From the NCBI GenBank assembly GCA_039938515.1, contig JBDUUL010000021.1:1-53079 (forward strand): a stretch of 53,079 bases of DNA, read 5' to 3'. The translations under genes were made by a program, and so were the position numbers. The DNA is from Nitrososphaera sp. (GTDB taxonomy: Archaea; Thermoproteota; Nitrososphaeria; Nitrososphaerales; Nitrososphaeraceae). The notes beneath the pieces were generated by a model that had not been told where the DNA came from, did no database searches, and saw only the letters and a program-made list of their open reading frames with translations. Shown here one piece after another: positions 1 to 53,079 of the stretch (position 1 is its first letter; each line of letters starts with the position of its first letter).

Positions 1-402
1 CGTAGCGATTGCCGAAGGCCTGAAAGGCACTTCAATTTTATCTACAAACTTGCCTGTCGACCCATCTATAACGGAAATGATGTTTGGTTTGCAAGTGCAG
101 GCATAGGAAAAGTAGATCTTATTTGTATCAGAGTTTACGGCCAAGTAAGTAGGCGGGGAGTTTACCGCCAATGTTGAATTGGTATCAGTCCAAGTGATTG
201 TTTGCTTGACCTTTTGTGTTTCATCGTCAATGGCAAGAATTGAGAATTGTTGAAAGTTTGCTACATACATGGTGTTCGTAACTGTATTAACAGCAATGCT
301 CCTAGAAATTACTCCGGTCGTTACGGGCTGAGGCAGTCCGAATGCAAGGACGGGCATGGGAATGAAATAAAGGCCCCACAGAATTGTTGCAATCGATCCC
401 AT
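1..402 (-). CDS. Secreted YVTN-type beta-propeller protein, N-terminal part
   Basis: The reading frame runs off the left edge, so only about 134 N-terminal residues are visible. An uncharged hydrophobic stretch (ATILWGLYFIPMPVLAFG) looks like an export signal. It is followed by repeats of the type NTVTNTMYVANF and NSDTNKIYFSY, each leading into IxVIDxxTxK, which is the pattern of YVTN/NHL-like beta-propeller blades. The protein is therefore probably a surface or extracellular propeller; ligand and role are unknown. The ATG at 402 is preceded directly by GTG (405), and a TTG at 435 would add a short basic n-region, so the start is uncertain. It lies in the integrated element that ends at the tRNA-Ala gene. 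Confidence 0.7.
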   Translation of the reverse strand, partial: MGSIATILWGLYFIPMPVLAFGLPQPVTTGVISRSIAVNTVTNTMYVANFQQFSILAIDDETQKVKQTITWTDTNSTLAVNSPPTYLAVNSDTNKIYFSYACTCKPNIISVIDGSTGKFVDKIEVPFRPSAIAT

Positions 403-498
403 CACCTTAGTATAAGTGGATTTTTCTAGATTCAATTCTAGTTCAGATGCCCAAGCGCCTACGAATCATCATGTTGTTACCGATACGCTCATCTTAAA

Positions 499-1665
499 CT
501 AATCAGAGAAGGTACCATTGGCAAGCAAATATCGTTCTAATGATGCTTTACCTTCGGTTTCTGGAAGTAATTCAAACTCTCTTTCCACCACTTTTGTTAG
601 CTTTGGATCGTATTTTCCGCTTTTGGCGTCTTCAATATTCTTCCGCGAGGTACTCACATTTTCAGGATAAAGATCTATTCCTGTAAAATTTCGTTGTATT
701 ATCGCGCACACAATTCCAGTGGTGCCTCGTCCCATAAAGGGATCAAGGATCCAATCCCCTTTTTCCGATGCAAAGTTTACTATCCGGGCCACAAGGTCCT
801 CGGGGAAGATTGCAAAGTGCTCGTTTCCATAGTGTGCCTTTGTCGAGATCTCCCAGACGTTGCCGGGGTTCTTGCCCGCCGGATTGCAGACCGCAAATAT
901 CGGGTAGTGTTTGTGGTTTCCAATTCTCTTGCGAGTAGCATGCCGCTTAAATTTTCGGAAGCAGGTGGGACAGTACTTCTCTGGATCGTATCCAAACGCC
1001 AAGGATATCTCGCTCGTAGTCGGTAAGTCGTCAAACGGAGTCTCGCGGCTTGCATTATGGATTATCTCCTCCAACTCGGCAATCCTAACTTTACTTGCAT
1101 TTATCGGTTCAAATTGCAAGAGGTGTTTTGGTGGGACCTTGTTTCTTCCTTCTCGGGCCTCATTTCCACTCGTTCTCAAAAGGTCAAGATTGGTAAAGGA
1201 TTTAGAGTTCTTTGAAAGGAACAAGATATACTCGTATGCTTGCGAAAAGTTTTGCCTTGCGCTAGATGACATATTGTTTTTCTTATACCAAATTACATCT
1301 TCTCGAAAGGTATAGCCCTGTTCTACCAGCTTTAGTGCAAGCCTGTGAGGAACCATCAGCTTCTGATTGTTGCGCCTAGTATCGCCGATTACTATCCAAA
1401 GAGATCCGTCCTCGGTCAACAAAGGCTTACACAGACTGAATATTTGCGAAAGCTTGTCGATAAATTCCTGCTCGCCTTTTTCTCTGCCTACTTCATCAAG
1501 ATTTTGACCATATCGCCTATGACCGAAGTATGGAGGAGATGTAATAATTAGACGGTACTTTGAAACTTCTCGAGGGTCATCGCCGAGATTCTTTAGTACC
1601 TTAAGCGAGTCGCCCTCATAAAGATCATAGCTAATCAATCTAATTGAGCTTCTCTGGCTTGTCAA
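499..1665 (-). CDS. DNA methyltransferase of a restriction-modification pair
   Basis: A 388-residue SAM-dependent DNA methyltransferase. The catalytic motif TSPPY is at residues 42-46 and the SAM-binding motif DPFMGRGTTG is near the C-terminus, so the order is that of beta-class enzymes. A Ser-Pro-Pro-Tyr catalytic loop is most typical of N4-cytosine methyltransferases, although some N6-adenine enzymes share it. Between the motifs are a target-recognition region and a CPTC pair that may bind zinc. Its start overlaps the stop of the upstream nuclease gene (1662-2900) by four bases, indicating translational coupling. It should protect host DNA from that nuclease; the recognition sequence cannot be read from sequence alone. 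Confidence 0.88.
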   Translation of the reverse strand: MTSQRSSIRLISYDLYEGDSLKVLKNLGDDPREVSKYRLIITSPPYFGHRRYGQNLDEVGREKGEQEFIDKLSQIFSLCKPLLTEDGSLWIVIGDTRRNNQKLMVPHRLALKLVEQGYTFREDVIWYKKNNMSSSARQNFSQAYEYILFLSKNSKSFTNLDLLRTSGNEAREGRNKVPPKHLLQFEPINASKVRIAELEEIIHNASRETPFDDLPTTSEISLAFGYDPEKYCPTCFRKFKRHATRKRIGNHKHYPIFAVCNPAGKNPGNVWEISTKAHYGNEHFAIFPEDLVARIVNFASEKGDWILDPFMGRGTTGIVCAIIQRNFTGIDLYPENVSTSRKNIEDAKSGKYDPKLTKVVEREFELLPETEGKASLERYLLANGTFSD

Positions 1666-2900
1666 CTCTTGGCAAAGGATTTATTCTTTTTGTACGAGTT
1701 GTGAGAGGCTGCATAAAAGTACAGACAGTCGGCCAGAGCCTCGTCCTTTAAGACGCCGATTGCAGAGTTTGCATGAGTCTGGTAAAATGCGCTTTTCTTC
1801 AATAGATTGATACATACTTCAATGCTTTCGGTGTCCTCGGGATTCGAAGCAAGTATCTCATAATTCCTGACAAAATTCGAATCAGTCCCTTCCTCAAGGT
1901 ATCTCCTTAACTCATTAATGATGCTGTTGCCAGTTCTCAAAAGCAGGGCTCTTTGGGAGATGGCAGATTCCAAGGCTAGCCAAACATCGTCCCACTTGCG
2001 TCGGAAAACCCTATCTAGCACACTTTGAAGCCCCAACCCCTGGCGAGTAAAATGCCTCGTGACTTCACTACCATACACCAAATCAATAACTACGGAAAGA
2101 CCGTCCTTTTCGAAGCTTAGTCTCTGTGAGTGTGCATCATATTTCAGCTTGACAGAAAAACGATTGTTGTGGCGCTTAAAATAGTCCTCAAGCAATCGCT
2201 TGCTCTGAGTGTAAAATCCTTGTGACTTGTCATCTTCTATCGACGCCTCGCTGCCATTCACGTTAAACAAAAAACCTGCGTGCATTTCCAACTTCTTTAT
2301 GCCAAGACTTAGAAAAGCTTGAGCAAAATCCATTTCCACATCGTCATGTACATAAACGGAAACGCTGTTTTGAATCAGCTCTGCCAATTTCAAATATTTT
2401 TTCGCCAATGCTTCTTCTCTTGCAGCAGTTCCACCGCTATCGACCCGGTTCTTTATTTCTAGAAATACTAGTCTGTCATCGATTATGTTCAAGAGATCAA
2501 ATTTGAGCTTGGGGGCGGTACCTGTGGTCCTCCACTCAGAATCACTCGTTATATTCTTCACTTGTGAAATCAGCTTGGGTATATTTGACAAATTGATTCC
2601 GTTTGCGGCGGAGTCTCCTCCCGCAGACGCTAGGACCTTCTCCAACAGAGCTCCTCTGCCCCCCTTCGAGCCCCAAAAGTATGAGGTGACTTCCATGATA
2701 GCTCTATAGCTGTGGTTATTAGCAGCTGAATTAAGGCCCATGAAGTTTGCAGAAAAAGGGTCGAACTTATCGCCAGGAAGGCTTGCATATTCCATAAGAT
2801 TGGAGACGATATTTGAGTAGGCCTTGCGCAGCCACGTTTCCTCACGACTTAGAAGAGATGGGTCCTGAAGCAATAGCATCCTGCGAGGGACGATACCCAC
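1662..2900 (-). CDS. Probable Type II restriction endonuclease
   Basis: A 412-residue protein without a family I can name, but with a clear PD-(D/E)xK-like signature: Asp135 in KFDLLN, then Glu148-x-Lys150 in VFLEIKNR, spaced as in many Type II restriction nucleases. The gene overlaps the downstream methyltransferase by four bases, and this pairing is the main reason for the call. The GTG start at 2900 lies about 26 nt after an AT-rich box (ctttaac near 2926 on this strand), which fits a leaderless transcript. Neither gene shows a frameshift, so the pair looks intact. The alternative is another nuclease linked to methylation. Confidence 0.72.
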   Translation of the reverse strand: MGIVPRRMLLLQDPSLLSREETWLRKAYSNIVSNLMEYASLPGDKFDPFSANFMGLNSAANNHSYRAIMEVTSYFWGSKGGRGALLEKVLASAGGDSAANGINLSNIPKLISQVKNITSDSEWRTTGTAPKLKFDLLNIIDDRLVFLEIKNRVDSGGTAAREEALAKKYLKLAELIQNSVSVYVHDDVEMDFAQAFLSLGIKKLEMHAGFLFNVNGSEASIEDDKSQGFYTQSKRLLEDYFKRHNNRFSVKLKYDAHSQRLSFEKDGLSVVIDLVYGSEVTRHFTRQGLGLQSVLDRVFRRKWDDVWLALESAISQRALLLRTGNSIINELRRYLEEGTDSNFVRNYEILASNPEDTESIEVCINLLKKSAFYQTHANSAIGVLKDEALADCLYFYAASHNSYKKNKSFAKS

Positions 2901-3072
2901 GCTGCAACTGAAACAGGAGCAATGTTAAAGATTTTTCGCCTATAAGAAAAGTCACGATAATCGTCTCTCGCGCCGATACAATAGGCAGCAGCAAGTTATT
3001 CCGCCCGCCGCACTTTGATTTCTCGTTTTCGACAAAAACTTTCAATTCTCCATTTTGTTAAGAAAATGGCCT

Positions 3073-3116
3073 CTTTGTTAAATAAATCGACCTCTAAATC
3101 GCATTATTTAACAAAG
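3073..3116. repeat. 13-bp inverted repeat between integrase and R-M genes
   Basis: The arms ctttgttaaataa (3073-3085) and ttatttaacaaag (3104-3116) are exact inverse complements with an 18-nt loop. The repeat lies just past the integrase stop and upstream of the restriction gene on the same strand. It could be a terminator hairpin, a dyad operator, or a recombination-related site. Further related gttaa/ttaac words lie at 3055-3062. Confidence 0.6.
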
Positions 3117-3139
3117 CTGTCCCATTCGAGTAAGATGAC

Positions 3140-4465
3140 CTAGACAGCAGGCAGTCTGATTATGGCCTCGTCCTGCAAGAGTGCAACGTATTCCCACCCT
3201 TGCATGATGTACTGTTTAACTTCTAGTATGGGTACGACCTTCTGCGTATTGCCGTTTAATCCGAGCGCCTTCTTTTGCTTGTCTTGAACGAGCTTACTGA
3301 TGTCTGCAGGTGTAAGCTGCGATAGGTCGCCTAATGCGTCTGCTTCTTGCTCTGAAAAGCCTGCAATTAGTAAGAACTGGCGGTTGAACTGAGCCTTTAC
3401 AGCATCAATGGCAGTGTCGCGCTTTGTGCTAGTGACCAAGTATTTGTCGCTGGCTTTGGCAAACGCTTCTCGCATCTTTTCGACTAGATCATCTGAAAGT
3501 TTACCCTTGTTCGTAGTATAGCGAGCCTCGATGTCGCCCTTGTGACCCATCCAGAAAACCCGCCAGTCTCTAATTATCAGGCCGTCGGCCTCAGCCATCA
3601 TCATTCTAGTGTCAAAATAGGTCCGGAGGATATACGGACGCCAGTCAAAATTCGCCTTCCTTATTGCTTGCCGTATAGAATCACCAATGTTAGACGTTCT
3701 GATAAAGCCATAATGCTTGTTGAACCTGATTGAATTGACGATTGGAGTGTCAGCATTCAAAGTCTCTTTGCGGTCCTTGATTCGAAACTCAAGGAGAATC
3801 TTGATGTATTCGCAGCCTTCCGCAGGCATGAAGGTAAAATATCGATGTCCTGCCTTGCTGAGGTTTGAACGCACGGTCACAATGGCAGGCAACTTTTCGA
3901 AGGTGACAGTGGCCGTCGCGTTATCGACTCGCATTTCGGGTAAGTCGCCGACTTTGAGACCATCATTGCCAAGATAATTACCAACCACTTCAGGACGCAC
4001 ACCGGCAAAGGCAACGAGCGTCGACTCGACTTTTTGTTTGATGTCTGCAGCGTTCAGCAACCTTCTGACAAGATCGGGAGTAGGAGCCTGCTCAGTTGCA
4101 GCCTTTGTCGCAATGTGAGCTTTTGGCAGTTTGACCTTTTGTCTGATTTCGATTCCGTTATGCAGGAACCATGATTTCAAGGACTTTGTGTAATCCTGCA
4201 TGTATGTGGGCTGCTTCTTTTCCTCGTGGAGCTTTGAAATTACATCCAGAATCAAATCCTGAGCTTGTTTTTGCTCTAGTTTGGCCATTTCCGCAGGCGT
4301 CGTCTTGAACTGTTTGCAAACGAACCCCAAGCGCTGGACGCACTTGTCTGCATTTGGCGGGCTGGACCTGGCAAGGTTGTCATACCACCTTTTGACGTTC
4401 GGATCTGCAAAAAGAACGGCTTTGTAACTGTCTTGCCTAAGCTTTCGACCAGCTTCCCGGGGCAT
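3140..4465 (-). CDS. Archaeal tyrosine recombinase (integrase)
   Basis: A 441-residue site-specific recombinase. The visible catalytic set is Arg157 in FAGVRPEV, Arg281 in YILRTYF (the R-x-x-Y/H box), His308 in WMGHKGD and the likely nucleophile Tyr316 in EARYTT. The first 120 residues form a SAM-like DNA-binding domain, and about 100 residues after the tyrosine include a C-terminal segment ending in IIRLPAV. A TATA-like tataataat box lies about 25 nt before the ATG. The gene sits 52 bp from the tRNA-Ala 3' end, the classic arrangement for an integrase next to its attachment site. Unlike SSV-type integrases it is not split by the att site. Confidence 0.9.
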   Translation of the reverse strand: MPREAGRKLRQDSYKAVLFADPNVKRWYDNLARSSPPNADKCVQRLGFVCKQFKTTPAEMAKLEQKQAQDLILDVISKLHEEKKQPTYMQDYTKSLKSWFLHNGIEIRQKVKLPKAHIATKAATEQAPTPDLVRRLLNAADIKQKVESTLVAFAGVRPEVVGNYLGNDGLKVGDLPEMRVDNATATVTFEKLPAIVTVRSNLSKAGHRYFTFMPAEGCEYIKILLEFRIKDRKETLNADTPIVNSIRFNKHYGFIRTSNIGDSIRQAIRKANFDWRPYILRTYFDTRMMMAEADGLIIRDWRVFWMGHKGDIEARYTTNKGKLSDDLVEKMREAFAKASDKYLVTSTKRDTAIDAVKAQFNRQFLLIAGFSEQEADALGDLSQLTPADISKLVQDKQKKALGLNGNTQKVVPILEVKQYIMQGWEYVALLQDEAIIRLPAV

Positions 4466-4517
4466 CTGTTGGGATATCTAGCCCCACATTATTATACTTT
4501 TGAACCCATACGGGAGT

Positions 4518-4589
4518 GGACTGGGCGGGATTTGAACCCGCGACCTTTCGCTTGCGAAGCGAACATTACTACCCCTGAACTACCAGCCC
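4518..4589 (-). tRNA. tRNA-Ala (CGC anticodon)
   Basis: The acceptor stem pairs gggctgg with ccagtcc (one G:U pair). The anticodon arm ttcgc-TTCGCAA-gcgaa gives anticodon CGC, and the T arm is gcggg-ttcaaat-cccgc. The D arm is weak. The discriminator base would be A at 4517 and CCA is not encoded. A TATA-like atattttatattc box lies about 25 nt upstream (4608-4620). The 3' end faces the integrase. A 9-bp segment of the leader is complementary to the acceptor 3' strand plus trailer (see findings). Confidence 0.9.
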
Positions 4590-4810
4590 AGCAGTCCACT
4601 TGCAAGTGATCCCCGAATATAAAATATCACGAACGGATTATTGGCAAACTCAAAACTGTGTGCGAGAAACTTCGCGCAGTTCCTCTGATAGGTCAACGAT
4701 GGCATGAGGGTCGCGTAAGCGTATGCGCTCTTCATATTCAACAAGTAATACCGAGTTCTAATCGCGTGGTCTAGAACAGCCGGATTTCTAATATATTACG
4801 CCGTTTCAAA

Positions 4811-6031
4811 GTGATCATGGCCGACCCGACGCAGAGAGCCGAGGAAGCTTCGCAACAGCTCCCTCCGATTCTGAACACACAGGAAATTTCGTTCCAATTC
4901 AGCGAACGCTACTGCGTCTCGTACGTCGACATTGTAGATTCCACAAAAACTGCAATACAGATTAGGGAGCCGGGCAACGTCAGAGGGTTCTACTCGACCT
5001 ACCTCAATACGCTGTCGCCGATTGTCAGACGTCATGCAGGCAGGGTGATAAAGAACTCTGGTGACTGTATCATTTACTATTTTCCATGCACCTCCGATGA
5101 CCGGAGCGCCGCAAGCTTTAGGCAGGTGATAGAATGCGGGTTTGCAGTCCTAGAAGCCCGCTGCAGGCTCAACCAGGAACTAAGGAGTCTGGGCCTGCCT
5201 GCCCTCAGTTACAGGGTGAGCGCCGACTATGGCAGGCTTGAAGTGGGCACCCTCAGTAGCTCTACCGCAAGCGACCTGTTCGGCTCGACAATGAACATCT
5301 GTGCCAAGATTAACTCAATGGCGGACCCTAACACCATGGTGATTGGGGGCGATCTGCATCAGGTGCTTGCCGGACTATCAATAAAGGACTATGCCTTTCA
5401 GGACAAAGGCTCGTTCTCAGCCGGCGCAAGCTTTGACTATCCCGTATACACCGCGATAAGAAAGCATCATCCAGGTTCAGGTAGCGGCTCGGTTTCATTC
5501 AGCTGGTTTTCCCCCCAGACTGCGGATCCGCTGCTGTCAAACGAGATTGCAAAGCCTTCCCTGGGGCGCTTTGCGTCCAGACCAAAGCTGATGATAGTTG
5601 ACGATGAGAGCGACATACTCACCACCTTCAAAATGTTCCTGGAGAGGGAAGGCTTTGAGGTGGAGACCTTCGATACTGCAAGGCACGCGCTCAGGAGGTT
5701 TGCTGAGTGCTGCGGCACAAAAGACAGCGGCGCGGATTCGCACCACGATATCGGCAATGTGGGGAGAAACCGCTCATTTGACCTGGTGATACTTGATATT
5801 CGAATGCCCCAGATAAACGGGCTCCAGCTCCACAAGTACTTCAAACAGCTTGACAAGAGCATCAAGACCATCTTCGTCTCGGCGCTCGATGCGGGTCAGG
5901 AGCTTGTAACCCTGCTACCGGAGCCGCAGGATATTGATGTCATAAGAAAGCCCGTGGCACGTGAGGTCTTTTCCCAAAGGGTAAAGACACTCTTGGGAGC
6001 GAGAAGAATCGCGCAGACCAACGGTCCATGA
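4811..6031 (+). CDS. Class III nucleotide cyclase fused to a receiver domain
   Basis: The N-terminal half (about residues 30-220) is an adenylate/guanylate cyclase catalytic domain: Asp40 and Asp43 in SYVDIVDSTK match the metal-binding aspartates, and KNSGDCIIYYF is the second conserved strand. The C-terminal part (258-395) is a response-regulator receiver domain with the acidic pair Asp264-Asp265, phospho-acceptor Asp329 in VILDIRMP and Lys380 in VIRKP. The usual order in such proteins is receiver first, so the arrangement is reversed here. The receiver also has an extra loop of about 20 residues (300-322). It probably couples phosphorelay to nucleotide synthesis, but activity is not proven. 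The start is GTG 4811 or ATG 4817, after a taatatatta box. Confidence 0.85.
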   Translation: MIMADPTQRAEEASQQLPPILNTQEISFQFSERYCVSYVDIVDSTKTAIQIREPGNVRGFYSTYLNTLSPIVRRHAGRVIKNSGDCIIYYFPCTSDDRSAASFRQVIECGFAVLEARCRLNQELRSLGLPALSYRVSADYGRLEVGTLSSSTASDLFGSTMNICAKINSMADPNTMVIGGDLHQVLAGLSIKDYAFQDKGSFSAGASFDYPVYTAIRKHHPGSGSGSVSFSWFSPQTADPLLSNEIAKPSLGRFASRPKLMIVDDESDILTTFKMFLEREGFEVETFDTARHALRRFAECCGTKDSGADSHHDIGNVGRNRSFDLVILDIRMPQINGLQLHKYFKQLDKSIKTIFVSALDAGQELVTLLPEPQDIDVIRKPVAREVFSQRVKTLLGARRIAQTNGP

Positions 6032-6109
6032 ATTCTCGGTGACTCAGGTCATAATCCCGCTTAGACAAATATAGTCAGAGTCAACATCCAAAAGGTCAGT
6101 GCAAAGCCA

Positions 6110-7528
6110 GTGCAGAATTCATGTGACGTGCTGATAAAAAACGCGCAGGCAGTCATACCCAAGGTCGGCGTACTGGAATGCGACATCGCTGTAGAGGATG
6201 GAAGGATAAAGTCGCTAAAGGCTGGAGCCAACGCTGGCGCTTCAAAAGTTATCGACGCCGCGGGCAAGTTTGTGCTGCCGGGGCTGATTGACCCGCACGT
6301 GCACTACGGAGTTTACACGCCCGTAGACGAGGCGGCTGTTTCCGAAAGCCGGTCAGCGTCGGTCGGGGGAGTAACGACGATGATGAGGATGCTGAGACTG
6401 TATGATGACTCGTTTCAGACCCTAGACGACCAGCTCGCGGCAAGTGCAAAGTCACATTACATCGACTACTCGGTCCATGCATCGATACTCAAGCGTCAGC
6501 AGCTTGCGTTCTTACCGCTTCTGAGAGAAAGAGGAATCACCTCGTTGAAGGTGTACATGAACCTTGGCGCCGATCTCGACCGTATCTTTATGGACGTCCC
6601 CCCGGCGACTCACAGGATTTTGGAAGGCACGGTCAACATGACCGACGAGCTTTTGGCCCACATAGTCGAGCAGGGAACCCGCTTGGGTATGACAATACTT
6701 GTTCATGCAGAGGATCCCTTCCAGTGCTCGGCAGGAATTCGCCATGGAAGGGGAGCGGGGCTTGAGGGATTGAAGACCTGGTCTGACTGCAGGCCGGCAC
6801 GCTCCGAGGCCGAAAGTGTTTCAAAGGTTGCAGCCCTTGCGCGAAAATTCGGCTCAAACATTTACTTTGTCCATATTGGCTCAAGTGCCGCTCTGGATGC
6901 TATTCTCGCAGAGCGCCAGAAGGGCAGTGCAAACTATTACATCGAGACCTGCCCCCAGTACCTCACGCACTCCTATGAAGACTACTCCAGCCTGAAGGGA
7001 AAGGTCGTTCCCCCTCTGCGCTCAAGGCACGACCTGCAGGCGATGTGGTTTGCGCTCCGTAACGGCATCGTTGACACGATAGGAACGGATCACGTTGCAA
7101 ACAGGCTGGAAGTAAAGATGGGCGGGGGTGACACATGGACAGCTCTCGCGGGGTTTCCAGGCATCGCTACGATGCTGCCAGTTCTGCTCGACAGGGGCGT
7201 AAGAGCCGGCCTCATAGATCTCGTCCGGCTCGCAGAAGTCACCAGCTACAACACGGCACGGGTATTTGGCATGTACCCGAGGAAGGGGACGATAGAGGTA
7301 GGCGCAGACGCGGACCTTACCCTTGTTGACCTCGAAGCTACGCGCAAGGTGACGCCGGAAATGCTGCAGTCTTATTCGGATTACAGCATCTATGAGGGCT
7401 GGGAAATTACGGGATGGCCTGTGCTGACCATGGTGAGAGGCAGGGTCGTGATGGAAGACGGTGCAGTACACGCCGACGCTAGAGGTCACGGCAGATTTGT
7501 CGCGAGGCCTGTTGCCGGAAGCGGCTAG
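6110..7528 (+). CDS. Cyclic amidohydrolase (dihydroorotase/allantoinase/dihydropyrimidinase family)
   Basis: A 472-residue metal-dependent amidohydrolase. The metal-binding HxH is at residues 63-65 (DPHVHYG), the lysine likely to be carbamylated is in SLKVYMN, further histidines are in LVHAEDP and YFVHIGS, and the catalytic aspartate is in GTDHV. The length and these motifs match the dihydropyrimidinase/allantoinase/dihydroorotase superfamily; the exact substrate cannot be assigned. The GTG start at 6110 begins MQNSCDVLIKNAQ, a normal family start. Its stop overlaps the stop of the converging mscL gene. Confidence 0.85.
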   Translation: MQNSCDVLIKNAQAVIPKVGVLECDIAVEDGRIKSLKAGANAGASKVIDAAGKFVLPGLIDPHVHYGVYTPVDEAAVSESRSASVGGVTTMMRMLRLYDDSFQTLDDQLAASAKSHYIDYSVHASILKRQQLAFLPLLRERGITSLKVYMNLGADLDRIFMDVPPATHRILEGTVNMTDELLAHIVEQGTRLGMTILVHAEDPFQCSAGIRHGRGAGLEGLKTWSDCRPARSEAESVSKVAALARKFGSNIYFVHIGSSAALDAILAERQKGSANYYIETCPQYLTHSYEDYSSLKGKVVPPLRSRHDLQAMWFALRNGIVDTIGTDHVANRLEVKMGGGDTWTALAGFPGIATMLPVLLDRGVRAGLIDLVRLAEVTSYNTARVFGMYPRKGTIEVGADADLTLVDLEATRKVTPEMLQSYSDYSIYEGWEITGWPVLTMVRGRVVMEDGAVHADARGHGRFVARPVAGSG

Positions 7529-7902
7529 GCTTTCTTTGTCTTGTCTTCTACGCCAAAGATGGGGTATCTTGACAGCAACTTGTACATCAGGAATACTACA
7601 AAGGCGATGATGGCAAAGTCAATGATTTGCGAAATAAGGTCGCCATACGCGAAAGTCGAAGTGGCATGCGTCGCGGGGTTTGTCGCGTTGTATTTCATCG
7701 CGGCAAGGTCACCCGCGGGAAGGGCTAGCCCGACAATTGGATTGATAATGTCTGCGACAAAAGAGCTGACCAGCTTTGATGCAGCAGCACCGATTACGAA
7801 TGCTATTGCAAGGCCGATAACACCAAACGTCTTTAGGAATACGATGAACTGCTCCATTAGGCTTGGAGGTCGCTCTTTGGTGCCGGGCGGGCTCTCAGTC
7901 AT
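7525..7902 (-). CDS. mscL: Large-conductance mechanosensitive channel MscL
   Basis: This small membrane protein (125 residues from the chosen start) has the MscL layout: an amphipathic N-terminal helix, TM1 (GVIGLAIAFVIGAAASKLVSSF), a periplasmic loop and TM2 (IIDFAIIAFVVFLMYKL). It opens under membrane tension to release solutes in osmotic downshock. An in-frame start at 7962 exists, but a tttata box lies about 30 nt before the ATG at 7902, and starting there gives the usual MscL N-terminus before SLMEQFIVFLKTFGV. The loop contains a thaumarchaeal-type insert with three NAT-like N-glycosylation sequons. Confidence 0.9.
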   Translation of the reverse strand: MTESPPGTKERPPSLMEQFIVFLKTFGVIGLAIAFVIGAAASKLVSSFVADIINPIVGLALPAGDLAAMKYNATNPATHATSTFAYGDLISQIIDFAIIAFVVFLMYKLLSRYPIFGVEDKTKKA

Positions 7903-7983
7903 TGCCTTACTAGACAGGTGGCAGCCGTGACGTGCTATAAACCCTTTCAGACCAATTGTCAAGTTCGCCCGGCAGCAAAGTTT

Positions 7984-8706
7984 CTAGTGAGTTGAGATTA
8001 CGTCAAGCTGGCCTGCCATGCCAAGCCTCAGGAGCAGGTCGGGCGTTCTGCTAAAGATCCCGACTTCAAGCACCCCGGGCAGCGATTTGGCTCGCTGCTC
8101 CAGATCAGAAGGCTCTTGGATCTCGCCAAATGATGTGTCGAACACAAAATTTCCGTTCTCCGTCACGAATGGATAGCCCTTTTCAAGGGCCCTCAGGCTC
8201 GGACTTGCATCCTTGAAGTGGCTTTTCAGTTCTACTGGAAAAAGAGACCGGGCAAACGGGTGCACCTCGATCGGAACCGCCCTTGAGAGTGTGTTTACGA
8301 ACTTGGATTCGTCGGCAACTATCACGACCTTTTTTGCGGCAGATATGAGTATCTTCTCGCGCAGGAGAGCTCCTCCTCCCCCCTTTATCATGTTGAACCT
8401 TCGGTCTATCTGGTCCGCGCCGTCAAATACCACGTCAATTTCGGGTATGTGCGACTCGTCTGCGAGTTCCAAGCCGCTTTTTTCCGCCTCTATTTTGATT
8501 TGGGTCGAAGTGGGTATGCACTTCATCGAAGGCTTGTCTTTAATCCGGGCCATTTCCCTCACAATATGGGCCACAGTGCTGCCGCTGCCAAGACCCACCA
8601 CCCTTGCACCCTTGAGGTGCTTTATCGCCTCGGAGGCCATTTTGGAAAATGCGGGTTGGCCTGAAGAGCTTGTACTCGACTGATTTGAGGAGGCAGGGTT
8701 CGCCAC
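7984..8706 (-). CDS. rpiA: Ribose-5-phosphate isomerase A
   Basis: A 240-residue protein with the RpiA signatures GLGSGSTVAHIV (phosphate/sugar site), VVFDGADQID with catalytic acids, and KGGGGALLREKI with the conserved lysine. It interconverts ribose 5-phosphate and ribulose 5-phosphate, needed for nucleotide and PRPP supply in an organism without a full oxidative pentose pathway. The N-terminal 20 residues are Ser-rich and may be untranslated if a later start is used (for example the Met at residue 23). Length and motif order are normal. Confidence 0.93.
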   Translation of the reverse strand: MANPASSNQSSTSSSGQPAFSKMASEAIKHLKGARVVGLGSGSTVAHIVREMARIKDKPSMKCIPTSTQIKIEAEKSGLELADESHIPEIDVVFDGADQIDRRFNMIKGGGGALLREKILISAAKKVVIVADESKFVNTLSRAVPIEVHPFARSLFPVELKSHFKDASPSLRALEKGYPFVTENGNFVFDTSFGEIQEPSDLEQRAKSLPGVLEVGIFSRTPDLLLRLGMAGQLDVISTH

Positions 8707-8905
8707 TGCTACCGAGTCTTGGTGGGATCAAATAAAACTATTTGGCGACATGATGGTAAAGAAAGCGTTGCAGGCAGGCTGCGTGTGGGGAGCGGGTGAT
8801 GTTGGCGAGCCTGCAACACCTTTCTGGTCGTAAACAGTGACCAGCCGCAGGTTCCTAGCTTAAGGGTTTGCGGTGCAAAGTTCAAGAAGAAAAGGAGAGA
8901 AAAGA

Positions 8906-9250
8906 CTACTGGAAGCCGCGTTTTCTTTTGAGATCGAATCCGCCACTCGGCTGCCCGAACTGCGGATTGAGATATCTGCTTGACAGGTACTTGGTGATGT
9001 CAAGTCCCATGGATATTCTGCTGCTGGCAGCATTGCGGTCAACCGCGGAGAGAGGGTCTACAAGGCCCGCGCCCTGCGCTTCGTCAGATCCCAGGATGCG
9101 GCACATCATGCTAGTTGGACTACACACCGCAGTAAGCATTCCCCCGCTCCCCTTTTTTGTCCACCTCAGGACGCCTATATTCGAGTCAATGGACTTCTCC
9201 CAGGTCGGGTCGTTCTCGACAAGCCAACGGGGGATCTGACTTTCCTTCAT
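8906..9250 (-). CDS. Conserved-looking hypothetical protein
   Basis: About 114 residues, no domain recognised. Tryptophans cluster at the N-terminus (IPRWLVENDPTWEKS) and there is a C-terminal basic tail (FDLKRKRGFQ). On this strand a cattaaat box lies about 27 nt before the ATG at 9250, so this start is preferred over the ATG at 9259 and the gene is probably leaderless. The promoter region is shared with the divergent gene at 9344. Codon use resembles the neighbouring core genes. Confidence 0.6.
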   Translation of the reverse strand: MKESQIPRWLVENDPTWEKSIDSNIGVLRWTKKGSGGMLTAVCSPTSMMCRILGSDEAQGAGLVDPLSAVDRNAASSRISMGLDITKYLSSRYLNPQFGQPSGGFDLKRKRGFQ

Positions 9251-9343
9251 GCCCCGCAAGTAAATGCCAAGTCCATTTAATGCTTTTGGATGTTTCCAAT
9301 TTGGTTAATATTATTAGGAACAAATTTCTAGAAGATGCCCTAG

Positions 9344-10021
9344 TTGACCTCCGAATCCGAACAAGGCGCGCCCAAGAGCTCCGAGCCGGCTCACGTTCTA
9401 TCAAAAAAGGACAAGATTGCCATTCTTGCCGACGAACTGGTTTCGCTTGATGCAAAAAACGTGAGCCTGACTCTGGCGGAGCTCCTGAAAAGGCTGGGTG
9501 CGTCTGACAAGTCTGGCGTTTACTGGACATGCAAGAAATACCTGCAGGACGAATACGGGCTGCTAATCGCAGACTCGGGCCACGTGGGAATTTCAGACAG
9601 GTACATTCCTAACCTGATGTTCCCGGGAGACATTGTCGTTTATGCAGTGGTCGACATGCTCAAGACCGGGGACTATATCCAGTTCATTCAGCTGTCCGAC
9701 ACCAAGGACATCACAGTCGAGCACGCCAGGGTTGAAAAGGTAAGCATTGTTGACGGGGCCGTAAACGTGGAGGATCCTCTCTCCGGCAGCCTCTACTCGA
9801 TACCAAAAACACACGTTATCGGCAAGGTGGTAAAGGTGACAACCGCGTTCTCAGAGGAATGGAAGCACACTTTTTACGAATTCAAGGACAACAAGTGGCT
9901 CCAAAAGACCCTGAAGAAGAACCTGGACCTTTACAAAAACGCGTCGTCCTCAAACCAAAGGCAGGTCGTGTCAGAAATAGAGCGGCGCCTCTCCAAGCTC
10001 AAGGAAGAACAGCTCACCTAG
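9344..10021 (+). CDS. Hypothetical protein, possible DNA-binding N-terminus
   Basis: A 225-residue soluble protein starting at TTG 9344, after an aatattatta box. Residues 20-75 contain helices resembling a winged-helix arrangement (SLTLAELLKRLGASDKSGVYWTCKKYL), the middle is beta-rich, and the C-terminus is a basic helical segment (residues 185-225) that could form a coiled coil. I do not recognise the family. Well-kept codon use and a promoter argue for a real gene; a regulatory or nucleic-acid-binding role is only a guess. Confidence 0.7.
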   Translation: MTSESEQGAPKSSEPAHVLSKKDKIAILADELVSLDAKNVSLTLAELLKRLGASDKSGVYWTCKKYLQDEYGLLIADSGHVGISDRYIPNLMFPGDIVVYAVVDMLKTGDYIQFIQLSDTKDITVEHARVEKVSIVDGAVNVEDPLSGSLYSIPKTHVIGKVVKVTTAFSEEWKHTFYEFKDNKWLQKTLKKNLDLYKNASSSNQRQVVSEIERRLSKLKEEQLT

Positions 10022-10071
10022 CGCAATCCAGCATAAACTTATAACACGTATCGCAAGTATTTTCAAAGAAA

Positions 10072-10179
10072 ATGCCAAGACGAAGGGACATCACAAAGAC
10101 TCACGCTTACAGCGCTCAGCGCTCTGGCAGCAAGAAATATGCCAAGGCAGAGAGGCGCAAGCGCCACAAACCCAGATAG
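10072..10179 (+). CDS. Small very basic protein (35 aa)
   Basis: The frame MPRRRDITKTH...RRKRHKPR encodes 35 residues with about 14 Arg/Lys and no acidic cluster. A cttataacac TATA-like box lies about 30 nt before the ATG, as for a leaderless gene. The composition suggests RNA or DNA binding, similar to tiny ribosome-associated proteins, but no family is recognised. Confidence 0.6.
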   Translation: MPRRRDITKTHAYSAQRSGSKKYAKAERRKRHKPR

Positions 10180-10303
10180 GATTCTCGAAACTCGGGCTCG
10201 TGTCGCAAGCGCGTTCATTGGCTTTTCAAGCAGTTCTGACTTTTGTAATTAAGGTTGTCCAGTATTGCTAAATATTAGCCATGTATTTGCGTCCTTGCCT
10301 GCC

Positions 10304-10540
10304 ATGATATACGCCTCGGATTTTGGTCTGCCGGTAGACGGAGAGAAGCTCCGCCGTGCTCTGGACGACGCGTTCATTGAAGGGCCGGTCCTATCCAAGA
10401 TGCTCGAGAACATGGGCATCTCGTTTGGCGTTCCTCCGTCGCCGATGCACGAAATTCATTCCGCGATTAAGGTGCTTTTAGGCGAGACCGCAGGGTCGCT
10501 GATAATCGAGAACTTTAGGAAGCAACTCGAATCCGGCTAG
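10304..10540 (+). CDS. Small hypothetical protein (78 aa)
   Basis: The protein is soluble and mainly helical (MIYASDFGLPVDGEKLRRAL...). An earlier in-frame TTG at 10265 sits before the TATA-like taaatatta (10268-10276), so transcription probably begins near the ATG at 10304 and that start is chosen. No domain is recognised. It converges with the minus-strand gene at 10547, with only six bases between the stops. Confidence 0.65.
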   Translation: MIYASDFGLPVDGEKLRRALDDAFIEGPVLSKMLENMGISFGVPPSPMHEIHSAIKVLLGETAGSLIIENFRKQLESG

Positions 10541-10546
10541 AAAGAT

Positions 10547-10885
10547 TCAGAATTCGTCGTCGCGGATAAAAGTTGTCGTTGAAAGTTTGTCGGCATCATA
10601 GTATGCCAGGAATCCCTCAAGCGAGTCCTCTATTGCTTCCTGTGGAGTGCTCTTTAGGTTAAGATTCCGAAATGGCTTTGCGTGACCCTCCGGTTTTATC
10701 AGGTGGCTTGCGACGCCCAGAAACATGCCGTCTGAGTATTTTATGACCTTTATCCGCAGAGGGTTGACGGGGCACTCGCTGATATTTACCTCCCAGATGC
10801 CGATTACCTGGTTTACCTCAAATACGCCGCGTGATTCGAATTTCTCGGACATGCGCTTCAGGTCCACTGAAAGGGCGTCAGACAC
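10547..10885 (-). CDS. Hypothetical protein (about 112 aa)
   Basis: A beta-rich small protein (FEVNQVIGIWEVNISECPVNPLRIKVIKYSDGMFLGVASHLI) with an acidic C-terminus. A cattaaat box around 10906-10914 on this strand places the transcript start near the in-frame GTG at 10885. An ATG at 10852 would remove 11 residues, and the open frame extends to 10945 without a better start. Family and function unknown. Confidence 0.6.
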   Translation of the reverse strand: MSDALSVDLKRMSEKFESRGVFEVNQVIGIWEVNISECPVNPLRIKVIKYSDGMFLGVASHLIKPEGHAKPFRNLNLKSTPQEAIEDSLEGFLAYYDADKLSTTTFIRDDEF

Positions 10886-11195
10886 GACGTGAGAAATGAA
10901 GCGGTGGCATTTAATGTTGATCACAGAGTTGCGTATCAGGCACACAAAAGAAACCGCAAAGAATCACCGCGTCGGCAAGAAAAGCAGGATTGGACTTGCC
11001 TGCATTGCGGAACCATCAGGAGGCCGGGCCGAACAGAATCAATTCTTGCGCAACGCGTCGGAGAGGTTGAGGATCTAAAGATTTAGGTACTAGATTTGGC
11101 ATGTATTATTCACGCACGGCAGCGAAATTCTGCAACTGACACCGACGGCCTTTTCTGCCGGTCAGGACGAGTACGGCACGCTTGCATGGCTTGCC

Positions 11196-11768
11196 TTGGC
11201 GGTCATAGGCTCATCGGGCGCCCTTTTTGCGACCGCCCTTTTTTTCAGGCGACCGAGGCCAGCGTTACCTTCCATTCGCGCCCGGCTTGACTTTCGGATA
11301 ATGACATTTGCTGCAATCGGCTTTGTAATCTTTGTTCTTCCGATCAGCTATTTTCACGAAATCGGCCACGCGTTGTCATGTACTTTTTCTGGCGGCAAGG
11401 CGAGGATCAGTTCGCCCACAATAACGGGCATAGACCTGGTCTGCCTTCATTCCTACTCAAACGTGGAGATTAATCGGGCGATGGGCGGTGTCTTTGGCGC
11501 CATAGGCTCCCTTGTCTCGCTTGCGTTCTATCCGCGCTTTAAGCAAAATCCCTTTTTCTTGGGCCTGCTTGCGGCCTGCCTAGCCCAGGCATGCGAGGAA
11601 GCACCTAAAGCGCTGATTGAACCGCTGAATTTTGCCTTTTACTCGACCCCTGATGCCGCGACGCTCTTTTCACTTGTCCAGCTTGGAAGCCTTGCAGTGT
11701 TTGCACTGCTGCTGGGAGGCAAGATGAGCGAGAAAATGGGATTCGGTGTGCGGCTGCAGCCTAGCTGA
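11196..11768 (+). CDS. Membrane metalloprotease-like protein (HExxH, M50-type)
   Basis: A multi-pass membrane protein of about 190 residues. The segment ISYFHEIGHALSC places an HExxH zinc-protease motif inside a hydrophobic helix, as in M50 (site-2 protease-like) enzymes, but the length is short and the usual second motif (NxxPxxxxDG) is not seen. The frame stays open back to 11094 without an ATG or GTG and already encodes hydrophobic residues there (YGTLAWLALAVIG), so the true N-terminus may lie upstream of TTG 11196. An ATG at 11101 is one frame off, so a frameshift is possible. Confidence 0.6.
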   Translation: MAVIGSSGALFATALFFRRPRPALPSIRARLDFRIMTFAAIGFVIFVLPISYFHEIGHALSCTFSGGKARISSPTITGIDLVCLHSYSNVEINRAMGGVFGAIGSLVSLAFYPRFKQNPFFLGLLAACLAQACEEAPKALIEPLNFAFYSTPDAATLFSLVQLGSLAVFALLLGGKMSEKMGFGVRLQPS

Positions 11769-12132
11769 AAGCCCTCTTTGCGAAGGTCAATAAATGAGAT
11801 CGACGCGCTCGGTCCGGATCAAAGACTAGGAAGATCAGTTACAACTTCTCAATGACGGCGATATAGGATCGTCGTGAGGCTAGAACGAATCCAGATAGTT
11901 AATGGGCAGCTCAATGGTTTGCTACCATTAGTCTTTAGGAGCTACGAGCGATAAAAGAGCAAGCTATCTGCAGACGGTCTGGAATAATTGTTGAAGTTCA
12001 GAATAATTCTGTCACAATGGCCCGTAACGCAGTTCGAGCTGTTTGAGCCTTATACGAGCTTAGGTGTGGCCGCCCTTTTCCTTTTCTAAATAGCAAACCT
12101 ATTCATTGCATGAGTGCGAAGCCTCACAGAAC
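11769..12132. other. Non-coding stretch, no feature recognised
   Basis: No convincing reading frame, tRNA or repeat is seen. A ctaaatag box at about 12085 could serve the small gene at 12133. The stretch marks the change from core-type to accessory-type DNA. Confidence 0.4.
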
Positions 12133-12246
12133 ATGCTCGACTTGTGCGACCTGTGTCAAATCAAGCCTGCGGTAATCTTCCAAGAAAATGGCAACTACTG
12201 TCCCGAGTGTTGGCAGGACAAAACAACGCCCTCAACTGCCGCATAG
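12133..12246 (+). CDS. Small zinc-ribbon-like protein (37 aa)
   Basis: The frame MLDLCDLCQIKPAVIFQ...YCPECWQ carries two CxxC pairs separated by about 18 residues, the pattern of a single zinc ribbon. An AT-rich box (ctaaatag) lies about 45 nt upstream. Overlapping frames exist (GTG 12114 and ATG 12110), but only this one has a recognisable fold signature. Function unknown. Confidence 0.5.
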   Translation: MLDLCDLCQIKPAVIFQENGNYCPECWQDKTTPSTAA

Positions 12247-12469
12247 CCCCTTTTTCTGACATGAATTTTGAGACTCTAGTAATCTTTGGCAGAGCTCAGA
12301 AATAGCATGCAGGCGACAGGCTTTCTGACTCTCCCCAGTTACGATCCCTGCGGTTATCGGAGAATTTCGACATGACAAAAGGCGGTGCAGCGATTATAGT
12401 AAATCTTAGGGTACGAAATTGGCTCTTGATATTCTGGGAAAAGATGAGTCGGCCGCTGTCATTTTATCT

Positions 12470-12892
12470 TCATCCATAGTACGGACTAGTCCAACATTCT
12501 TCGCGTAATGTGTAATTCACGATGTCATTGTATATGTCGTTGGAATTCTTGCCATCGGGGCAGTTAAGGTACATTTCCTGAGGCCTTCCGTCGTTATCAG
12601 AAAATACTCGAAGGATAAGCCGCCTAGTAACATTTTGACTGCCAGTGAATTGCTTATGAACAGTATAATCCACCACAAGTCTGCCGCTTCTATCAACATA
12701 GGTGGTGGCGTTGGGATACATTGTCAGAAAGGTCTTTACTTCCTTCAAGTCCTTTTGGTTCTCCAGTATGAGTTTATCAGGCAGCTCTTTTTCGGATGGT
12801 ATCTTTGGTGGCTCTTGATAAAGAATTACGGCGGTAACAATCGAAATAACGACTGCCGAAGTTATCCCGCCTATCAAATATAATCGGTACAA
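12470..12892 (-). CDS. Membrane-anchored hypothetical protein
   Basis: A 140-residue protein with one N-terminal transmembrane helix (LIGGITSAVVISIVTAVILY) and an extracellular domain of about 110 residues with several N-glycosylation sequons (NAT, NVT, NYT) and a C-terminal cysteine pair (C117 region and EECW). It overlaps the 3' end of the upstream gene (12874-13752) by 19 bp, so the two are probably co-transcribed. No family recognised. Confidence 0.65.
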   Translation of the reverse strand: MYRLYLIGGITSAVVISIVTAVILYQEPPKIPSEKELPDKLILENQKDLKEVKTFLTMYPNATTYVDRSGRLVVDYTVHKQFTGSQNVTRRLILRVFSDNDGRPQEMYLNCPDGKNSNDIYNDIVNYTLREECWTSPYYG

Positions 12893-13752
12893 TTGGATCT
12901 GTGTCTGTATCGTCCGAGGATAAGAACCGTCCCAGTAATGGCGGCTGTTGCAACCAAAACGCCAGGACCTGTGGGGAATTCAGGAACAGTTGGGATGCCA
13001 TGCCCAATCTCTAAGAGCTCGTATTTCTGAAGAAATGTGATCTTTTTGCCTTCGATAGTTGATGATTTAGAAAATACTGAACTGACAGGATAGGGCAAGT
13101 CTCCAGAGATGCATGTGGAATTCCCCACAACTGTGCAGTTAAACGACCCAGCCGGAACCGTAATTTCACGAGTTCCGTTCAAGTAAAGGTGGTGTTCAGG
13201 GTCGATCGTCCAACTGTGAGAATTAAGTGGCTGACCAGGATAAGATGCTGCTGCAGATACTACCACAAAGAGTGCAGAGTAAATTTCTTCATTGATTGCA
13301 GAGCTGTTGCCTGAAAGAGCGATAGGCGCGTAAGGCTTGTTCAGAAAGAAGTTGATTGTGCCATTCATGACTGTGCTATTAGTTACAAAGTACGTGGGGA
13401 CTACCCAATACTGTTGAGCGGGAACCGTGTCGTTAACAAACCGTTGAAAGTAAAGTACAAACTCAAAGGAACCACCGTTTCCTCTTGTGTAGCTGTACAA
13501 TGGATTTTGCGGGTCGTTTTTAAAACCAAACTCAGTATAATTATCGAAAACTCTGTATCGCAGAAAGGTGTCGGGTTTAATTCCTTTCCCAATGTACCAA
13601 GTATCAGCATTTGACGACGGAAATTGTGCATGCGCAGCTTGTAGCAGATTTGCTATCGGTGGCGATAGAGCTAAAGTCGGCAATGTTGCAACAATGAAAC
13701 ATAATGCCACAACCAAACGCGTTTTTGCAGGGTAATTAATTGCGATTTTCAA
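12874..13752 (-). CDS. Secreted glycoprotein-like protein with a PEF-CTERM-like tail
   Basis: A 292-residue protein with a signal peptide (residues 12-42) and an extracellular beta-rich domain with at least eight N-x-S/T sequons. The tail reads VPEFPTGPG, then a hydrophobic helix (VLVATAAITGTVLIL) and a basic end (GRYRHR). A PEFP motif, helix and basic end is the tripartite layout of archaeal PEF-CTERM proteins that are processed by archaeosortases. It is thus likely cell-surface attached. It overlaps the next membrane protein gene by 19 bp. More AT-rich codon use than the core genes suggests accessory origin. Confidence 0.7.
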   Translation of the reverse strand: MKIAINYPAKTRLVVALCFIVATLPTLALSPPIANLLQAAHAQFPSSNADTWYIGKGIKPDTFLRYRVFDNYTEFGFKNDPQNPLYSYTRGNGGSFEFVLYFQRFVNDTVPAQQYWVVPTYFVTNSTVMNGTINFFLNKPYAPIALSGNSSAINEEIYSALFVVVSAAASYPGQPLNSHSWTIDPEHHLYLNGTREITVPAGSFNCTVVGNSTCISGDLPYPVSSVFSKSSTIEGKKITFLQKYELLEIGHGIPTVPEFPTGPGVLVATAAITGTVLILGRYRHRSNCTDYI

Positions 13753-13968
13753 TACTACACTGCAATCCTAGTGAATCCACCGTACCTGTTATGTCAGTTT
13801 GCGTCTCCTTAAAGTTTGAGCTCTACAAAACCGGTGTCCCTGCTTGCATGAGTTAACGCGCTGAAGGATCATCAGGGTACTAGCCTAGTATTTCCAGGGT
13901 CGGTCAAACCTGCGCTTTATAACCTACTTTCGCATCGATTAGTTACGACCGCTAGACTAACCGTTGTA

Positions 13969-14094
13969 ATGATGGCAATAGCCCTAGCAGCAATAGGTGC
14001 CAATTTTTTAACAAATGCAATGGGGTTTGCCTTCGGCGCGCTTATGCTTACAGGAGCAGTCGCGGCGCTTTGCGGAATCGTCAAGGCCGACTAA
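13969..14094 (+). CDS. Tiny membrane protein (41 aa)
   Basis: The frame MMAIALAAIGANFLTNAMGFAFGALMLTGAVAALCGIVKAD contains two short hydrophobic segments and ends in a charged tail. A gctttataacc box lies about 50 nt upstream. It is plausible as a small membrane peptide, but no family is recognised and chance cannot be excluded. The DNA from 13753 to 13968 holds only promoter-like elements. Confidence 0.4.
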   Translation: MMAIALAAIGANFLTNAMGFAFGALMLTGAVAALCGIVKAD

Positions 14095-14212
14095 TGCTCT
14101 ATCTCTAGCCTTTTTTCGAGGTCAACTTAGGCAAAATAAACGATGGGCCCGATAGCCCATTACTATCCCGTACGATAGCCTTAATTACGACAAAACAAGC
14201 CCGATTGATTAC

Positions 14213-14506
14213 ATGAGATTTGTTGTAACATGCATCATTCCAACAGAAGCTGGAAATAAAGGACTGGCAGACCCGCAGGCATTTGTCTCTAACATCGAGA
14301 ACTACATACGAGCAAACAAAGTTGAAAATACCTACTTTATGGAAGCCAACGGCGAGAGAACGGCACTATTCATCCTGGATTTGGCAGGTGCAGACAGGAT
14401 ACCTGCTGTAGCTGAGCCGTTGTTTAGGATGGGTGCAAAAGTGGAGTTCCATCCCGCCATGACACTAGAGGACTTGAAGAAGGGCGTTCAAAGCATTCCA
14501 AAGTAG
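14213..14506 (+). CDS. Small protein, possible ferredoxin-like dimeric alpha/beta barrel
   Basis: A 97-residue soluble protein (MRFVVTCIIPTEAGNKGL...). The beta-alpha-beta pattern, and the late segment in which a second strand reads AKVEFHPAMTLEDLKKG, resemble small dimeric alpha/beta-barrel proteins such as DUF3303 or muconolactone-isomerase-like folds. There is no catalytic signature. An AT-rich box (ccttaattac, 14180s) precedes the ATG. Function unknown. Confidence 0.6.
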   Translation: MRFVVTCIIPTEAGNKGLADPQAFVSNIENYIRANKVENTYFMEANGERTALFILDLAGADRIPAVAEPLFRMGAKVEFHPAMTLEDLKKGVQSIPK

Positions 14507-14655
14507 GCCATAACTAAATCCGGGACCGAGACACAGGGCTTTTCTCCAGAGCTGACCGCGTTAAGCCCCAGAGGCATCGGCTAGAATACGCCTCTCCTCT
14601 TTTTTTGCTAACCAATAATGCGTCGAGTGTCCGGCCTATTACTATATTGCCTGCG

Positions 14656-14712
14656 GGTTTTGTTAACTCTGCGGCGCATGGATATGACATTTCATGGATG
14701 GAGGAGCCGCTA
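14656..14712 (+). repeat. Left 57-bp terminal inverted repeat
   Basis: Runs from ggttttgttaactctgcgg to gaggagccgcta and is the exact reverse complement of 15953-16009. Weaker similarity continues inward (cagcaccc on both sides, offset by about five bases). Confidence 0.92.
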
Positions 14713-14870
14713 GCAGCACCCTCGAGTCTGTTGTCTTTTTGTTATTCGGCCTTTGGCTGATTGTGTTGCCATCCTGGCGGGGGCACTAATATGGTTGCTA
14801 ATATAGTTTCCCGCAGGCATGTGCGCAGCAAATCGCGGGCTGTTTTGTTTGCTAACTGTTAGTCTAATAC

Positions 14871-14938
14871 TGTTAGTCCTAACACTTGTTAGTCTTGCTA
14901 ATACTGTTAGTCCTAACACTTGTTAGTCTTGCTAATAC
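14871..14938 (+). repeat. Two perfect tandem copies of a 34-bp unit
   Basis: The unit begins tgttagtcctaacacttgtt; copies are at 14871-14904 and 14905-14938. A partial related sequence precedes it at about 14855. TTAGT words recur inverted near the other end (15790-15920), so these may be subterminal protein-binding sites. Confidence 0.85.
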
Positions 14939-15952
14939 TAATGTATTAACGCTGTCAAAGGGTTAGAGACAGAGCACTTGAAAGTATTGCACTTTAGACG
15001 CATGCCTAGCTAACCAACCTGTTGCAGAAGCTGCCATTTGACAGATTGGTTAACTTAGCTGCTCTGATCAGTACCGAAACAATTGGTACAATGTTCAGAT
15101 ATACTACGGCCCAATCTGCCATTGGTGGCCTGACTATGTGAACGTGCAATTGCGACGAGCTGCTGGACCCCTAAGGCCCTAGTATACTGGCCGAGAATAG
15201 CTGCTAGATTGCCATGCCAGTTTTGCACACAACTTGCGGCCTTGACAGCCTGCCATGCGCCAAACCCATAGCACTATTACCCGTGGTCCTATCGAAAATA
15301 CAGCGTGTTCTCTAGCAGAAGAGGGGGTCCGCCTGCCTGCTGTATGAGCACGGGGCGGAGGGTAATACGCCGCAAAGCCGCAGTTTGTGTGGAAAACCCT
15401 AGGTCTTGGGTGATAGCATCACCCTTTCAATCTCATTGTATGTATACTAGCCATTAAAATCAGGCGAGTCTTTGACCGCTAAGGCCTGTCTATAGGCTTG
15501 GCTGATACAATCACCTTTCTTTCTTTGTATACAACAGCCACGATGGCGGCTGAAAGTCCAAGGGAGGCCTAGGGCGTCAGCAGTCAGCAAAGTGCCACTT
15601 GGCACTTTCGCTTTGGGAGGCATAGGGCCATAGCCAAGTATTCAAGGCCTAGGCCTTATGGTACACTAGCAGGCCCTTCAGCTAACAGGCAAAGCGGAGC
15701 CACATTACAGGGCCAATAAAAGAGCCATAAGCCGGGGCAAAAGAATGTGTCTGCAGCCATTTCAAGCGGCCATAGAAATGCGGTGAGCTGTTAGTTATCG
15801 ACATCTGGACTGTTAGAAATGAATTTGGCTAACACACTAACAAACAACGGCAAACTAGTACAATCTAACATGTTGGATTATGTTAGTCTGAAGTGTTAGT
15901 GTTTCTTGCTTACAGACTAAGCTGAACTATCATAAAATGGGTGCTGTAGACT

Positions 15953-16009
15953 TAGCGGCTCCTCCATCCATGAAATGTCATATCCATGCGCCGCAGAGTT
16001 AACAAAACC
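15953..16009 (-). repeat. Right 57-bp terminal inverted repeat
   Basis: Exact inverse of 14656-14712, ending gttaacaaaacc at 16009. The next base belongs to the transposase remnant codon that continues ctatacgtcaag. Confidence 0.92.
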
Positions 16010-16532
16010 GCTATACGTCAAGGTAAGAGGCAACCCCAAGTACATGTATGCGCTGATGGATGACGAGACTCGCTTTTGGATTGCACAGCAGGTAGCAGAC
16101 ACCAAGTACACCCAAGACGTTAGACCTCTACTGAAAGAAGGCGCAGAGTTTGCAGGCAAGAAACCTGATTTGTTAATCAGTGATGGGGCGCGCAATTTCC
16201 AAGAAGCCTACAAGAAGGAATACTGGTCAAGAGTCGCGCCTAGGACTAGCCATGTCCGCCATATCCACATCGCAGGAGACCGCAATAATAACAAGATGGA
16301 AAGGCTCAACGGCGAAATGCGAGACCGCGAAAAGGTAGTGCGCGGACTAAAGAAGATGGAATCGCCACTTTTGAAAGGCAGCCAGATTTACCACAACTAC
16401 GTCAGACCGCATGAAGGATTACACGGAAAGACACCGGCTGAAGCCGCGAATATCCACATAGAAGGCACTAACAAATGGCTGACAATAATCCAAAATGCTT
16501 CTCTAATATCTACGAAAGAAACTGCTAATTGA
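16010..16532 (+). pseudogene. 3' remnant of a DDE transposase
   Basis: From LYVKVRGNPKYMYALMDDETRFW onward the frame is homologous to residues 216-385 of the intact transposase at 17717-18874, with similar sequence throughout, including DGARNF and NNNKMERLNGE. The N-terminal half (SWIM finger, zinc ribbon, HTH and the first catalytic aspartate) is missing and is replaced by the inverted-repeat element. The DNA divergence shows it was a related but separate copy, not a recent duplicate. It is certainly inactive. Confidence 0.88.
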
Positions 16533-16622
16533 TGGGAATAAGCGGAACCGTAGGAATAGGAAAGCCGCACGTTGAAACAAGGCTTACGGCTGAGGGCTTT
16601 ACTATCTGCCTGCAAGTACCTG

Positions 16623-16982
16623 TTACTGAGAACTTGAAGATTGAGAGTTAGTTTCTTGCCGCTCCTTAATCTTTTGTTCAAGCAGCTCGATTATCTTCTC
16701 GAACGCAAGACGAGTAGTTACTGGCATCAAGTCAAGTAAGGATTTGATAGCCCTAACTACACAAGGAACGACCGAGACATCTCTAAAGTCGAGCTTTATC
16801 TGTCCGTCAGGCTGTGGCTCAATAGTAATGACCTTGCCCTCAATGTCATTACACATCATCCTCGCGGCTGCTTGCACTCTGCGAACCCACTCGGCAAAAA
16901 TATCAGGTCGCAGTCCTGACCGCATTTCTTCGAACAAAGCTGTGACATTGTCGTCTATGTCGATTGTTGCATGTTCTTCCAT
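16623..16982 (-). CDS. Hypothetical protein with helical C-terminus
   Basis: A 119-residue acidic protein (MEEHATIDIDDNVTALFEEM...) with a central beta segment (GKVITIEPQPDGQIKLDFRDV) and a coiled-coil-like C-terminus ending in a Ser-rich tail. A gatataac box lies about 28 nt before the ATG. No family is recognised. It was probably divergent from the TFB gene before the transposon 17120-20188 inserted between them. Confidence 0.6.
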   Translation of the reverse strand: MEEHATIDIDDNVTALFEEMRSGLRPDIFAEWVRRVQAAARMMCNDIEGKVITIEPQPDGQIKLDFRDVSVVPCVVRAIKSLLDLMPVTTRLAFEKIIELLEQKIKERQETNSQSSSSQ

Positions 16983-17119
16983 TTCGCCAGCTCGCCACTT
17001 ACTGGCAGTTATATCTTATCCCGCAGGAAGCTTGTGCGTTCTTGGTAGTATTTTCACACCATGTCCACACACTTAACAGCCAAACTTATGTCCAACAAAT
17101 TGAACAGAACCCGCAAGCG

Positions 17120-17167
17120 GGCTCTGTAACGTTGGCGGGTGATATTCTGGCTGTAACAGCTCGGGTG
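17120..17167 (+). repeat. Left 48-bp terminal inverted repeat
   Basis: Begins ggctctgtaacgttggcggg and ends cagctcgggtg; it is the exact reverse complement of 20141-20188. Complementarity extends three bases further into the target duplication by chance. Confidence 0.95.
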
Positions 17168-17249
17168 GTGAATCATGGATTTTGCTTCTAGAACAAGTTT
17201 TCGCGCCGCTTATCTGGGATCATCTCTGCTTGTCGCCGATTGATTGGTC

Positions 17250-17402
17250 GTGGAGGAAGAAATTACAAAAGGTCAAAACAGGATCACAAAGTTTGCATGC
17301 GATTCTTGCCTCAGCATCTTTGACACACTGCAGCAATTTGTCGAGCATAAAGCGATGACAGGACATAGATCCTATCACGTTCACGAATTACGACAGAATT
17401 AA
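17250..17402 (+). CDS. Small C2H2-like zinc-finger protein (50 aa)
   Basis: The frame VEEEITKGQNRITKFACDSC... has Cys17-x2-Cys20 followed by His32 and further histidines (EHKAMTGH), a C2H2-type finger with the hydrophobic spacing FDTLQQF. GTG 17250 is the likely start, or TTG 17244. It lies inside the transposon just after the left inverted repeat and ahead of the AbrB-like gene. It may be a DNA-binding accessory factor; this is inference. Confidence 0.6.
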   Translation: MEEEITKGQNRITKFACDSCLSIFDTLQQFVEHKAMTGHRSYHVHELRQN

Positions 17403-17404
17403 CG

Positions 17405-17444
17405 TTATGGCACCACAAGCCTTATCTACCCTATGGTGCCATAG
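17405..17444. promoter_or_regulatory. Two palindromic operator-like sites before the AbrB-like gene
   Basis: TTATGG-CA-CCACAA (17405-17418, one mismatch) and CTATGG-TG-CCATAG (17431-17444) bracket a cttatc TATA-like sequence just before the TTG start at 17454. They share the form TTATGG-NN-CCATAA with four other sites in the element. Confidence 0.7.
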
Positions 17445-17453
17445 TCGGCAGCT

Positions 17454-17660
17454 TTGGTCAAGGGAAAAAAGGGGCGCGTCAAACTCCAAAAGCGCTTTGC
17501 CTACAAGTACAACGATGAAGACCACTTTAAGCACATTCTCACAATTCCTGAAGAACTCATTAACGAGCTTGGCTGGAAACACGGTCAGGAATTGGAGCCG
17601 TACGTCAAGGATGGCAAACTTGTTTTCGAGCAGCCAGAACCCGAAGGTAAGCGCAGGTAG
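17454..17660 (+). CDS. AbrB-like small DNA-binding protein
   Basis: A 68-residue basic protein whose core HILTIPEELINELGWKHGQELEPYVKDGKLVF has the swapped-hairpin AbrB/MazE pattern (I-x-IP-x-E/K-L-x-x-x-L-G-W-x-x-G-x-x-L). Such dimers bind short palindromes. The TTG start at 17454 is close behind two palindromes, and three more lie between its stop and the transposase. I infer an autoregulator that also controls transposase and cargo; no toxin partner is apparent. Confidence 0.75.
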   Translation: MVKGKKGRVKLQKRFAYKYNDEDHFKHILTIPEELINELGWKHGQELEPYVKDGKLVFEQPEPEGKRR

Positions 17661-17716
17661 TTATGGCACCATAAAGAATATATATTATGGCGCCATAAGA
17701 GTGTATGGTGCCATAA
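17661..17716. promoter_or_regulatory. Three operator-like palindromes in the transposase promoter
   Basis: TTATGG-CA-CCATAA (17661-17674), TTATGG-CG-CCATAA (17685-17698) and GTATGG-TG-CCATAA (17703-17716). A gaatatatatta TATA-like box (17676-17687) sits between and partly under them, and the last site touches the transposase GTG at 17717. A bound protein would block initiation. Confidence 0.8.
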
Positions 17717-18874
17717 GTGGCGAGCAAAGAACTGCAACCAAGCCGTGAAGAAAACGGAATGACGATAGCTCATTTGGGAGGATACGTCAGACGCGTTGAC
17801 GAGAACTCGTACGTTGTCAGGTCGCAATCTGGAAACGGGGAGTATCAGGTTATCTCTGGCGAGCTCGGCTGGTTGTGCTCTTGCCCCGACTTTATGTATC
17901 GAGTAAGCCGAAACTTGGGCGAAAAGTGCAAGCACATCTATGCGGTTCACTTTTCAAAGGAATTTAGAAAAACCGTAGCACAGCAAGTAACCATAAAGGA
18001 AATTCACGATACCGTGTCTTGCATCCGCTGCGGCGCTGACAAAAGCCAAGTAGTCAAGGACTCTATCCGCAAAAACAAGAACCACAGCATACAGAGATAC
18101 AAGTGCAAGTCATGCGGAAAACGCTTCTCTTACAACATCGGCTTTGAGAGCATGAGAGCAAGCCCGCAAATGATAACGACAGCAATGCAACTATACTTTA
18201 CCGGCGAATCAACGAGGAACGTTCAGAAATTCCTGCAGCTTCAAGGAGTGAACCTGTCGCACATGGCGGTATATCGCTGGATAGGTCGCTACGTGAAATT
18301 GATGGATGAGTACCTTTCCAAGATGCAGCCAAGCGTGTCAGGAATATGGAGAACCGACGAACTCTATCTGAAAATGAAGGGCAACCCGAAATATCTCTAT
18401 GCAATGATGGATGACGATACAAGGTTCTGGCTCGCTTCGCAGGTATCGCCGTACAAGAACACTGAAGACGTAAGACCACTGTTCAAGCAGGCCCGCGAAA
18501 CGGCAGGCAAAAAGCCGGACATGCTGATTAGCGACGGAGCTCGCAACTTTTCAGAAGCATATCAAAAGGAATATTGGAGCAGGATTGAGCCTCGCACCTC
18601 TCATATCCGACACATTCACCTAAAGAATGACCACAATAACAACAAGATGGAACGCCTTAACGGTGAGCTTCGAGACAGGGAAAAGGTCATGCGCTCACTC
18701 AAGCGGATTGACTCACCGATTATCAAGGGCATGCAGCACAATCACAACTTTATGCGCGGGCACATGGGCTTGGGCGGCAGAACACCGGCTGAAGTTGCAG
18801 GAATCAAAGTCGAAGGTCAGAACAAATGGCTGACAGTAATTCAGAACGCAGCCAAAGAGCGTTACAAGAACTAG
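17717..18874 (+). CDS. IS6-like DDE transposase with SWIM and zinc-ribbon domains
   Basis: A 385-residue transposase. The N-terminus holds a SWIM zinc finger (Cys54, Cys56, Cys71, His73) and then a C4 zinc ribbon (Cys102, Cys105, Cys130, Cys133) and a helix-turn-helix (about 150-195). The catalytic domain has Asp214 in WRTDELY, Asp273 in ISDGARN and Glu312 in NNKMERLNGE. It catalyses replicative transposition in known relatives. The SWIM module is not found in the short bacterial IS6 enzymes. It starts with GTG 17717, touching an operator-like palindrome. A truncated homologue lies at 16010-16532. Confidence 0.92.
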   Translation: MASKELQPSREENGMTIAHLGGYVRRVDENSYVVRSQSGNGEYQVISGELGWLCSCPDFMYRVSRNLGEKCKHIYAVHFSKEFRKTVAQQVTIKEIHDTVSCIRCGADKSQVVKDSIRKNKNHSIQRYKCKSCGKRFSYNIGFESMRASPQMITTAMQLYFTGESTRNVQKFLQLQGVNLSHMAVYRWIGRYVKLMDEYLSKMQPSVSGIWRTDELYLKMKGNPKYLYAMMDDDTRFWLASQVSPYKNTEDVRPLFKQARETAGKKPDMLISDGARNFSEAYQKEYWSRIEPRTSHIRHIHLKNDHNNNKMERLNGELRDREKVMRSLKRIDSPIIKGMQHNHNFMRGHMGLGGRTPAEVAGIKVEGQNKWLTVIQNAAKERYKN

Positions 18875-18883
18875 AAAAACAAT

Positions 18884-19093
18884 TTGAGTGCCTATGATAA
18901 GGGTCGCCAAGGTGGGATATTCCTTTGCTTCTTAGTAGGTCTCCTACTGCTGGCACTCTTTCGGAACGCGGGATATTACCCCGATCCGGTGAGTACACCC
19001 TTACTCGTGATTGGAATAGTCTTGCTGATAATGTCAACTTGGTTCGGTTTGTCTCGTAGTGGCCGTCAGAATAAACGAAATTCCGTATTTTGA
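18884..19093 (+). CDS. Small two-helix membrane protein (69 aa)
   Basis: Two hydrophobic helices (GIFLCFLVGLLLLALF and LLVIGIVLLIMSTWFGL) separated by a short loop, with a basic C-terminus (RSGRQNKRNSVF). It begins at GTG 18884, nine bases after the transposase stop, so it is probably co-transcribed. Its 3' end overlaps the converging membrane gene by 28 bp. Transposon passenger of unknown role. Confidence 0.55.
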   Translation: MSAYDKGRQGGIFLCFLVGLLLLALFRNAGYYPDPVSTPLLVIGIVLLIMSTWFGLSRSGRQNKRNSVF

Positions 19094-20094
19094 CGGGGTT
19101 CGGGTCTAAATATAGTGACGAGCGCAATTGCTCCAGCTATAACGCCAATTATGATGGACATCTTGAACAGGCGAAATCCGTTGGTGTCTGATGTTGGAGC
19201 GATATGGATCACATTATCAGTTGTCGTGGTGGAGTAATTTGCAGACCTCAGTGATGTTGCCAATCGTATCTTATAATCGCCCTCATGACTATAGGTTACA
19301 GGATAGTAGTTACCTATGTACAGGTTATCCTTGTAACGCAATATTGGCTTTATGCAGGTTCCATGTGGCAGGATGAACGAACCACAGTCTGATCCATCAA
19401 AGATGAGCCAAAACCTTTGGGGTTCGTTTTCGCTCGCGTTGAGATGATGATTTTGTCTATATGAGTAATTCATGTTCAGAGTGACTTGGATTGACGATGG
19501 CGTGTTAGCTGCGAGCGTGGTAGAAGTTTGCGTGACTGTAACATACAACTGCTCGTTTCTATCTTCGGGATTTGGCATGCTGCCATACACAAGGTCAGAG
19601 TATGACAACCAAGGGTCAAACGCACCTACCCAGAATCCTGCTACTAGTCCTATTGCTGTACCTGAAATAACTGCAATACTGTGTTCCTTGAAAAAAATTG
19701 CAGACCTATTCAGGAACCGCGAATATTGCTGTCTATGCGAACTAATCAATAACCAGACAATGACTGAAGAAAGGATCAAGGTCATGTCTGCGGCGGTGTA
19801 CAGGACGCTTGGGCCAAAACCAGCAATGCTGACCAAGATGGAGATAATCAAGAGCGACTGGAAAATGAGATTGACAAACCAAATCTTCCGAACATTAAAG
19901 AATGTCAATACTGCGAGCACCACGCCTCCAATGCTCCCCGCGACCGAATAGTAACCGTCAACTATCTGGATGTACCAATCGAATGGTTGACGCGGGTCGG
20001 AGTAAGTGTAAGAAGTGAACGCAGGTAATGCAGCGGCGGTAAACATCGACTCCAAAATCATAAGAAAGCTTATCAGTCCGTTAATTTTGACCAA
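19066..20094 (-). CDS. Polytopic membrane protein, transposon passenger
   Basis: A 342-residue protein with about five N-terminal hydrophobic helices up to residue 165, then an extracellular domain of about 140 residues rich in N-x-S/T sequons with a Cys pair (SDCGSF...HGTCIKP), and one C-terminal helix (IIIGVIAGAIALVTIF). It starts at TTG 20094. No family is recognised. Its promoter carries one TTATGG-NN-CCATAA palindrome, linking it to the element's regulator. The AT-rich codon use differs from the core genes. Confidence 0.65.
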   Translation of the reverse strand: MVKINGLISFLMILESMFTAAALPAFTSYTYSDPRQPFDWYIQIVDGYYSVAGSIGGVVLAVLTFFNVRKIWFVNLIFQSLLIISILVSIAGFGPSVLYTAADMTLILSSVIVWLLISSHRQQYSRFLNRSAIFFKEHSIAVISGTAIGLVAGFWVGAFDPWLSYSDLVYGSMPNPEDRNEQLYVTVTQTSTTLAANTPSSIQVTLNMNYSYRQNHHLNASENEPQRFWLIFDGSDCGSFILPHGTCIKPILRYKDNLYIGNYYPVTYSHEGDYKIRLATSLRSANYSTTTTDNVIHIAPTSDTNGFRLFKMSIIIGVIAGAIALVTIFRPEPRQNTEFRLF

Positions 20095-20113
20095 TTTTTG
20101 CGAGCTTCAGCTA

Positions 20114-20127
20114 TAATGGTGCCATAA
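20114..20127. promoter_or_regulatory. Operator-like palindrome before the outward membrane gene
   Basis: TAATGG-TG-CCATAA overlaps the attata TATA-like sequence of the minus-strand gene that starts at 20094. It is the sixth copy of the motif in the transposon. Confidence 0.65.
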
Positions 20128-20140
20128 AAGGTTGACGCAT

Positions 20141-20188
20141 CACCCGAGCTGTTACAGCCAGAATATCACCCGCCAACGTTACAGAGCC
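20141..20188 (-). repeat. Right 48-bp terminal inverted repeat
   Basis: Exact inverse of 17120-17167, ending acagagcc at 20188, followed by the target duplicate CGCAAGCG (20189-20196). Confidence 0.95.
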
Positions 20189-20199
20189 CGCAAGCGCTA

Positions 20200-20247
20200 T
20201 GTTTATATATTAGAATAAAATATTTATATGAGTCGGCTGAAAGCCGA
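20200..20247 (+). promoter_or_regulatory. TFB promoter region and leader hairpin
   Basis: Two AT-rich boxes, tttatatatta (about 20202-20212) and aaatatttatat (20218-20229), precede the TFB start. A TCGGCT-gaa-AGCCGA hairpin (20233-20247) follows them and would be in the leader if the first box is used. The transposon's right end lies only 12 bp before the first box. Confidence 0.6.
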
Positions 20248-20264
20248 AATTTTGGTGCAAAAAA

Positions 20265-21179
20265 TTGGTAAAAGACATTTCAATGTTTGGCGACCGTTGC
20301 CCCCGCTGCGGCAAGGGTTCCATGGTTACCGACAACTCTAGCGGCGAGATGTTCTGCGGAACATGCGGCTTTGTAGTAAGCGAAAGAATTGAGGAATTGG
20401 GCCCCGAGTGGCGTGCTTTTTCAAAGGAAGAGCACGAGGACAGGAGCAGGGCAGGCATCCCTACGTCACTTGCCATGCACGACATGGGCCTTGCCACCAT
20501 CATTGGGCCGGTAGACAAGGATGCATCGGGCAAGCCGCTCTCCGCATCTATGAAGAGTACAATTGAAAGGCTCAGGACGTGGGACAGCAGAAGCCAGGTC
20601 CACGAGCCGGTTGATAGGAACTTTAGGCAGGCATTTAGCGAGCTTGACAGGCTGAAGGACAAGCTTGCAGTCGGCGATGCCGTAATTGAAAAGGCCGCAT
20701 ACGTTTACAGAAAGGCCCTTGAAAAAGGATTGGTGCGCGGCCGCTCCATTTCCGCACTCGTAGCCGCGGCCCTTTACGCTGCGTGCAGGGACACAGAGAC
20801 TCCGAGGACACTCAAGGACATTGCAAATGCAAGCAACATCAAGAAGAAAGACGTAGCCAGGTGCTACAGGCTCTTAATCCGCGAGCTGGATTTGAAGATG
20901 CCAGTCGTCGACCCGGTGAAATGTGTTGCAAGGATCGCAAGCAAGGCCGGCCTGTCTGAAAAGACGAAGCGCAGGGCACTTGAAATCCTCAAGAAAGCAG
21001 AAGAGGGCAAGATTTCTGCAGGCAAGGATCCCATGGGACTTGCGGCGGCGGCCCTCTATGTCGCGTGCGTCATGAACGGAGAAAACAAGACGCAAAAAGA
21101 CGTCGCCGAGGCTGCCGGCGTAACCGAAGTGACGATCAGAAACCGCTACAAGGGCCTAAAGACCCATCTCAGGCTTTAA
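20265..21179 (+). CDS. tfb: Transcription initiation factor B (TFB)
   Basis: A 304-residue archaeal TFIIB homologue. The N-terminal zinc ribbon uses Cys12, Cys15, Cys31 and Cys34, followed by a B-reader/linker (GPEWRAFSKEEHEDRSRAG) and two cyclin-fold repeats (about 110-200 and 205-300) with the family signatures ARCYRLL and a C-terminal recognition helix (VTIRNRYKGLKTHL). It recruits RNA polymerase to TBP-bound promoters. The start is TTG 20265 or ATG 20283. Thaumarchaea often have several TFBs, and this is one of them. Its stop overlaps the converging gene by 11 bp. Confidence 0.95.
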   Translation: MVKDISMFGDRCPRCGKGSMVTDNSSGEMFCGTCGFVVSERIEELGPEWRAFSKEEHEDRSRAGIPTSLAMHDMGLATIIGPVDKDASGKPLSASMKSTIERLRTWDSRSQVHEPVDRNFRQAFSELDRLKDKLAVGDAVIEKAAYVYRKALEKGLVRGRSISALVAAALYAACRDTETPRTLKDIANASNIKKKDVARCYRLLIRELDLKMPVVDPVKCVARIASKAGLSEKTKRRALEILKKAEEGKISAGKDPMGLAAAALYVACVMNGENKTQKDVAEAAGVTEVTIRNRYKGLKTHLRL

Positions 21180-21633
21180 GGCTCTGGACTAGCTCTTTTC
21201 TTTCTTTTAGAATTTCCTGCAGGTTTGCTACCGATCCGTTAATGTCAGATCTGCCCCTTGCCTGGGACTCGATAAGAGAGAGGCTTGTTGTGATGTCGGC
21301 GTCTATTGCCAGCAACCGGTCAAGCTGATCGCTCTCAAACTTTCCGTTAGGCGTAAGGACATCTGTGTATCCTTCAGCGACCTGGGCAGGGATCGATGAG
21401 AGAAAGTCAGCGATGCCTGATTGATCACCCGGCATAACGGAAAGAATCGTCTGGACTCGGCTCTTTACGTTGTGCCTGTTAAGCCTCGCCAGCGCCCGCA
21501 TTTCGACGTAATTTGATCTCCCGGTCATAATGCCTTTTTGCAAAAGCGACGCGATCCTTACAGTTTCACCCAGACGGGTCGCGGATCTTTTTTTTCGACT
21601 TTGCTTTTTTACGTTGTTATTCCGGCGCTGCAT
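21169..21633 (-). CDS. Hypothetical helical protein, basic N-terminus
   Basis: About 154 residues: a strongly basic first 20 residues (RRNNNVKKQSRKKRS), then helical, with a C-terminal coiled-coil-like segment (NLQEILKERKELVQSLKA). A catttaag box lies about 27 nt before the ATG at 21633, so that start is preferred to 21639. It may bind nucleic acid; no family is recognised. Confidence 0.65.
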   Translation of the reverse strand: MQRRNNNVKKQSRKKRSATRLGETVRIASLLQKGIMTGRSNYVEMRALARLNRHNVKSRVQTILSVMPGDQSGIADFLSSIPAQVAEGYTDVLTPNGKFESDQLDRLLAIDADITTSLSLIESQARGRSDINGSVANLQEILKERKELVQSLKA

Positions 21634-21708
21634 AACCAAAATTTACCCGGCCGGCTTAAATGCGTTCGTCTGAAATCTTGGATATCTCAACTATCCTCTA
21701 GAGGCTTC

Positions 21709-22017
21709 TTACTGGACTTCAATAGCGGCTTCGTTAAAGCCCATCTTGACAAGGTAACCCTTCACATCGTCGCGGTGGTCTCCCTGGAGCATGATAAATC
21801 CGTCCTTAGCGGTACCTCCGCATGCAAATGTGCTTTTCAATTCCTTGACAATTCGCTGCATGTCACTTATCTTGGGGTTGATTCCCTCAATTAGCGTCGT
21901 AGTCTTTGAAAAGCGTCTTGTTTCAAGGCGGACAACAATGCGAGCTTCTTCCTTGTCGAGCTCTCCGCAAGCGCAGAGATCATCGGGCAGGCCGCATTTT
22001 TTGCAAATAACCGCCAT
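21709..22017 (-). CDS. Translation initiation factor aIF1 (SUI1 family)
   Basis: A 102-residue protein with an N-terminal zinc-finger-like Cys set (ICKKCGLPDDLCACG) followed by the SUI1 fold, including the signature FACGGTAKDGFIMLQGDH and VKGYLVKMGF. It binds the small ribosomal subunit and controls start-codon selection. The open frame extends to 22074, but the ATG at 22017 gives the normal archaeal aIF1 start (MAVICKKCGL) and follows a ttattaag box. Highly confident family call. Confidence 0.92.
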   Translation of the reverse strand: MAVICKKCGLPDDLCACGELDKEEARIVVRLETRRFSKTTTLIEGINPKISDMQRIVKELKSTFACGGTAKDGFIMLQGDHRDDVKGYLVKMGFNEAAIEVQ

Positions 22018-22073
22018 CAGGCATCTCAAATTTTCCCAACTCCGCTTAATAAGTCTTCTAGGCGCGATACCCA

Positions 22074-22196
22074 TTATCGTACAGTCGGGAGCTGAATCGT
22101 GCTCTCCCTACTGATGTCAATGCCAGGTTCAGCGGACTCTTCTCTCACTTTTTGGCAATCAAGGCAAGTTATATCGCTTTTCTTGCAGTCGCTCAT
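22074..22196 (-). CDS. Possible small Cys-containing protein (40 aa)
   Basis: The frame MSDCKKSDITCLDCQKVREE... has three cysteines (CxxC plus one) and host-like codons. No clear TATA-like box is seen and no family recognised, so it may be spurious. Confidence 0.35.
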   Translation of the reverse strand: MSDCKKSDITCLDCQKVREESAEPGIDISRESTIQLPTVR

Positions 22197-22339
22197 GGCG
22201 ACGCTCTTTGAACTTTGTGCCATCGATTCGTGTCAGGGCGGCTGTCCTTCGCAAGCCGGCTTGCTTTGCGACTCGCGTAGAGCGGGGACTTACGCATCAG
22301 GGAAGAGTTGTTAAATAATGCCTAGGATTTCAAGTGTTG

Positions 22340-22696
22340 ATGATAAAGGACTCTGATGTCACGGTCATGGTTTCTGACATGAAGAGGGCTATCAGATTCT
22401 ATGTCGAGGGTCTAGGATTCAAGCTTGTCGCAAACTATGGAGATCACTACGCCCAGATAATTGCTCCCGGAATAAAGATCGGGCTTCATCCCACTGAAAA
22501 CGGAAATCGCTCACAACCCGGGGCGCAGGGCATATCCATTGGATTTATGGTCGACGATCTTAATGTCGCACTGGCCAGGGTAAGTGAGATCGGAGTGAGC
22601 TCCGTTAGGATCGTTAATGATGGTCCTGTCACCCTCGCGCACTTTGCAGATCCCGATGGCAATCCGCTTTACTTCGCTGAGGAAAGAAAACGATAG
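22340..22696 (+). CDS. Glyoxalase/VOC-family protein
   Basis: A 118-residue vicinal-oxygen-chelate fold protein: VMVSDMKRAIRFYVEGLGFKL in the first half and FADPDGNPLYFAEE in the second are the typical beta-alpha-beta-beta-beta signatures. Metal ligand candidates are His residues in GLHP and LAHF and the Glu near the end. It may be a lyase, dioxygenase or resistance protein; the substrate is unknown. A gttaaataat box lies about 27 nt before GTG 22334/ATG 22340. Confidence 0.85.
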   Translation: MIKDSDVTVMVSDMKRAIRFYVEGLGFKLVANYGDHYAQIIAPGIKIGLHPTENGNRSQPGAQGISIGFMVDDLNVALARVSEIGVSSVRIVNDGPVTLAHFADPDGNPLYFAEERKR

Positions 22697-22822
22697 CTAG
22701 GTCAAAGACGCTCGCGCCTGTCTACCTGGCCTGTTAGCCGAGCGCGCCATGCAGCACTATTTGGGATGTGGCTCTAGGTTTCGCGGACTGGTTAAAGAAT
22801 GAATGTTGATTGTTGGGGCGAG

Positions 22823-22954
22823 CTAGTGCGCCATCCGCTTGCGTTTCCTGCGAGCCTCAAGCTCCCACTTTGTCACGATCACTATTCCAAAGATGGGAAA
22901 AAATGCAATGAAGGCGTACGGAAACACTGCCAGAAATATCGAGGGGCCTATCAT
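22823..22954 (-). CDS. Small single-helix membrane protein (43 aa)
   Basis: The frame MIGPSIFLAVFPYAFIAFFPIFGIVIVTKWELEARRKRKRMAH has one long transmembrane helix and a strongly basic cytoplasmic tail. Codon use is host-like. An attgataat sequence lies about 30 nt upstream. It resembles small membrane subunits or anchors, but is not assigned. Confidence 0.5.
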   Translation of the reverse strand: MIGPSIFLAVFPYAFIAFFPIFGIVIVTKWELEARRKRKRMAH

Positions 22955-23100
22955 TCAGGGATAGTCTAGCATCCGAAACAAGAGATTATCAATGTTTTTA
23001 TTTTTGGCAATGAGGCGGGGGGATCTTGCCGTGTTTAAAAGCCAGACCAAATTCTCCTGCCTCACCTAGATCTTAAATATTCATTGGGCGAAGATAGCGC

Positions 23101-24069
23101 ATGGCAATCGACGCCTCAACAATCGGCATTGCAATAATCATTCTCATAATCGCCATATTTTTCGCAAGGGGAATTCGGGTTATCCGGCCCACCCAAAAGG
23201 CTGCGATAGAGAGGCTGGGCAGGTTCCAGAGGATCAAGGATTCGGGCATAACGTGGATTGTCCCCTTCATTGACCGGAGCTACATCGTAAACATCACCGA
23301 GCAGCTGACCGAGGCCGAACGTCAGGAGATCATTACCAAGGATAACCTCAACGCCACGGTTTCGGCCCAGGTGTACTTTCGCGTCAGAGGCGATGATCAA
23401 TCTGTCAAGGACGCACTGTACAAGGTAAACGACTATCGCGCGCAGATAGTTGCGCTTGCAAGAACCACCATGCGAAACGTGATAGGCGACAAGGATTTTG
23501 CGACCGTCAACAGCAGGAGGGGCGAGCTGAACGCGGACATAATGGGGCAGATCCAGCAGCAGGTGCGAAACTGGGGCATAGACATCGTCAGGGTTGAGGT
23601 AAAGGAAATCGATCCTCCCAAGGAAGTCCAGGAGACCATGAATGCCGTGATTCAGGCGAACAACAAAAAAGTCGCCGCAAAAGACCTTGCAGAGGCAGCG
23701 GCGACCACGGCGGACGGAGAAAGGCAGGCAGCAATAAAAAAGGCTGAAGGGCAAAAGCAGTCCGAGATACTCGAGGCAGAAGGCAGGGCCTCGGCCACAA
23801 AGACAATCGCGGAAGCCGAGGCATCAAAGATTCGGACGATTGCGTCTGCCGAGGCGGAGAAGATCAAGGTGATAAACGAGGCGGCAAGGGACTACTTTAG
23901 GGACAATGCGATTGAGCTCAAGAGGCTTGAAACCATGCAGGAGGCAATGAAGAATAACTCCAAGTACGTGATAGTCGAGAAGGGGACAAACCCGACGCTT
24001 GTTCTTGAGGGCAGTAACGGCGCGGAGCCCATCGTTCCCATGAAACCTACCGCAAAGGTTATCACGTAA
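23101..24069 (+). CDS. SPFH/Band 7 (stomatin-like, slipin) membrane protein
   Basis: A 322-residue protein with an N-terminal membrane helix (IGIAIIILIIAIFFARG), a Band 7 domain (VIRPTQKAAIERLGRFQRIKDSG to VRVEVKEIDPPKEVQETM) and an Ala/Glu/Lys-rich coiled coil (residues 190-270). This is the normal layout of archaeal stomatin homologues, which form membrane rings and scaffold proteases or channels. No NfeD/STOPP partner gene adjoins it. A cttaaatatt box precedes the ATG. Confidence 0.92.
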   Translation: MAIDASTIGIAIIILIIAIFFARGIRVIRPTQKAAIERLGRFQRIKDSGITWIVPFIDRSYIVNITEQLTEAERQEIITKDNLNATVSAQVYFRVRGDDQSVKDALYKVNDYRAQIVALARTTMRNVIGDKDFATVNSRRGELNADIMGQIQQQVRNWGIDIVRVEVKEIDPPKEVQETMNAVIQANNKKVAAKDLAEAAATTADGERQAAIKKAEGQKQSEILEAEGRASATKTIAEAEASKIRTIASAEAEKIKVINEAARDYFRDNAIELKRLETMQEAMKNNSKYVIVEKGTNPTLVLEGSNGAEPIVPMKPTAKVIT

Positions 24070-24128
24070 AATTACAGGCTCGGATTAAAGACACTTAAGT
24101 CGCACTCGGATATGCAGAGCTGATAAGG

Positions 24129-24389
24129 TTGGCAACCGAGGCCGATCAGATCCGAATACTCGTCAGAAAAGCCACTCTTGATGATTCTGTCCCGCTCCAG
24201 ACGCTGGCAGTTGACGCTCTCGCCAGCTACGGCAAGGCTGCAATCCCGGCTCTTTTTGAGGTGCTGGAAGCCGCGGTCGAGAGTTCCGTCAAAGAGCATG
24301 TGCTTGAGACAATCACGAGGCTCAGAACCCAGTATTATTCCACGGAAGTAAAGGACGATCAGGCGCCCAGTGGGGAGCACAATGCCTGA
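24129..24389 (+). CDS. Small HEAT-repeat-like protein
   Basis: An 86-residue helical protein; SVPLQTLAVDALASYGKAAIPALFEVLEAAVESSVKEHVLETI matches one and a half HEAT repeats, with the A-hinge-P spacing. It starts at TTG 24129, after a cacttaag box. It likely mediates protein contacts. It is followed closely by the UPF0148 gene. Confidence 0.65.
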   Translation: MATEADQIRILVRKATLDDSVPLQTLAVDALASYGKAAIPALFEVLEAAVESSVKEHVLETITRLRTQYYSTEVKDDQAPSGEHNA

Positions 24390-24426
24390 AAGCATGTGCA
24401 CAAGGTAGAAATCGCAGCTTGTGCCA

Positions 24427-24846
24427 ATGGTTGACGTGAGTTCTCCTGCCAAGGATCCCTCGTCCATGAAAAAGGCGGCCGCCTATTTGCTGCGCGGTGG
24501 AACCCTGACCAGCGAGCAGTGCGACTCCTGCGGAGGGCCGCTCGTAAAGTTTGAGGAAAAGATGCTTTGTGCAAACTGCGGATTGCAGCGCGATGTAATG
24601 TCAGCGGCACCGCAGGCGCAGAAGAGCCCAAAGGCCTCTGGCGCGGTCAATCCAGCTCAGACAGAACGGCCCCGGCAGCCGATGCAGGGGCTAGACGAGG
24701 CAATCAGCTCAGTGGCGCAAAAAATACGTGAACTGGCCGCCGAGGCAGCCGGCGAGCGCGACTCGGCTGTCCTGAGGGAAAAGGGCGAACTTATCAGGCT
24801 GTACCTCGAGATCCTCGCAAAGATGCGAGATGTTGCCGGCCAGTGA
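24427..24846 (+). CDS. UPF0148 / SSSCA1-type zinc-ribbon protein
   Basis: About 139 residues. The segment KKAAAYLLRGGTLTSEQCDSCGGPLVKFEEKMLCANCG is the hallmark of the Sjogren-scleroderma autoantigen family (two CxxC pairs). The C-terminal half is a helix of unknown partner. Archaeal members are widespread but not characterised to my knowledge. An in-frame GTG at 24421 is the alternative start. It lies just upstream of the Sec61-beta gene. Confidence 0.85.
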   Translation: MVDVSSPAKDPSSMKKAAAYLLRGGTLTSEQCDSCGGPLVKFEEKMLCANCGLQRDVMSAAPQAQKSPKASGAVNPAQTERPRQPMQGLDEAISSVAQKIRELAAEAAGERDSAVLREKGELIRLYLEILAKMRDVAGQ

Positions 24847-24891
24847 CAAGCGGAATGTATTTAAACAAAGCAGTCCCAGTACCGGTGACTA

Positions 24892-25065
24892 ATGAGTAGC
24901 AGCAAGAAGAAGAACGCTCCTTTGCCTGCCTCCAGCGCCGGCCTCCTTCGGTTCTTCGAGGACGAGACCAGAGGTGTCAAGATAAAGCCCGAGATAGTGC
25001 TCGGAATTACTGGCGCTGTTATTGCGGCATCAATATTGATCCGCATAATATTCCCAGTCGGTTGA
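24892..25065 (+). CDS. Preprotein translocase Sec61-beta subunit
   Basis: A 57-residue tail-anchored protein: a hydrophilic lysine-rich start (MSSSKKKNAPLPASSAGLLRFFEDE), the family motif GVKIKPEIVLG, and one C-terminal membrane helix. This is the archaeal Sec61-beta (SecG equivalent), which supports the SecYE channel. A gtatttaaac box lies about 30 nt before the ATG. It is four bases ahead of the DUF2070 gene and probably co-transcribed. Confidence 0.92.
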   Translation: MSSSKKKNAPLPASSAGLLRFFEDETRGVKIKPEIVLGITGAVIAASILIRIIFPVG

Positions 25066-25069
25066 TGGA

Positions 25070-26836
25070 ATGTACGCTGGCCAGCAGAGGGACGACGTTT
25101 CTAACATACATAGGCGCTGGTCGCTAACACGCTTTAACCCCTCTTCCTTCTCAAATTCGCTTGCAATATCCGTTGGCTGCGTAACAGCAATAACTGTTCT
25201 TTCCCTTCTTGTCCACCTGCAGGCGGGCCTGCACTCGCTCGCGATACACCTTCCACTTGCCCTGGCGGCGGTTGGCGTCGGGCACCTGCTTGACTTTGTG
25301 GCTCTCCGCGGCACCCCAATAAACAAGCTGTCCAAGGTTTCGCATGTGGCCGCCTTTTCGAACATTCTTTGGCTGCTGACGGTTTCACTTGGAATCGCGG
25401 CAGACATTGTCTTTGGCCGGCCGTTTGGCTCTGCAAACTATATCGTCGCAGGCATGTTCCTGGCAGTGGGTTTGCGCATAGGCATTTTTACCTCGGTATT
25501 TGGCGCCGGCACCATGAGGGCAATAGGTGTCTCGTTCATACAGCCAGTGCTGGTGCTGTTTGCGATGTTTCCAGTCGCGTACTATCCCGCGCTGGAGTCT
25601 GCTTACGTCGGCGCCGCATTTGGAGCAACCATTGTCGGTCTTGGAATAGGCTGGACTTTTGTTGCTGACAGGGCAGGGCGTCCGTCCGTCACGAGCACTT
25701 TTCGACTGCTCCAGGCGTTTCTGTCTGCCTGGTCTGACAAAAAGGTTGACAAGATAGAAGAGTTTACGGAGTCCCGCGCCCACGAGGAAAAAGTTACAAC
25801 CACGGTCATTCGCTTTAGCGGCAAGCAAAGCGAGGAGTCCTTCATGATACTTCCGGACGTTCATCCTGGACCTTTTGGCGCGGTAGGCGGGAGCAACCTC
25901 CCCTACGTTCTCTTTGAATCGTTCGGCAGGAGGGCCCTTGTGATGCACAGTGTGTCTGACCACTCGCTCAATATCCCGTCGCAGAAAGAGGTTGCAAAGT
26001 ACGTGCAGAGCCTTGGCAAACTTTCACCGACGGTATCCGGCGTCAAATGCGCCATGCCCGTCCAGATAAAAGAGGGCGCCGCAACTGCGACAGGCCTTGC
26101 GTTTGGAGACGTTGCTGTCCTGTTCCTTTCGCTCGCACCGTCTGGCATGGACGACATACCCGACCCCATCAGAAAGGAGCTCGACAGCTTTGCCGCTGGT
26201 CTGAAAATCAGCAAGCTGCTGGTCGTTGACTGTCACAATGCCATGGGCGACGAATTGACCGCGGAAGAAACAGGCAACCTGATAAAGGCAGGCAAGAGCT
26301 GTCTTCAGAGTCTCGCTGCACAGGACCAGTCAGAATTTTCCATCGGCTTTTCAAGATCGTCGACGCCAGAGGGGCTGCACGACGAGATGGGCCAGGCGGG
26401 CGTCGGCGTGATGGTCATAGGAACACAGGGCAGATACTTTGGCATCGGATGGACCGACGCAAACAACATGCAGAATTCGCTCCGGGACAAGATAATTTCA
26501 GCACTCAGTTCAAGCGAGATCAGCATGCTTGAAGTGTGTACTTCAGATACCCACGCGACGGCAGGCAAGAGGACCAAGGAGGGTTACTACGAGCTTGGCA
26601 GCAGGACAGACCACGCAGCGATCGTGAACCTTTTCGGCGAGGCACTTGTAGAGGCCAAGGCGCGTCTATCTGATTCGTCTTTTGAACTTTCAGTTGCAGA
26701 AACCAGGATACGTGTAATGGGCGTCAGGCAGTTTGAGGACTACTCGCGGGCACTTGACGGCTCGATAAAGGTAACCAAGGCATTTCTCATGGTGACTGCC
26801 GCGACTTTTGTTGCCATGCTGGTATTCTCGTACTAG
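25070..26836 (+). CDS. DUF2070 family membrane protein
   Basis: A 588-residue protein with six or seven N-terminal membrane helices (residues 30-205), a large soluble domain (240-565) and a final C-terminal helix. The soluble domain contains the family motif LPDVHPGPFGAVGGSNLP, with HPG reminiscent of metal-site motifs, and VDCHNAMGDE and TSDTHATAGKR with further conserved His/Asp residues. The family is archaeal and uncharacterised; the conserved polar residues suggest a hydrolase-like activity, which is inference. It overlaps the stop of the converging nuclease gene by four bases. Confidence 0.88.
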   Translation: MYAGQQRDDVSNIHRRWSLTRFNPSSFSNSLAISVGCVTAITVLSLLVHLQAGLHSLAIHLPLALAAVGVGHLLDFVALRGTPINKLSKVSHVAAFSNILWLLTVSLGIAADIVFGRPFGSANYIVAGMFLAVGLRIGIFTSVFGAGTMRAIGVSFIQPVLVLFAMFPVAYYPALESAYVGAAFGATIVGLGIGWTFVADRAGRPSVTSTFRLLQAFLSAWSDKKVDKIEEFTESRAHEEKVTTTVIRFSGKQSEESFMILPDVHPGPFGAVGGSNLPYVLFESFGRRALVMHSVSDHSLNIPSQKEVAKYVQSLGKLSPTVSGVKCAMPVQIKEGAATATGLAFGDVAVLFLSLAPSGMDDIPDPIRKELDSFAAGLKISKLLVVDCHNAMGDELTAEETGNLIKAGKSCLQSLAAQDQSEFSIGFSRSSTPEGLHDEMGQAGVGVMVIGTQGRYFGIGWTDANNMQNSLRDKIISALSSSEISMLEVCTSDTHATAGKRTKEGYYELGSRTDHAAIVNLFGEALVEAKARLSDSSFELSVAETRIRVMGVRQFEDYSRALDGSIKVTKAFLMVTAATFVAMLVFSY

Positions 26837-27570
26837 ACGATAAATCTCAGCTCGCCGGCAAACGAGTCGAGGTCCCGCACAAATGCTGCAAACTGGGTGA
26901 CTGGAACGACTGGTATTCCGTCTGAAAATCGAAATGGCAGAGGGTACAGCGTAAGGACGACCGGGAGGACGCGGCTGATGCTTCGGGCATTGGCACCACT
27001 GTTTTCCAAGAGCCGGCTGCAGCGGGCTGCCTGCTTGCTGGCAGCAGCTCGCACAGCGGAACTGTTCCTGCGGTTCCAGTGCTTGCAGTCCACTGCGACC
27101 GCGAGGCCGTTCATGCGCCCGACAACGTCGATCTCCACTCTAGGCCTTCGGAACCGCATATTCTTGCTTGTCGTGTAACCGGTCAGTTCCAGCACTCGGG
27201 CCGCAAGGGCCTCAAAGTCCTTCCAGTCCAGGATTGCCGACACTCGCTCAATGTCACACCCGTTCTGAATCGCGAGAAGCGACGCCGAAAGGCGGTCTGA
27301 TTCTGAGAAGACTATTGTACGGCGCGTCTTCTGAAGGGACAGCTGCGCGGTTCCGATCCCGTTCTCGGCGAGGAGGTCGAGGAGGCGTAAAACCAGGGTA
27401 CGGTCGGTTATTCCGGCCAGCTTCTGAAACTCGCGGTGGGATATCGTACCTGGCTGGATTCCTTGTAGCGCCTGAATCAATAGAGAATTGTTCAAAAAAT
27501 CCAAGACTGCAGAGCAGGAGGCGGCTCTATAACTCATTCCCAGAAGCTGCACCGCGTGCGGATCTTGCAC
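26833..27570 (-). CDS. Mrr-like nuclease with winged-helix N-terminus
   Basis: A 245-residue protein. The first half has a winged-helix-like segment (ISHREFQKLAGITDRTLVLRLLDLL). The second half starts DWKDFEALAARVLELTGYTT and continues with VEIDVVGRMNG...AVDCKHW, the E...D...(D)xK catalytic pattern of Mrr-type PD-(D/E)xK nucleases. It may act in DNA repair or against modified foreign DNA. The start is GTG 27570, or ATG 27537 (MSYRAA). It is not next to a methyltransferase. Confidence 0.75.
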   Translation of the reverse strand: MQDPHAVQLLGMSYRAASCSAVLDFLNNSLLIQALQGIQPGTISHREFQKLAGITDRTLVLRLLDLLAENGIGTAQLSLQKTRRTIVFSESDRLSASLLAIQNGCDIERVSAILDWKDFEALAARVLELTGYTTSKNMRFRRPRVEIDVVGRMNGLAVAVDCKHWNRRNSSAVRAAASKQAARCSRLLENSGANARSISRVLPVVLTLYPLPFRFSDGIPVVPVTQFAAFVRDLDSFAGELRFIV

Positions 27571-27624
27571 GGTCGGCAGTAAAGCAGAAAAGGGGACTGC
27601 AGGATATCCAAGAGGTCTATCAGC

Positions 27625-27990
27625 GTGGATGTAGCAGCGACTAGCGCAGGATGGGTTGAGGTTGCGGTGATCCTGTGCTCGGCAATGGTGATCATCGGGG
27701 CGGGAGCGCTTCTTGAAGCCTCCAAGTCCTTTTCAATTGTCCAGGGCAGGGTGGTTGCCAAGGAGCTTGCATCCGTTGGCAGCGGCTCAGACGAGTATCT
27801 CGTCCAGACTATATCCGTGGTGCTCGAAAGCGAAGACAGGGTGTATAGCTACAAGCAGGGGAGCGTTGCCAAGTACCCCGTCTCGTCGGAAGATTCGCGG
27901 ATCATAAGCGTAGGCTCTGAAGTCAGGATCCTTGTCACGGCTCACCCAATGCAGGCGAAGTTGCTGGATTTTTCTCCCGGCGTAATATAG
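27625..27990 (+). CDS. Membrane-anchored hypothetical protein
   Basis: A 121-residue protein with one N-terminal membrane helix (VEVAVILCSAMVIIGAGALLEA) and a beta-rich outer domain resembling a DUF3592-like SH3/OB fold (SIVQGRVVAKEL...VGSEVRILVTAHP). It starts at GTG 27625. Its 3' end overlaps cofC by 56 bp on the opposite strand. Confidence 0.65.
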   Translation: MDVAATSAGWVEVAVILCSAMVIIGAGALLEASKSFSIVQGRVVAKELASVGSGSDEYLVQTISVVLESEDRVYSYKQGSVAKYPVSSEDSRIISVGSEVRILVTAHPMQAKLLDFSPGVI

Positions 27991-28642
27991 TTCCAAGGAA
28001 ATCAAGCACAGGATTAGGCGGTGCGCCCTGCCGGAGAACTTCTGCGATATCCTCGGGCGTATCGATGTCAAGAGCCGTAGCGGGACACGAGAGGACATGA
28101 ATGGCGATGCCTTTGTCGCGTGCAGCCGCCACGTGGTTCCTGTAGCTATTGTCGTCGTACCTTGTGGCAATTGCGTCCGGAGGGGCGCGAAGCAGGATGT
28201 TTGTCCCGTCTAGTCTTTGCGAGGGGCAGATTACAACGGAAATGCTATTGCGTGGCTCGCTGGGGGGATGACGAGCCTGGAGTACTATCTCTGAAATTTC
28301 CGCTTGCGATAGCAGTGGCAGGTCCTGTGGCACTACAAGTGTGGCCTCTGCGCCCATGCTCGTGCAAATCGTATTGGCTAGAGCCACAGCAGAGTTGACG
28401 CCCTCGTCACGTTCTTGCAGGATAAAATCAGTGCGCGCGGATTTTTCAGACAAGAGCCCCGCCCGCGCGTCGCTCGACACTACTACCGTACGCTCGACTT
28501 CGTGCGAAGTCGTAAGGACATGGAGCGTCTGGCGGAGCATCAGCGACGAAAGCTGGACCCGTTCGCTGTCCGTAAGCAGGCCGGACAACCTGCTTTTTGA
28601 CCGGTCAAAGTTCTTTGCAGGGACTATTGCAAAAACTCTCAA
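27935..28642 (-). CDS. cofC: 2-phospho-L-lactate guanylyltransferase
   Basis: A 235-residue nucleotidyltransferase with the N-terminal signature VPAKNFDRSKSRLSGLL and the acid motif VVPQDLPLLS, followed by DGTNILL. It activates 2-phospholactate (or phosphoenolpyruvate) with GTP for coenzyme F420 synthesis. It follows cofD by 38 bp on the same strand, so the two steps of side-chain assembly are encoded together. The C-terminal 25 residues run past the usual end and overlap the converging gene. Confidence 0.9.
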   Translation of the reverse strand: MRVFAIVPAKNFDRSKSRLSGLLTDSERVQLSSLMLRQTLHVLTTSHEVERTVVVSSDARAGLLSEKSARTDFILQERDEGVNSAVALANTICTSMGAEATLVVPQDLPLLSQAEISEIVLQARHPPSEPRNSISVVICPSQRLDGTNILLRAPPDAIATRYDDNSYRNHVAAARDKGIAIHVLSCPATALDIDTPEDIAEVLRQGAPPNPVLDFLGTILRREKNPATSPALGEP

Positions 28643-28680
28643 GCAAGCAGCACTCCAAGCAGGTCGCGGATGCTCATGGA

Positions 28681-29622
28681 TCAGGTTGCAACCTGTCCTC
28701 GCGCTCTTAAAAGTGTGAGCGCGAGCTGCTTTTCTTTTGCGGAATTGCTCATGTAAATGTCAGCAAGAACGGGCTCCACGTCCATTTCCTTAATCTGCGG
28801 AGCCAGCGACCTGTCTTTGCTTGAAATTGCGATGGTGCCGGCAAAGTCGGAATAGTATTTTGCGACGCCGGGCGGAGACGGGTCCAAGCCTGACGCCCTC
28901 ATGTATTTTGCCGCCGGACCGCTGAAAGGACTTGAGCCCACGAACGGAGAAACGCCGATGACGTCGGCCCTGCGCTTTTGAAGCGCAGAGCGCAGTTGCC
29001 TGATTGCAACTATCGGTCCTATACTGGACACGGGATTGCCCGGGGCCACAACTATGGTGTGGGCACTTTCAATAGCGTCGATCGCATTATCGGATGGTTT
29101 TGCATCCGAAACTCCCTTGAACTCGACCGAGCGCACCGTGGGCTTGCCACGGTATTTGACCCAGAATTCCTGAAGGTGCATCGTCTTGTCGGGGGTATGA
29201 ATCAGGGTTGGAACGTCGTCCTCGGTAGCAGGAATGATACTCGCCTTGATGGAAAGCTTTCTTCTCATAAAGTCTGTGACGCTTGTCAGCGTGTGACCTT
29301 TTTGCAGTAGCTCAGTCCTAGTAACGTGAGTCGCCAGATCCTTGTCGCCAAGGGCAAACCAGGAAGGCATGCCCAAGGCCTTCATGCTTTCAAGCCAGCT
29401 GAAAGTGTCGGACTTGATTCCCCATCCGCGCTCCGTATCGAGCATCGAAGCAAGCCCGTACATCACCGTATCAATGTCAGGGCACACATAGAGGCCATGA
29501 AGCCAGATGTTGTCGCCTACGTTAGAGATTACCGTCAGGTCTAGTCCGGGAATCTTTGACAAGCCCCTCACGAGCTTGACAGAGCCGGTTCCACCGGCAA
29601 GGACTAGAATATTGCGCTTCAA
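28681..29622 (-). CDS. cofD: 2-phospho-L-lactate transferase
   Basis: A 313-residue CofD with LAGGTGSVKLVRGL at the N-terminus, the signatures ISNVGDNIWLHGLYVCPDIDTVMY and FALGDKDLATHVTR, and VVAPGNPVSSIGPI near residue 205. It transfers the phospholactyl group to the deazaflavin Fo to give F420-0. It is upstream of cofC in a likely operon. Confidence 0.95.
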   Translation of the reverse strand: MKRNILVLAGGTGSVKLVRGLSKIPGLDLTVISNVGDNIWLHGLYVCPDIDTVMYGLASMLDTERGWGIKSDTFSWLESMKALGMPSWFALGDKDLATHVTRTELLQKGHTLTSVTDFMRRKLSIKASIIPATEDDVPTLIHTPDKTMHLQEFWVKYRGKPTVRSVEFKGVSDAKPSDNAIDAIESAHTIVVAPGNPVSSIGPIVAIRQLRSALQKRRADVIGVSPFVGSSPFSGPAAKYMRASGLDPSPPGVAKYYSDFAGTIAISSKDRSLAPQIKEMDVEPVLADIYMSNSAKEKQLALTLLRARGQVAT

Positions 29623-29746
29623 CTAATCAAATCAGCCAAAAAAAGTTTGTAATATACCTATTGATCAATCCAAAAAGCAAGAAAAAAAATACGGACTTGA
29701 AGCCACCAAGGAAGGATTATAAACACGTCAGATGATTTTCCGGTAC

Positions 29747-30799
29747 GTGAAGGCAAAAATTGCGGGCCTTGCCGCGATAATTTCTTGTCTTATCTTCGCC
29801 ATTGTGCCTCTCCAGAAATCATATGCCAACGACATGTCCACTATTCTCGTTGCTGAAAAGAATTCGGCACTCGGCAACTTTAACGGCCAAATGAACATTG
29901 AGATCAAGTATCCTCCCGATAGCTCTATCGCAAAGAAACTAAATGGAGTTAATGACCGGCTTATCTTGAATACGTCGGGCGCTGCGGGCTCAAGTCCGGA
30001 CGTTGACAGCGTTCTAACGGCCTTCAACAGAGGCTTTATTGAGGCCAACAGTCCGGTTCAGGCATTCAACCTTACGTCATTTACTTATTCAGCAAAAATT
30101 GAAGGCGGCCCAGACACTGCGATTATTTCGTACAATATCCATGCCAAACCAGTTCTTGAGAAATTTGTGCTGACCGCCGATAACAAGACCCAGAGTTCGG
30201 TGCTGGACTTAGAATGGAGAAAGGTAAACCTGAAACTGCCGATTTACCTCACAGACCCGACCTTGGGCAAGATAGATGTCAATCACCCCTTGGGTTTCCT
30301 AAAGGCCAAGTACCCCGACATCGCGTCGCAACTGTCAAACACCGCCGCCAACCAGACATTGAACACTAACCTGATGGATTTCTCGGGCTTTAACATTGGA
30401 ATGGATAGGTGGCACTTTTTGTTTGACCCGACCGGCAATCTCGTCGAGTCGTCGTCCTACCTGAGGGGTAACGCAATCTCCAAGATAGTATCTGTATACT
30501 CGCTTGGCGAGAGCAGCTTCAGAGAAGGCACATTCGTATCCACCGTAAAGGACGTCGGTGCCACGATCGATGGAGCAAATGTCAATGTTCACTCCGAAGT
30601 TCCTCCCCCCAGCGGGCAGATTTCGATCACGGGTTACTCACAGGTATCGAACCCCGGACAGGGCTGGATAGCGCAGGTGTCGCAGGACGCCCCGAGCGGC
30701 GGAACCTCGTCCGGAGACTTTCCGTTCCAAGTGCTCTTGGTGTTCGGAGGCATGATGGGCGCCATCGCGGTCTTTATACTCTTCAAGGCAAGAAAGTAA
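29747..30799 (+). CDS. Exported membrane-anchored hypothetical protein
   Basis: A protein of about 350 residues. A TATA-like ttataaac (29718-29725) lies 26 nt before GTG 29747, which gives a good signal peptide (MKAKIAGLAAIISCLIFAIVPLQKSYA); an ATG at 29732 is too near the box. The body is an extracellular beta-rich domain with sequons and a Gly/Ser/Pro-rich linker (PSGGTSSGDFP). It ends in one membrane helix (VLLVFGGMMGAIAVFILF) and a basic tail. This type of large secreted anchored protein is common in thaumarchaea; no function is known. Confidence 0.75.
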   Translation: MKAKIAGLAAIISCLIFAIVPLQKSYANDMSTILVAEKNSALGNFNGQMNIEIKYPPDSSIAKKLNGVNDRLILNTSGAAGSSPDVDSVLTAFNRGFIEANSPVQAFNLTSFTYSAKIEGGPDTAIISYNIHAKPVLEKFVLTADNKTQSSVLDLEWRKVNLKLPIYLTDPTLGKIDVNHPLGFLKAKYPDIASQLSNTAANQTLNTNLMDFSGFNIGMDRWHFLFDPTGNLVESSSYLRGNAISKIVSVYSLGESSFREGTFVSTVKDVGATIDGANVNVHSEVPPPSGQISITGYSQVSNPGQGWIAQVSQDAPSGGTSSGDFPFQVLLVFGGMMGAIAVFILFKARK

Positions 30800-30919
30800 C
30801 AAGGACCCGCTCTGGCCGCGACAATAGCTGCGCGGCCGGCCACGTAATTTTATTTTACAACTCTGTGCATATGTTCCAGATAACAAGGTCTATTATCCTA
30901 CCATGAAAGAAAGGTGTGA

Positions 30920-31075
30920 ATGAGAACCGAAGAAGAGGCAAAGTACGACCTTAATGAAAGGATCTTTGAACTCTACGACAGCGGTCTGAGTGTTGACAAT
31001 ATCGCACAAAGACTGGGTTCAACAAATGAGTATATTCATTCTCTACTAGCTGCAGTTCAGGTCGAGTCCGCGTAA
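30920..31075 (+). CDS. Small HTH-like protein (51 aa)
   Basis: The frame MRTEEEAKYDLNERIFELYDSGLSVDNIAQRLGSTNEYIHSLL contains a helix-turn-helix of the sigma/Hin type (GLSVDNIAQRLGSTNEYI). An ataacaagg/tattatc AT-rich stretch precedes it. It may be a small DNA-binding protein; otherwise unassigned. Confidence 0.6.
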   Translation: MRTEEEAKYDLNERIFELYDSGLSVDNIAQRLGSTNEYIHSLLAAVQVESA

Positions 31076-31102
31076 GTGCCAGATTGGGCCTACCGCAGGC
31101 CT

Positions 31103-31666
31103 TCAGCTGTCCTCGTCGCGGAGGTACTGCCCCACGTCAATGGTTGTCGTGATCGTAGCCATCTGCGACCTGCGGAGCATATCTCCGGCATATCGCGTAA
31201 TCCCTATCGCCACTGCTTCATGTCTTGAGTTTATCAGAATGACGATCTCGTTTTCCTTAAGCTCGGTTGATGCACGGACTACGGACGTCCCGAACACGTC
31301 CCTGCCATAAGTTGCCAGTTTTTCCGCTTCATAGTTTATCTCTACATAGTACTTGCCCCGGGCCTCGGAAAGCCTGCAGAAGAGATCGGCACCGGCCATG
31401 GTTGGGAAGAACTTTTTTCTGCTCAATTCGCCGACCACCAGGCCGGCTAGATACGGCTTTACGCCCCCGATATTGTCCGCAAGTTCCTGGGAGGCAAGCG
31501 AGACGGCGCGCCTCGAGCTTCCATTGATGTCGGCTACAAGGACGACGTACCTGTTTGTCCTGCCAAAGACGTTCCACCTGTCAAAGGAGCGATTGACAAG
31601 GGTGAGCTCCTCGCGTGAGGGTCGTCGATAGCATGAAACATCCGGAACGTCAATCGGGCTTGTCAA
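31103..31666 (-). CDS. Nip7-like pre-PUA/PUA RNA-binding protein
   Basis: A 187-residue protein. The segment NIGGVKPYLAGLVVGELSRKKFFPTMAGADLF is typical of the Nip7 N-terminal domain, and the C-terminal 80 residues form a PUA domain (VRASTELKENEIVILINSRHEAVAIG). Nip7 acts in large-subunit rRNA maturation in eukaryotes. The gene lies four bases after an NSUN RNA methyltransferase on the same strand, a coupling that supports an rRNA-modification role. Confidence 0.78.
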   Translation of the reverse strand: MTSPIDVPDVSCYRRPSREELTLVNRSFDRWNVFGRTNRYVVLVADINGSSRRAVSLASQELADNIGGVKPYLAGLVVGELSRKKFFPTMAGADLFCRLSEARGKYYVEINYEAEKLATYGRDVFGTSVVRASTELKENEIVILINSRHEAVAIGITRYAGDMLRRSQMATITTTIDVGQYLRDEDS

Positions 31667-31670
31667 ATTG

Positions 31671-32675
31671 CTAGCTCCCGGTATGCCTCAAGCGCGCAAT
31701 AAAAAAGCCGGTCGTATCGTCAATATGAGGATAGAACCTCCTGGTACCTTGGAGTGATTTGCTGAACTTGTGCCCACCAAATTCCAGCAACCCTTCGCTT
31801 CCCAGCTCGAACGGCTCTACCTTCAGGAAATCACACGAATCAATCGCGTGCTGGACTACTGCTTCGTTTTCTTCTGGGGCAAACGAACAAGTCGAATAGA
31901 CCAAAAGGCCTCCTGGCTTGACTGCAGAAACCGCCGATTCTATCAGTTTTTGCTGGAGAGCAGAGCAGTAATCCACGTCCCCGGGTGTATGGCTGGTCTT
32001 TCTTGATGGGTCCTTTGCTATCACTCCCTCGCAGCTACATGGTGCGTCAAGCAGTACGCGGTCGAACACGCGCCCCAGCTTTCCGGCGGCAAGCCCGTCA
32101 AGCAGGGTCACGCAAGTGTTGGCGACACCCAGCCGGGCAAGGTTAAACGCCATCGAGCGGGCGCGGCGGCTGTTAGGTTCCAGCGCAATGATGTAGCCGG
32201 AATTGTTCATTTTCTGTGCGATATAGGAAGTCTTGCCCCCGGGTGCGGCCGCGATATCAAGCGCTGCCTTGCATGATTCTTTTGAGACGTCCAACGCCTC
32301 TACTGCGATGCACGAGCTGAGATCCTGCAGATAGTAAAGGCCAAGCATATATTCGGTGGTTGCGCCCGGGCTGATAGAGCCCGCCTGGACAGAGAACACA
32401 TCTGCGAGCGCGGTCCTGCCCAGTTTGAATCCCTTGTCAGTCAGACGGCGTTCAAGCGCTTCGGAAGAGGTCTTTAGCGTGTTTACCCGCAGGTACCTGG
32501 AATGCGCTGAATCCATTTTCTTCAAAAAATCCACGGGGCGCGGAACATAGTGAAGAAATCGCTCGACTAGCCACGGATCGTACCCGAACTCGGCGGCTAG
32601 CATTTCGCCATCGTGCGTTTCAGGAAAAAGTACGGTTTTCAGAAACTTTTCACCTGCCAGACCCTGGCAGGCCAA
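31671..32675 (-). CDS. NSUN-type RNA m5C methyltransferase
   Basis: A 334-residue Rossmann methyltransferase of the NOL1/NOP2/Sun family. The SAM loop is AAAPGGKTSYIA, the motif IV loop is LLDAPCSCEG and the catalytic cysteine motif is YSTCSFAPEENE. It methylates cytosine C5 in rRNA or tRNA. The first 100 residues form the family's N-terminal RNA-binding part without a PUA domain; the PUA is supplied by the neighbouring Nip7-like protein. It overlaps the upstream gene 32650-33039 by 26 bp. Confidence 0.92.
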   Translation of the reverse strand: MACQGLAGEKFLKTVLFPETHDGEMLAAEFGYDPWLVERFLHYVPRPVDFLKKMDSAHSRYLRVNTLKTSSEALERRLTDKGFKLGRTALADVFSVQAGSISPGATTEYMLGLYYLQDLSSCIAVEALDVSKESCKAALDIAAAPGGKTSYIAQKMNNSGYIIALEPNSRRARSMAFNLARLGVANTCVTLLDGLAAGKLGRVFDRVLLDAPCSCEGVIAKDPSRKTSHTPGDVDYCSALQQKLIESAVSAVKPGGLLVYSTCSFAPEENEAVVQHAIDSCDFLKVEPFELGSEGLLEFGGHKFSKSLQGTRRFYPHIDDTTGFFIARLRHTGS

Positions 32676-33039
32676 ATGTCTTCATTGGGGATCGGTAATC
32701 CTGGACGGCATCTACCCCCTCGTTTGTCGTAACCTTCACCTTGTCCACGACGGTGTCGGGCTTGGGATAAAAGAAATAATCTTCGCCTGGCTGCAGTGTC
32801 GGCTTATTCTGAACGTCGCCTGGACCGAGCTCTACGACGATGCCGGTCAGCTCTTGGGTGCCAACGTTTGTCACCCTGACCCGATACATGGTGCCGGACA
32901 TATCGGTCGTGTCCTTGGTCGCGTCAATGGCGACATCATATGGTTTTCTGTTCTCCTGCTGGTAAGCGAGGATGCCAATTACGCCGCCAAGGATTGCTAC
33001 AGAACATGCAAACGTGAGCAGCTTCCACCTGTGCATCAT
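32650..33039 (-). CDS. Membrane-anchored hypothetical protein
   Basis: A 129-residue protein with one N-terminal helix (LLTFACSVAILGGVIGILAY) and a beta-sandwich-like outer domain (MYRVRVTNVGTQELTGIVVELGP...PGEDYFFYP) of the type found in CARDB or FxLYD-like domains. It overlaps the start of the NSUN gene by 26 bp and is likely co-transcribed. No specific function known. Confidence 0.7.
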   Translation of the reverse strand: MMHRWKLLTFACSVAILGGVIGILAYQQENRKPYDVAIDATKDTTDMSGTMYRVRVTNVGTQELTGIVVELGPGDVQNKPTLQPGEDYFFYPKPDTVVDKVKVTTNEGVDAVQDYRSPMKTFGLPGSGR

Positions 33040-33069
33040 CTGCCGAGAACCTGAGAGCTAACGGAGATT

Positions 33070-33249
33070 TTAAACCAGCGGCGGGTCATCGGACCGAAGC
33101 CCCCTGCTCTTGATATAACGTAGCAGCGAGTCGAGTTCGTATCTGCTCCCGCCAATACGGTAGTACCGCATCATGTTTTCAATAGTCTGATCGTCATAGG
33201 CGGGCGACCTAGGCTTCTTCCTGTTCTGCTGGCTAGCTACCTCTGCCAC
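33070..33249 (-). CDS. Small basic hypothetical protein (59 aa)
   Basis: The frame VAEVASQQNRKKPRSPAYDDQTIENMMRYYRIGGSRYELDSLL encodes a basic helical protein. A gtttatc box lies 27 nt before the GTG, a good leaderless fit, and codon use is host-like. Not recognised, but likely real; it is too short to be found by length filters. Confidence 0.65.
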   Translation of the reverse strand: MAEVASQQNRKKPRSPAYDDQTIENMMRYYRIGGSRYELDSLLRYIKSRGLRSDDPPLV

Positions 33250-33335
33250 CGATTAGAAAATCTACTTGCCACCTGATAAACTTTTTTCAGGCGCGTCTGC
33301 GGCAATACTTAATCTGCCCAGCCTGCCCGGATAAA

Positions 33336-33635
33336 TTGATGGTCCTTGACTCAGTAATCAAGAGGTTGATGCTAACGGCGATAAACTATGCCATTGGTGA
33401 GGCCAAGGAAAGGGCCAAACTTTCAGGCATGGTCGAGTTGAAGAAATCGCTAGGAATATCAGACTCGGATGATTTCAGAGCGGGCATGATATGCGGAGAG
33501 GCGTACGCGCGTGCCGCGCTCATGATAAGGATGTACATGGGCAGAGAAGCGACCTTGGAAGAGGCAAACGGCCTTCTCGCCTTGCTGGCTAACAGAGATG
33601 GCGAAATTTCGGGTGCTCTCTTCAAGCGTCCATAA
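33336..33635 (+). CDS. Hypothetical helical protein
   Basis: A 99-residue helical protein (MVLDSVIKRLMLTAINYAIGEAKERAK...) starting at TTG 33336 or ATG 33339, about 27 nt after a tacttaatc box. No family recognised. Confidence 0.6.
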   Translation: MMVLDSVIKRLMLTAINYAIGEAKERAKLSGMVELKKSLGISDSDDFRAGMICGEAYARAALMIRMYMGREATLEEANGLLALLANRDGEISGALFKRP

Positions 33636-33724
33636 TCTTCAGTAACATATTGCCACTCAGTCGCCCCAGTTCACTAATTAGAAGTCTGTTGATTGGCTCG
33701 TCATTACATTAGATTATCGACTAA

Positions 33725-34171
33725 TTGACTACTGTTAAATTGTTTGATACTCAGGATAAGCCGGGGACAAGAATGCACCCGGACGACCTTCGAGTTGTAT
33801 GGAGATGCCACGACTGCGGCAGAAGCTTCGTTTTCAACTCGGATGCGGACGACCACGTCAGGGAGTTTGGCCACAAAATGGAAACGCTAGAGATCACCTC
33901 AAAAAAATCAGGCCGTCTGGAAGCATTCACGGACAGCGAAGCGTCCATGGTCTTCAAGATTGATGACAGACGGGTAGCCATGAAGGTCAGGTACAGGTAC
34001 TATCCCAGGACTGGGGCAATTTCCTATGCGGACGTTATCTATTCAGAAGTCGGACTGCGCGAACGCGTTGAAAATGACGACGGCATGATGCGCATGATAG
34101 ACGACTATCTTCGCTCACTTGTTGAAAAGACTGGCGCGCATTCAGGCCAGGATCAAGGCATACGGCATTGA
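33725..34171 (+). CDS. Hypothetical protein with a C2H2-like finger
   Basis: A 148-residue protein. Residues 28-51 (CHDCGRSFVFNSDADDHVREFGH) are a clear CxxC...HxxxxxH zinc-finger pattern. The rest is beta-rich (VFKIDDRRVAMKVRYRYYP) with an acidic helical end. It starts at TTG 33725, after a tagattatcg box. It might bind DNA or RNA; function unknown. Confidence 0.65.
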   Translation: MTTVKLFDTQDKPGTRMHPDDLRVVWRCHDCGRSFVFNSDADDHVREFGHKMETLEITSKKSGRLEAFTDSEASMVFKIDDRRVAMKVRYRYYPRTGAISYADVIYSEVGLRERVENDDGMMRMIDDYLRSLVEKTGAHSGQDQGIRH

Positions 34172-34252
34172 CATCCTGACGCCACCTTTCAGTACACTAA
34201 CGGGGAGGCCCACTCAGAACGATTATTAGGAAAAGCAAATTTTCCATTTCTA

Positions 34253-35161
34253 TTGCCCGGCGGCAGAACCTCCATGAACCGCATGGGACGTTCGGGCGCG
34301 TCCGCGTTCCTTTCACCAGTCGCGGGTCGGTCGTTTTTGAAGTGGGCGGGCGGCAAGAGGCAGTTGCTTTCAGACATCCTGCCGATGGTTCCGGATTTCC
34401 AAAACTATGTTGAGCCTTTCCTCGGGGGAGGCGCTGTATTCTTTGCCCTGTCGTCCGCGCGGCCGGGTTTTCGAGCAATTCTAGGCGATTCCAATGCCCC
34501 ATTGATCCAAACCTACAGAGTCGTTATGGACAACCCAGCGGCACTTGTCGACCTGCTTTTCAAGCACGAGCTTGAGTATAACGCGGATCCTGAAGGATTT
34601 TATTATTCGCTGCGCGACCAAAAACCTTCGGACAGCCTGTCGACCGCGGCCAGATTCATTGCTCTCAACAGGACTTGTTACAACGGCCTTTACCGGGTAA
34701 ATAGCAAGGGAGAATTCAACGTGCCTATGGGTCGTTATCGAAATCCCAAGATCTGCAACCGCGATGTTCTGGTTCAGTCAAGCGCTGCCCTTCGAGGTTG
34801 CCGCGCTCTCCTGCTCAACGAAGACTATGAAAGGGTTGCCTCGCTTGCCAGCAAGGGAGACTTTGTCTACCTGGATCCCCCATTCGCCCCGGAAAGCCGG
34901 ACGGCAAATTTCGTCGGGTATACCAGTTCAGGTTTTGGCGAGCGTGAACAGCAGAGGCTAGCCAAGGTTTTCCACATGCTTGATGGCAAGGGTTGCAATG
35001 TACTGCTGAGCAATTCTGATACACCCGTCGTACGGGACTTGTATTCTGGGTTTTCAAGCACGACTGCAAGAGTTCCGGCGCTTCGTTCTATCAACTCAGT
35101 TGGAGCGAGGAGGACAAGCCACAGCGAGCTTCTTATCCGAAACTACCGGGTCAATTGGTAA
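34253..35161 (+). CDS. Dam-type N6-adenine DNA methyltransferase (D12 class)
   Basis: A 302-residue alpha-class adenine methyltransferase. The SAM motif is FLKWAGGKRQLL followed by YVEPFLGGGAVFFAL, and the catalytic motif is FVYLDPPFAPE. Length and order match Dam/DpnM-type enzymes. No restriction gene adjoins it, so it is probably an orphan methylase for gene control or protection. The start is TTG 34253 or ATG 34274 (MNRMGRSG). Confidence 0.9.
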   Translation: MPGGRTSMNRMGRSGASAFLSPVAGRSFLKWAGGKRQLLSDILPMVPDFQNYVEPFLGGGAVFFALSSARPGFRAILGDSNAPLIQTYRVVMDNPAALVDLLFKHELEYNADPEGFYYSLRDQKPSDSLSTAARFIALNRTCYNGLYRVNSKGEFNVPMGRYRNPKICNRDVLVQSSAALRGCRALLLNEDYERVASLASKGDFVYLDPPFAPESRTANFVGYTSSGFGEREQQRLAKVFHMLDGKGCNVLLSNSDTPVVRDLYSGFSSTTARVPALRSINSVGARRTSHSELLIRNYRVNW

Positions 35162-35221
35162 GAGTCTTTACGCGACGCAGGAAGAATTTTCTCAAGTGTT
35201 TAAAGGGCATATTTTGCGATA

Positions 35222-35632
35222 ATGACCATGTCAAACCCGCAGGGACCATCTATATTTTGGACCGAACTTAAGGGGAAAAAGGTCGTCGGAAGCGACGGCA
35301 AAGAAATAGGAGAGATAAAGGACGTATCACAGCACTACCTCCGCGTAGAAAAGGGGCTTGTGGGCAAGGACAAATTCTGGCTGCCGAAATTTACAGTAGA
35401 TGCGTTCGACGGCAAGCACTTGTGGCTGCTAGTCGGAGGCGAGGAAGCGCTCAACAGGTATGCTTACGGCGTCGAACCCCAGTCAGAGGAATTCCGCAGA
35501 GATTTTGAAACTTTCAGGGCGTCACCTTACGGGGAGAAGGCGATATTCGCCCCGGGCATGGACGAAACGATAAGAATGATTGAAGAGCGGAACTTTGACG
35601 AATACAGGAATATTCGCGAGCCAGAAAGGTAG
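35222..35632 (+). CDS. PRC-barrel domain protein
   Basis: A 136-residue protein with a PRC barrel (FWTELKGKKVVGSDGKEIGEIKDVSQHYLRVEK...FWLPKFTVDAFDGKHLWL) and an acidic helical C-terminus. PRC barrels often act in RNA processing or protein assembly. A gtgtttaaag box lies about 22 nt before the ATG. The stand-alone role is unknown. Confidence 0.8.
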   Translation: MTMSNPQGPSIFWTELKGKKVVGSDGKEIGEIKDVSQHYLRVEKGLVGKDKFWLPKFTVDAFDGKHLWLLVGGEEALNRYAYGVEPQSEEFRRDFETFRASPYGEKAIFAPGMDETIRMIEERNFDEYRNIREPER

Positions 35633-35723
35633 CGGGCCGGATTTCCGCTCCTGATTTCAGCCAAACGTGCGTTGACGGTAGTCAAAATAGGTTTTTAAGT
35701 CAAAAACGATGCGGATACCGCGA

Positions 35724-36107
35724 ATGAGTGACCAACCGAGAATTATGGTAGTTGAGGATGACCAGGATATTCTTACACTAGTGATTAGGCATTTACTTGC
35801 GAATCACTTCGATGCGGTGGGGTTCAGCGATCCGCTGAAGGCGCTTGCTGATTTCAAATCCGACCCGGCAAAGTACGACGTACTTCTCACAGACATTCGG
35901 ATGCCGGGGATGAATGGAATAGAGCTGGCGGCCCACGTCACAAGGTTAAACCCAATGACAAAAATAATGATAATGACCGCACACGAACTCTTTCCGGAGG
36001 ACCTCCGCCTGCGGCTGCCGATAATTAGCCACCGGGACATTCTTCGAAAGCCATTCCAGTTGGCGGAAGTTTGCAACCGACTAAGAAAGCTCGTCGATGC
36101 CAACTGA
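35724..36107 (+). CDS. Receiver-only response regulator (type A, host copy)
   Basis: A 127-residue CheY-like domain with the acidic pair EDD near residue 10, phospho-acceptor Asp in VLLTDIRMPG, the switch Thr in IMTAH and the lysine in LRKPF. No output domain. A gtttttaagtc box lies about 30 nt before ATG 35724; the ATG at 35709 is an alternative. It is closely similar to the island-borne regulator at 37874 (shared FSDPLKAL-DFK-DP-KY and LTDIRMPGMNG). Confidence 0.9.
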   Translation: MSDQPRIMVVEDDQDILTLVIRHLLANHFDAVGFSDPLKALADFKSDPAKYDVLLTDIRMPGMNGIELAAHVTRLNPMTKIMIMTAHELFPEDLRLRLPIISHRDILRKPFQLAEVCNRLRKLVDAN

Positions 36108-36163
36108 AAGTCCGCAGATCAGCCCTAGCGGTTTGCTGGGCTCGAAAATTCTAAGCAGAACAT

Positions 36164-37360
36164 TCATGCCTCTAGGTCGCTCTTGAACGAGCGATGGAAC
36201 GGGTGCTGCCTGATGTCAAGCAAAACCAGTACTGCCATGATCAGCGCGATGACCAGAATTGTGTACAGTGGAAGTAGTTCAGGAGTGACAGCCGCAAACA
36301 AGACGATAATTCCTGCAGCCACAATCGAGTATGTTGCCTGCCTCTTTTCTACCGTGTTTTTGTGATTTTCTTGAGTTGCCGGCCTTGAGATTACCGAGGA
36401 TAGCCGGATTATTGCAAGGGAGAGAAGGCAAATCGCCATCGAACCGCACATCAGCCACTTGTCACTTACAGCAAGAGGTACGTCGGGCCTGCTCAGTACA
36501 ATGTGTTCTATGCTCACCCCAAAGCCCACGATTCCTATCAGTAGCGGAAAGTGCGCGTAGAGCCATGCAAAGTATCCGCGTATCTTTCTCTGGCTACGGA
36601 AAGCTCTGATTGCCGAACCGTCAATGCTGTCAAAATAAATCCACCAGATGCAAAAGTCTACGCCAAGGCTTAGCGCCGCCGAGAGAACCGACGCGGCTGT
36701 CCAGTCATGTGTTGCAATATTGTCAACAAATGCGAGAATCGAAACTCCAAGTACAATTATCGTAAACGCGCCAAAGCGGTCAGGCAGGTGATAAATGTGT
36801 GGAGCAAACCTGTTTGAAGTCCTCAGCGTAAGAATGATAGGAATTGCGATGTCTACTACGAGGCCAATGAACCAGAGGTAGAAACGGTAAGGAGGCGGAA
36901 TGAATGCTGATACAAACCAGAGAATCGTTGTCGCCATAAAGCCTCGTGAGTAGAGGCGGGTCAGCGGGCGGGCAGAGCGGACGTGCTTGCCAGTAAGAAG
37001 ATACTCGATCACCAGTATAGTTCTGACTGTGGCATAAGACAACGCAAAGCTCTGAGAGTTGTTTCCCAAGCCGCCGATTACGCTTACGGCCATAAATGCG
37101 GCCGCAGCCATTTGCAAGAGCGTGAGCAGTCTATGCTGGAGGCTGTCGGTTTCAAACCTTGTGTTGTAGAAAGTAACCCCTAGCCATGACCAGAAGACCG
37201 GTACAAACAGGAATACGAATCCAAGGTAACCCGCGGCAGAAATATTTTCATTAAGGCCTATTGCAAGCTGTGCGACAACGATGGCGAAAATGAGATCATA
37301 AAAGTTTTCAAGCCAGCTTGAATGGCGTTCCTTGTCCTCATCGCCCAGCAGCGCAACCAC
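36164..37360 (-). CDS. LtrA family membrane protein
   Basis: A 398-residue protein with about twelve membrane helices and the low-temperature-requirement A signature SSWLENFYDLIFAIVVAQLA at the N-terminus, and the later HLPDRFGAFTIIVLGVSI. LtrA proteins are of uncertain function, with a link to cold growth in Listeria. It starts at GTG 37360, after an aaataatg box. Between its start and the island's left border lies about 170 bp without a recognised gene. Confidence 0.88.
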   Translation of the reverse strand: MVALLGDEDKERHSSWLENFYDLIFAIVVAQLAIGLNENISAAGYLGFVFLFVPVFWSWLGVTFYNTRFETDSLQHRLLTLLQMAAAAFMAVSVIGGLGNNSQSFALSYATVRTILVIEYLLTGKHVRSARPLTRLYSRGFMATTILWFVSAFIPPPYRFYLWFIGLVVDIAIPIILTLRTSNRFAPHIYHLPDRFGAFTIIVLGVSILAFVDNIATHDWTAASVLSAALSLGVDFCIWWIYFDSIDGSAIRAFRSQRKIRGYFAWLYAHFPLLIGIVGFGVSIEHIVLSRPDVPLAVSDKWLMCGSMAICLLSLAIIRLSSVISRPATQENHKNTVEKRQATYSIVAAGIIVLFAAVTPELLPLYTILVIALIMAVLVLLDIRQHPFHRSFKSDLEA

Positions 37361-37533
37361 GCCTCTTCCAAGGAGAGTTCATTATTTCAGGTTATTCGGC
37401 CGGCCGTGGTGCTAAGGCAACATCGAACAAAGCAGAGAGTTGCCCGACTGCACATAGGGGGAAAGATCCTTCACCGACAGCGGATGCGCCCTTCGCGAAT
37501 GGAACTTGCAGTCGGCCGTGAAACCCAGGCAGG

Positions 37534-37560
37534 AAAACGGGCGCGTGCCAGCAGTAACCC
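37534..37560 (-). repeat. Left attachment-like repeat (copy of rnpB 3' end)
   Basis: On the minus strand it reads gggttactgctggcacgcgc then ccgtttt, identical to 40408-40434. Because rnpB is read leftward, this is the displaced duplicate of its 3' end, as expected after site-specific integration. Confidence 0.88.
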
Positions 37561-37710
37561 CGGGTAAATTCGGGTGGGTTTCTACCCTTTATTTTTAGTA
37601 GTTAGTTAGTTTTACGCACTGCTTGTTGCAATACAAACGACTGTTTATTTGAAACCATGTGTAATTTTACTTGCCTGCAAGTGGCTGTTACCGTGGTTCG
37701 TCATTTTCAA

Positions 37711-37732
37711 CCCGTCGGCTTTGGCCGGCGGG
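37711..37732. other. Hairpin before the island regulator
   Basis: CCCGTCGGC-tttg-GCCGGCGGG pairs over nine positions with one G:T, followed by ctttaa. The arm ggccggcgggctt recurs at about 38296-38308 after the gene at 37874. Confidence 0.6.
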
Positions 37733-37873
37733 CTTTAACTTTCGAAACGCCGCTGCTACAGGTTGCAAAGTTGTGTACGATTGAAGCGCGGCTTTTAGCT
37801 ATGTCTCGGCTGGCTACTTTACAGCAACTTTTTATCGCTGCTTAAACAATTAACCAATAAGTGCGATTTACAA

Positions 37874-38257
37874 TTGTCAATTGCCATACGGCTGCTAGTT
37901 GTTGAAGACGAACCAGACATACTTTACCTAGTACAAAAGCACTTGCGCAATAACGGCTTTGAACCTACCGGCTTTAGCGACCCATTAAAGGCGCTAGACG
38001 ATTTCAAAGCCGACCCGACAAAGTATTCGCTGGTACTTACCGATATTCGAATGCCGGGCATGAACGGCGTTGACTTGGCACACGAGTTACTAAACATAAA
38101 CCCAAGTGTAAGGGTCATTCTAATTACAGCATACGACGTTATTTCAGACGACTTGCGTGCAAAGCTACCCGTGGTTTCAATAGACGATATTATTCGCAAA
38201 CCCTTCAGGCTTGTCGAGATTTGCAATAGGGTAAAGCAACTTACAAGCGCAAACTAG
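37874..38257 (+). CDS. Receiver-only response regulator (type A, island copy)
   Basis: A 127-residue CheY-like protein: acidic residues in VVEDEPD, Asp in VLTDIRMPG, Thr in LITAYD and Lys in IIRKPF. It aligns along its whole length with the host regulator at 35724-36107 (same FSDPLKALDDFKADPTKY framework, same C-terminal VEICNRVKQL). All glycine codons avoid GGA and no serine is TCC. It starts at TTG 37874. Probably captured from, or shared with, host-type genes and re-shaped in composition. Confidence 0.88.
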   Translation: MSIAIRLLVVEDEPDILYLVQKHLRNNGFEPTGFSDPLKALDDFKADPTKYSLVLTDIRMPGMNGVDLAHELLNINPSVRVILITAYDVISDDLRAKLPVVSIDDIIRKPFRLVEICNRVKQLTSAN

Positions 38258-38285
38258 TTTTCAAAACCATGCACCTAACTAAGTT

Positions 38286-38303
38286 CGCCGGTTAAGGCCG
38301 GCG
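38286..38303. terminator. Hairpin after the island regulator
   Basis: CGCCGG-ttaagg-CCGGCG lies 28 bp after the stop of 37874-38257 and is followed by ggcttaat. It may end that transcript or belong to the repeat shared with 37711-37732. Confidence 0.45.
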
Positions 38304-38505
38304 GGCTTAATCACTAATAATTGCAAATTCGTCGTGACCCGTTTCTATGCAATGTACGTTAAAGTGAACAATTGTATCGAATGATAGTTTACACTCGGCG
38401 CAGACGAATTTAATCGGCATAAAACCGGCACTTGGCTTATTCTGCGCATACTTAAGCAATACGTAACTGTGTGACGTATGTCATGCATAATTCGACAGTT
38501 GCAGC

Positions 38506-38880
38506 CTAGCGCTTTTCGAAATGCGTTTGAATATGCATAGCAAGTTCGCTTGGCGCAACTGGTTTTCTAATAAAGCAATGGCTTGGCAGGTGTGGCAGCG
38601 TCTTTCTTACTTCGTCGATGCCAATATCGTAAGCAGAAAAAAAGCAAATTTGCAGGTTATTGCTTTTCTGCCATAGCATACGGGCAAGTTCAAAGCCAGA
38701 CATTCTTGGCATACGAATGTCAAGTAAGGCAACGTCGTAATTGGTCGGGTCGCATTTGGCTGCTAGCAACGGGTCGTTGAATGCATCTACTTTGTAACCT
38801 TTTATTGTCAAGCCCCTTGATACTGTAGCTGTGATATCGCGGTCGTCGTCTACAATTAGCAGTCTATTTTTGGTTACCAT
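38506..38880 (-). CDS. Receiver-only response regulator (type B, island copy)
   Basis: A 124-residue receiver: LIVDDDRDIT, phospho-acceptor Asp in VALLDIRMPR, Ser in CFFSAYD and Lys in FIRKPV. It is closest to the regulator at 47777-48139 outside the island (shared ARxLWQxxxNLxxCFxSA and C-terminal AxHIQxHF). A complete lack of GGA/TCC in both strands distinguishes its DNA. The region 38258-38505 between the two regulators has no recognised gene. Confidence 0.88.
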   Translation of the reverse strand: MVTKNRLLIVDDDRDITATVSRGLTIKGYKVDAFNDPLLAAKCDPTNYDVALLDIRMPRMSGFELARMLWQKSNNLQICFFSAYDIGIDEVRKTLPHLPSHCFIRKPVAPSELAMHIQTHFEKR

Positions 38881-39040
38881 TTAACAAGCCTGCCGCAAGA
38901 ACGTTATTGTTTTTTAATGCTGCCGATATTTAATGCAAATTAATTCAGTCGATTAAATGAAGTTGCTTTGGTCAAATGTTCTAGAACTTATTTGCGCTGT
39001 GCTTTAATACGCAAGTCGTCAGCTAACGCACGCTTGTATC

Positions 39041-39226
39041 GTGACTGTTAACCTTGAAGACCTAAGCATTTCCGAACTTTTCAAATACCTTGAAGAAATG
39101 GGCGTAAATTGCTCGCAGCTACGCAAGGCACAGTGTATCATGAAAAGTGAAAATGTTCGCCAATGCCTTTACCAACTGCTTGAAAACCACATAAAACACA
39201 AAGCCTACAAAGACGCAATGCGCTGA
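39041..39226 (+). CDS. Small helical protein in the island (61 aa)
   Basis: The frame MTVNLEDLSISELFKYLEEMGVNCSQLRKAQCIMKSENVRQCL is strongly helical with three cysteines. It starts at GTG 39041, about 35 nt after a ctttaatac box. It contains the only TCC of the island (39071-39073). Family not recognised; it may be a partner of the regulators or a DNA-binding protein. Confidence 0.55.
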   Translation: MTVNLEDLSISELFKYLEEMGVNCSQLRKAQCIMKSENVRQCLYQLLENHIKHKAYKDAMR

Positions 39227-40407
39227 ATTACGACAATTGTAAGCTGGTAGTAGTCAAGACATGTGTACTTTTTAATTGCAATGCGATATTTCGGTAATTA
39301 AGCCGAACGATACCTTACGCATGCGCCAAGTTTCAGCAGGTAATCGGCAGAAGGTCAGTGCTTCGATTACTTCTGCCCTTACCTGTTTTTGTACCTAAAT
39401 GGGCGAGTAATTTTTGCCGCTGCCTGCACCTACATTTGAAAGTAAAGAATAAGCGCAAATGCAGTAAGCGCTATTGCCGCAATTATGATTACCTTGTGTT
39501 GCACGGCGATGTTTTGCGCAATGTGAAGTTAAGCCTTGACTAACCTTGTTAACGGGCGACTAACATTTGTCTAGAAGACTTTTACTTAGACATGAATTTG
39601 CCCTTGTAACAAACTGCCAGCCCGGTAAATTTCGGTCGCGTTTTCAAAAGGTGGGGGGTGGGTTTGTTCGCAAACCAGCCGCGCCGAAGGGTGGGTTACA
39701 GTAGTACGTTTTTGCTACTAGTAAACATAACTGACCGAAACGAGCGACGGCTCACTGCGCTATGCTTCGTTCGCCGAACGACAAAAGACGATATGTAGAC
39801 GCTTGGCAAAAGCTTGTTACAGTCGTTCGGCTTTGTACGGTAAACCGCGGGTATGCTGACAAAATGACAATACTAGTTTCGTGCGTAAATTCGCATTTTG
39901 ACAAAATGGTGTTGTCAAAATACGCATATTCGTGCTTGGCAAGCGTTTTGTCATTTTGTCACGGCAGGTAGGGTAGGCAGTAAACCCACGGTTGCCCACC
40001 GTGGTTAACTTTGCAGTCGACCATAACACGGCGACCTGTTTGCTTAAGTCGGCTTAGGTCGCACGTGTTTGTTAACACTGCTACAGCCTTGCTAAAGTCG
40101 GCGTAAGCCGAACCTACCTTTTTTTATTTCAGGTCAATTTGACCTGCAACAATTACTAAATGCGACTGGCACAAAATTGGTGTTGCTTATGCCAAAACAG
40201 CAAAGCGACGATAACAAGCCAAGGCTTTTTGCCAATAATGCCAACATACTTTTACAACATTCGACTTACGCCGAACCACGACAACGACGAAAAACAGCAC
40301 AAAACTACCAAGTTCGAACACCTAAAAGCGAAATTCGCAATGCCCTTGTCGAAAATTGTAGCAAAAATGCACCAACTAGCAAAAGTAAACCACTGAAACC
40401 CACCCTA
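39227..40407. other. Repeat-rich region of the island, probably non-coding
   Basis: No convincing gene of useful size is seen. Minus-strand 39504-39430 could encode a 24-residue hydrophobic peptide (VQHKVIIIAAIALTAFALILYFQM), weakly supported. Short inverted repeats abound: AACCCACGG/CCGTGGTT near 39983-40007, AGGTCAA/TTGACCT near 40131-40145, and the ACAAAATG cluster at 39857-39961. GGGTGGGTTT words recur at 37571, 39656 and, inverted, at 40395. Confidence 0.45.
39857..39961. repeat. Iteron-like cluster of TGACAAAATG words
   Basis: TGACAAAATGACAA (39857-39870) is the perfect inverse of TTGTCATTTTGTCA (39948-39961). Between them is a 15-bp palindrome CATTTTG-A-CAAAATG (39894-39908) and a partial TTGTCAAAATA. 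This density suggests binding sites for a replication initiator, regulator or recombinase. Confidence 0.7.
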
Positions 40408-40434
40408 AAAACGGGCGCGTGCCAGCAGTAACCC
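40408..40434 (-). repeat. Right attachment-like repeat (native rnpB 3' end)
   Basis: Identical to 37534-37560. It includes the 3' strand of the P1 helix and a T run, so the integrated island keeps the RNA complete. Confidence 0.88.
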
Positions 40435-40697
40435 TCCTTCTGTTTTAGGCGGGATTCCGCTGAGCAGCCTACCTGAGCAGGTGCAGGTCCCTCTGGCTCT
40501 GTTTGGCCTTGCTCCGCCCGGGACGTCAGTTTCATTCCCGTGTCAGGAAATCTCAGGCTTGTCGCCATCATTGTAACCAGAAGGCCTAACCGGATCTCTT
40601 TTCTGTTACGTTGCCAGCCGTCTCCGGCTAACTATCGCTAGTTCGGGCGCCTGCTATGAGGGAGGAGTTTCCTCTCGTTTGAGTCACCCGCCCGCTG
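40408..40697 (-). ncRNA. rnpB: RNase P RNA
   Basis: The minus strand holds the conserved 5' element gaGAGGAAActcctccc, then ggagcaaggccaaacagag in the middle and ACAGAAggagggttactg before the 3' end, in the order and spacing of archaeal RNase P RNA (conserved regions I, II/III and V). The ends pair as P1: CGGGCGGGTG with CACGCGCCCG (nine of ten pairs). A taataac TATA-like box (about 40728-40736) precedes it. About 290 nt. It cleaves 5' leaders from pre-tRNA with its proteins. The last 27 nt are duplicated at 37534-37560 by the island. Confidence 0.85.
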
Positions 40698-40745
40698 GCT
40701 CGCGCAGGTAGGCATACAGGCAATCTCGTTATTATCGTTGTTCCT

Positions 40746-41234
40746 TTAGCCAGAGGGTTTTGGGAAATACTGGAGTTCGAGCGATTCAATTTCTGACCTT
40801 GAAGCCTGCGAGTATTCGGCAAGAGGCTCGGCGTTTAATTCAAGGAACGTATGTCCCCACTTGAACTTGTTCATAATAGCTGCGGCCTGGTCCCTGTCGC
40901 CAAGGATGTAAACCGCGCCGGCTAGTGCCTCCGCGCTCGACAGTTTGTTCAGCTTTGCATAATTTACAGGGTTTGCAGCCAGCAGGGCGGGAAGCCGCCT
41001 TCCCAGTCCCTGCGATGCAAGTCTGAAAAGCCGCTTGGTTTCGCCTATTCTCTCCCAAGAACAGTCTATGGCACAAACCGAGTCTGCGGCGCTATTGTCT
41101 TCGCGTGAAAGTGTGATATCGGAGAAAGGGTCGAGCACTATGCTGGACCTTGAGCAGCGCCGTACCTGCTCAGCTAGGCCAAACTTGGCGAGTTTTGCCG
41201 CCGTGCACTTTGCAGGGTCGTCTTGGCGGAGCAT
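40746..41234 (-). CDS. tsr3: Tsr3-type rRNA aminocarboxypropyltransferase (DUF367)
   Basis: About 162 residues with the family signatures DDPAKCTAAKLAKFGL, IVLDPFSD, AIDCSWER, RRLPALLAANPVNYAKLNKLSSAEALAGAVYILG and FKWGHTFLELN. In eukaryotes and archaea Tsr3 transfers the aminocarboxypropyl group of SAM to small-subunit rRNA. The ATG at 41234 (MLRQDDPAKC) gives the family start; the frame is open to 41276. It lies next to rnpB, in an RNA-processing neighbourhood. Confidence 0.9.
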   Translation of the reverse strand: MLRQDDPAKCTAAKLAKFGLAEQVRRCSRSSIVLDPFSDITLSREDNSAADSVCAIDCSWERIGETKRLFRLASQGLGRRLPALLAANPVNYAKLNKLSSAEALAGAVYILGDRDQAAAIMNKFKWGHTFLELNAEPLAEYSQASRSEIESLELQYFPKPSG

Positions 41235-41332
41235 CAGGACCTGGGCCTTCAACAAAATTGTATAAGTCCAAATCAATATTTAATGCAATGACGAACAGGT
41301 CGCCGGTCAAGGTTTTTATCCGTTCTTGAATC

Positions 41333-42697
41333 ATGACGGAAGCAACTGAAATGCCGGCGATCCTTGGCCTACGGTTTCCATTTGATTTGAAAAAGGATCA
41401 GATCGAAGCAGTGGACGCATGGGTCCAGAACGGGTGCAGAGGGTCGGTGATTTTTAGCACTGGGACAGGCAAGACAGAGATCGCATTCGAGTGTGCACGA
41501 AGAGCTGCCCAGGCGCTGTCGCCCCCGGAGGAGAGGCTTTTGGAAGGAACCTCGCGCCAGTTCCGCGTACTTTTCCTAGTCCCGCGGATAGTCCTGATTG
41601 AGCAGAACCTAAGGCGGCTGCGGAATTACGGCATCGCAGACGACTGCCTCGGTGTATATTATGGCGAAAAAAAGAACGCATCTGAAATAACTATCAGCAC
41701 CTATCAGAGTGCGATAAACAACAGGGAACTGATTTCCGACGCGCACATGGTCGTGCTTGACGAGGTTCATTTGATAAGCGAAACGGCATCCGAGTTTGAC
41801 AAGATCTTTGACGTTCTCGTCGAGGACCCAAGGAAGGCAATACTGGGACTAACTGCGACTATAGACGAGAGAGACCCAAAGTATCAGACAATCCTTACGG
41901 TGCTTCCCCCGGTGAAGAAATACCACATCAAGGACGCTGTCGATGACGGCAGGCTAGCCAAGCCGGTTCTAAAGCCAATCGAGGTCAGGTTTAACCCTGA
42001 AGAGCAGGAAAAGTACGACCAGCTTACAGCCAATATCAAGGAAATCTCGCGCAAACTTCAGGCTTATGATCCTATTCGGATGACTCGCATCCTCGGGAGG
42101 GGCGGCCCGCGGGCTACGCTTGCCAAGGCCTGGTTTGCAAGCGTCCGTGAAAGGAAGAACCTGCTCAGCTCGACTGAATTGAAGCTCCGCAAGGCGGTCG
42201 AGGTTGTAAAGAGCCACCCCGGCGAGCGGATTATGATATTTAGCGAAACAATTGACTCCATCGAGCTCTTGAGGACAATACTTGAGCAGGAGGGAATCCG
42301 GGCGCGGAGCATACACAACGGCATCAAGCCGAGGGAGCGGCATGAAATACTCGCAAGCTGGGGGGAGGACTATTTCCCCCTGCTCTCTGTGCACACGCTT
42401 GAAATCGGCTATGACGTTCCGCAGGCTGGAATCGCGATAATTATTGCAAGCACATCGAACATGAACCAGGTGGCGCAGCGAATCGGACGTGTCGTCAGGA
42501 TATCTGAAGGCAAGAACCACGCGCTGGTCTATGTCATATACGTGGCCGGCTCTAAAGACACCAACGTGCTCAAGGTGATGTCTGCGGCGATAGAGAAGCG
42601 AGACCTCACGGCACCCTCTGCAGGAGTGAAGGCTGACAAGCCCGCGGCTAAGCCTAGGCCTGTCCGGGGGCAGAAAACGCTAACCAAGTTCTCATGA
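41333..42697 (+). CDS. SF2 helicase (XPB/Rad25-like)
   Basis: A 454-residue helicase. The Q-like region is DLKKDQIEAVDAW, Walker A is IFSTGTGKTEIAF, motif II is LDEVHLIS (DEVH), motif III is GLTATID, and motif VI is QRIGRVVR. The size and GTGKTE/DEVH pair resemble XPB-type DNA helicases in nucleotide excision repair or transcription. The linker between the RecA domains is charged and helical. It ends with a six-base overlap with the converging gene at 42692. Confidence 0.85.
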   Translation: MTEATEMPAILGLRFPFDLKKDQIEAVDAWVQNGCRGSVIFSTGTGKTEIAFECARRAAQALSPPEERLLEGTSRQFRVLFLVPRIVLIEQNLRRLRNYGIADDCLGVYYGEKKNASEITISTYQSAINNRELISDAHMVVLDEVHLISETASEFDKIFDVLVEDPRKAILGLTATIDERDPKYQTILTVLPPVKKYHIKDAVDDGRLAKPVLKPIEVRFNPEEQEKYDQLTANIKEISRKLQAYDPIRMTRILGRGGPRATLAKAWFASVRERKNLLSSTELKLRKAVEVVKSHPGERIMIFSETIDSIELLRTILEQEGIRARSIHNGIKPRERHEILASWGEDYFPLLSVHTLEIGYDVPQAGIAIIIASTSNMNQVAQRIGRVVRISEGKNHALVYVIYVAGSKDTNVLKVMSAAIEKRDLTAPSAGVKADKPAAKPRPVRGQKTLTKFS

Positions 42698-43360
42698 GCC
42701 GGCCTGACCGCGGTACACCGAGCTCAGCATGGAGCTCGTGCTCTCGAGGTAGGTGTCGATGTCCATCTCGACTACCTTGCCTTCATCAATGTTAATGATG
42801 TAAACGAGCTGGAGCCTTGCGTTTAGAATGTCCTGCTCCGAGACAGGTGGAGACTTGTAATACCTGTCACAGAGCGCCTTTACCTCCGCCACCTCCTCTG
42901 CCTTTCTGTCCCTTGGCGGCCTCCGAAAGAGAGGAGGGATCGGCAGGATGCTCACGGGAGGCGTTGCAAGTACAAACTGGTTCGCATAGGCGCTGTACCT
43001 TGCGACCTTGCTTGCAATTCTTGCAAAATAGTAAGAGAGCGGGTCAAGTGCGTGCTCCGGCGGGATAAATCCGGTCTCTATTTCGACGATGGTGTTTCCG
43101 TCTCCTTTGGTTGCAAAAACGTCGCACACAAGGATGTCGCTGAGCTGCTTTTCGACGTCGACCTCGTAGCCATATCGCACAAGATGCTTGGCGCAAACAA
43201 GCTCCATCGCAGAGTGGTTTATCTTGACAAGATTCCTTTGGTAAAGCGAGATCAGCCTGTTTCGCACAAACAGCATCCTCTCGGTCATTTCGGCCGACTC
43301 GCCCGATGCCATTCGTTCGGAAAGTGCGGTGACATCGGCGATAAACTGCTCTAAGTCCAA
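42692..43360 (-). CDS. Hypothetical protein with a nuclease-like fold pattern
   Basis: A 222-residue protein. The stretch HSAMELVCAKHLVRYGYEVDVEKQLSDILVCDVFATK...TIVEIETGF resembles the PD-(D/E)xK core (helix Glu, then D-V and E-x-E), but the usual lysine is Glu, so catalysis is uncertain. The rest contains a Pro-rich loop (LPIPPLFRRPP). Converges with the helicase with six bases shared, so the two are near neighbours but not an operon. Confidence 0.6.
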   Translation of the reverse strand: MDLEQFIADVTALSERMASGESAEMTERMLFVRNRLISLYQRNLVKINHSAMELVCAKHLVRYGYEVDVEKQLSDILVCDVFATKGDGNTIVEIETGFIPPEHALDPLSYYFARIASKVARYSAYANQFVLATPPVSILPIPPLFRRPPRDRKAEEVAEVKALCDRYYKSPPVSEQDILNARLQLVYIINIDEGKVVEMDIDTYLESTSSMLSSVYRGQAGS

Positions 43361-43474
43361 TGGCTCTTGAACCTTTAATCCGCGTGTGGTTTAAAGATAT
43401 AGGAGTCTGCCATCGCCTCGCTGCGGCAGAAACATTAAAAGTTCACCTAGCCTCACCGTTCGCCCGTAATACGA

Positions 43475-44626
43475 ATGTCTTCTATTAGAAAGGTGGCAGT
43501 CCTCGGGTCAGGCATTATGGGACACGGCATAGCGCAGGTGTCCGCGATGGCAGGCTACGACGTTTCACTTCGGGATATCGAAATGTCGTTCCTAGAAAAG
43601 GCAATGGAGAAAATAAAGTGGTCCCTCGGCAAAATGGTCGAAAAGCAAAGACTCAGCGCTGCTGACTCTGAGAAAATACTTTCCAGGATAAAGCCCACCG
43701 TCGATCTCCGGACCGCGCTCAAGGACGCTGACTTGCTAGTTGAGGCAGTGCCCGAGGATATGAGCCTGAAGAAGAAAGTGTACGCAGAGGTCGAGAGCGT
43801 TGCGGAGGAAAAGACACTTTTCGCATCAAACACCAGCACACTTCCGATTACCGAGATGGCCGCGCTTACCCTAAGGCCCGAGAGATTCATCGGTGTTCAC
43901 TTTTTCAATCCGCCTCAGCTCATGCCGCTTGTGGAGGTGATACCGGGAAGGTCGACAGGGGAAGTGGTAATAAATGCCGCCATGCAGTTTGTAAAGAGCG
44001 TCGGCAAGCAGTCGGTTCTGTGCAAGAAGGACGTCGCGGGTTTTATCGTCAACCGGATTTTCATCCCGCTTGTCCACGAAGGAGTTTACTGCATGGACAG
44101 GGACGGAGTCACAAAGCAGGAGCTGGACTCGGCCGTAAAGTTCAAGATGGCATTTCCGATGGGGATTCTGGAGCTGGCCGACTACACCGGTCTTGACGTC
44201 ATTTACAAGGCCACAACCGAGATGCATTCCAGGGACTCTAAGGTAATTAACCCGCACCCGCTCATCAAGAAACTTTATGACGAGAAGAATTACGGCCAGA
44301 AAACGGGCAAGGGCTTTTACGACTACAAGGGAGACCAGTATGAGCGGATTAACCTGACAGAAGAACTTGCAGCCAAGTACGACCCTCTAACCCTCGTAGC
44401 CGTAGCCGCGAATAACGCCGCATGGCTAATTTCCAACGAGGTATGCGACAAGGCAGACCTGGAAAAGGCGCTAAAACTGGGGATGGGGCTTAAAACAGAG
44501 CTGTTTGCAACTGCCGAAAAATTTGGCATCAAACGGATTGTGGAGAGGCTCGAATCCCTCAGTGCAAAGTATGGCCAGTTCTATGCCCCCGACAGATACC
44601 TCGCAAACTATCCGAGGGCTGCTTGA
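43475..44626 (+). CDS. 3-hydroxyacyl-CoA (3-hydroxybutyryl-CoA) dehydrogenase
   Basis: A 383-residue NAD-dependent dehydrogenase. The Rossmann motif is VLGSGIMGHGIAQ, SNTSTLPI is in the substrate region, the catalytic His is in GVHFFNPPQLMPLVEVI, and DVAGFIVNRI and the C-terminal domain repeat complete it. In thaumarchaea such an enzyme converts 3-hydroxybutyryl-CoA to acetoacetyl-CoA in the hydroxypropionate/hydroxybutyrate CO2-fixation cycle; that assignment is by family. The length exceeds the bacterial 280-residue form because of a second C-terminal domain (TGLDVIYKATTEM to ATAEKFGIKRIVERL). Confidence 0.9.
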   Translation: MSSIRKVAVLGSGIMGHGIAQVSAMAGYDVSLRDIEMSFLEKAMEKIKWSLGKMVEKQRLSAADSEKILSRIKPTVDLRTALKDADLLVEAVPEDMSLKKKVYAEVESVAEEKTLFASNTSTLPITEMAALTLRPERFIGVHFFNPPQLMPLVEVIPGRSTGEVVINAAMQFVKSVGKQSVLCKKDVAGFIVNRIFIPLVHEGVYCMDRDGVTKQELDSAVKFKMAFPMGILELADYTGLDVIYKATTEMHSRDSKVINPHPLIKKLYDEKNYGQKTGKGFYDYKGDQYERINLTEELAAKYDPLTLVAVAANNAAWLISNEVCDKADLEKALKLGMGLKTELFATAEKFGIKRIVERLESLSAKYGQFYAPDRYLANYPRAA

Positions 44627-44902
44627 GATGCATGCCGGAAATCCTTAAATGCTTGAAAGACGTATAGAGATCTGCCGACTGGCGAAACAGAAAGAATCGC
44701 CCGACACCCAGAATCTGCGCTTTGGGTAATGACTCAGAGCGTCCCCGGAGGTGCCGGTTGAGTTCGGTGGCATTGGGCGGCCGAAGGAAGAAAGAGACCA
44801 TCGCCCCCATTGCTGCCGTCTCATGATTGGCGAAGAGGAACTGGCTCAAAAGGCTTGTTTCAAGGCGCCATGCGACTTTGATGTCGTCAGTTCGGCATTC
44901 TG

Positions 44903-45415
44903 TTATAATTTGTTCTTCGCACTTTCCATAATCCGCCCCACTGCGCCTCGAGCATCATTTGCCACCTGTATTAGCACCCTGTTCCTCTCGTCGAGGTATT
45001 TTCCGCCGTAGATGTCCGCGACCCCGCCGCTGCCGGATAACGCGACTACGGTCTTTTTCGTCATGTATCCCACACCCATTTCAATGAGCGTTCCTATGCC
45101 CCCTCCCACGGCAATAATTCCATCGCCGGATGAAGCCACTATAAAGTCCCGGGCATAGCCTATACCTGTACAGATTACGACATCACAGTAGGGGTTTGCA
45201 TGTGAGAATTCTTCCTGTGGTATTATCCCAACGGTTGTGCCGCCGGCCTCCTTTGCGCCCTTGCACGCCGCCTCCATTACTCCTCCCAATCCGCCGCATA
45301 CAAGAACCGCCCCTGCGGAAGCGACCTCTTTGCCGACTTCGTATGCCATTTTCCAGGCAACTTCGCTGCAGCGGTCTTTATTGTATCCAATCACCGCAAT
45401 CTGAATTCTTCGCAT
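44903..45415 (-). CDS. LOG/TIGR00725-like Rossmann protein
   Basis: A 170-residue nucleotide-binding fold: VLVCGGLGGVMEAACKGAKEAGGTTVGIIP and AVGGGIGTLIEMGVGYMTKKTVVAL match the TIGR00725/DprA-like lysine-decarboxylase-related family. The PGGxGT-type motif of LOG enzymes is VGGGIGTLIE here. A phosphoribohydrolase role is possible. The 276 bp before its stop (44627-44902) hold no gene I can support. Confidence 0.8.
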   Translation of the reverse strand: MRRIQIAVIGYNKDRCSEVAWKMAYEVGKEVASAGAVLVCGGLGGVMEAACKGAKEAGGTTVGIIPQEEFSHANPYCDVVICTGIGYARDFIVASSGDGIIAVGGGIGTLIEMGVGYMTKKTVVALSGSGGVADIYGGKYLDERNRVLIQVANDARGAVGRIMESAKNKL

Positions 45416-45502
45416 CTGGCTTACTACGATGCTATGGAAATGTCGGCGCTCTTTAGGTATTTCTCAAAGACTTAAAAAAGGCATGTTTCAAGCACTTCAC
45501 AC

Positions 45503-46147
45503 GTGAGGTTCCGCGACCGGGGCGAGGCAGGAGACGTTCTGGCGGACAGGCTGCAAAAGGCGGGCCTCGATTCCCAGAATACAGTCGTGATAGGGATCCC
45601 GCGTGGAGGGATTATCCTTGCAGACATTGTCGCAGGCCGGCTCGGAGCGGCGTTTGATATTGTAATTCCCCGAAAGCTATCCGCCCCGGGCAGCGAGGAG
45701 CTTGCAATCGGCGCGGTAATGGCTGACGGAACCTCGTATGTTAACGACTATGTCGTGGACGCACTAAAGATATCGGCCGAGTACATCGAGTCAGAAAAGG
45801 CCAAACAGGCCGCCGAGATATCCAGAAGAATGGCCCTTTACAGAAGGAAGGAGCTTGGTTATGATATTAGCGGACGAGACGTTGTGCTGGTCGATGACGG
45901 TGCGGCAACCGGCTCGACAATGACTGCAGCGGCACGCTGGATAGCAAAACAGTCTCCAAAGAGCCTCACCGTTGCTGTCCCCGTTGCCCCCAAGGCCACC
46001 GTGGAAATGCTCGCGCTTGAAGCCGATTCTGTCATAGTCGCGGCGACGCCCAGGGATTTTTCTTCTGTCGGCCAGTTCTATGACGAGTTTGACCAGATCA
46101 CAGACGAGCAGGTTATTCAGATAGCCAAGTCTCGAAAGTTGGTCTAG
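45503..46147 (+). CDS. Phosphoribosyltransferase family protein
   Basis: A 214-residue type I PRTase-like protein. The PRPP-binding motif is DVVLVDDGAATGSTMTAA, the N-terminal loop is IGIPRGGIILADIVA, and there is a hood-like insertion (YIESEKAKQAAEISRRMALYRRKEL). The family often acts on nucleobases or as a phosphatase-like protein; the substrate is not assigned. It starts at GTG 45503. Confidence 0.85.
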   Translation: MRFRDRGEAGDVLADRLQKAGLDSQNTVVIGIPRGGIILADIVAGRLGAAFDIVIPRKLSAPGSEELAIGAVMADGTSYVNDYVVDALKISAEYIESEKAKQAAEISRRMALYRRKELGYDISGRDVVLVDDGAATGSTMTAAARWIAKQSPKSLTVAVPVAPKATVEMLALEADSVIVAATPRDFSSVGQFYDEFDQITDEQVIQIAKSRKLV

Positions 46148-46189
46148 CAGATTAAAGCAATATATCACTCAAAGGGGAGAGGGCATTTC

Positions 46190-47440
46190 ATGACTGATTA
46201 TCGCGTGAAGGATATCGGGCTTGCAAACGCGGGAAAATCTCGCATCGACTGGGCAGAGGCGCACATGCCTGTAATGGTTGCCCTGGGAAACAAATACGAG
46301 TCTTCAAAGCCGTTGAAGGGCGTCAGGGTCGCCGGCTGCCTGCATGTGACAAAGGAAACAGGGGTTTTGGTGAGGACTCTGAAGGCTGCCGGCGCGGATC
46401 TTTCCTGGTGCGGGTGCAATCCCTTGAGCACGCAGGACGACGTCGCGGCATCGCTTGCCAAGCATGAGGGAGTGGCAGTGTTTGCAAGCCGGGGCGTTAA
46501 CTCGAAGGAATATTATGACGACATCCGCTCATCGATAAAGTCAGATCCCCATGTCAGCATAGACGATGGCGCCGACATGACAGTCGAAATGCACAAGGAC
46601 AGGCCCCGCTCTATGAAAGGCGGCACCGAAGAGACCACTACCGGGGTAATCCGGCTTCGGGCGCTCTACAAGGCTGGCAAACTGATGTTTCCTGTCATTG
46701 CGGTAAATGACGCCGAGACCAAGCACGACTTTGACAATGTGTACGGAACCGGCCAGTCTGCACTTGATGGCATTATCAGGGCTACAAACGTCCTGCTTGC
46801 AGGCAAAAACGTCGTGGTTTCTGGATACGGCCACGTTGGAAGGGGTATCGCGCGACGAGCGGCAGGCCTTGGGGCAAATGTAACTGTCACCGAAATCGAC
46901 CCAATCTGTGCACTTCGGGCAAAGATGGACGGGTACGATGTCAGGCCGATGGGCGAGGCGGCTGCTCAGGGCGACATCTTTATCACCGCCACCGGCTGCA
47001 AGGACGTCATTGTACATGAACACATTATGAAAATGAAGGACGGGGCCATCCTTGCGAACGCGGGCCACTTTAATGTCGAGATTTCGATACCTGCACTTGA
47101 AAAGAACATGAGCGATTCCAGGAAGGTGAACGAGCACACGATGCAATACACGATTTCTAACGGCAACAGGCTCTATCTTCTGGGCGAAGGCAGGCTCGTC
47201 AATCTTGCTGCAGCAGAGGGCCATCCGTCGGAGGTGATGGACATGAGCTTTGCAAACCAGTTCCTTTCTGTCCTAAAGCTCGCCAGAGAAGGCGACAGCA
47301 TGAAGCCAATGGTATACCAGATCGACAGGATGCAGGACCAGGAAATAGCGGCGGCAAAACTTGGCTCGATGGGAGTCAATATAGACAGGCTTTCGAGCGA
47401 GCAACGGAGCTACCTCGAGGGTTTCGGCGAAGGCACGTAG
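46190..47440 (+). CDS. ahcY: S-adenosylhomocysteine hydrolase
   Basis: A 416-residue enzyme: GCLHVTKETGVLVRTLKAAGADLSWCGCNPLSTQDDVAA at the substrate site, DDGADMT, EETTTGVIRL, the NAD motif GYGHVGRGIARRAAGLG, and NAGHFNVEI near the C-terminus. It splits SAH to adenosine and homocysteine and so relieves inhibition of methyltransferases, of which this window has several. Full length with all catalytic segments. Confidence 0.97.
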   Translation: MTDYRVKDIGLANAGKSRIDWAEAHMPVMVALGNKYESSKPLKGVRVAGCLHVTKETGVLVRTLKAAGADLSWCGCNPLSTQDDVAASLAKHEGVAVFASRGVNSKEYYDDIRSSIKSDPHVSIDDGADMTVEMHKDRPRSMKGGTEETTTGVIRLRALYKAGKLMFPVIAVNDAETKHDFDNVYGTGQSALDGIIRATNVLLAGKNVVVSGYGHVGRGIARRAAGLGANVTVTEIDPICALRAKMDGYDVRPMGEAAAQGDIFITATGCKDVIVHEHIMKMKDGAILANAGHFNVEISIPALEKNMSDSRKVNEHTMQYTISNGNRLYLLGEGRLVNLAAAEGHPSEVMDMSFANQFLSVLKLAREGDSMKPMVYQIDRMQDQEIAAAKLGSMGVNIDRLSSEQRSYLEGFGEGT

Positions 47441-47483
47441 TTGGACATAAATTAAAGTCGCATTCATAGAACTTGAAACGGTT

Positions 47484-47557
47484 GGATGGGTAGTCTAGCC
47501 TGGTTAGGATACCTGTCTCACACACAGGTGGTCGAGTGTTCAAATCACTCCCCATCC
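47484..47557 (+). tRNA. tRNA-Val (CAC anticodon)
   Basis: The acceptor stem ggatggg pairs with cccatcc, the anticodon arm is cctgt-CTCACAC-acagg with anticodon CAC, and the T arm is gagtg-ttcaaat-cactc. The discriminator is A (47558). A cataaattaaag box lies about 30 nt upstream. No intron is seen. Confidence 0.95.
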
Positions 47558-47776
47558 ACTGTTTTCTATGTACGAAAAGCCTTTTGCACTTCGTCGTAAA
47601 CATTCCGCGGCTCCGTTCCGTCAGGCCAGGGTCAATGCCGCGTCCAAGTTCCTGGTTGTACCTATCACAATTTTCAACTAGGCCTTCATTATCGTGTTTG
47701 TCCAGCAAGTTACCTGATTCAGTGACATAGTTTCAGCACTTTGCACCTGCGGCCAGAGAACTGCCGCTTTACCATT

Positions 47777-48139
47777 TCATTGACTCGCAAAGTGCATCTG
47801 GATGTGAGCTGCCAGCGCGGCTGGAGTAATAGGCTTTTTCAAAAAGCAGTAACTCTTGAGGCTTGGCAGTGTCCTTCTCGCTTCCGCTTCATAAATTTCA
47901 AAAGCCGACAAAAAGCATACGCGCAAGTTTGTGTTCTGTTGCCATAATTTGCGGGCTAGCTGAAAGCCATTCATTTCAGGCATTCGGATGTCCAGTATCG
48001 CGATGTCAAACGCATTTGCGCCGTGCTTTAGTGCGTCAGCAGGCCGGTTAAACGCGGTTACCGAGTAGCCGCTGATTTCAAGGCCGCGCGTTAAAATCAG
48101 GGTGATGTCTGATTCGTCGTCTACTATTAGGACTTTCAC
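47777..48139 (-). CDS. Receiver-only response regulator (type B, host copy)
   Basis: About 120 residues: VLIVDDESDITL, Asp in AILDIRMPE, Ser in CFLSAFE and Lys in FLKKPI. The frame opens at 48274, but GTG 48139 (VKVLIVDD) is the natural start of a receiver. It is the counterpart of the island copy at 38506-38880 (shared LARKLWQQNTNLRVCF framework). No histidine kinase is nearby. Its DNA has normal GGA/TCC content. Confidence 0.88.
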   Translation of the reverse strand: MKVLIVDDESDITLILTRGLEISGYSVTAFNRPADALKHGANAFDIAILDIRMPEMNGFQLARKLWQQNTNLRVCFLSAFEIYEAEARRTLPSLKSYCFLKKPITPAALAAHIQMHFASQ

Positions 48140-49137
48140 TAATAGACCATTCTCAGCTAAGATTGTTACATAGGGGTCGTATTTACTCCTTTGTGCATTA
48201 CACGGAAAATCCATGTTAGTATCGCATTCTGCATCATTTCCAGGGCGTGTTTGGACGAGGTCTGTCGGCCGCAATCAGAGATTGGCCGTCCCGGTGGCAA
48301 AATAGGGAGCCTGCACCACTATATTTTAGCCTCAATCCATAGCCGCCTCTTTACAGAGGTTTACAGCAATTTCATGGCCATTAAAGTCCAGTCTGTCGGA
48401 ATGAAAAATCCGCAAGCCATTCAAGTACTGACAAAACCCATACTGCCCGAGTTAAACTATAACGCGAATTTTATTCTGGGAACTGCCAGACTAACTTGCC
48501 TGACTAACGCAGGGTACTTGGATGACAGGAAGATGAGCGCGGAAATGACCTGTTCTCGATACCCGGCGAGGTATCTTCAGTTATGAAATCCATTCTCTTC
48601 GCTATGGCTCTGGCAGGAGCAAACTGCTACCTGGTTGTTAAACCACTCGATTCTGCAGCCGCACGGTAATACCTTGTTATCTTCGGTGTGGTCTGTCATT
48701 GGCCGTCCGGTTTTTTGCAGAAAAAGTATAATATCGTTTGCACTCATTGCCTGCGTGAGTGATGCCTGCCATCACTCATTGTCCTGCCACTGCCACACAA
48801 TCCCGTCACCCTTGATCCTTTTGAAGCGTTCTGAGCGGCAGCGGACGCAATCAGCATGTTGCGCAGGGCAGGACCCTGCGGATCGACTGATACCTCCATA
48901 GAACTTGTTGAAACGGGGCTGGTTGTTTTTTGCAACTGAGCTATCTAGAGTATCTTGTTCCAGTATCAATGGAGCTCTGGCTGGTGCGACCGCGCGTCCT
49001 AGATAAGATCGGTGATGGCATCAGGGTGTCCGCCATTGCCATCTCAGCCGCTTTGGAACGTCACTTGTATTCAGAAATATCCTATAGCTAATTGTGCCAA
49101 TATACTTTAAATCGGGAAAAATCAATGCAAGAACAGT
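48140..49137. other. Long stretch with at most one weak gene
   Basis: No strong gene is seen. On the minus strand 48969-48772 (TTG start) encodes a possible 65-residue protein with CPAQHADCVRC and FKRIKGDGIVWQWQDNE, which looks protein-like but has no clear promoter. On the plus strand 48374-48586 could encode 70 residues, unsupported. The stretch 48280-48372 is AT-mixed and without structure. Confidence 0.4.
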
Positions 49138-49398
49138 TTGAAATACAGAAGCAGAACAGAAATCGTAGCGATGATCCTAGATGCGGCTAATGGCGGGGCG
49201 ACCAAGACGAAGATAATGTACAGGGCCTTCCTCAGTTATGCGCAGCTCAGGGAGTATCTCTCGGTTCTAATCGAAAACGACCTGCTCGAGTATGTCGAAG
49301 GAACACAGACTTACAAGACAACCGAAAAAGGCCTGACGTTCCAAAAGATGCATAACGAGATAGGCGAACTGCTCCAGACTACGGTCAAGAGCCGCTGA
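49138..49398 (+). CDS. Archaeal winged-helix protein (HTH_45-like)
   Basis: An 86-residue wHTH: RSRTEIVAMILDAANGGATKTKIMYRAFLSYAQLREYLSVLIENDLLEYVEGTQTYKTTEKG matches the small archaeal winged-helix family in which the recognition helix follows LSYAQL. It starts at TTG 49138, about 30 nt after a ctttaaatc box. Many paralogues occur in Nitrososphaera-type genomes. The target is unknown. Confidence 0.85.
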   Translation: MKYRSRTEIVAMILDAANGGATKTKIMYRAFLSYAQLREYLSVLIENDLLEYVEGTQTYKTTEKGLTFQKMHNEIGELLQTTVKSR

Positions 49399-49458
49399 TC
49401 TCGCATCGCATATTTTTTACGTAAAAAGGAAAAAGTAGAGTCGGTGAAAGAAGCCGAC

Positions 49459-50280
49459 CTATTGCTTTTGGATGACCTGGTTAAGCCAGCTTGACTCGGT
49501 AGTTGTTGTCTGCTCGGCTGCAGGTGCTTCGGCCTCGGGCGTCGTAACCGCGGTTACTATTGGGATGCTTTCGGTGTGGCCCTCGGCAGTCACAGCCGCT
49601 GCAACTGGAGCTTGTGACTCGGCAGTATTTGCGGGCTGCGCAGTCACATCAGCAGTAGGGGTCGATTCCGCGGATGACCCGGATATGTTCTCGATTGTTT
49701 GAGCGGCCAGCTTTGCCCTGACGTTGGAAATTTCCGTCTTTTCGTTTGTGATGTGCTCTAGCAGCTCGTCTGTCTGTATCTTGATTTGCTGATAGGTTTC
49801 TTCTCTCATCTCGTTGCTTCTAAACTGAAGCTTTGCATCAAAGAGCACGCCCTTGACGTTCTTGCTCTCGGAGTCAAGCTCGCCGATTCGCGCATCGAGC
49901 TTGGCATCGATGGACTTTTGTTGCTCTTCAAGCTCGTGCAGTTTCCGGTCGTATTTCAGGTAAACCAGCTCTGCGTCTTCCTTCATGGAGTCGTTCTCTG
50001 AGACGATTTCCTGCAGAGCCTTTATTCTCTTTAAAGTCAGCGACTTTTGGCGCAACAGCTTCTGCGCCTCAAGCCTCCACCTTGGAATAAAGAACACGTA
50101 GTCGCCTTGGATAACCAGTTGCTCGTATGGTAGTTGCTTCAGACCACCAGAGCCACAGTCGACGCTGGCGGTTTCTATCTCGCCATCGATCTCCGTGATT
50201 AGTCCGACGACGCGTCCGATGTAAGTACCATAGATGTCCTTGACCTGCTTGCCTACAAATCCGAGCTTTTCTTCGCTCAT
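49459..50280 (-). CDS. cdvA: Cell division protein CdvA
   Basis: A 273-residue protein: an N-terminal PRC-barrel-like domain (GFVGKQVKDIYGTYIGRVVGLITEIDGEIETASV), a central coiled coil (about residues 75-190) and a low-complexity Ala/Thr/Glu tail ending in SSWLNQVIQKQ, which probably is the ESCRT-III (CdvB) binding segment. CdvA marks the division plane and recruits CdvB in thaumarchaea. ATG 50280 (MSEEKLGF) is chosen over the open frame from 50373. It is divergent from the ThyX-like gene. Confidence 0.88.
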   Translation of the reverse strand: MSEEKLGFVGKQVKDIYGTYIGRVVGLITEIDGEIETASVDCGSGGLKQLPYEQLVIQGDYVFFIPRWRLEAQKLLRQKSLTLKRIKALQEIVSENDSMKEDAELVYLKYDRKLHELEEQQKSIDAKLDARIGELDSESKNVKGVLFDAKLQFRSNEMREETYQQIKIQTDELLEHITNEKTEISNVRAKLAAQTIENISGSSAESTPTADVTAQPANTAESQAPVAAAVTAEGHTESIPIVTAVTTPEAEAPAAEQTTTTESSWLNQVIQKQ

Positions 50281-50403
50281 GAATTTGGATTGGTAGGAGG
50301 CTATAATGACAACGGTGTCAAAAATGTTGCATAACTTTGTGCACACTAGTTCTCTGACCCGCGCGGGCTGCATTTATTAGTACACCAACCGTAACCGGCG
50401 TGT

Positions 50404-52035
50404 TTGTCCGCCGACTCGGGCTCGGAATATTTTACCGACGAAGAAAAGTCGGTTCTCACCGGACACTTTTCAAATAGCGACAGGCCCGTGTTTGCCATAA
50501 TAACGCCAAGGCAGGTCGACAGGGGAGCCCTGATGTCGAGGTACTCGCGCTCGGACAAGAACATGAGGAGAGTGTTTCTTGACGAGTTTGCTCAAAACCC
50601 TGACAGGGGCGAGGAGTTTTACCGCAAGGTTTTGATGGAGTACGGCGACGACTCGGTGGCCGAGCTGGGCGAGGCCCAGGTCGCAATTGAGGGGATCTCT
50701 AACGTCGCGGCAAAGAAGATCGAGGACAGGCGAATCGGGCTATCCTACCTTGAAAAATCCTCACGGTATGTAGCTTTTGACAAAAAGGTTCGCGGACAGT
50801 TCAAGTACCATCGGGAAAAGGCAATCATGGAATCGAGGTTTGCCGACTCTTATCTGAGCGCTTGTGATCTTTCATTTGAAACCTACAGTAGGGCTATTGA
50901 GCCGATGCAGCGGTTTCTCACAGATCGGTTTCCCATCGAGGGTCTCACATTCCTTGACTCTCGCACCCAGGCCGAAGTGGCATTTGACAAGCTTGTGCTA
51001 GACCAAGATGTCAAGGCTGCGCAGAGGGTTTATGCCTCCACAATCCGCGCCCGGGCACTTGACGACCTCCGGGGGCTGCTTCCTGCGTCCACGCTTACGA
51101 ATGTGGGCATCTCGGGAAATGGCAGGGCTTTCGAGTACCTGCTTTCAATGCTTTACGGCTCACCGCTTGAGGAGATGAAGACTCTGGCAAGCTCCCTTAA
51201 CGAAGAGCTCGCCCGGGTCATACCAGCCTTTGTACGGAGGGCCAACGACCGCCACGGCAAATCTCTTCAGGGGTACATGTCGCTCACGTCAGGTGATATG
51301 CAGAGCCTGGCGGCAAAGTATCGCACTGTGGATTCGGAGCCGGTCCTGCCATCCCCGCGACTGCTAGATTACGATCCGGCCGAAAAGGCGTATGCGAGCG
51401 TCGCAGCCGCCGCACTTTTCGAGTTCGCGGGAAGCTCGCTATCAAGCCTGTCCGAGACGGTCAGCAGGCTCCCGCCAGACAGGATTGTGGAGATAATCCG
51501 GGCCTACACCGCGCACAGGGTCAGCCGCCGCCACCGGCCGGGCAGGGCATTTGAAATGACCTACTATACTTTCGAGTTCTGTTCTAATTTCGGCATGTTC
51601 CGTGACCTGCATAGGCACAGGATACTGACGCTGGAAAGGCAGCTTCTCTCCACTAGACACGGATTTGAAATGCCTGCAGAGGTTGAGGACGCGGGCCTTG
51701 CAAAAGAGTTTTCCGAGTGCATGGACACTTCAAGAGGCGTCTACGAAGAGATGGCAGGCACCATGCCGGAGCAAGCGCAATATGTCGTGAACTTTGCCTA
51801 CAGGTACAATTTCTTTATCAGGCTGAACCTGCGTGAAGCCTGCCACATAATAGAGCTTCGTACGACTCCCCAAGGCCACCCCGACTACAGGCAGGCCTGC
51901 CAGCAAATGTTCCTCGAGATAAAACGGGTCCATCCTCACCTTGCGGAGGGAATCAGGTTCGTCAATCTTGAAGGCCAGCAGCTCGAGCGCATGGCGTCTG
52001 AAAAATCGCTAGAGAGGAAAAGACGCCGGGGATAG
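50404..52035 (+). CDS. ThyX-like protein, double length
   Basis: A 543-residue protein, about twice the usual ThyX length. The C-terminal half has [19 protein letters not shown], close to the flavin-dependent thymidylate synthase signature RHRxxSxxxxSxR, and [13 protein letters not shown] near the end. The N-terminal half resembles a second ThyX domain ([45 protein letters not shown]) but lacks the RHR motif. It may synthesise dTMP with FAD, or be a divergent paralogue. Starts at TTG 50404. Confidence 0.78.
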
Positions 52036-52051
52036 GGCATACCTCGGTGTC

Positions 52052-52129
52052 AAATGGTAATAAACACCATTTGCTACCAATGTTTTTATACTACCATTGA
52101 CTACCATTATACGGTAAGTAAAATGGTAG
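52052..52129 (+). promoter_or_regulatory. Repeat-dense promoter of the phasin-like gene
   Basis: AAATGGT-ACCATTT inverted repeat (52052-52072), then CTACCAAT, CTACCATTGA and CTACCATTAT (52074-52110) and AAATGGTAG (52121-52129) covering the start codon. A tttttatac TATA-like box (52083-52091) sits among them. Confidence 0.55.
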
Positions 52130-52587
52130 ACAAGCCAATAAAGGACGAATCGGTAAAGACCACCGAGAACCGAGACGTTTACGACACAATGAGGGACAAC
52201 CTCATACGAACAGTTGACGAAATCGCCAAGGCGCAGCCACAGTATTCACAATCAATCTCCAATCTCCAGCTTGATTACATCCAGACGACAAAGAACATGA
52301 TACAGACTGCATTCTCTGTCCAGAAGCAGGTTGCTGGCTCCATGAACCTCCCGCAGACAGTCCCGTATGCAGACCTCTTTTCAAGACAGTCAAACGAGGT
52401 CACCAACAATGCAATCAGGTCGGTCGGAATCAACAACCAGCTGACAATAAACGCGCTGGACGCCGCAAGGGAGAACCTGAAAATCTACAACAGGACAATC
52501 GACGCAGTTACGGATTTCAACGCCAACGTAACAAAGGCGTGGACGTCGTTCTTCGCACAGCAGCAAGCACAATTCACGAGGCCATAA
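52123..52587 (+). CDS. Phasin-like helical protein
   Basis: A 154-residue helical protein (MVDKPIKDESVKTTENRDVYD...). Its amphipathic helical body, with TAFSVQKQVAGSMNLPQ and the C-terminal AVTDFNANVTKAWTSFFAQQQAQF, resembles phasins that coat polyhydroxyalkanoate granules. ATG 52123 is the start; the frame also opens at 52054. No PHA synthase is in the window, so the role is inferred from composition. Confidence 0.6.
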   Translation: MVDKPIKDESVKTTENRDVYDTMRDNLIRTVDEIAKAQPQYSQSISNLQLDYIQTTKNMIQTAFSVQKQVAGSMNLPQTVPYADLFSRQSNEVTNNAIRSVGINNQLTINALDAARENLKIYNRTIDAVTDFNANVTKAWTSFFAQQQAQFTRP

Positions 52588-52682
52588 GGCCCCCTTTTTT
52601 CTTGTTTTTCGCTCAGGCCAGTTAAACGCCCCTTAGGATTCGACCCTACAATTAATAAATGTGAATTAACAGATATTCAGCG

Positions 52683-53079
52683 TTGGCTTCAGCAGCAGTA
52701 AACGAGTTTATCTGCGAAGACTGTGGCACACTTCTAGTTCACACTAATCCAAATACCCTTGAAAGCATGAAAGACGTTCACAACCAGCTTTGCTTCGTCA
52801 AGCGGCAAAAGAACAGAGCGGCAGAGGCTGCCAAGGCTGCAGCGGCAAGGCCGGCGGCCGGCGCAAGGCCCGCTGCGCCATCGGTTTCTGGCCCTCAGCC
52901 ATCGATGCCTGGCCCGAGTGCTCCCCCTGCGCCAACTATGGGTGGCGGTGCAACGACCGTCTCACTCACCGGCTCCGGCTCTGGCTATTCCAAGGTGGAC
53001 GGCCCGATTGACGTCAAGTTCAAGGACAAGCGCCAGTCGGCAGGCACGTTCCAGGGAATAAAGGTGTGGGGCCCGGTTG
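52683..53079 (+). CDS. Zinc-finger protein, C-terminus beyond the window
   Basis: Starts at TTG 52683, after an attaataaa box about 30 nt upstream. The N-terminus has ICEDCGTLL and LCFVKRQK with Cys and His residues spaced as a zinc finger. A long Ala/Pro/Gly linker follows (residues 46-88), then a beta-like segment (KVDGPIDVKFKDKRQSAGTFQGIKVW) that is cut at the window end. Unknown function; the Pro/Ala linker suggests two separate domains. Confidence 0.7.
   Translation, partial: MASAAVNEFICEDCGTLLVHTNPNTLESMKDVHNQLCFVKRQKNRAAEAAKAAAARPAAGARPAAPSVSGPQPSMPGPSAPPAPTMGGGATTVSLTGSGSGYSKVDGPIDVKFKDKRQSAGTFQGIKVWGPV

Follow-up and report, generated by a model that had tools for sequence, protein, structure and literature searches.

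What keeps almost three kilobases of archaeal DNA nearly free of a single trinucleotide? The window analysed here is a stretch of 53,079 nucleotides from a Nitrososphaera sp. genome, and an earlier note, made by reading its letters, had pointed to an island at 37534-40434, bounded by two 27-bp direct repeats, in which GGA/TCC is almost missing. The locus therefore raises three questions: whether the void is real, what kind of DNA carries it, and what could have imposed it.

A trinucleotide void in the window

Exact counting agrees with the one TCC (39071-39073) and the absence of GGA first reported for the island. The closest sites beyond its borders are a GGA at 37532, as previously given, and a TCC whose actual position is 40435 rather than 40436. 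An order-1 Markov model of the island's own dinucleotides predicts 38 GGA/TCC (never fewer than 22 across 500 simulations), base composition predicts 79, and an order-2 Markov model built on the host flanks predicts 90 (never fewer than 54 across 500). The first of these is conservative, because the void itself lowers it, and it gives a Poisson p of 1.2e-15. Real host windows of equal length (n = 3,094) hold a median of 91 and a minimum of 38, and those with the lowest counts overlap another void element. The 1.86 Mb scanned, 73% of the host genome, contains 30.9 GGA/TCC per kb, and stretches free of it outside recognised elements reach at most ~600 bp. The count is thus far from the expected frequency, genome-wide order-2 composition does not account for it, and the void of the island is confirmed as real.

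GGA/TCC is the extreme among all 32 trinucleotide classes in the island. The second most depleted class is GAG/CTC, with 8 occurrences (the figure of about eight in the earlier note was right) against 38 expected; this depletion is confined to the window element and its same-genome relatives, with a milder trend in two short segments. AGG/CCT had been called common, and its 53 occurrences do equal the Markov-1 expectation, yet they amount to about half of the host rate. The window element and its sisters also avoid TGAT/AGAT and TATA. As had been claimed, the void covers both strands and coding as well as non-coding DNA, the ~1,956 non-coding bases being depleted like the genes.

An element integrated at the RNase P RNA gene

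The features of the island and its target are as follows.

37534..40434, no strand: integrated mobile element nearly free of GGA/TCC, both attachment repeats included (1 GGA/TCC against 38-90 expected; exact 27-bp direct repeats at its ends)
37534..37560, plus strand: left 27-bp direct repeat, a copy of the rnpB 3' end, identical to 40408-40434
37874..38257, plus strand: receiver-only response regulator 1, 127 aa (Pfam Response_reg, 4.5e-20)
38506..38880, minus strand: receiver-only response regulator 2, 124 aa (Pfam Response_reg, 4.4e-17), with a homologue in the C15 element
39041..39226, plus strand: small ORF of 61 aa without known family (ORF list, family search), containing the single TCC (39071)
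39545..39780, no strand: non-coding block common to the window element and the void element of another species, G003 (73% identity over ~230 bp)
39857..39961, no strand: inverted-repeat region from a repeat search; single-stranded, it could fold into a strong hairpin (DNA folding z = -4.8)
40408..40434, plus strand: right 27-bp direct repeat, comprising the last 18 nt of the RNase P RNA and the downstream T-run (repeat and RNase P RNA match)
40417..40703, minus strand: archaeal RNase P RNA gene (rnpB), the integration target, intact (Rfam RF00373, 184.5 bits, E 2.8e-53)

The earlier note did not identify the right repeat with the rnpB 3' end. Two relatives have an identical copy of an 18-bp core of this repeat at their rnpB. 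The gene in the window is undamaged, positions 1-288 of the 288 in the RF00373 model being covered. The identity of the right repeat makes the island an integration at the end of rnpB, like those of mobile elements at tRNA genes: both 27-bp repeats match the rnpB 3' end, as expected of an integrative element targeted to an RNA gene, and they are the attachment sites of the insertion. Two further GGA-poor segments of this genome carry copies of response regulator 1, at 80% and 75% amino acid identity. Around 2 kb of the element is non-coding, including the block shared with G003, a candidate origin or mobilisation module; a 117-bp non-coding match links the same two elements. The ORF list and family search gave no integrase in the window element, and no replication gene was found in it; we call it non-autonomous because it lacks an integrase of its own.

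A family of GGA-void elements

The phenomenon is wider than could be seen from the window, because the island is one member of a family. With it, 13 GGA-poor integrated segments are known from eight Nitrososphaeraceae genomes of two genera, mostly adjoining tRNA or RNase P RNA genes and carrying mostly unrelated genes. That the void belongs to a mobile element delimited by the 27-bp repeats is supported by its recurrence in 12 further integrated segments. The other segments, with one weaker candidate, are listed below.

G000 (the window's host), C10 segment, 1,030 bp: beside tRNA-Thr; 2 GGA/TCC; found by homology
G000, C12 segment, 405 bp: 0 GGA/TCC; found by homology
G000, C15 segment, 1.4 kb: 4 GGA/TCC; found by void scan; carries a response regulator
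G000, C10:214937-215849: 0 GGA/TCC; found by void scan
G000, C1:140087-140680: beside tRNA-Pro; weaker candidate
G003 (Nitrososphaeraceae Centralia_MAG_223), 1,949 bp: ends at tRNA-Val; 1 GGA/TCC; found by homology
G020 (Centralia_MAG_167), 8.6 kb: in tRNA-Gly, 45-bp repeat; 2 GGA/TCC (125-207 expected); found by homology
G020, 924 bp: at tRNA-Ala; 0 GGA/TCC; found by homology
G016, 485 bp: at tRNA-Val; 0 GGA/TCC; found by homology
G014 (complete, single contig, 2,527,938 bp), 2.4 kb: in tRNA-Gly, 51-bp repeat; 9 GGA/TCC; found by homology
G007, 1,956 bp: at tRNA-Val; 5 GGA/TCC; found by homology
G011, 1,365 bp: directly after rnpB; 5 GGA/TCC
G008, 526 bp: directly after rnpB; 1 GGA/TCC

Segments were first found by homology, without using GGA, and then turned out to be void; the C15 segment and C10:214937-215849 came from a scan for GGA voids in 1.86 Mb of the host. 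By eye the latter resembled a broken tyrosine integrase, an identification that tblastn and Pfam did not support. Members are largely non-homologous to each other in their DNA. Two homology clusters exist, one of response regulators, those of the window being common to the C10, C12 and C15 segments, and one of a CxxC protein at the tRNA boundary; the ~230-bp non-coding block of the window and G003 elements joins the two.

Pooling the first eleven elements, with the rnpB segments of G011 and G008 left out, gives 24 GGA/TCC against 580 expected from base composition, while the next lowest trinucleotide stands at 53% of its expectation. Each of the eleven is low on its own (Poisson p between 4e-51 and 2e-3, Markov-1 expectation). 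GGA-blind tests gave the same picture, with six of six strong homologues of the boundary protein sitting in void DNA and, among eleven relatives whose rnpB surroundings had been taken for another purpose, two (G011 and G008) in which rnpB is directly followed by GGA-poor DNA; similarity of this DNA to other void elements was not detectable. The void is a family trait, and the island belongs to a family of small mobile DNAs of soil ammonia-oxidising archaea that are nearly without GGA/TCC.

Weak matches to the boundary protein (24-28 bits, in low-GC genomes) showed no void in GGA or a comparable word, and the integrase relatives (35-38% identity) that two other genomes of the order contain lack a GGA void. 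Viral contigs held no relatives of the polymerase of the 8.6-kb element or of the boundary protein, and a phage collection gave no polymerase or integrase relatives, only weak bacterial-phage integrases. Ten matches of a conserved 16-nt word in viral contigs were set aside as chance, because all lie in GGA-normal DNA.

The 8.6-kb G020 element, the largest, encodes a PF00589 integrase and a family-B DNA polymerase (PolB; PF03175 match, 2.5e-9), for which the structure model was unusable (pLDDT 31.6). Defence-type cargo is carried by G007 (PD-T7-4, E 1.8e-81) and G014 (PDC-S05, E 2.4e-14), with a weak PDC-M14B/AbiTi-like domain in G020. The tRNA-Gly attachment sites contain one TCC/GGA, so that a free circle would not be wholly site-free.

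Avoidance at the level of DNA

The 8.6-kb element allows the avoidance to be followed through codons. Glycine makes up 4.7% of its ORFs against 5.2% in a host sample, and is encoded by GGC, GGT and GGG only, GGA being used not once. Codon junctions are likewise affected: the 22 Trp codons never stand before a codon with initial A, no T precedes any of the 74 Pro codons, and a G precedes just 2 of the 226 Asp/Glu codons. When its own codons were shuffled among synonymous positions, the mean was 73 GGA/TCC and the minimum 51, against the 2 observed. One cargo gene of the G003 element has a counterpart in another genome, located in GGA-normal DNA and 79% identical across 92 bp; the cargo gene shows GGC for the counterpart's GGA and TTTACC for its TTTCC. 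Taken with the 12 void segments carrying different genes, the normal glycine content and the junctions argue for a force on DNA as such, as the earlier note had proposed. Near-total loss over kilobases, on both strands and with coding DNA included, points to strong selection at every site. Avoidance of a ribosome-binding-like GGAG was considered and set aside, since AGG shows no avoidance and the void extends to both strands.

Where the rule acts and a proposed mechanism

Ten other tyrosine-integrase neighbourhoods in the same hosts carry 23-36 GGA/TCC per kb. Since these integrases lie in GGA-normal DNA, the present host is unlikely to impose a GGA rule on everything foreign, and the rule is specific to the mobile phase of this family, not to all DNA or all elements.

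The window element would, on the reading we favour, be a non-autonomous, satellite-like integrative element of Nitrososphaeraceae that a tyrosine recombinase acting in trans may have inserted at the rnpB 3' end. Its cargo appears swappable, with two response regulators in the window and anti-phage-type genes in two or three relatives, and the defence-like cargo fits a satellite-like life. Purifying selection in the mobile phase, acting on the free state, would keep the family nearly free of GGA/TCC, and integrated copies may slowly regain GGA, as the higher counts in some copies suggest. The range of 0 to 9 per element is consistent with such a return after integration, by which the window element, with its one TCC, would be recent. 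The selective agent may be a DNA nuclease or nickase for GGA/TCC met while the element is free, possibly supplied by a helper element or virus and sparing GGA-free DNA.

We hold this scheme as a whole, with a putative GGA/TCC nuclease as the most likely agent, at slightly less than even confidence. Avoidance of a GGA-specific nuclease is likewise preferred, tentatively, over each of its rivals, because a hazard at each single site best explains the near-complete absence. Enzymes with so short a target do exist, chloroviruses having site-specific nickases with 3-nt targets (Nt.CviPII /CCD and Nt.CviQXI R/AG; PMC7019647). Family searches recognised no nuclease in the 8.6-kb element, and neither a free form nor a helper of the family was seen. 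The earlier suggestion of evasion of a system recognising a 3-nt core stays the favoured type of explanation, although no such system has been found.

It should also be considered that an enzyme with an unprotected 3-nt target must spare, or deliberately destroy, host DNA with its 31 sites per kb. Avoidance of GAG/CTC, TGAT/AGAT and TATA is left unexplained by a pure GGA nuclease.

A bolder version, possible in our view but rather doubtful, is that the family tells itself from other DNA in the cell by the forbidden trinucleotide: a GGA-specific destroyer, its own or a helper's, would be tolerated by GGA-free DNA only, and the return of the word would time the insertion.

Alternative explanations

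The constraint might instead lie in the elements' own replication or transfer, if a polymerase, initiation or termination, packaging or single-strand passage fails at GGA/TCC, so that no mobile copy could carry the word. Such a cause would suit a rule that holds for this family while other integrative elements of the same hosts are exempt. The PF03175-type PolB of the largest member means that family members could share replication machinery, and the non-coding module common to the window and G003 elements is also compatible. The polymerase is, however, absent from most members, a trinucleotide ban over kilobases is foreign to the replication enzymes familiar to us, and we know of none that forbids a trinucleotide at this scale. 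We regard this as unlikely, if still to be reckoned with.

A lower probability goes to avoidance of a CRISPR PAM, TCC/GGA, used by Nitrososphaeraceae. A PAM is by nature a 2-3-nt, strand-symmetric recognition unit, cas1 and arrays are present in several relatives, and PAM depletion in phages is documented (PMC4246573, PMC12174588). The published effect is slight: across bacteria, the median log2 differences for type I-C lie in the hundredths, against at least 25-fold here. In the window's host (99.8% complete) cas1 gave no match and the 1.86 Mb scanned contains no array, G003 and G016 are likewise without cas1 matches, none of 240 spacers of relatives convincingly matches any void element, and other integrative elements in the same hosts are undepleted.

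Improbable to much the same degree, or a shade more so, is avoidance of a restriction-like host defence that marks its own DNA at GGA/TCC, by methylation or some other modification, and cuts unmarked DNA. So complete a void is what restriction avoidance typically produces, every site being dangerous, but conventional restriction sites are longer than three nucleotides, and the GGA-normal state of the ten other integrase neighbourhoods speaks against a defence of these hosts. DndB was not found in six carriers, and elements of two genera would require hosts of equal specificity.

A context-specific mutator, for instance a deaminase on TCC, could remove GGA/TCC from mobile DNA without selection and would hit both strands, coding and non-coding alike, as observed. 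The C-to-T products of TCC are nevertheless not enriched (GAA/TTC at 0.75 and AGA/TCT at 0.45-0.84 of host), and glycine and proline are largely kept through other codons, so selection fits better; of the two forces on DNA named earlier, mutation is thus very unlikely. That the island is just an odd low-GC fragment (GC 0.44 against 0.51 in the flanks) has a negligible chance of being right, plain composition being refuted by the order-1, order-2, codon-shuffle and real-window nulls and by the recurrence of the void in 12 other segments, most found by GGA-blind criteria.

Relation to known elements

In general type these elements are familiar, being small integrative DNAs located at RNA genes. 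They resemble the cryptic integrated elements of Thaumarchaeota (Krupovic et al. 2019, PMC6563490) in small size, in occurring in the same archaea, in the use of the 3' part of tRNA genes, in attachment repeats and in poorly known genes. Those elements are defined by an integrase, whereas the window element and most of its void relatives lack one; the survey, in the text searched, contains neither an RNase P RNA target nor a missing trinucleotide. RNase P goes unmentioned in the searched text of a review of archaeal tyrosine recombinases (PMC8371274).

In their workings the void elements are closer to phage satellites and phage-inducible islands, being short, non-autonomous, placed at RNA genes and equipped with swappable cargo that includes defence-type genes. 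The lack of integrase and replication genes in the window element would agree with reliance on a helper. They differ in having no recognised packaging or helper-hijacking genes and no known helper, and to our knowledge no sequence rule of the forbidden-word kind exists for phage satellites. Like pipolins, the 8.6-kb relative has a tyrosine recombinase together with a PolB and is targeted to a tRNA gene; its PolB is a PF03175 match only, and the window element has neither recombinase nor PolB. A casposon identity was rejected, as this relative has no convincing Cas1-type integrase: it uses the PF00589 enzyme, and a Cas1 match was noise (E 0.0014, in a 100-aa protein).

Restriction-site avoidance and PAM depletion (PMC4246573, PMC12174588) offer the nearest parallel for the void itself, a short word selected out of mobile DNA on both strands. 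The known cases concern longer sites or weak PAM depletion, while the void family is depleted of a 3-nt word by 96-99%, over as much as 8.6 kb. Chlorovirus nickases such as Nt.CviPII (PMC7019647) demonstrate that a virus can possess sequence-specific DNA nicking directed at a 3-nt word; some chloroviruses have companion methyltransferases, whereas the void elements would escape by lacking the word, and we recognised no enzyme of this type. In the literature searched, a limited collection, we found no element family marked by a forbidden trinucleotide.

Implications

We know of no rule that punishes GGA in mobile DNA, and our data suggest that something in the mobile life of these elements does. 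Strong selection at every site means that ammonia-oxidising archaea probably harbour an undescribed sequence-specific activity recognising only three bases. Operationally, a scan for GGA voids detects small integrase-less elements that gene-based searches miss, and in one genome it added two elements beyond homology; the number of regained GGA may also serve as a clock of insertion age. If the cause is a nuclease, this would be a new self-protection route for mobile DNA, and if the forbidden-word reading is true, self would be told from non-self by a missing word and not by modification. Forbidden-word families of this sort may also occur elsewhere.

Further avoided words in the island

The island (37534-40434) and its relatives in the same genome are also poor in GAG/CTC, AGAT and TGAT and lack TATA entirely, while CGAN is tolerated. 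This second avoidance is mainly limited to elements of the window's own genome.

Genes around the island and in other mini-elements

34253-35161, +, Dam-family DNA adenine methyltransferase (TIGR00571, 1.9e-75)
35709-36107, +, host response regulator, neighbouring the island
41333-43360, helicase similar to XPB and to phosphorothioation-type restriction helicases
L073:15082-15723 and L071:17600-18382 (stretches of related genomes), candidate anti-phage genes in mini-elements (PD-T7-4 and PDC-S05 models)

The host response regulator shares 54% identity with the island's first response regulator and carries 15 GGA/TCC within its 399 nt; it is a possible source of the island's cargo. The methyltransferase gene lies about 2.4 kb from the island, and in the related genome G008 a similar gene (L232:2387-3244) sits directly past a GGA-poor segment adjacent to rnpB. 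Beside the helicase, a 222-aa ORF without family occupies the opposite strand.

Further GGA-poor segments and a non-coding block

Elsewhere in the host genome, L171:9937-10849 is without GGA and holds a disrupted reading frame resembling a tyrosine integrase by eye, an identity supported by neither tblastn nor Pfam. Weak GGA depletion marks L080:87-680 (contig C1 of the same genome, G000, 140087-140680), which adjoins tRNA-Pro, contains a small C2H2-like ORF and is possibly an older, decayed member of the GGA-void family. Within the island, a non-coding block is conserved with an element of another species and is followed by a strong hairpin; together these (39545-39961) are a candidate origin or mobilisation site.
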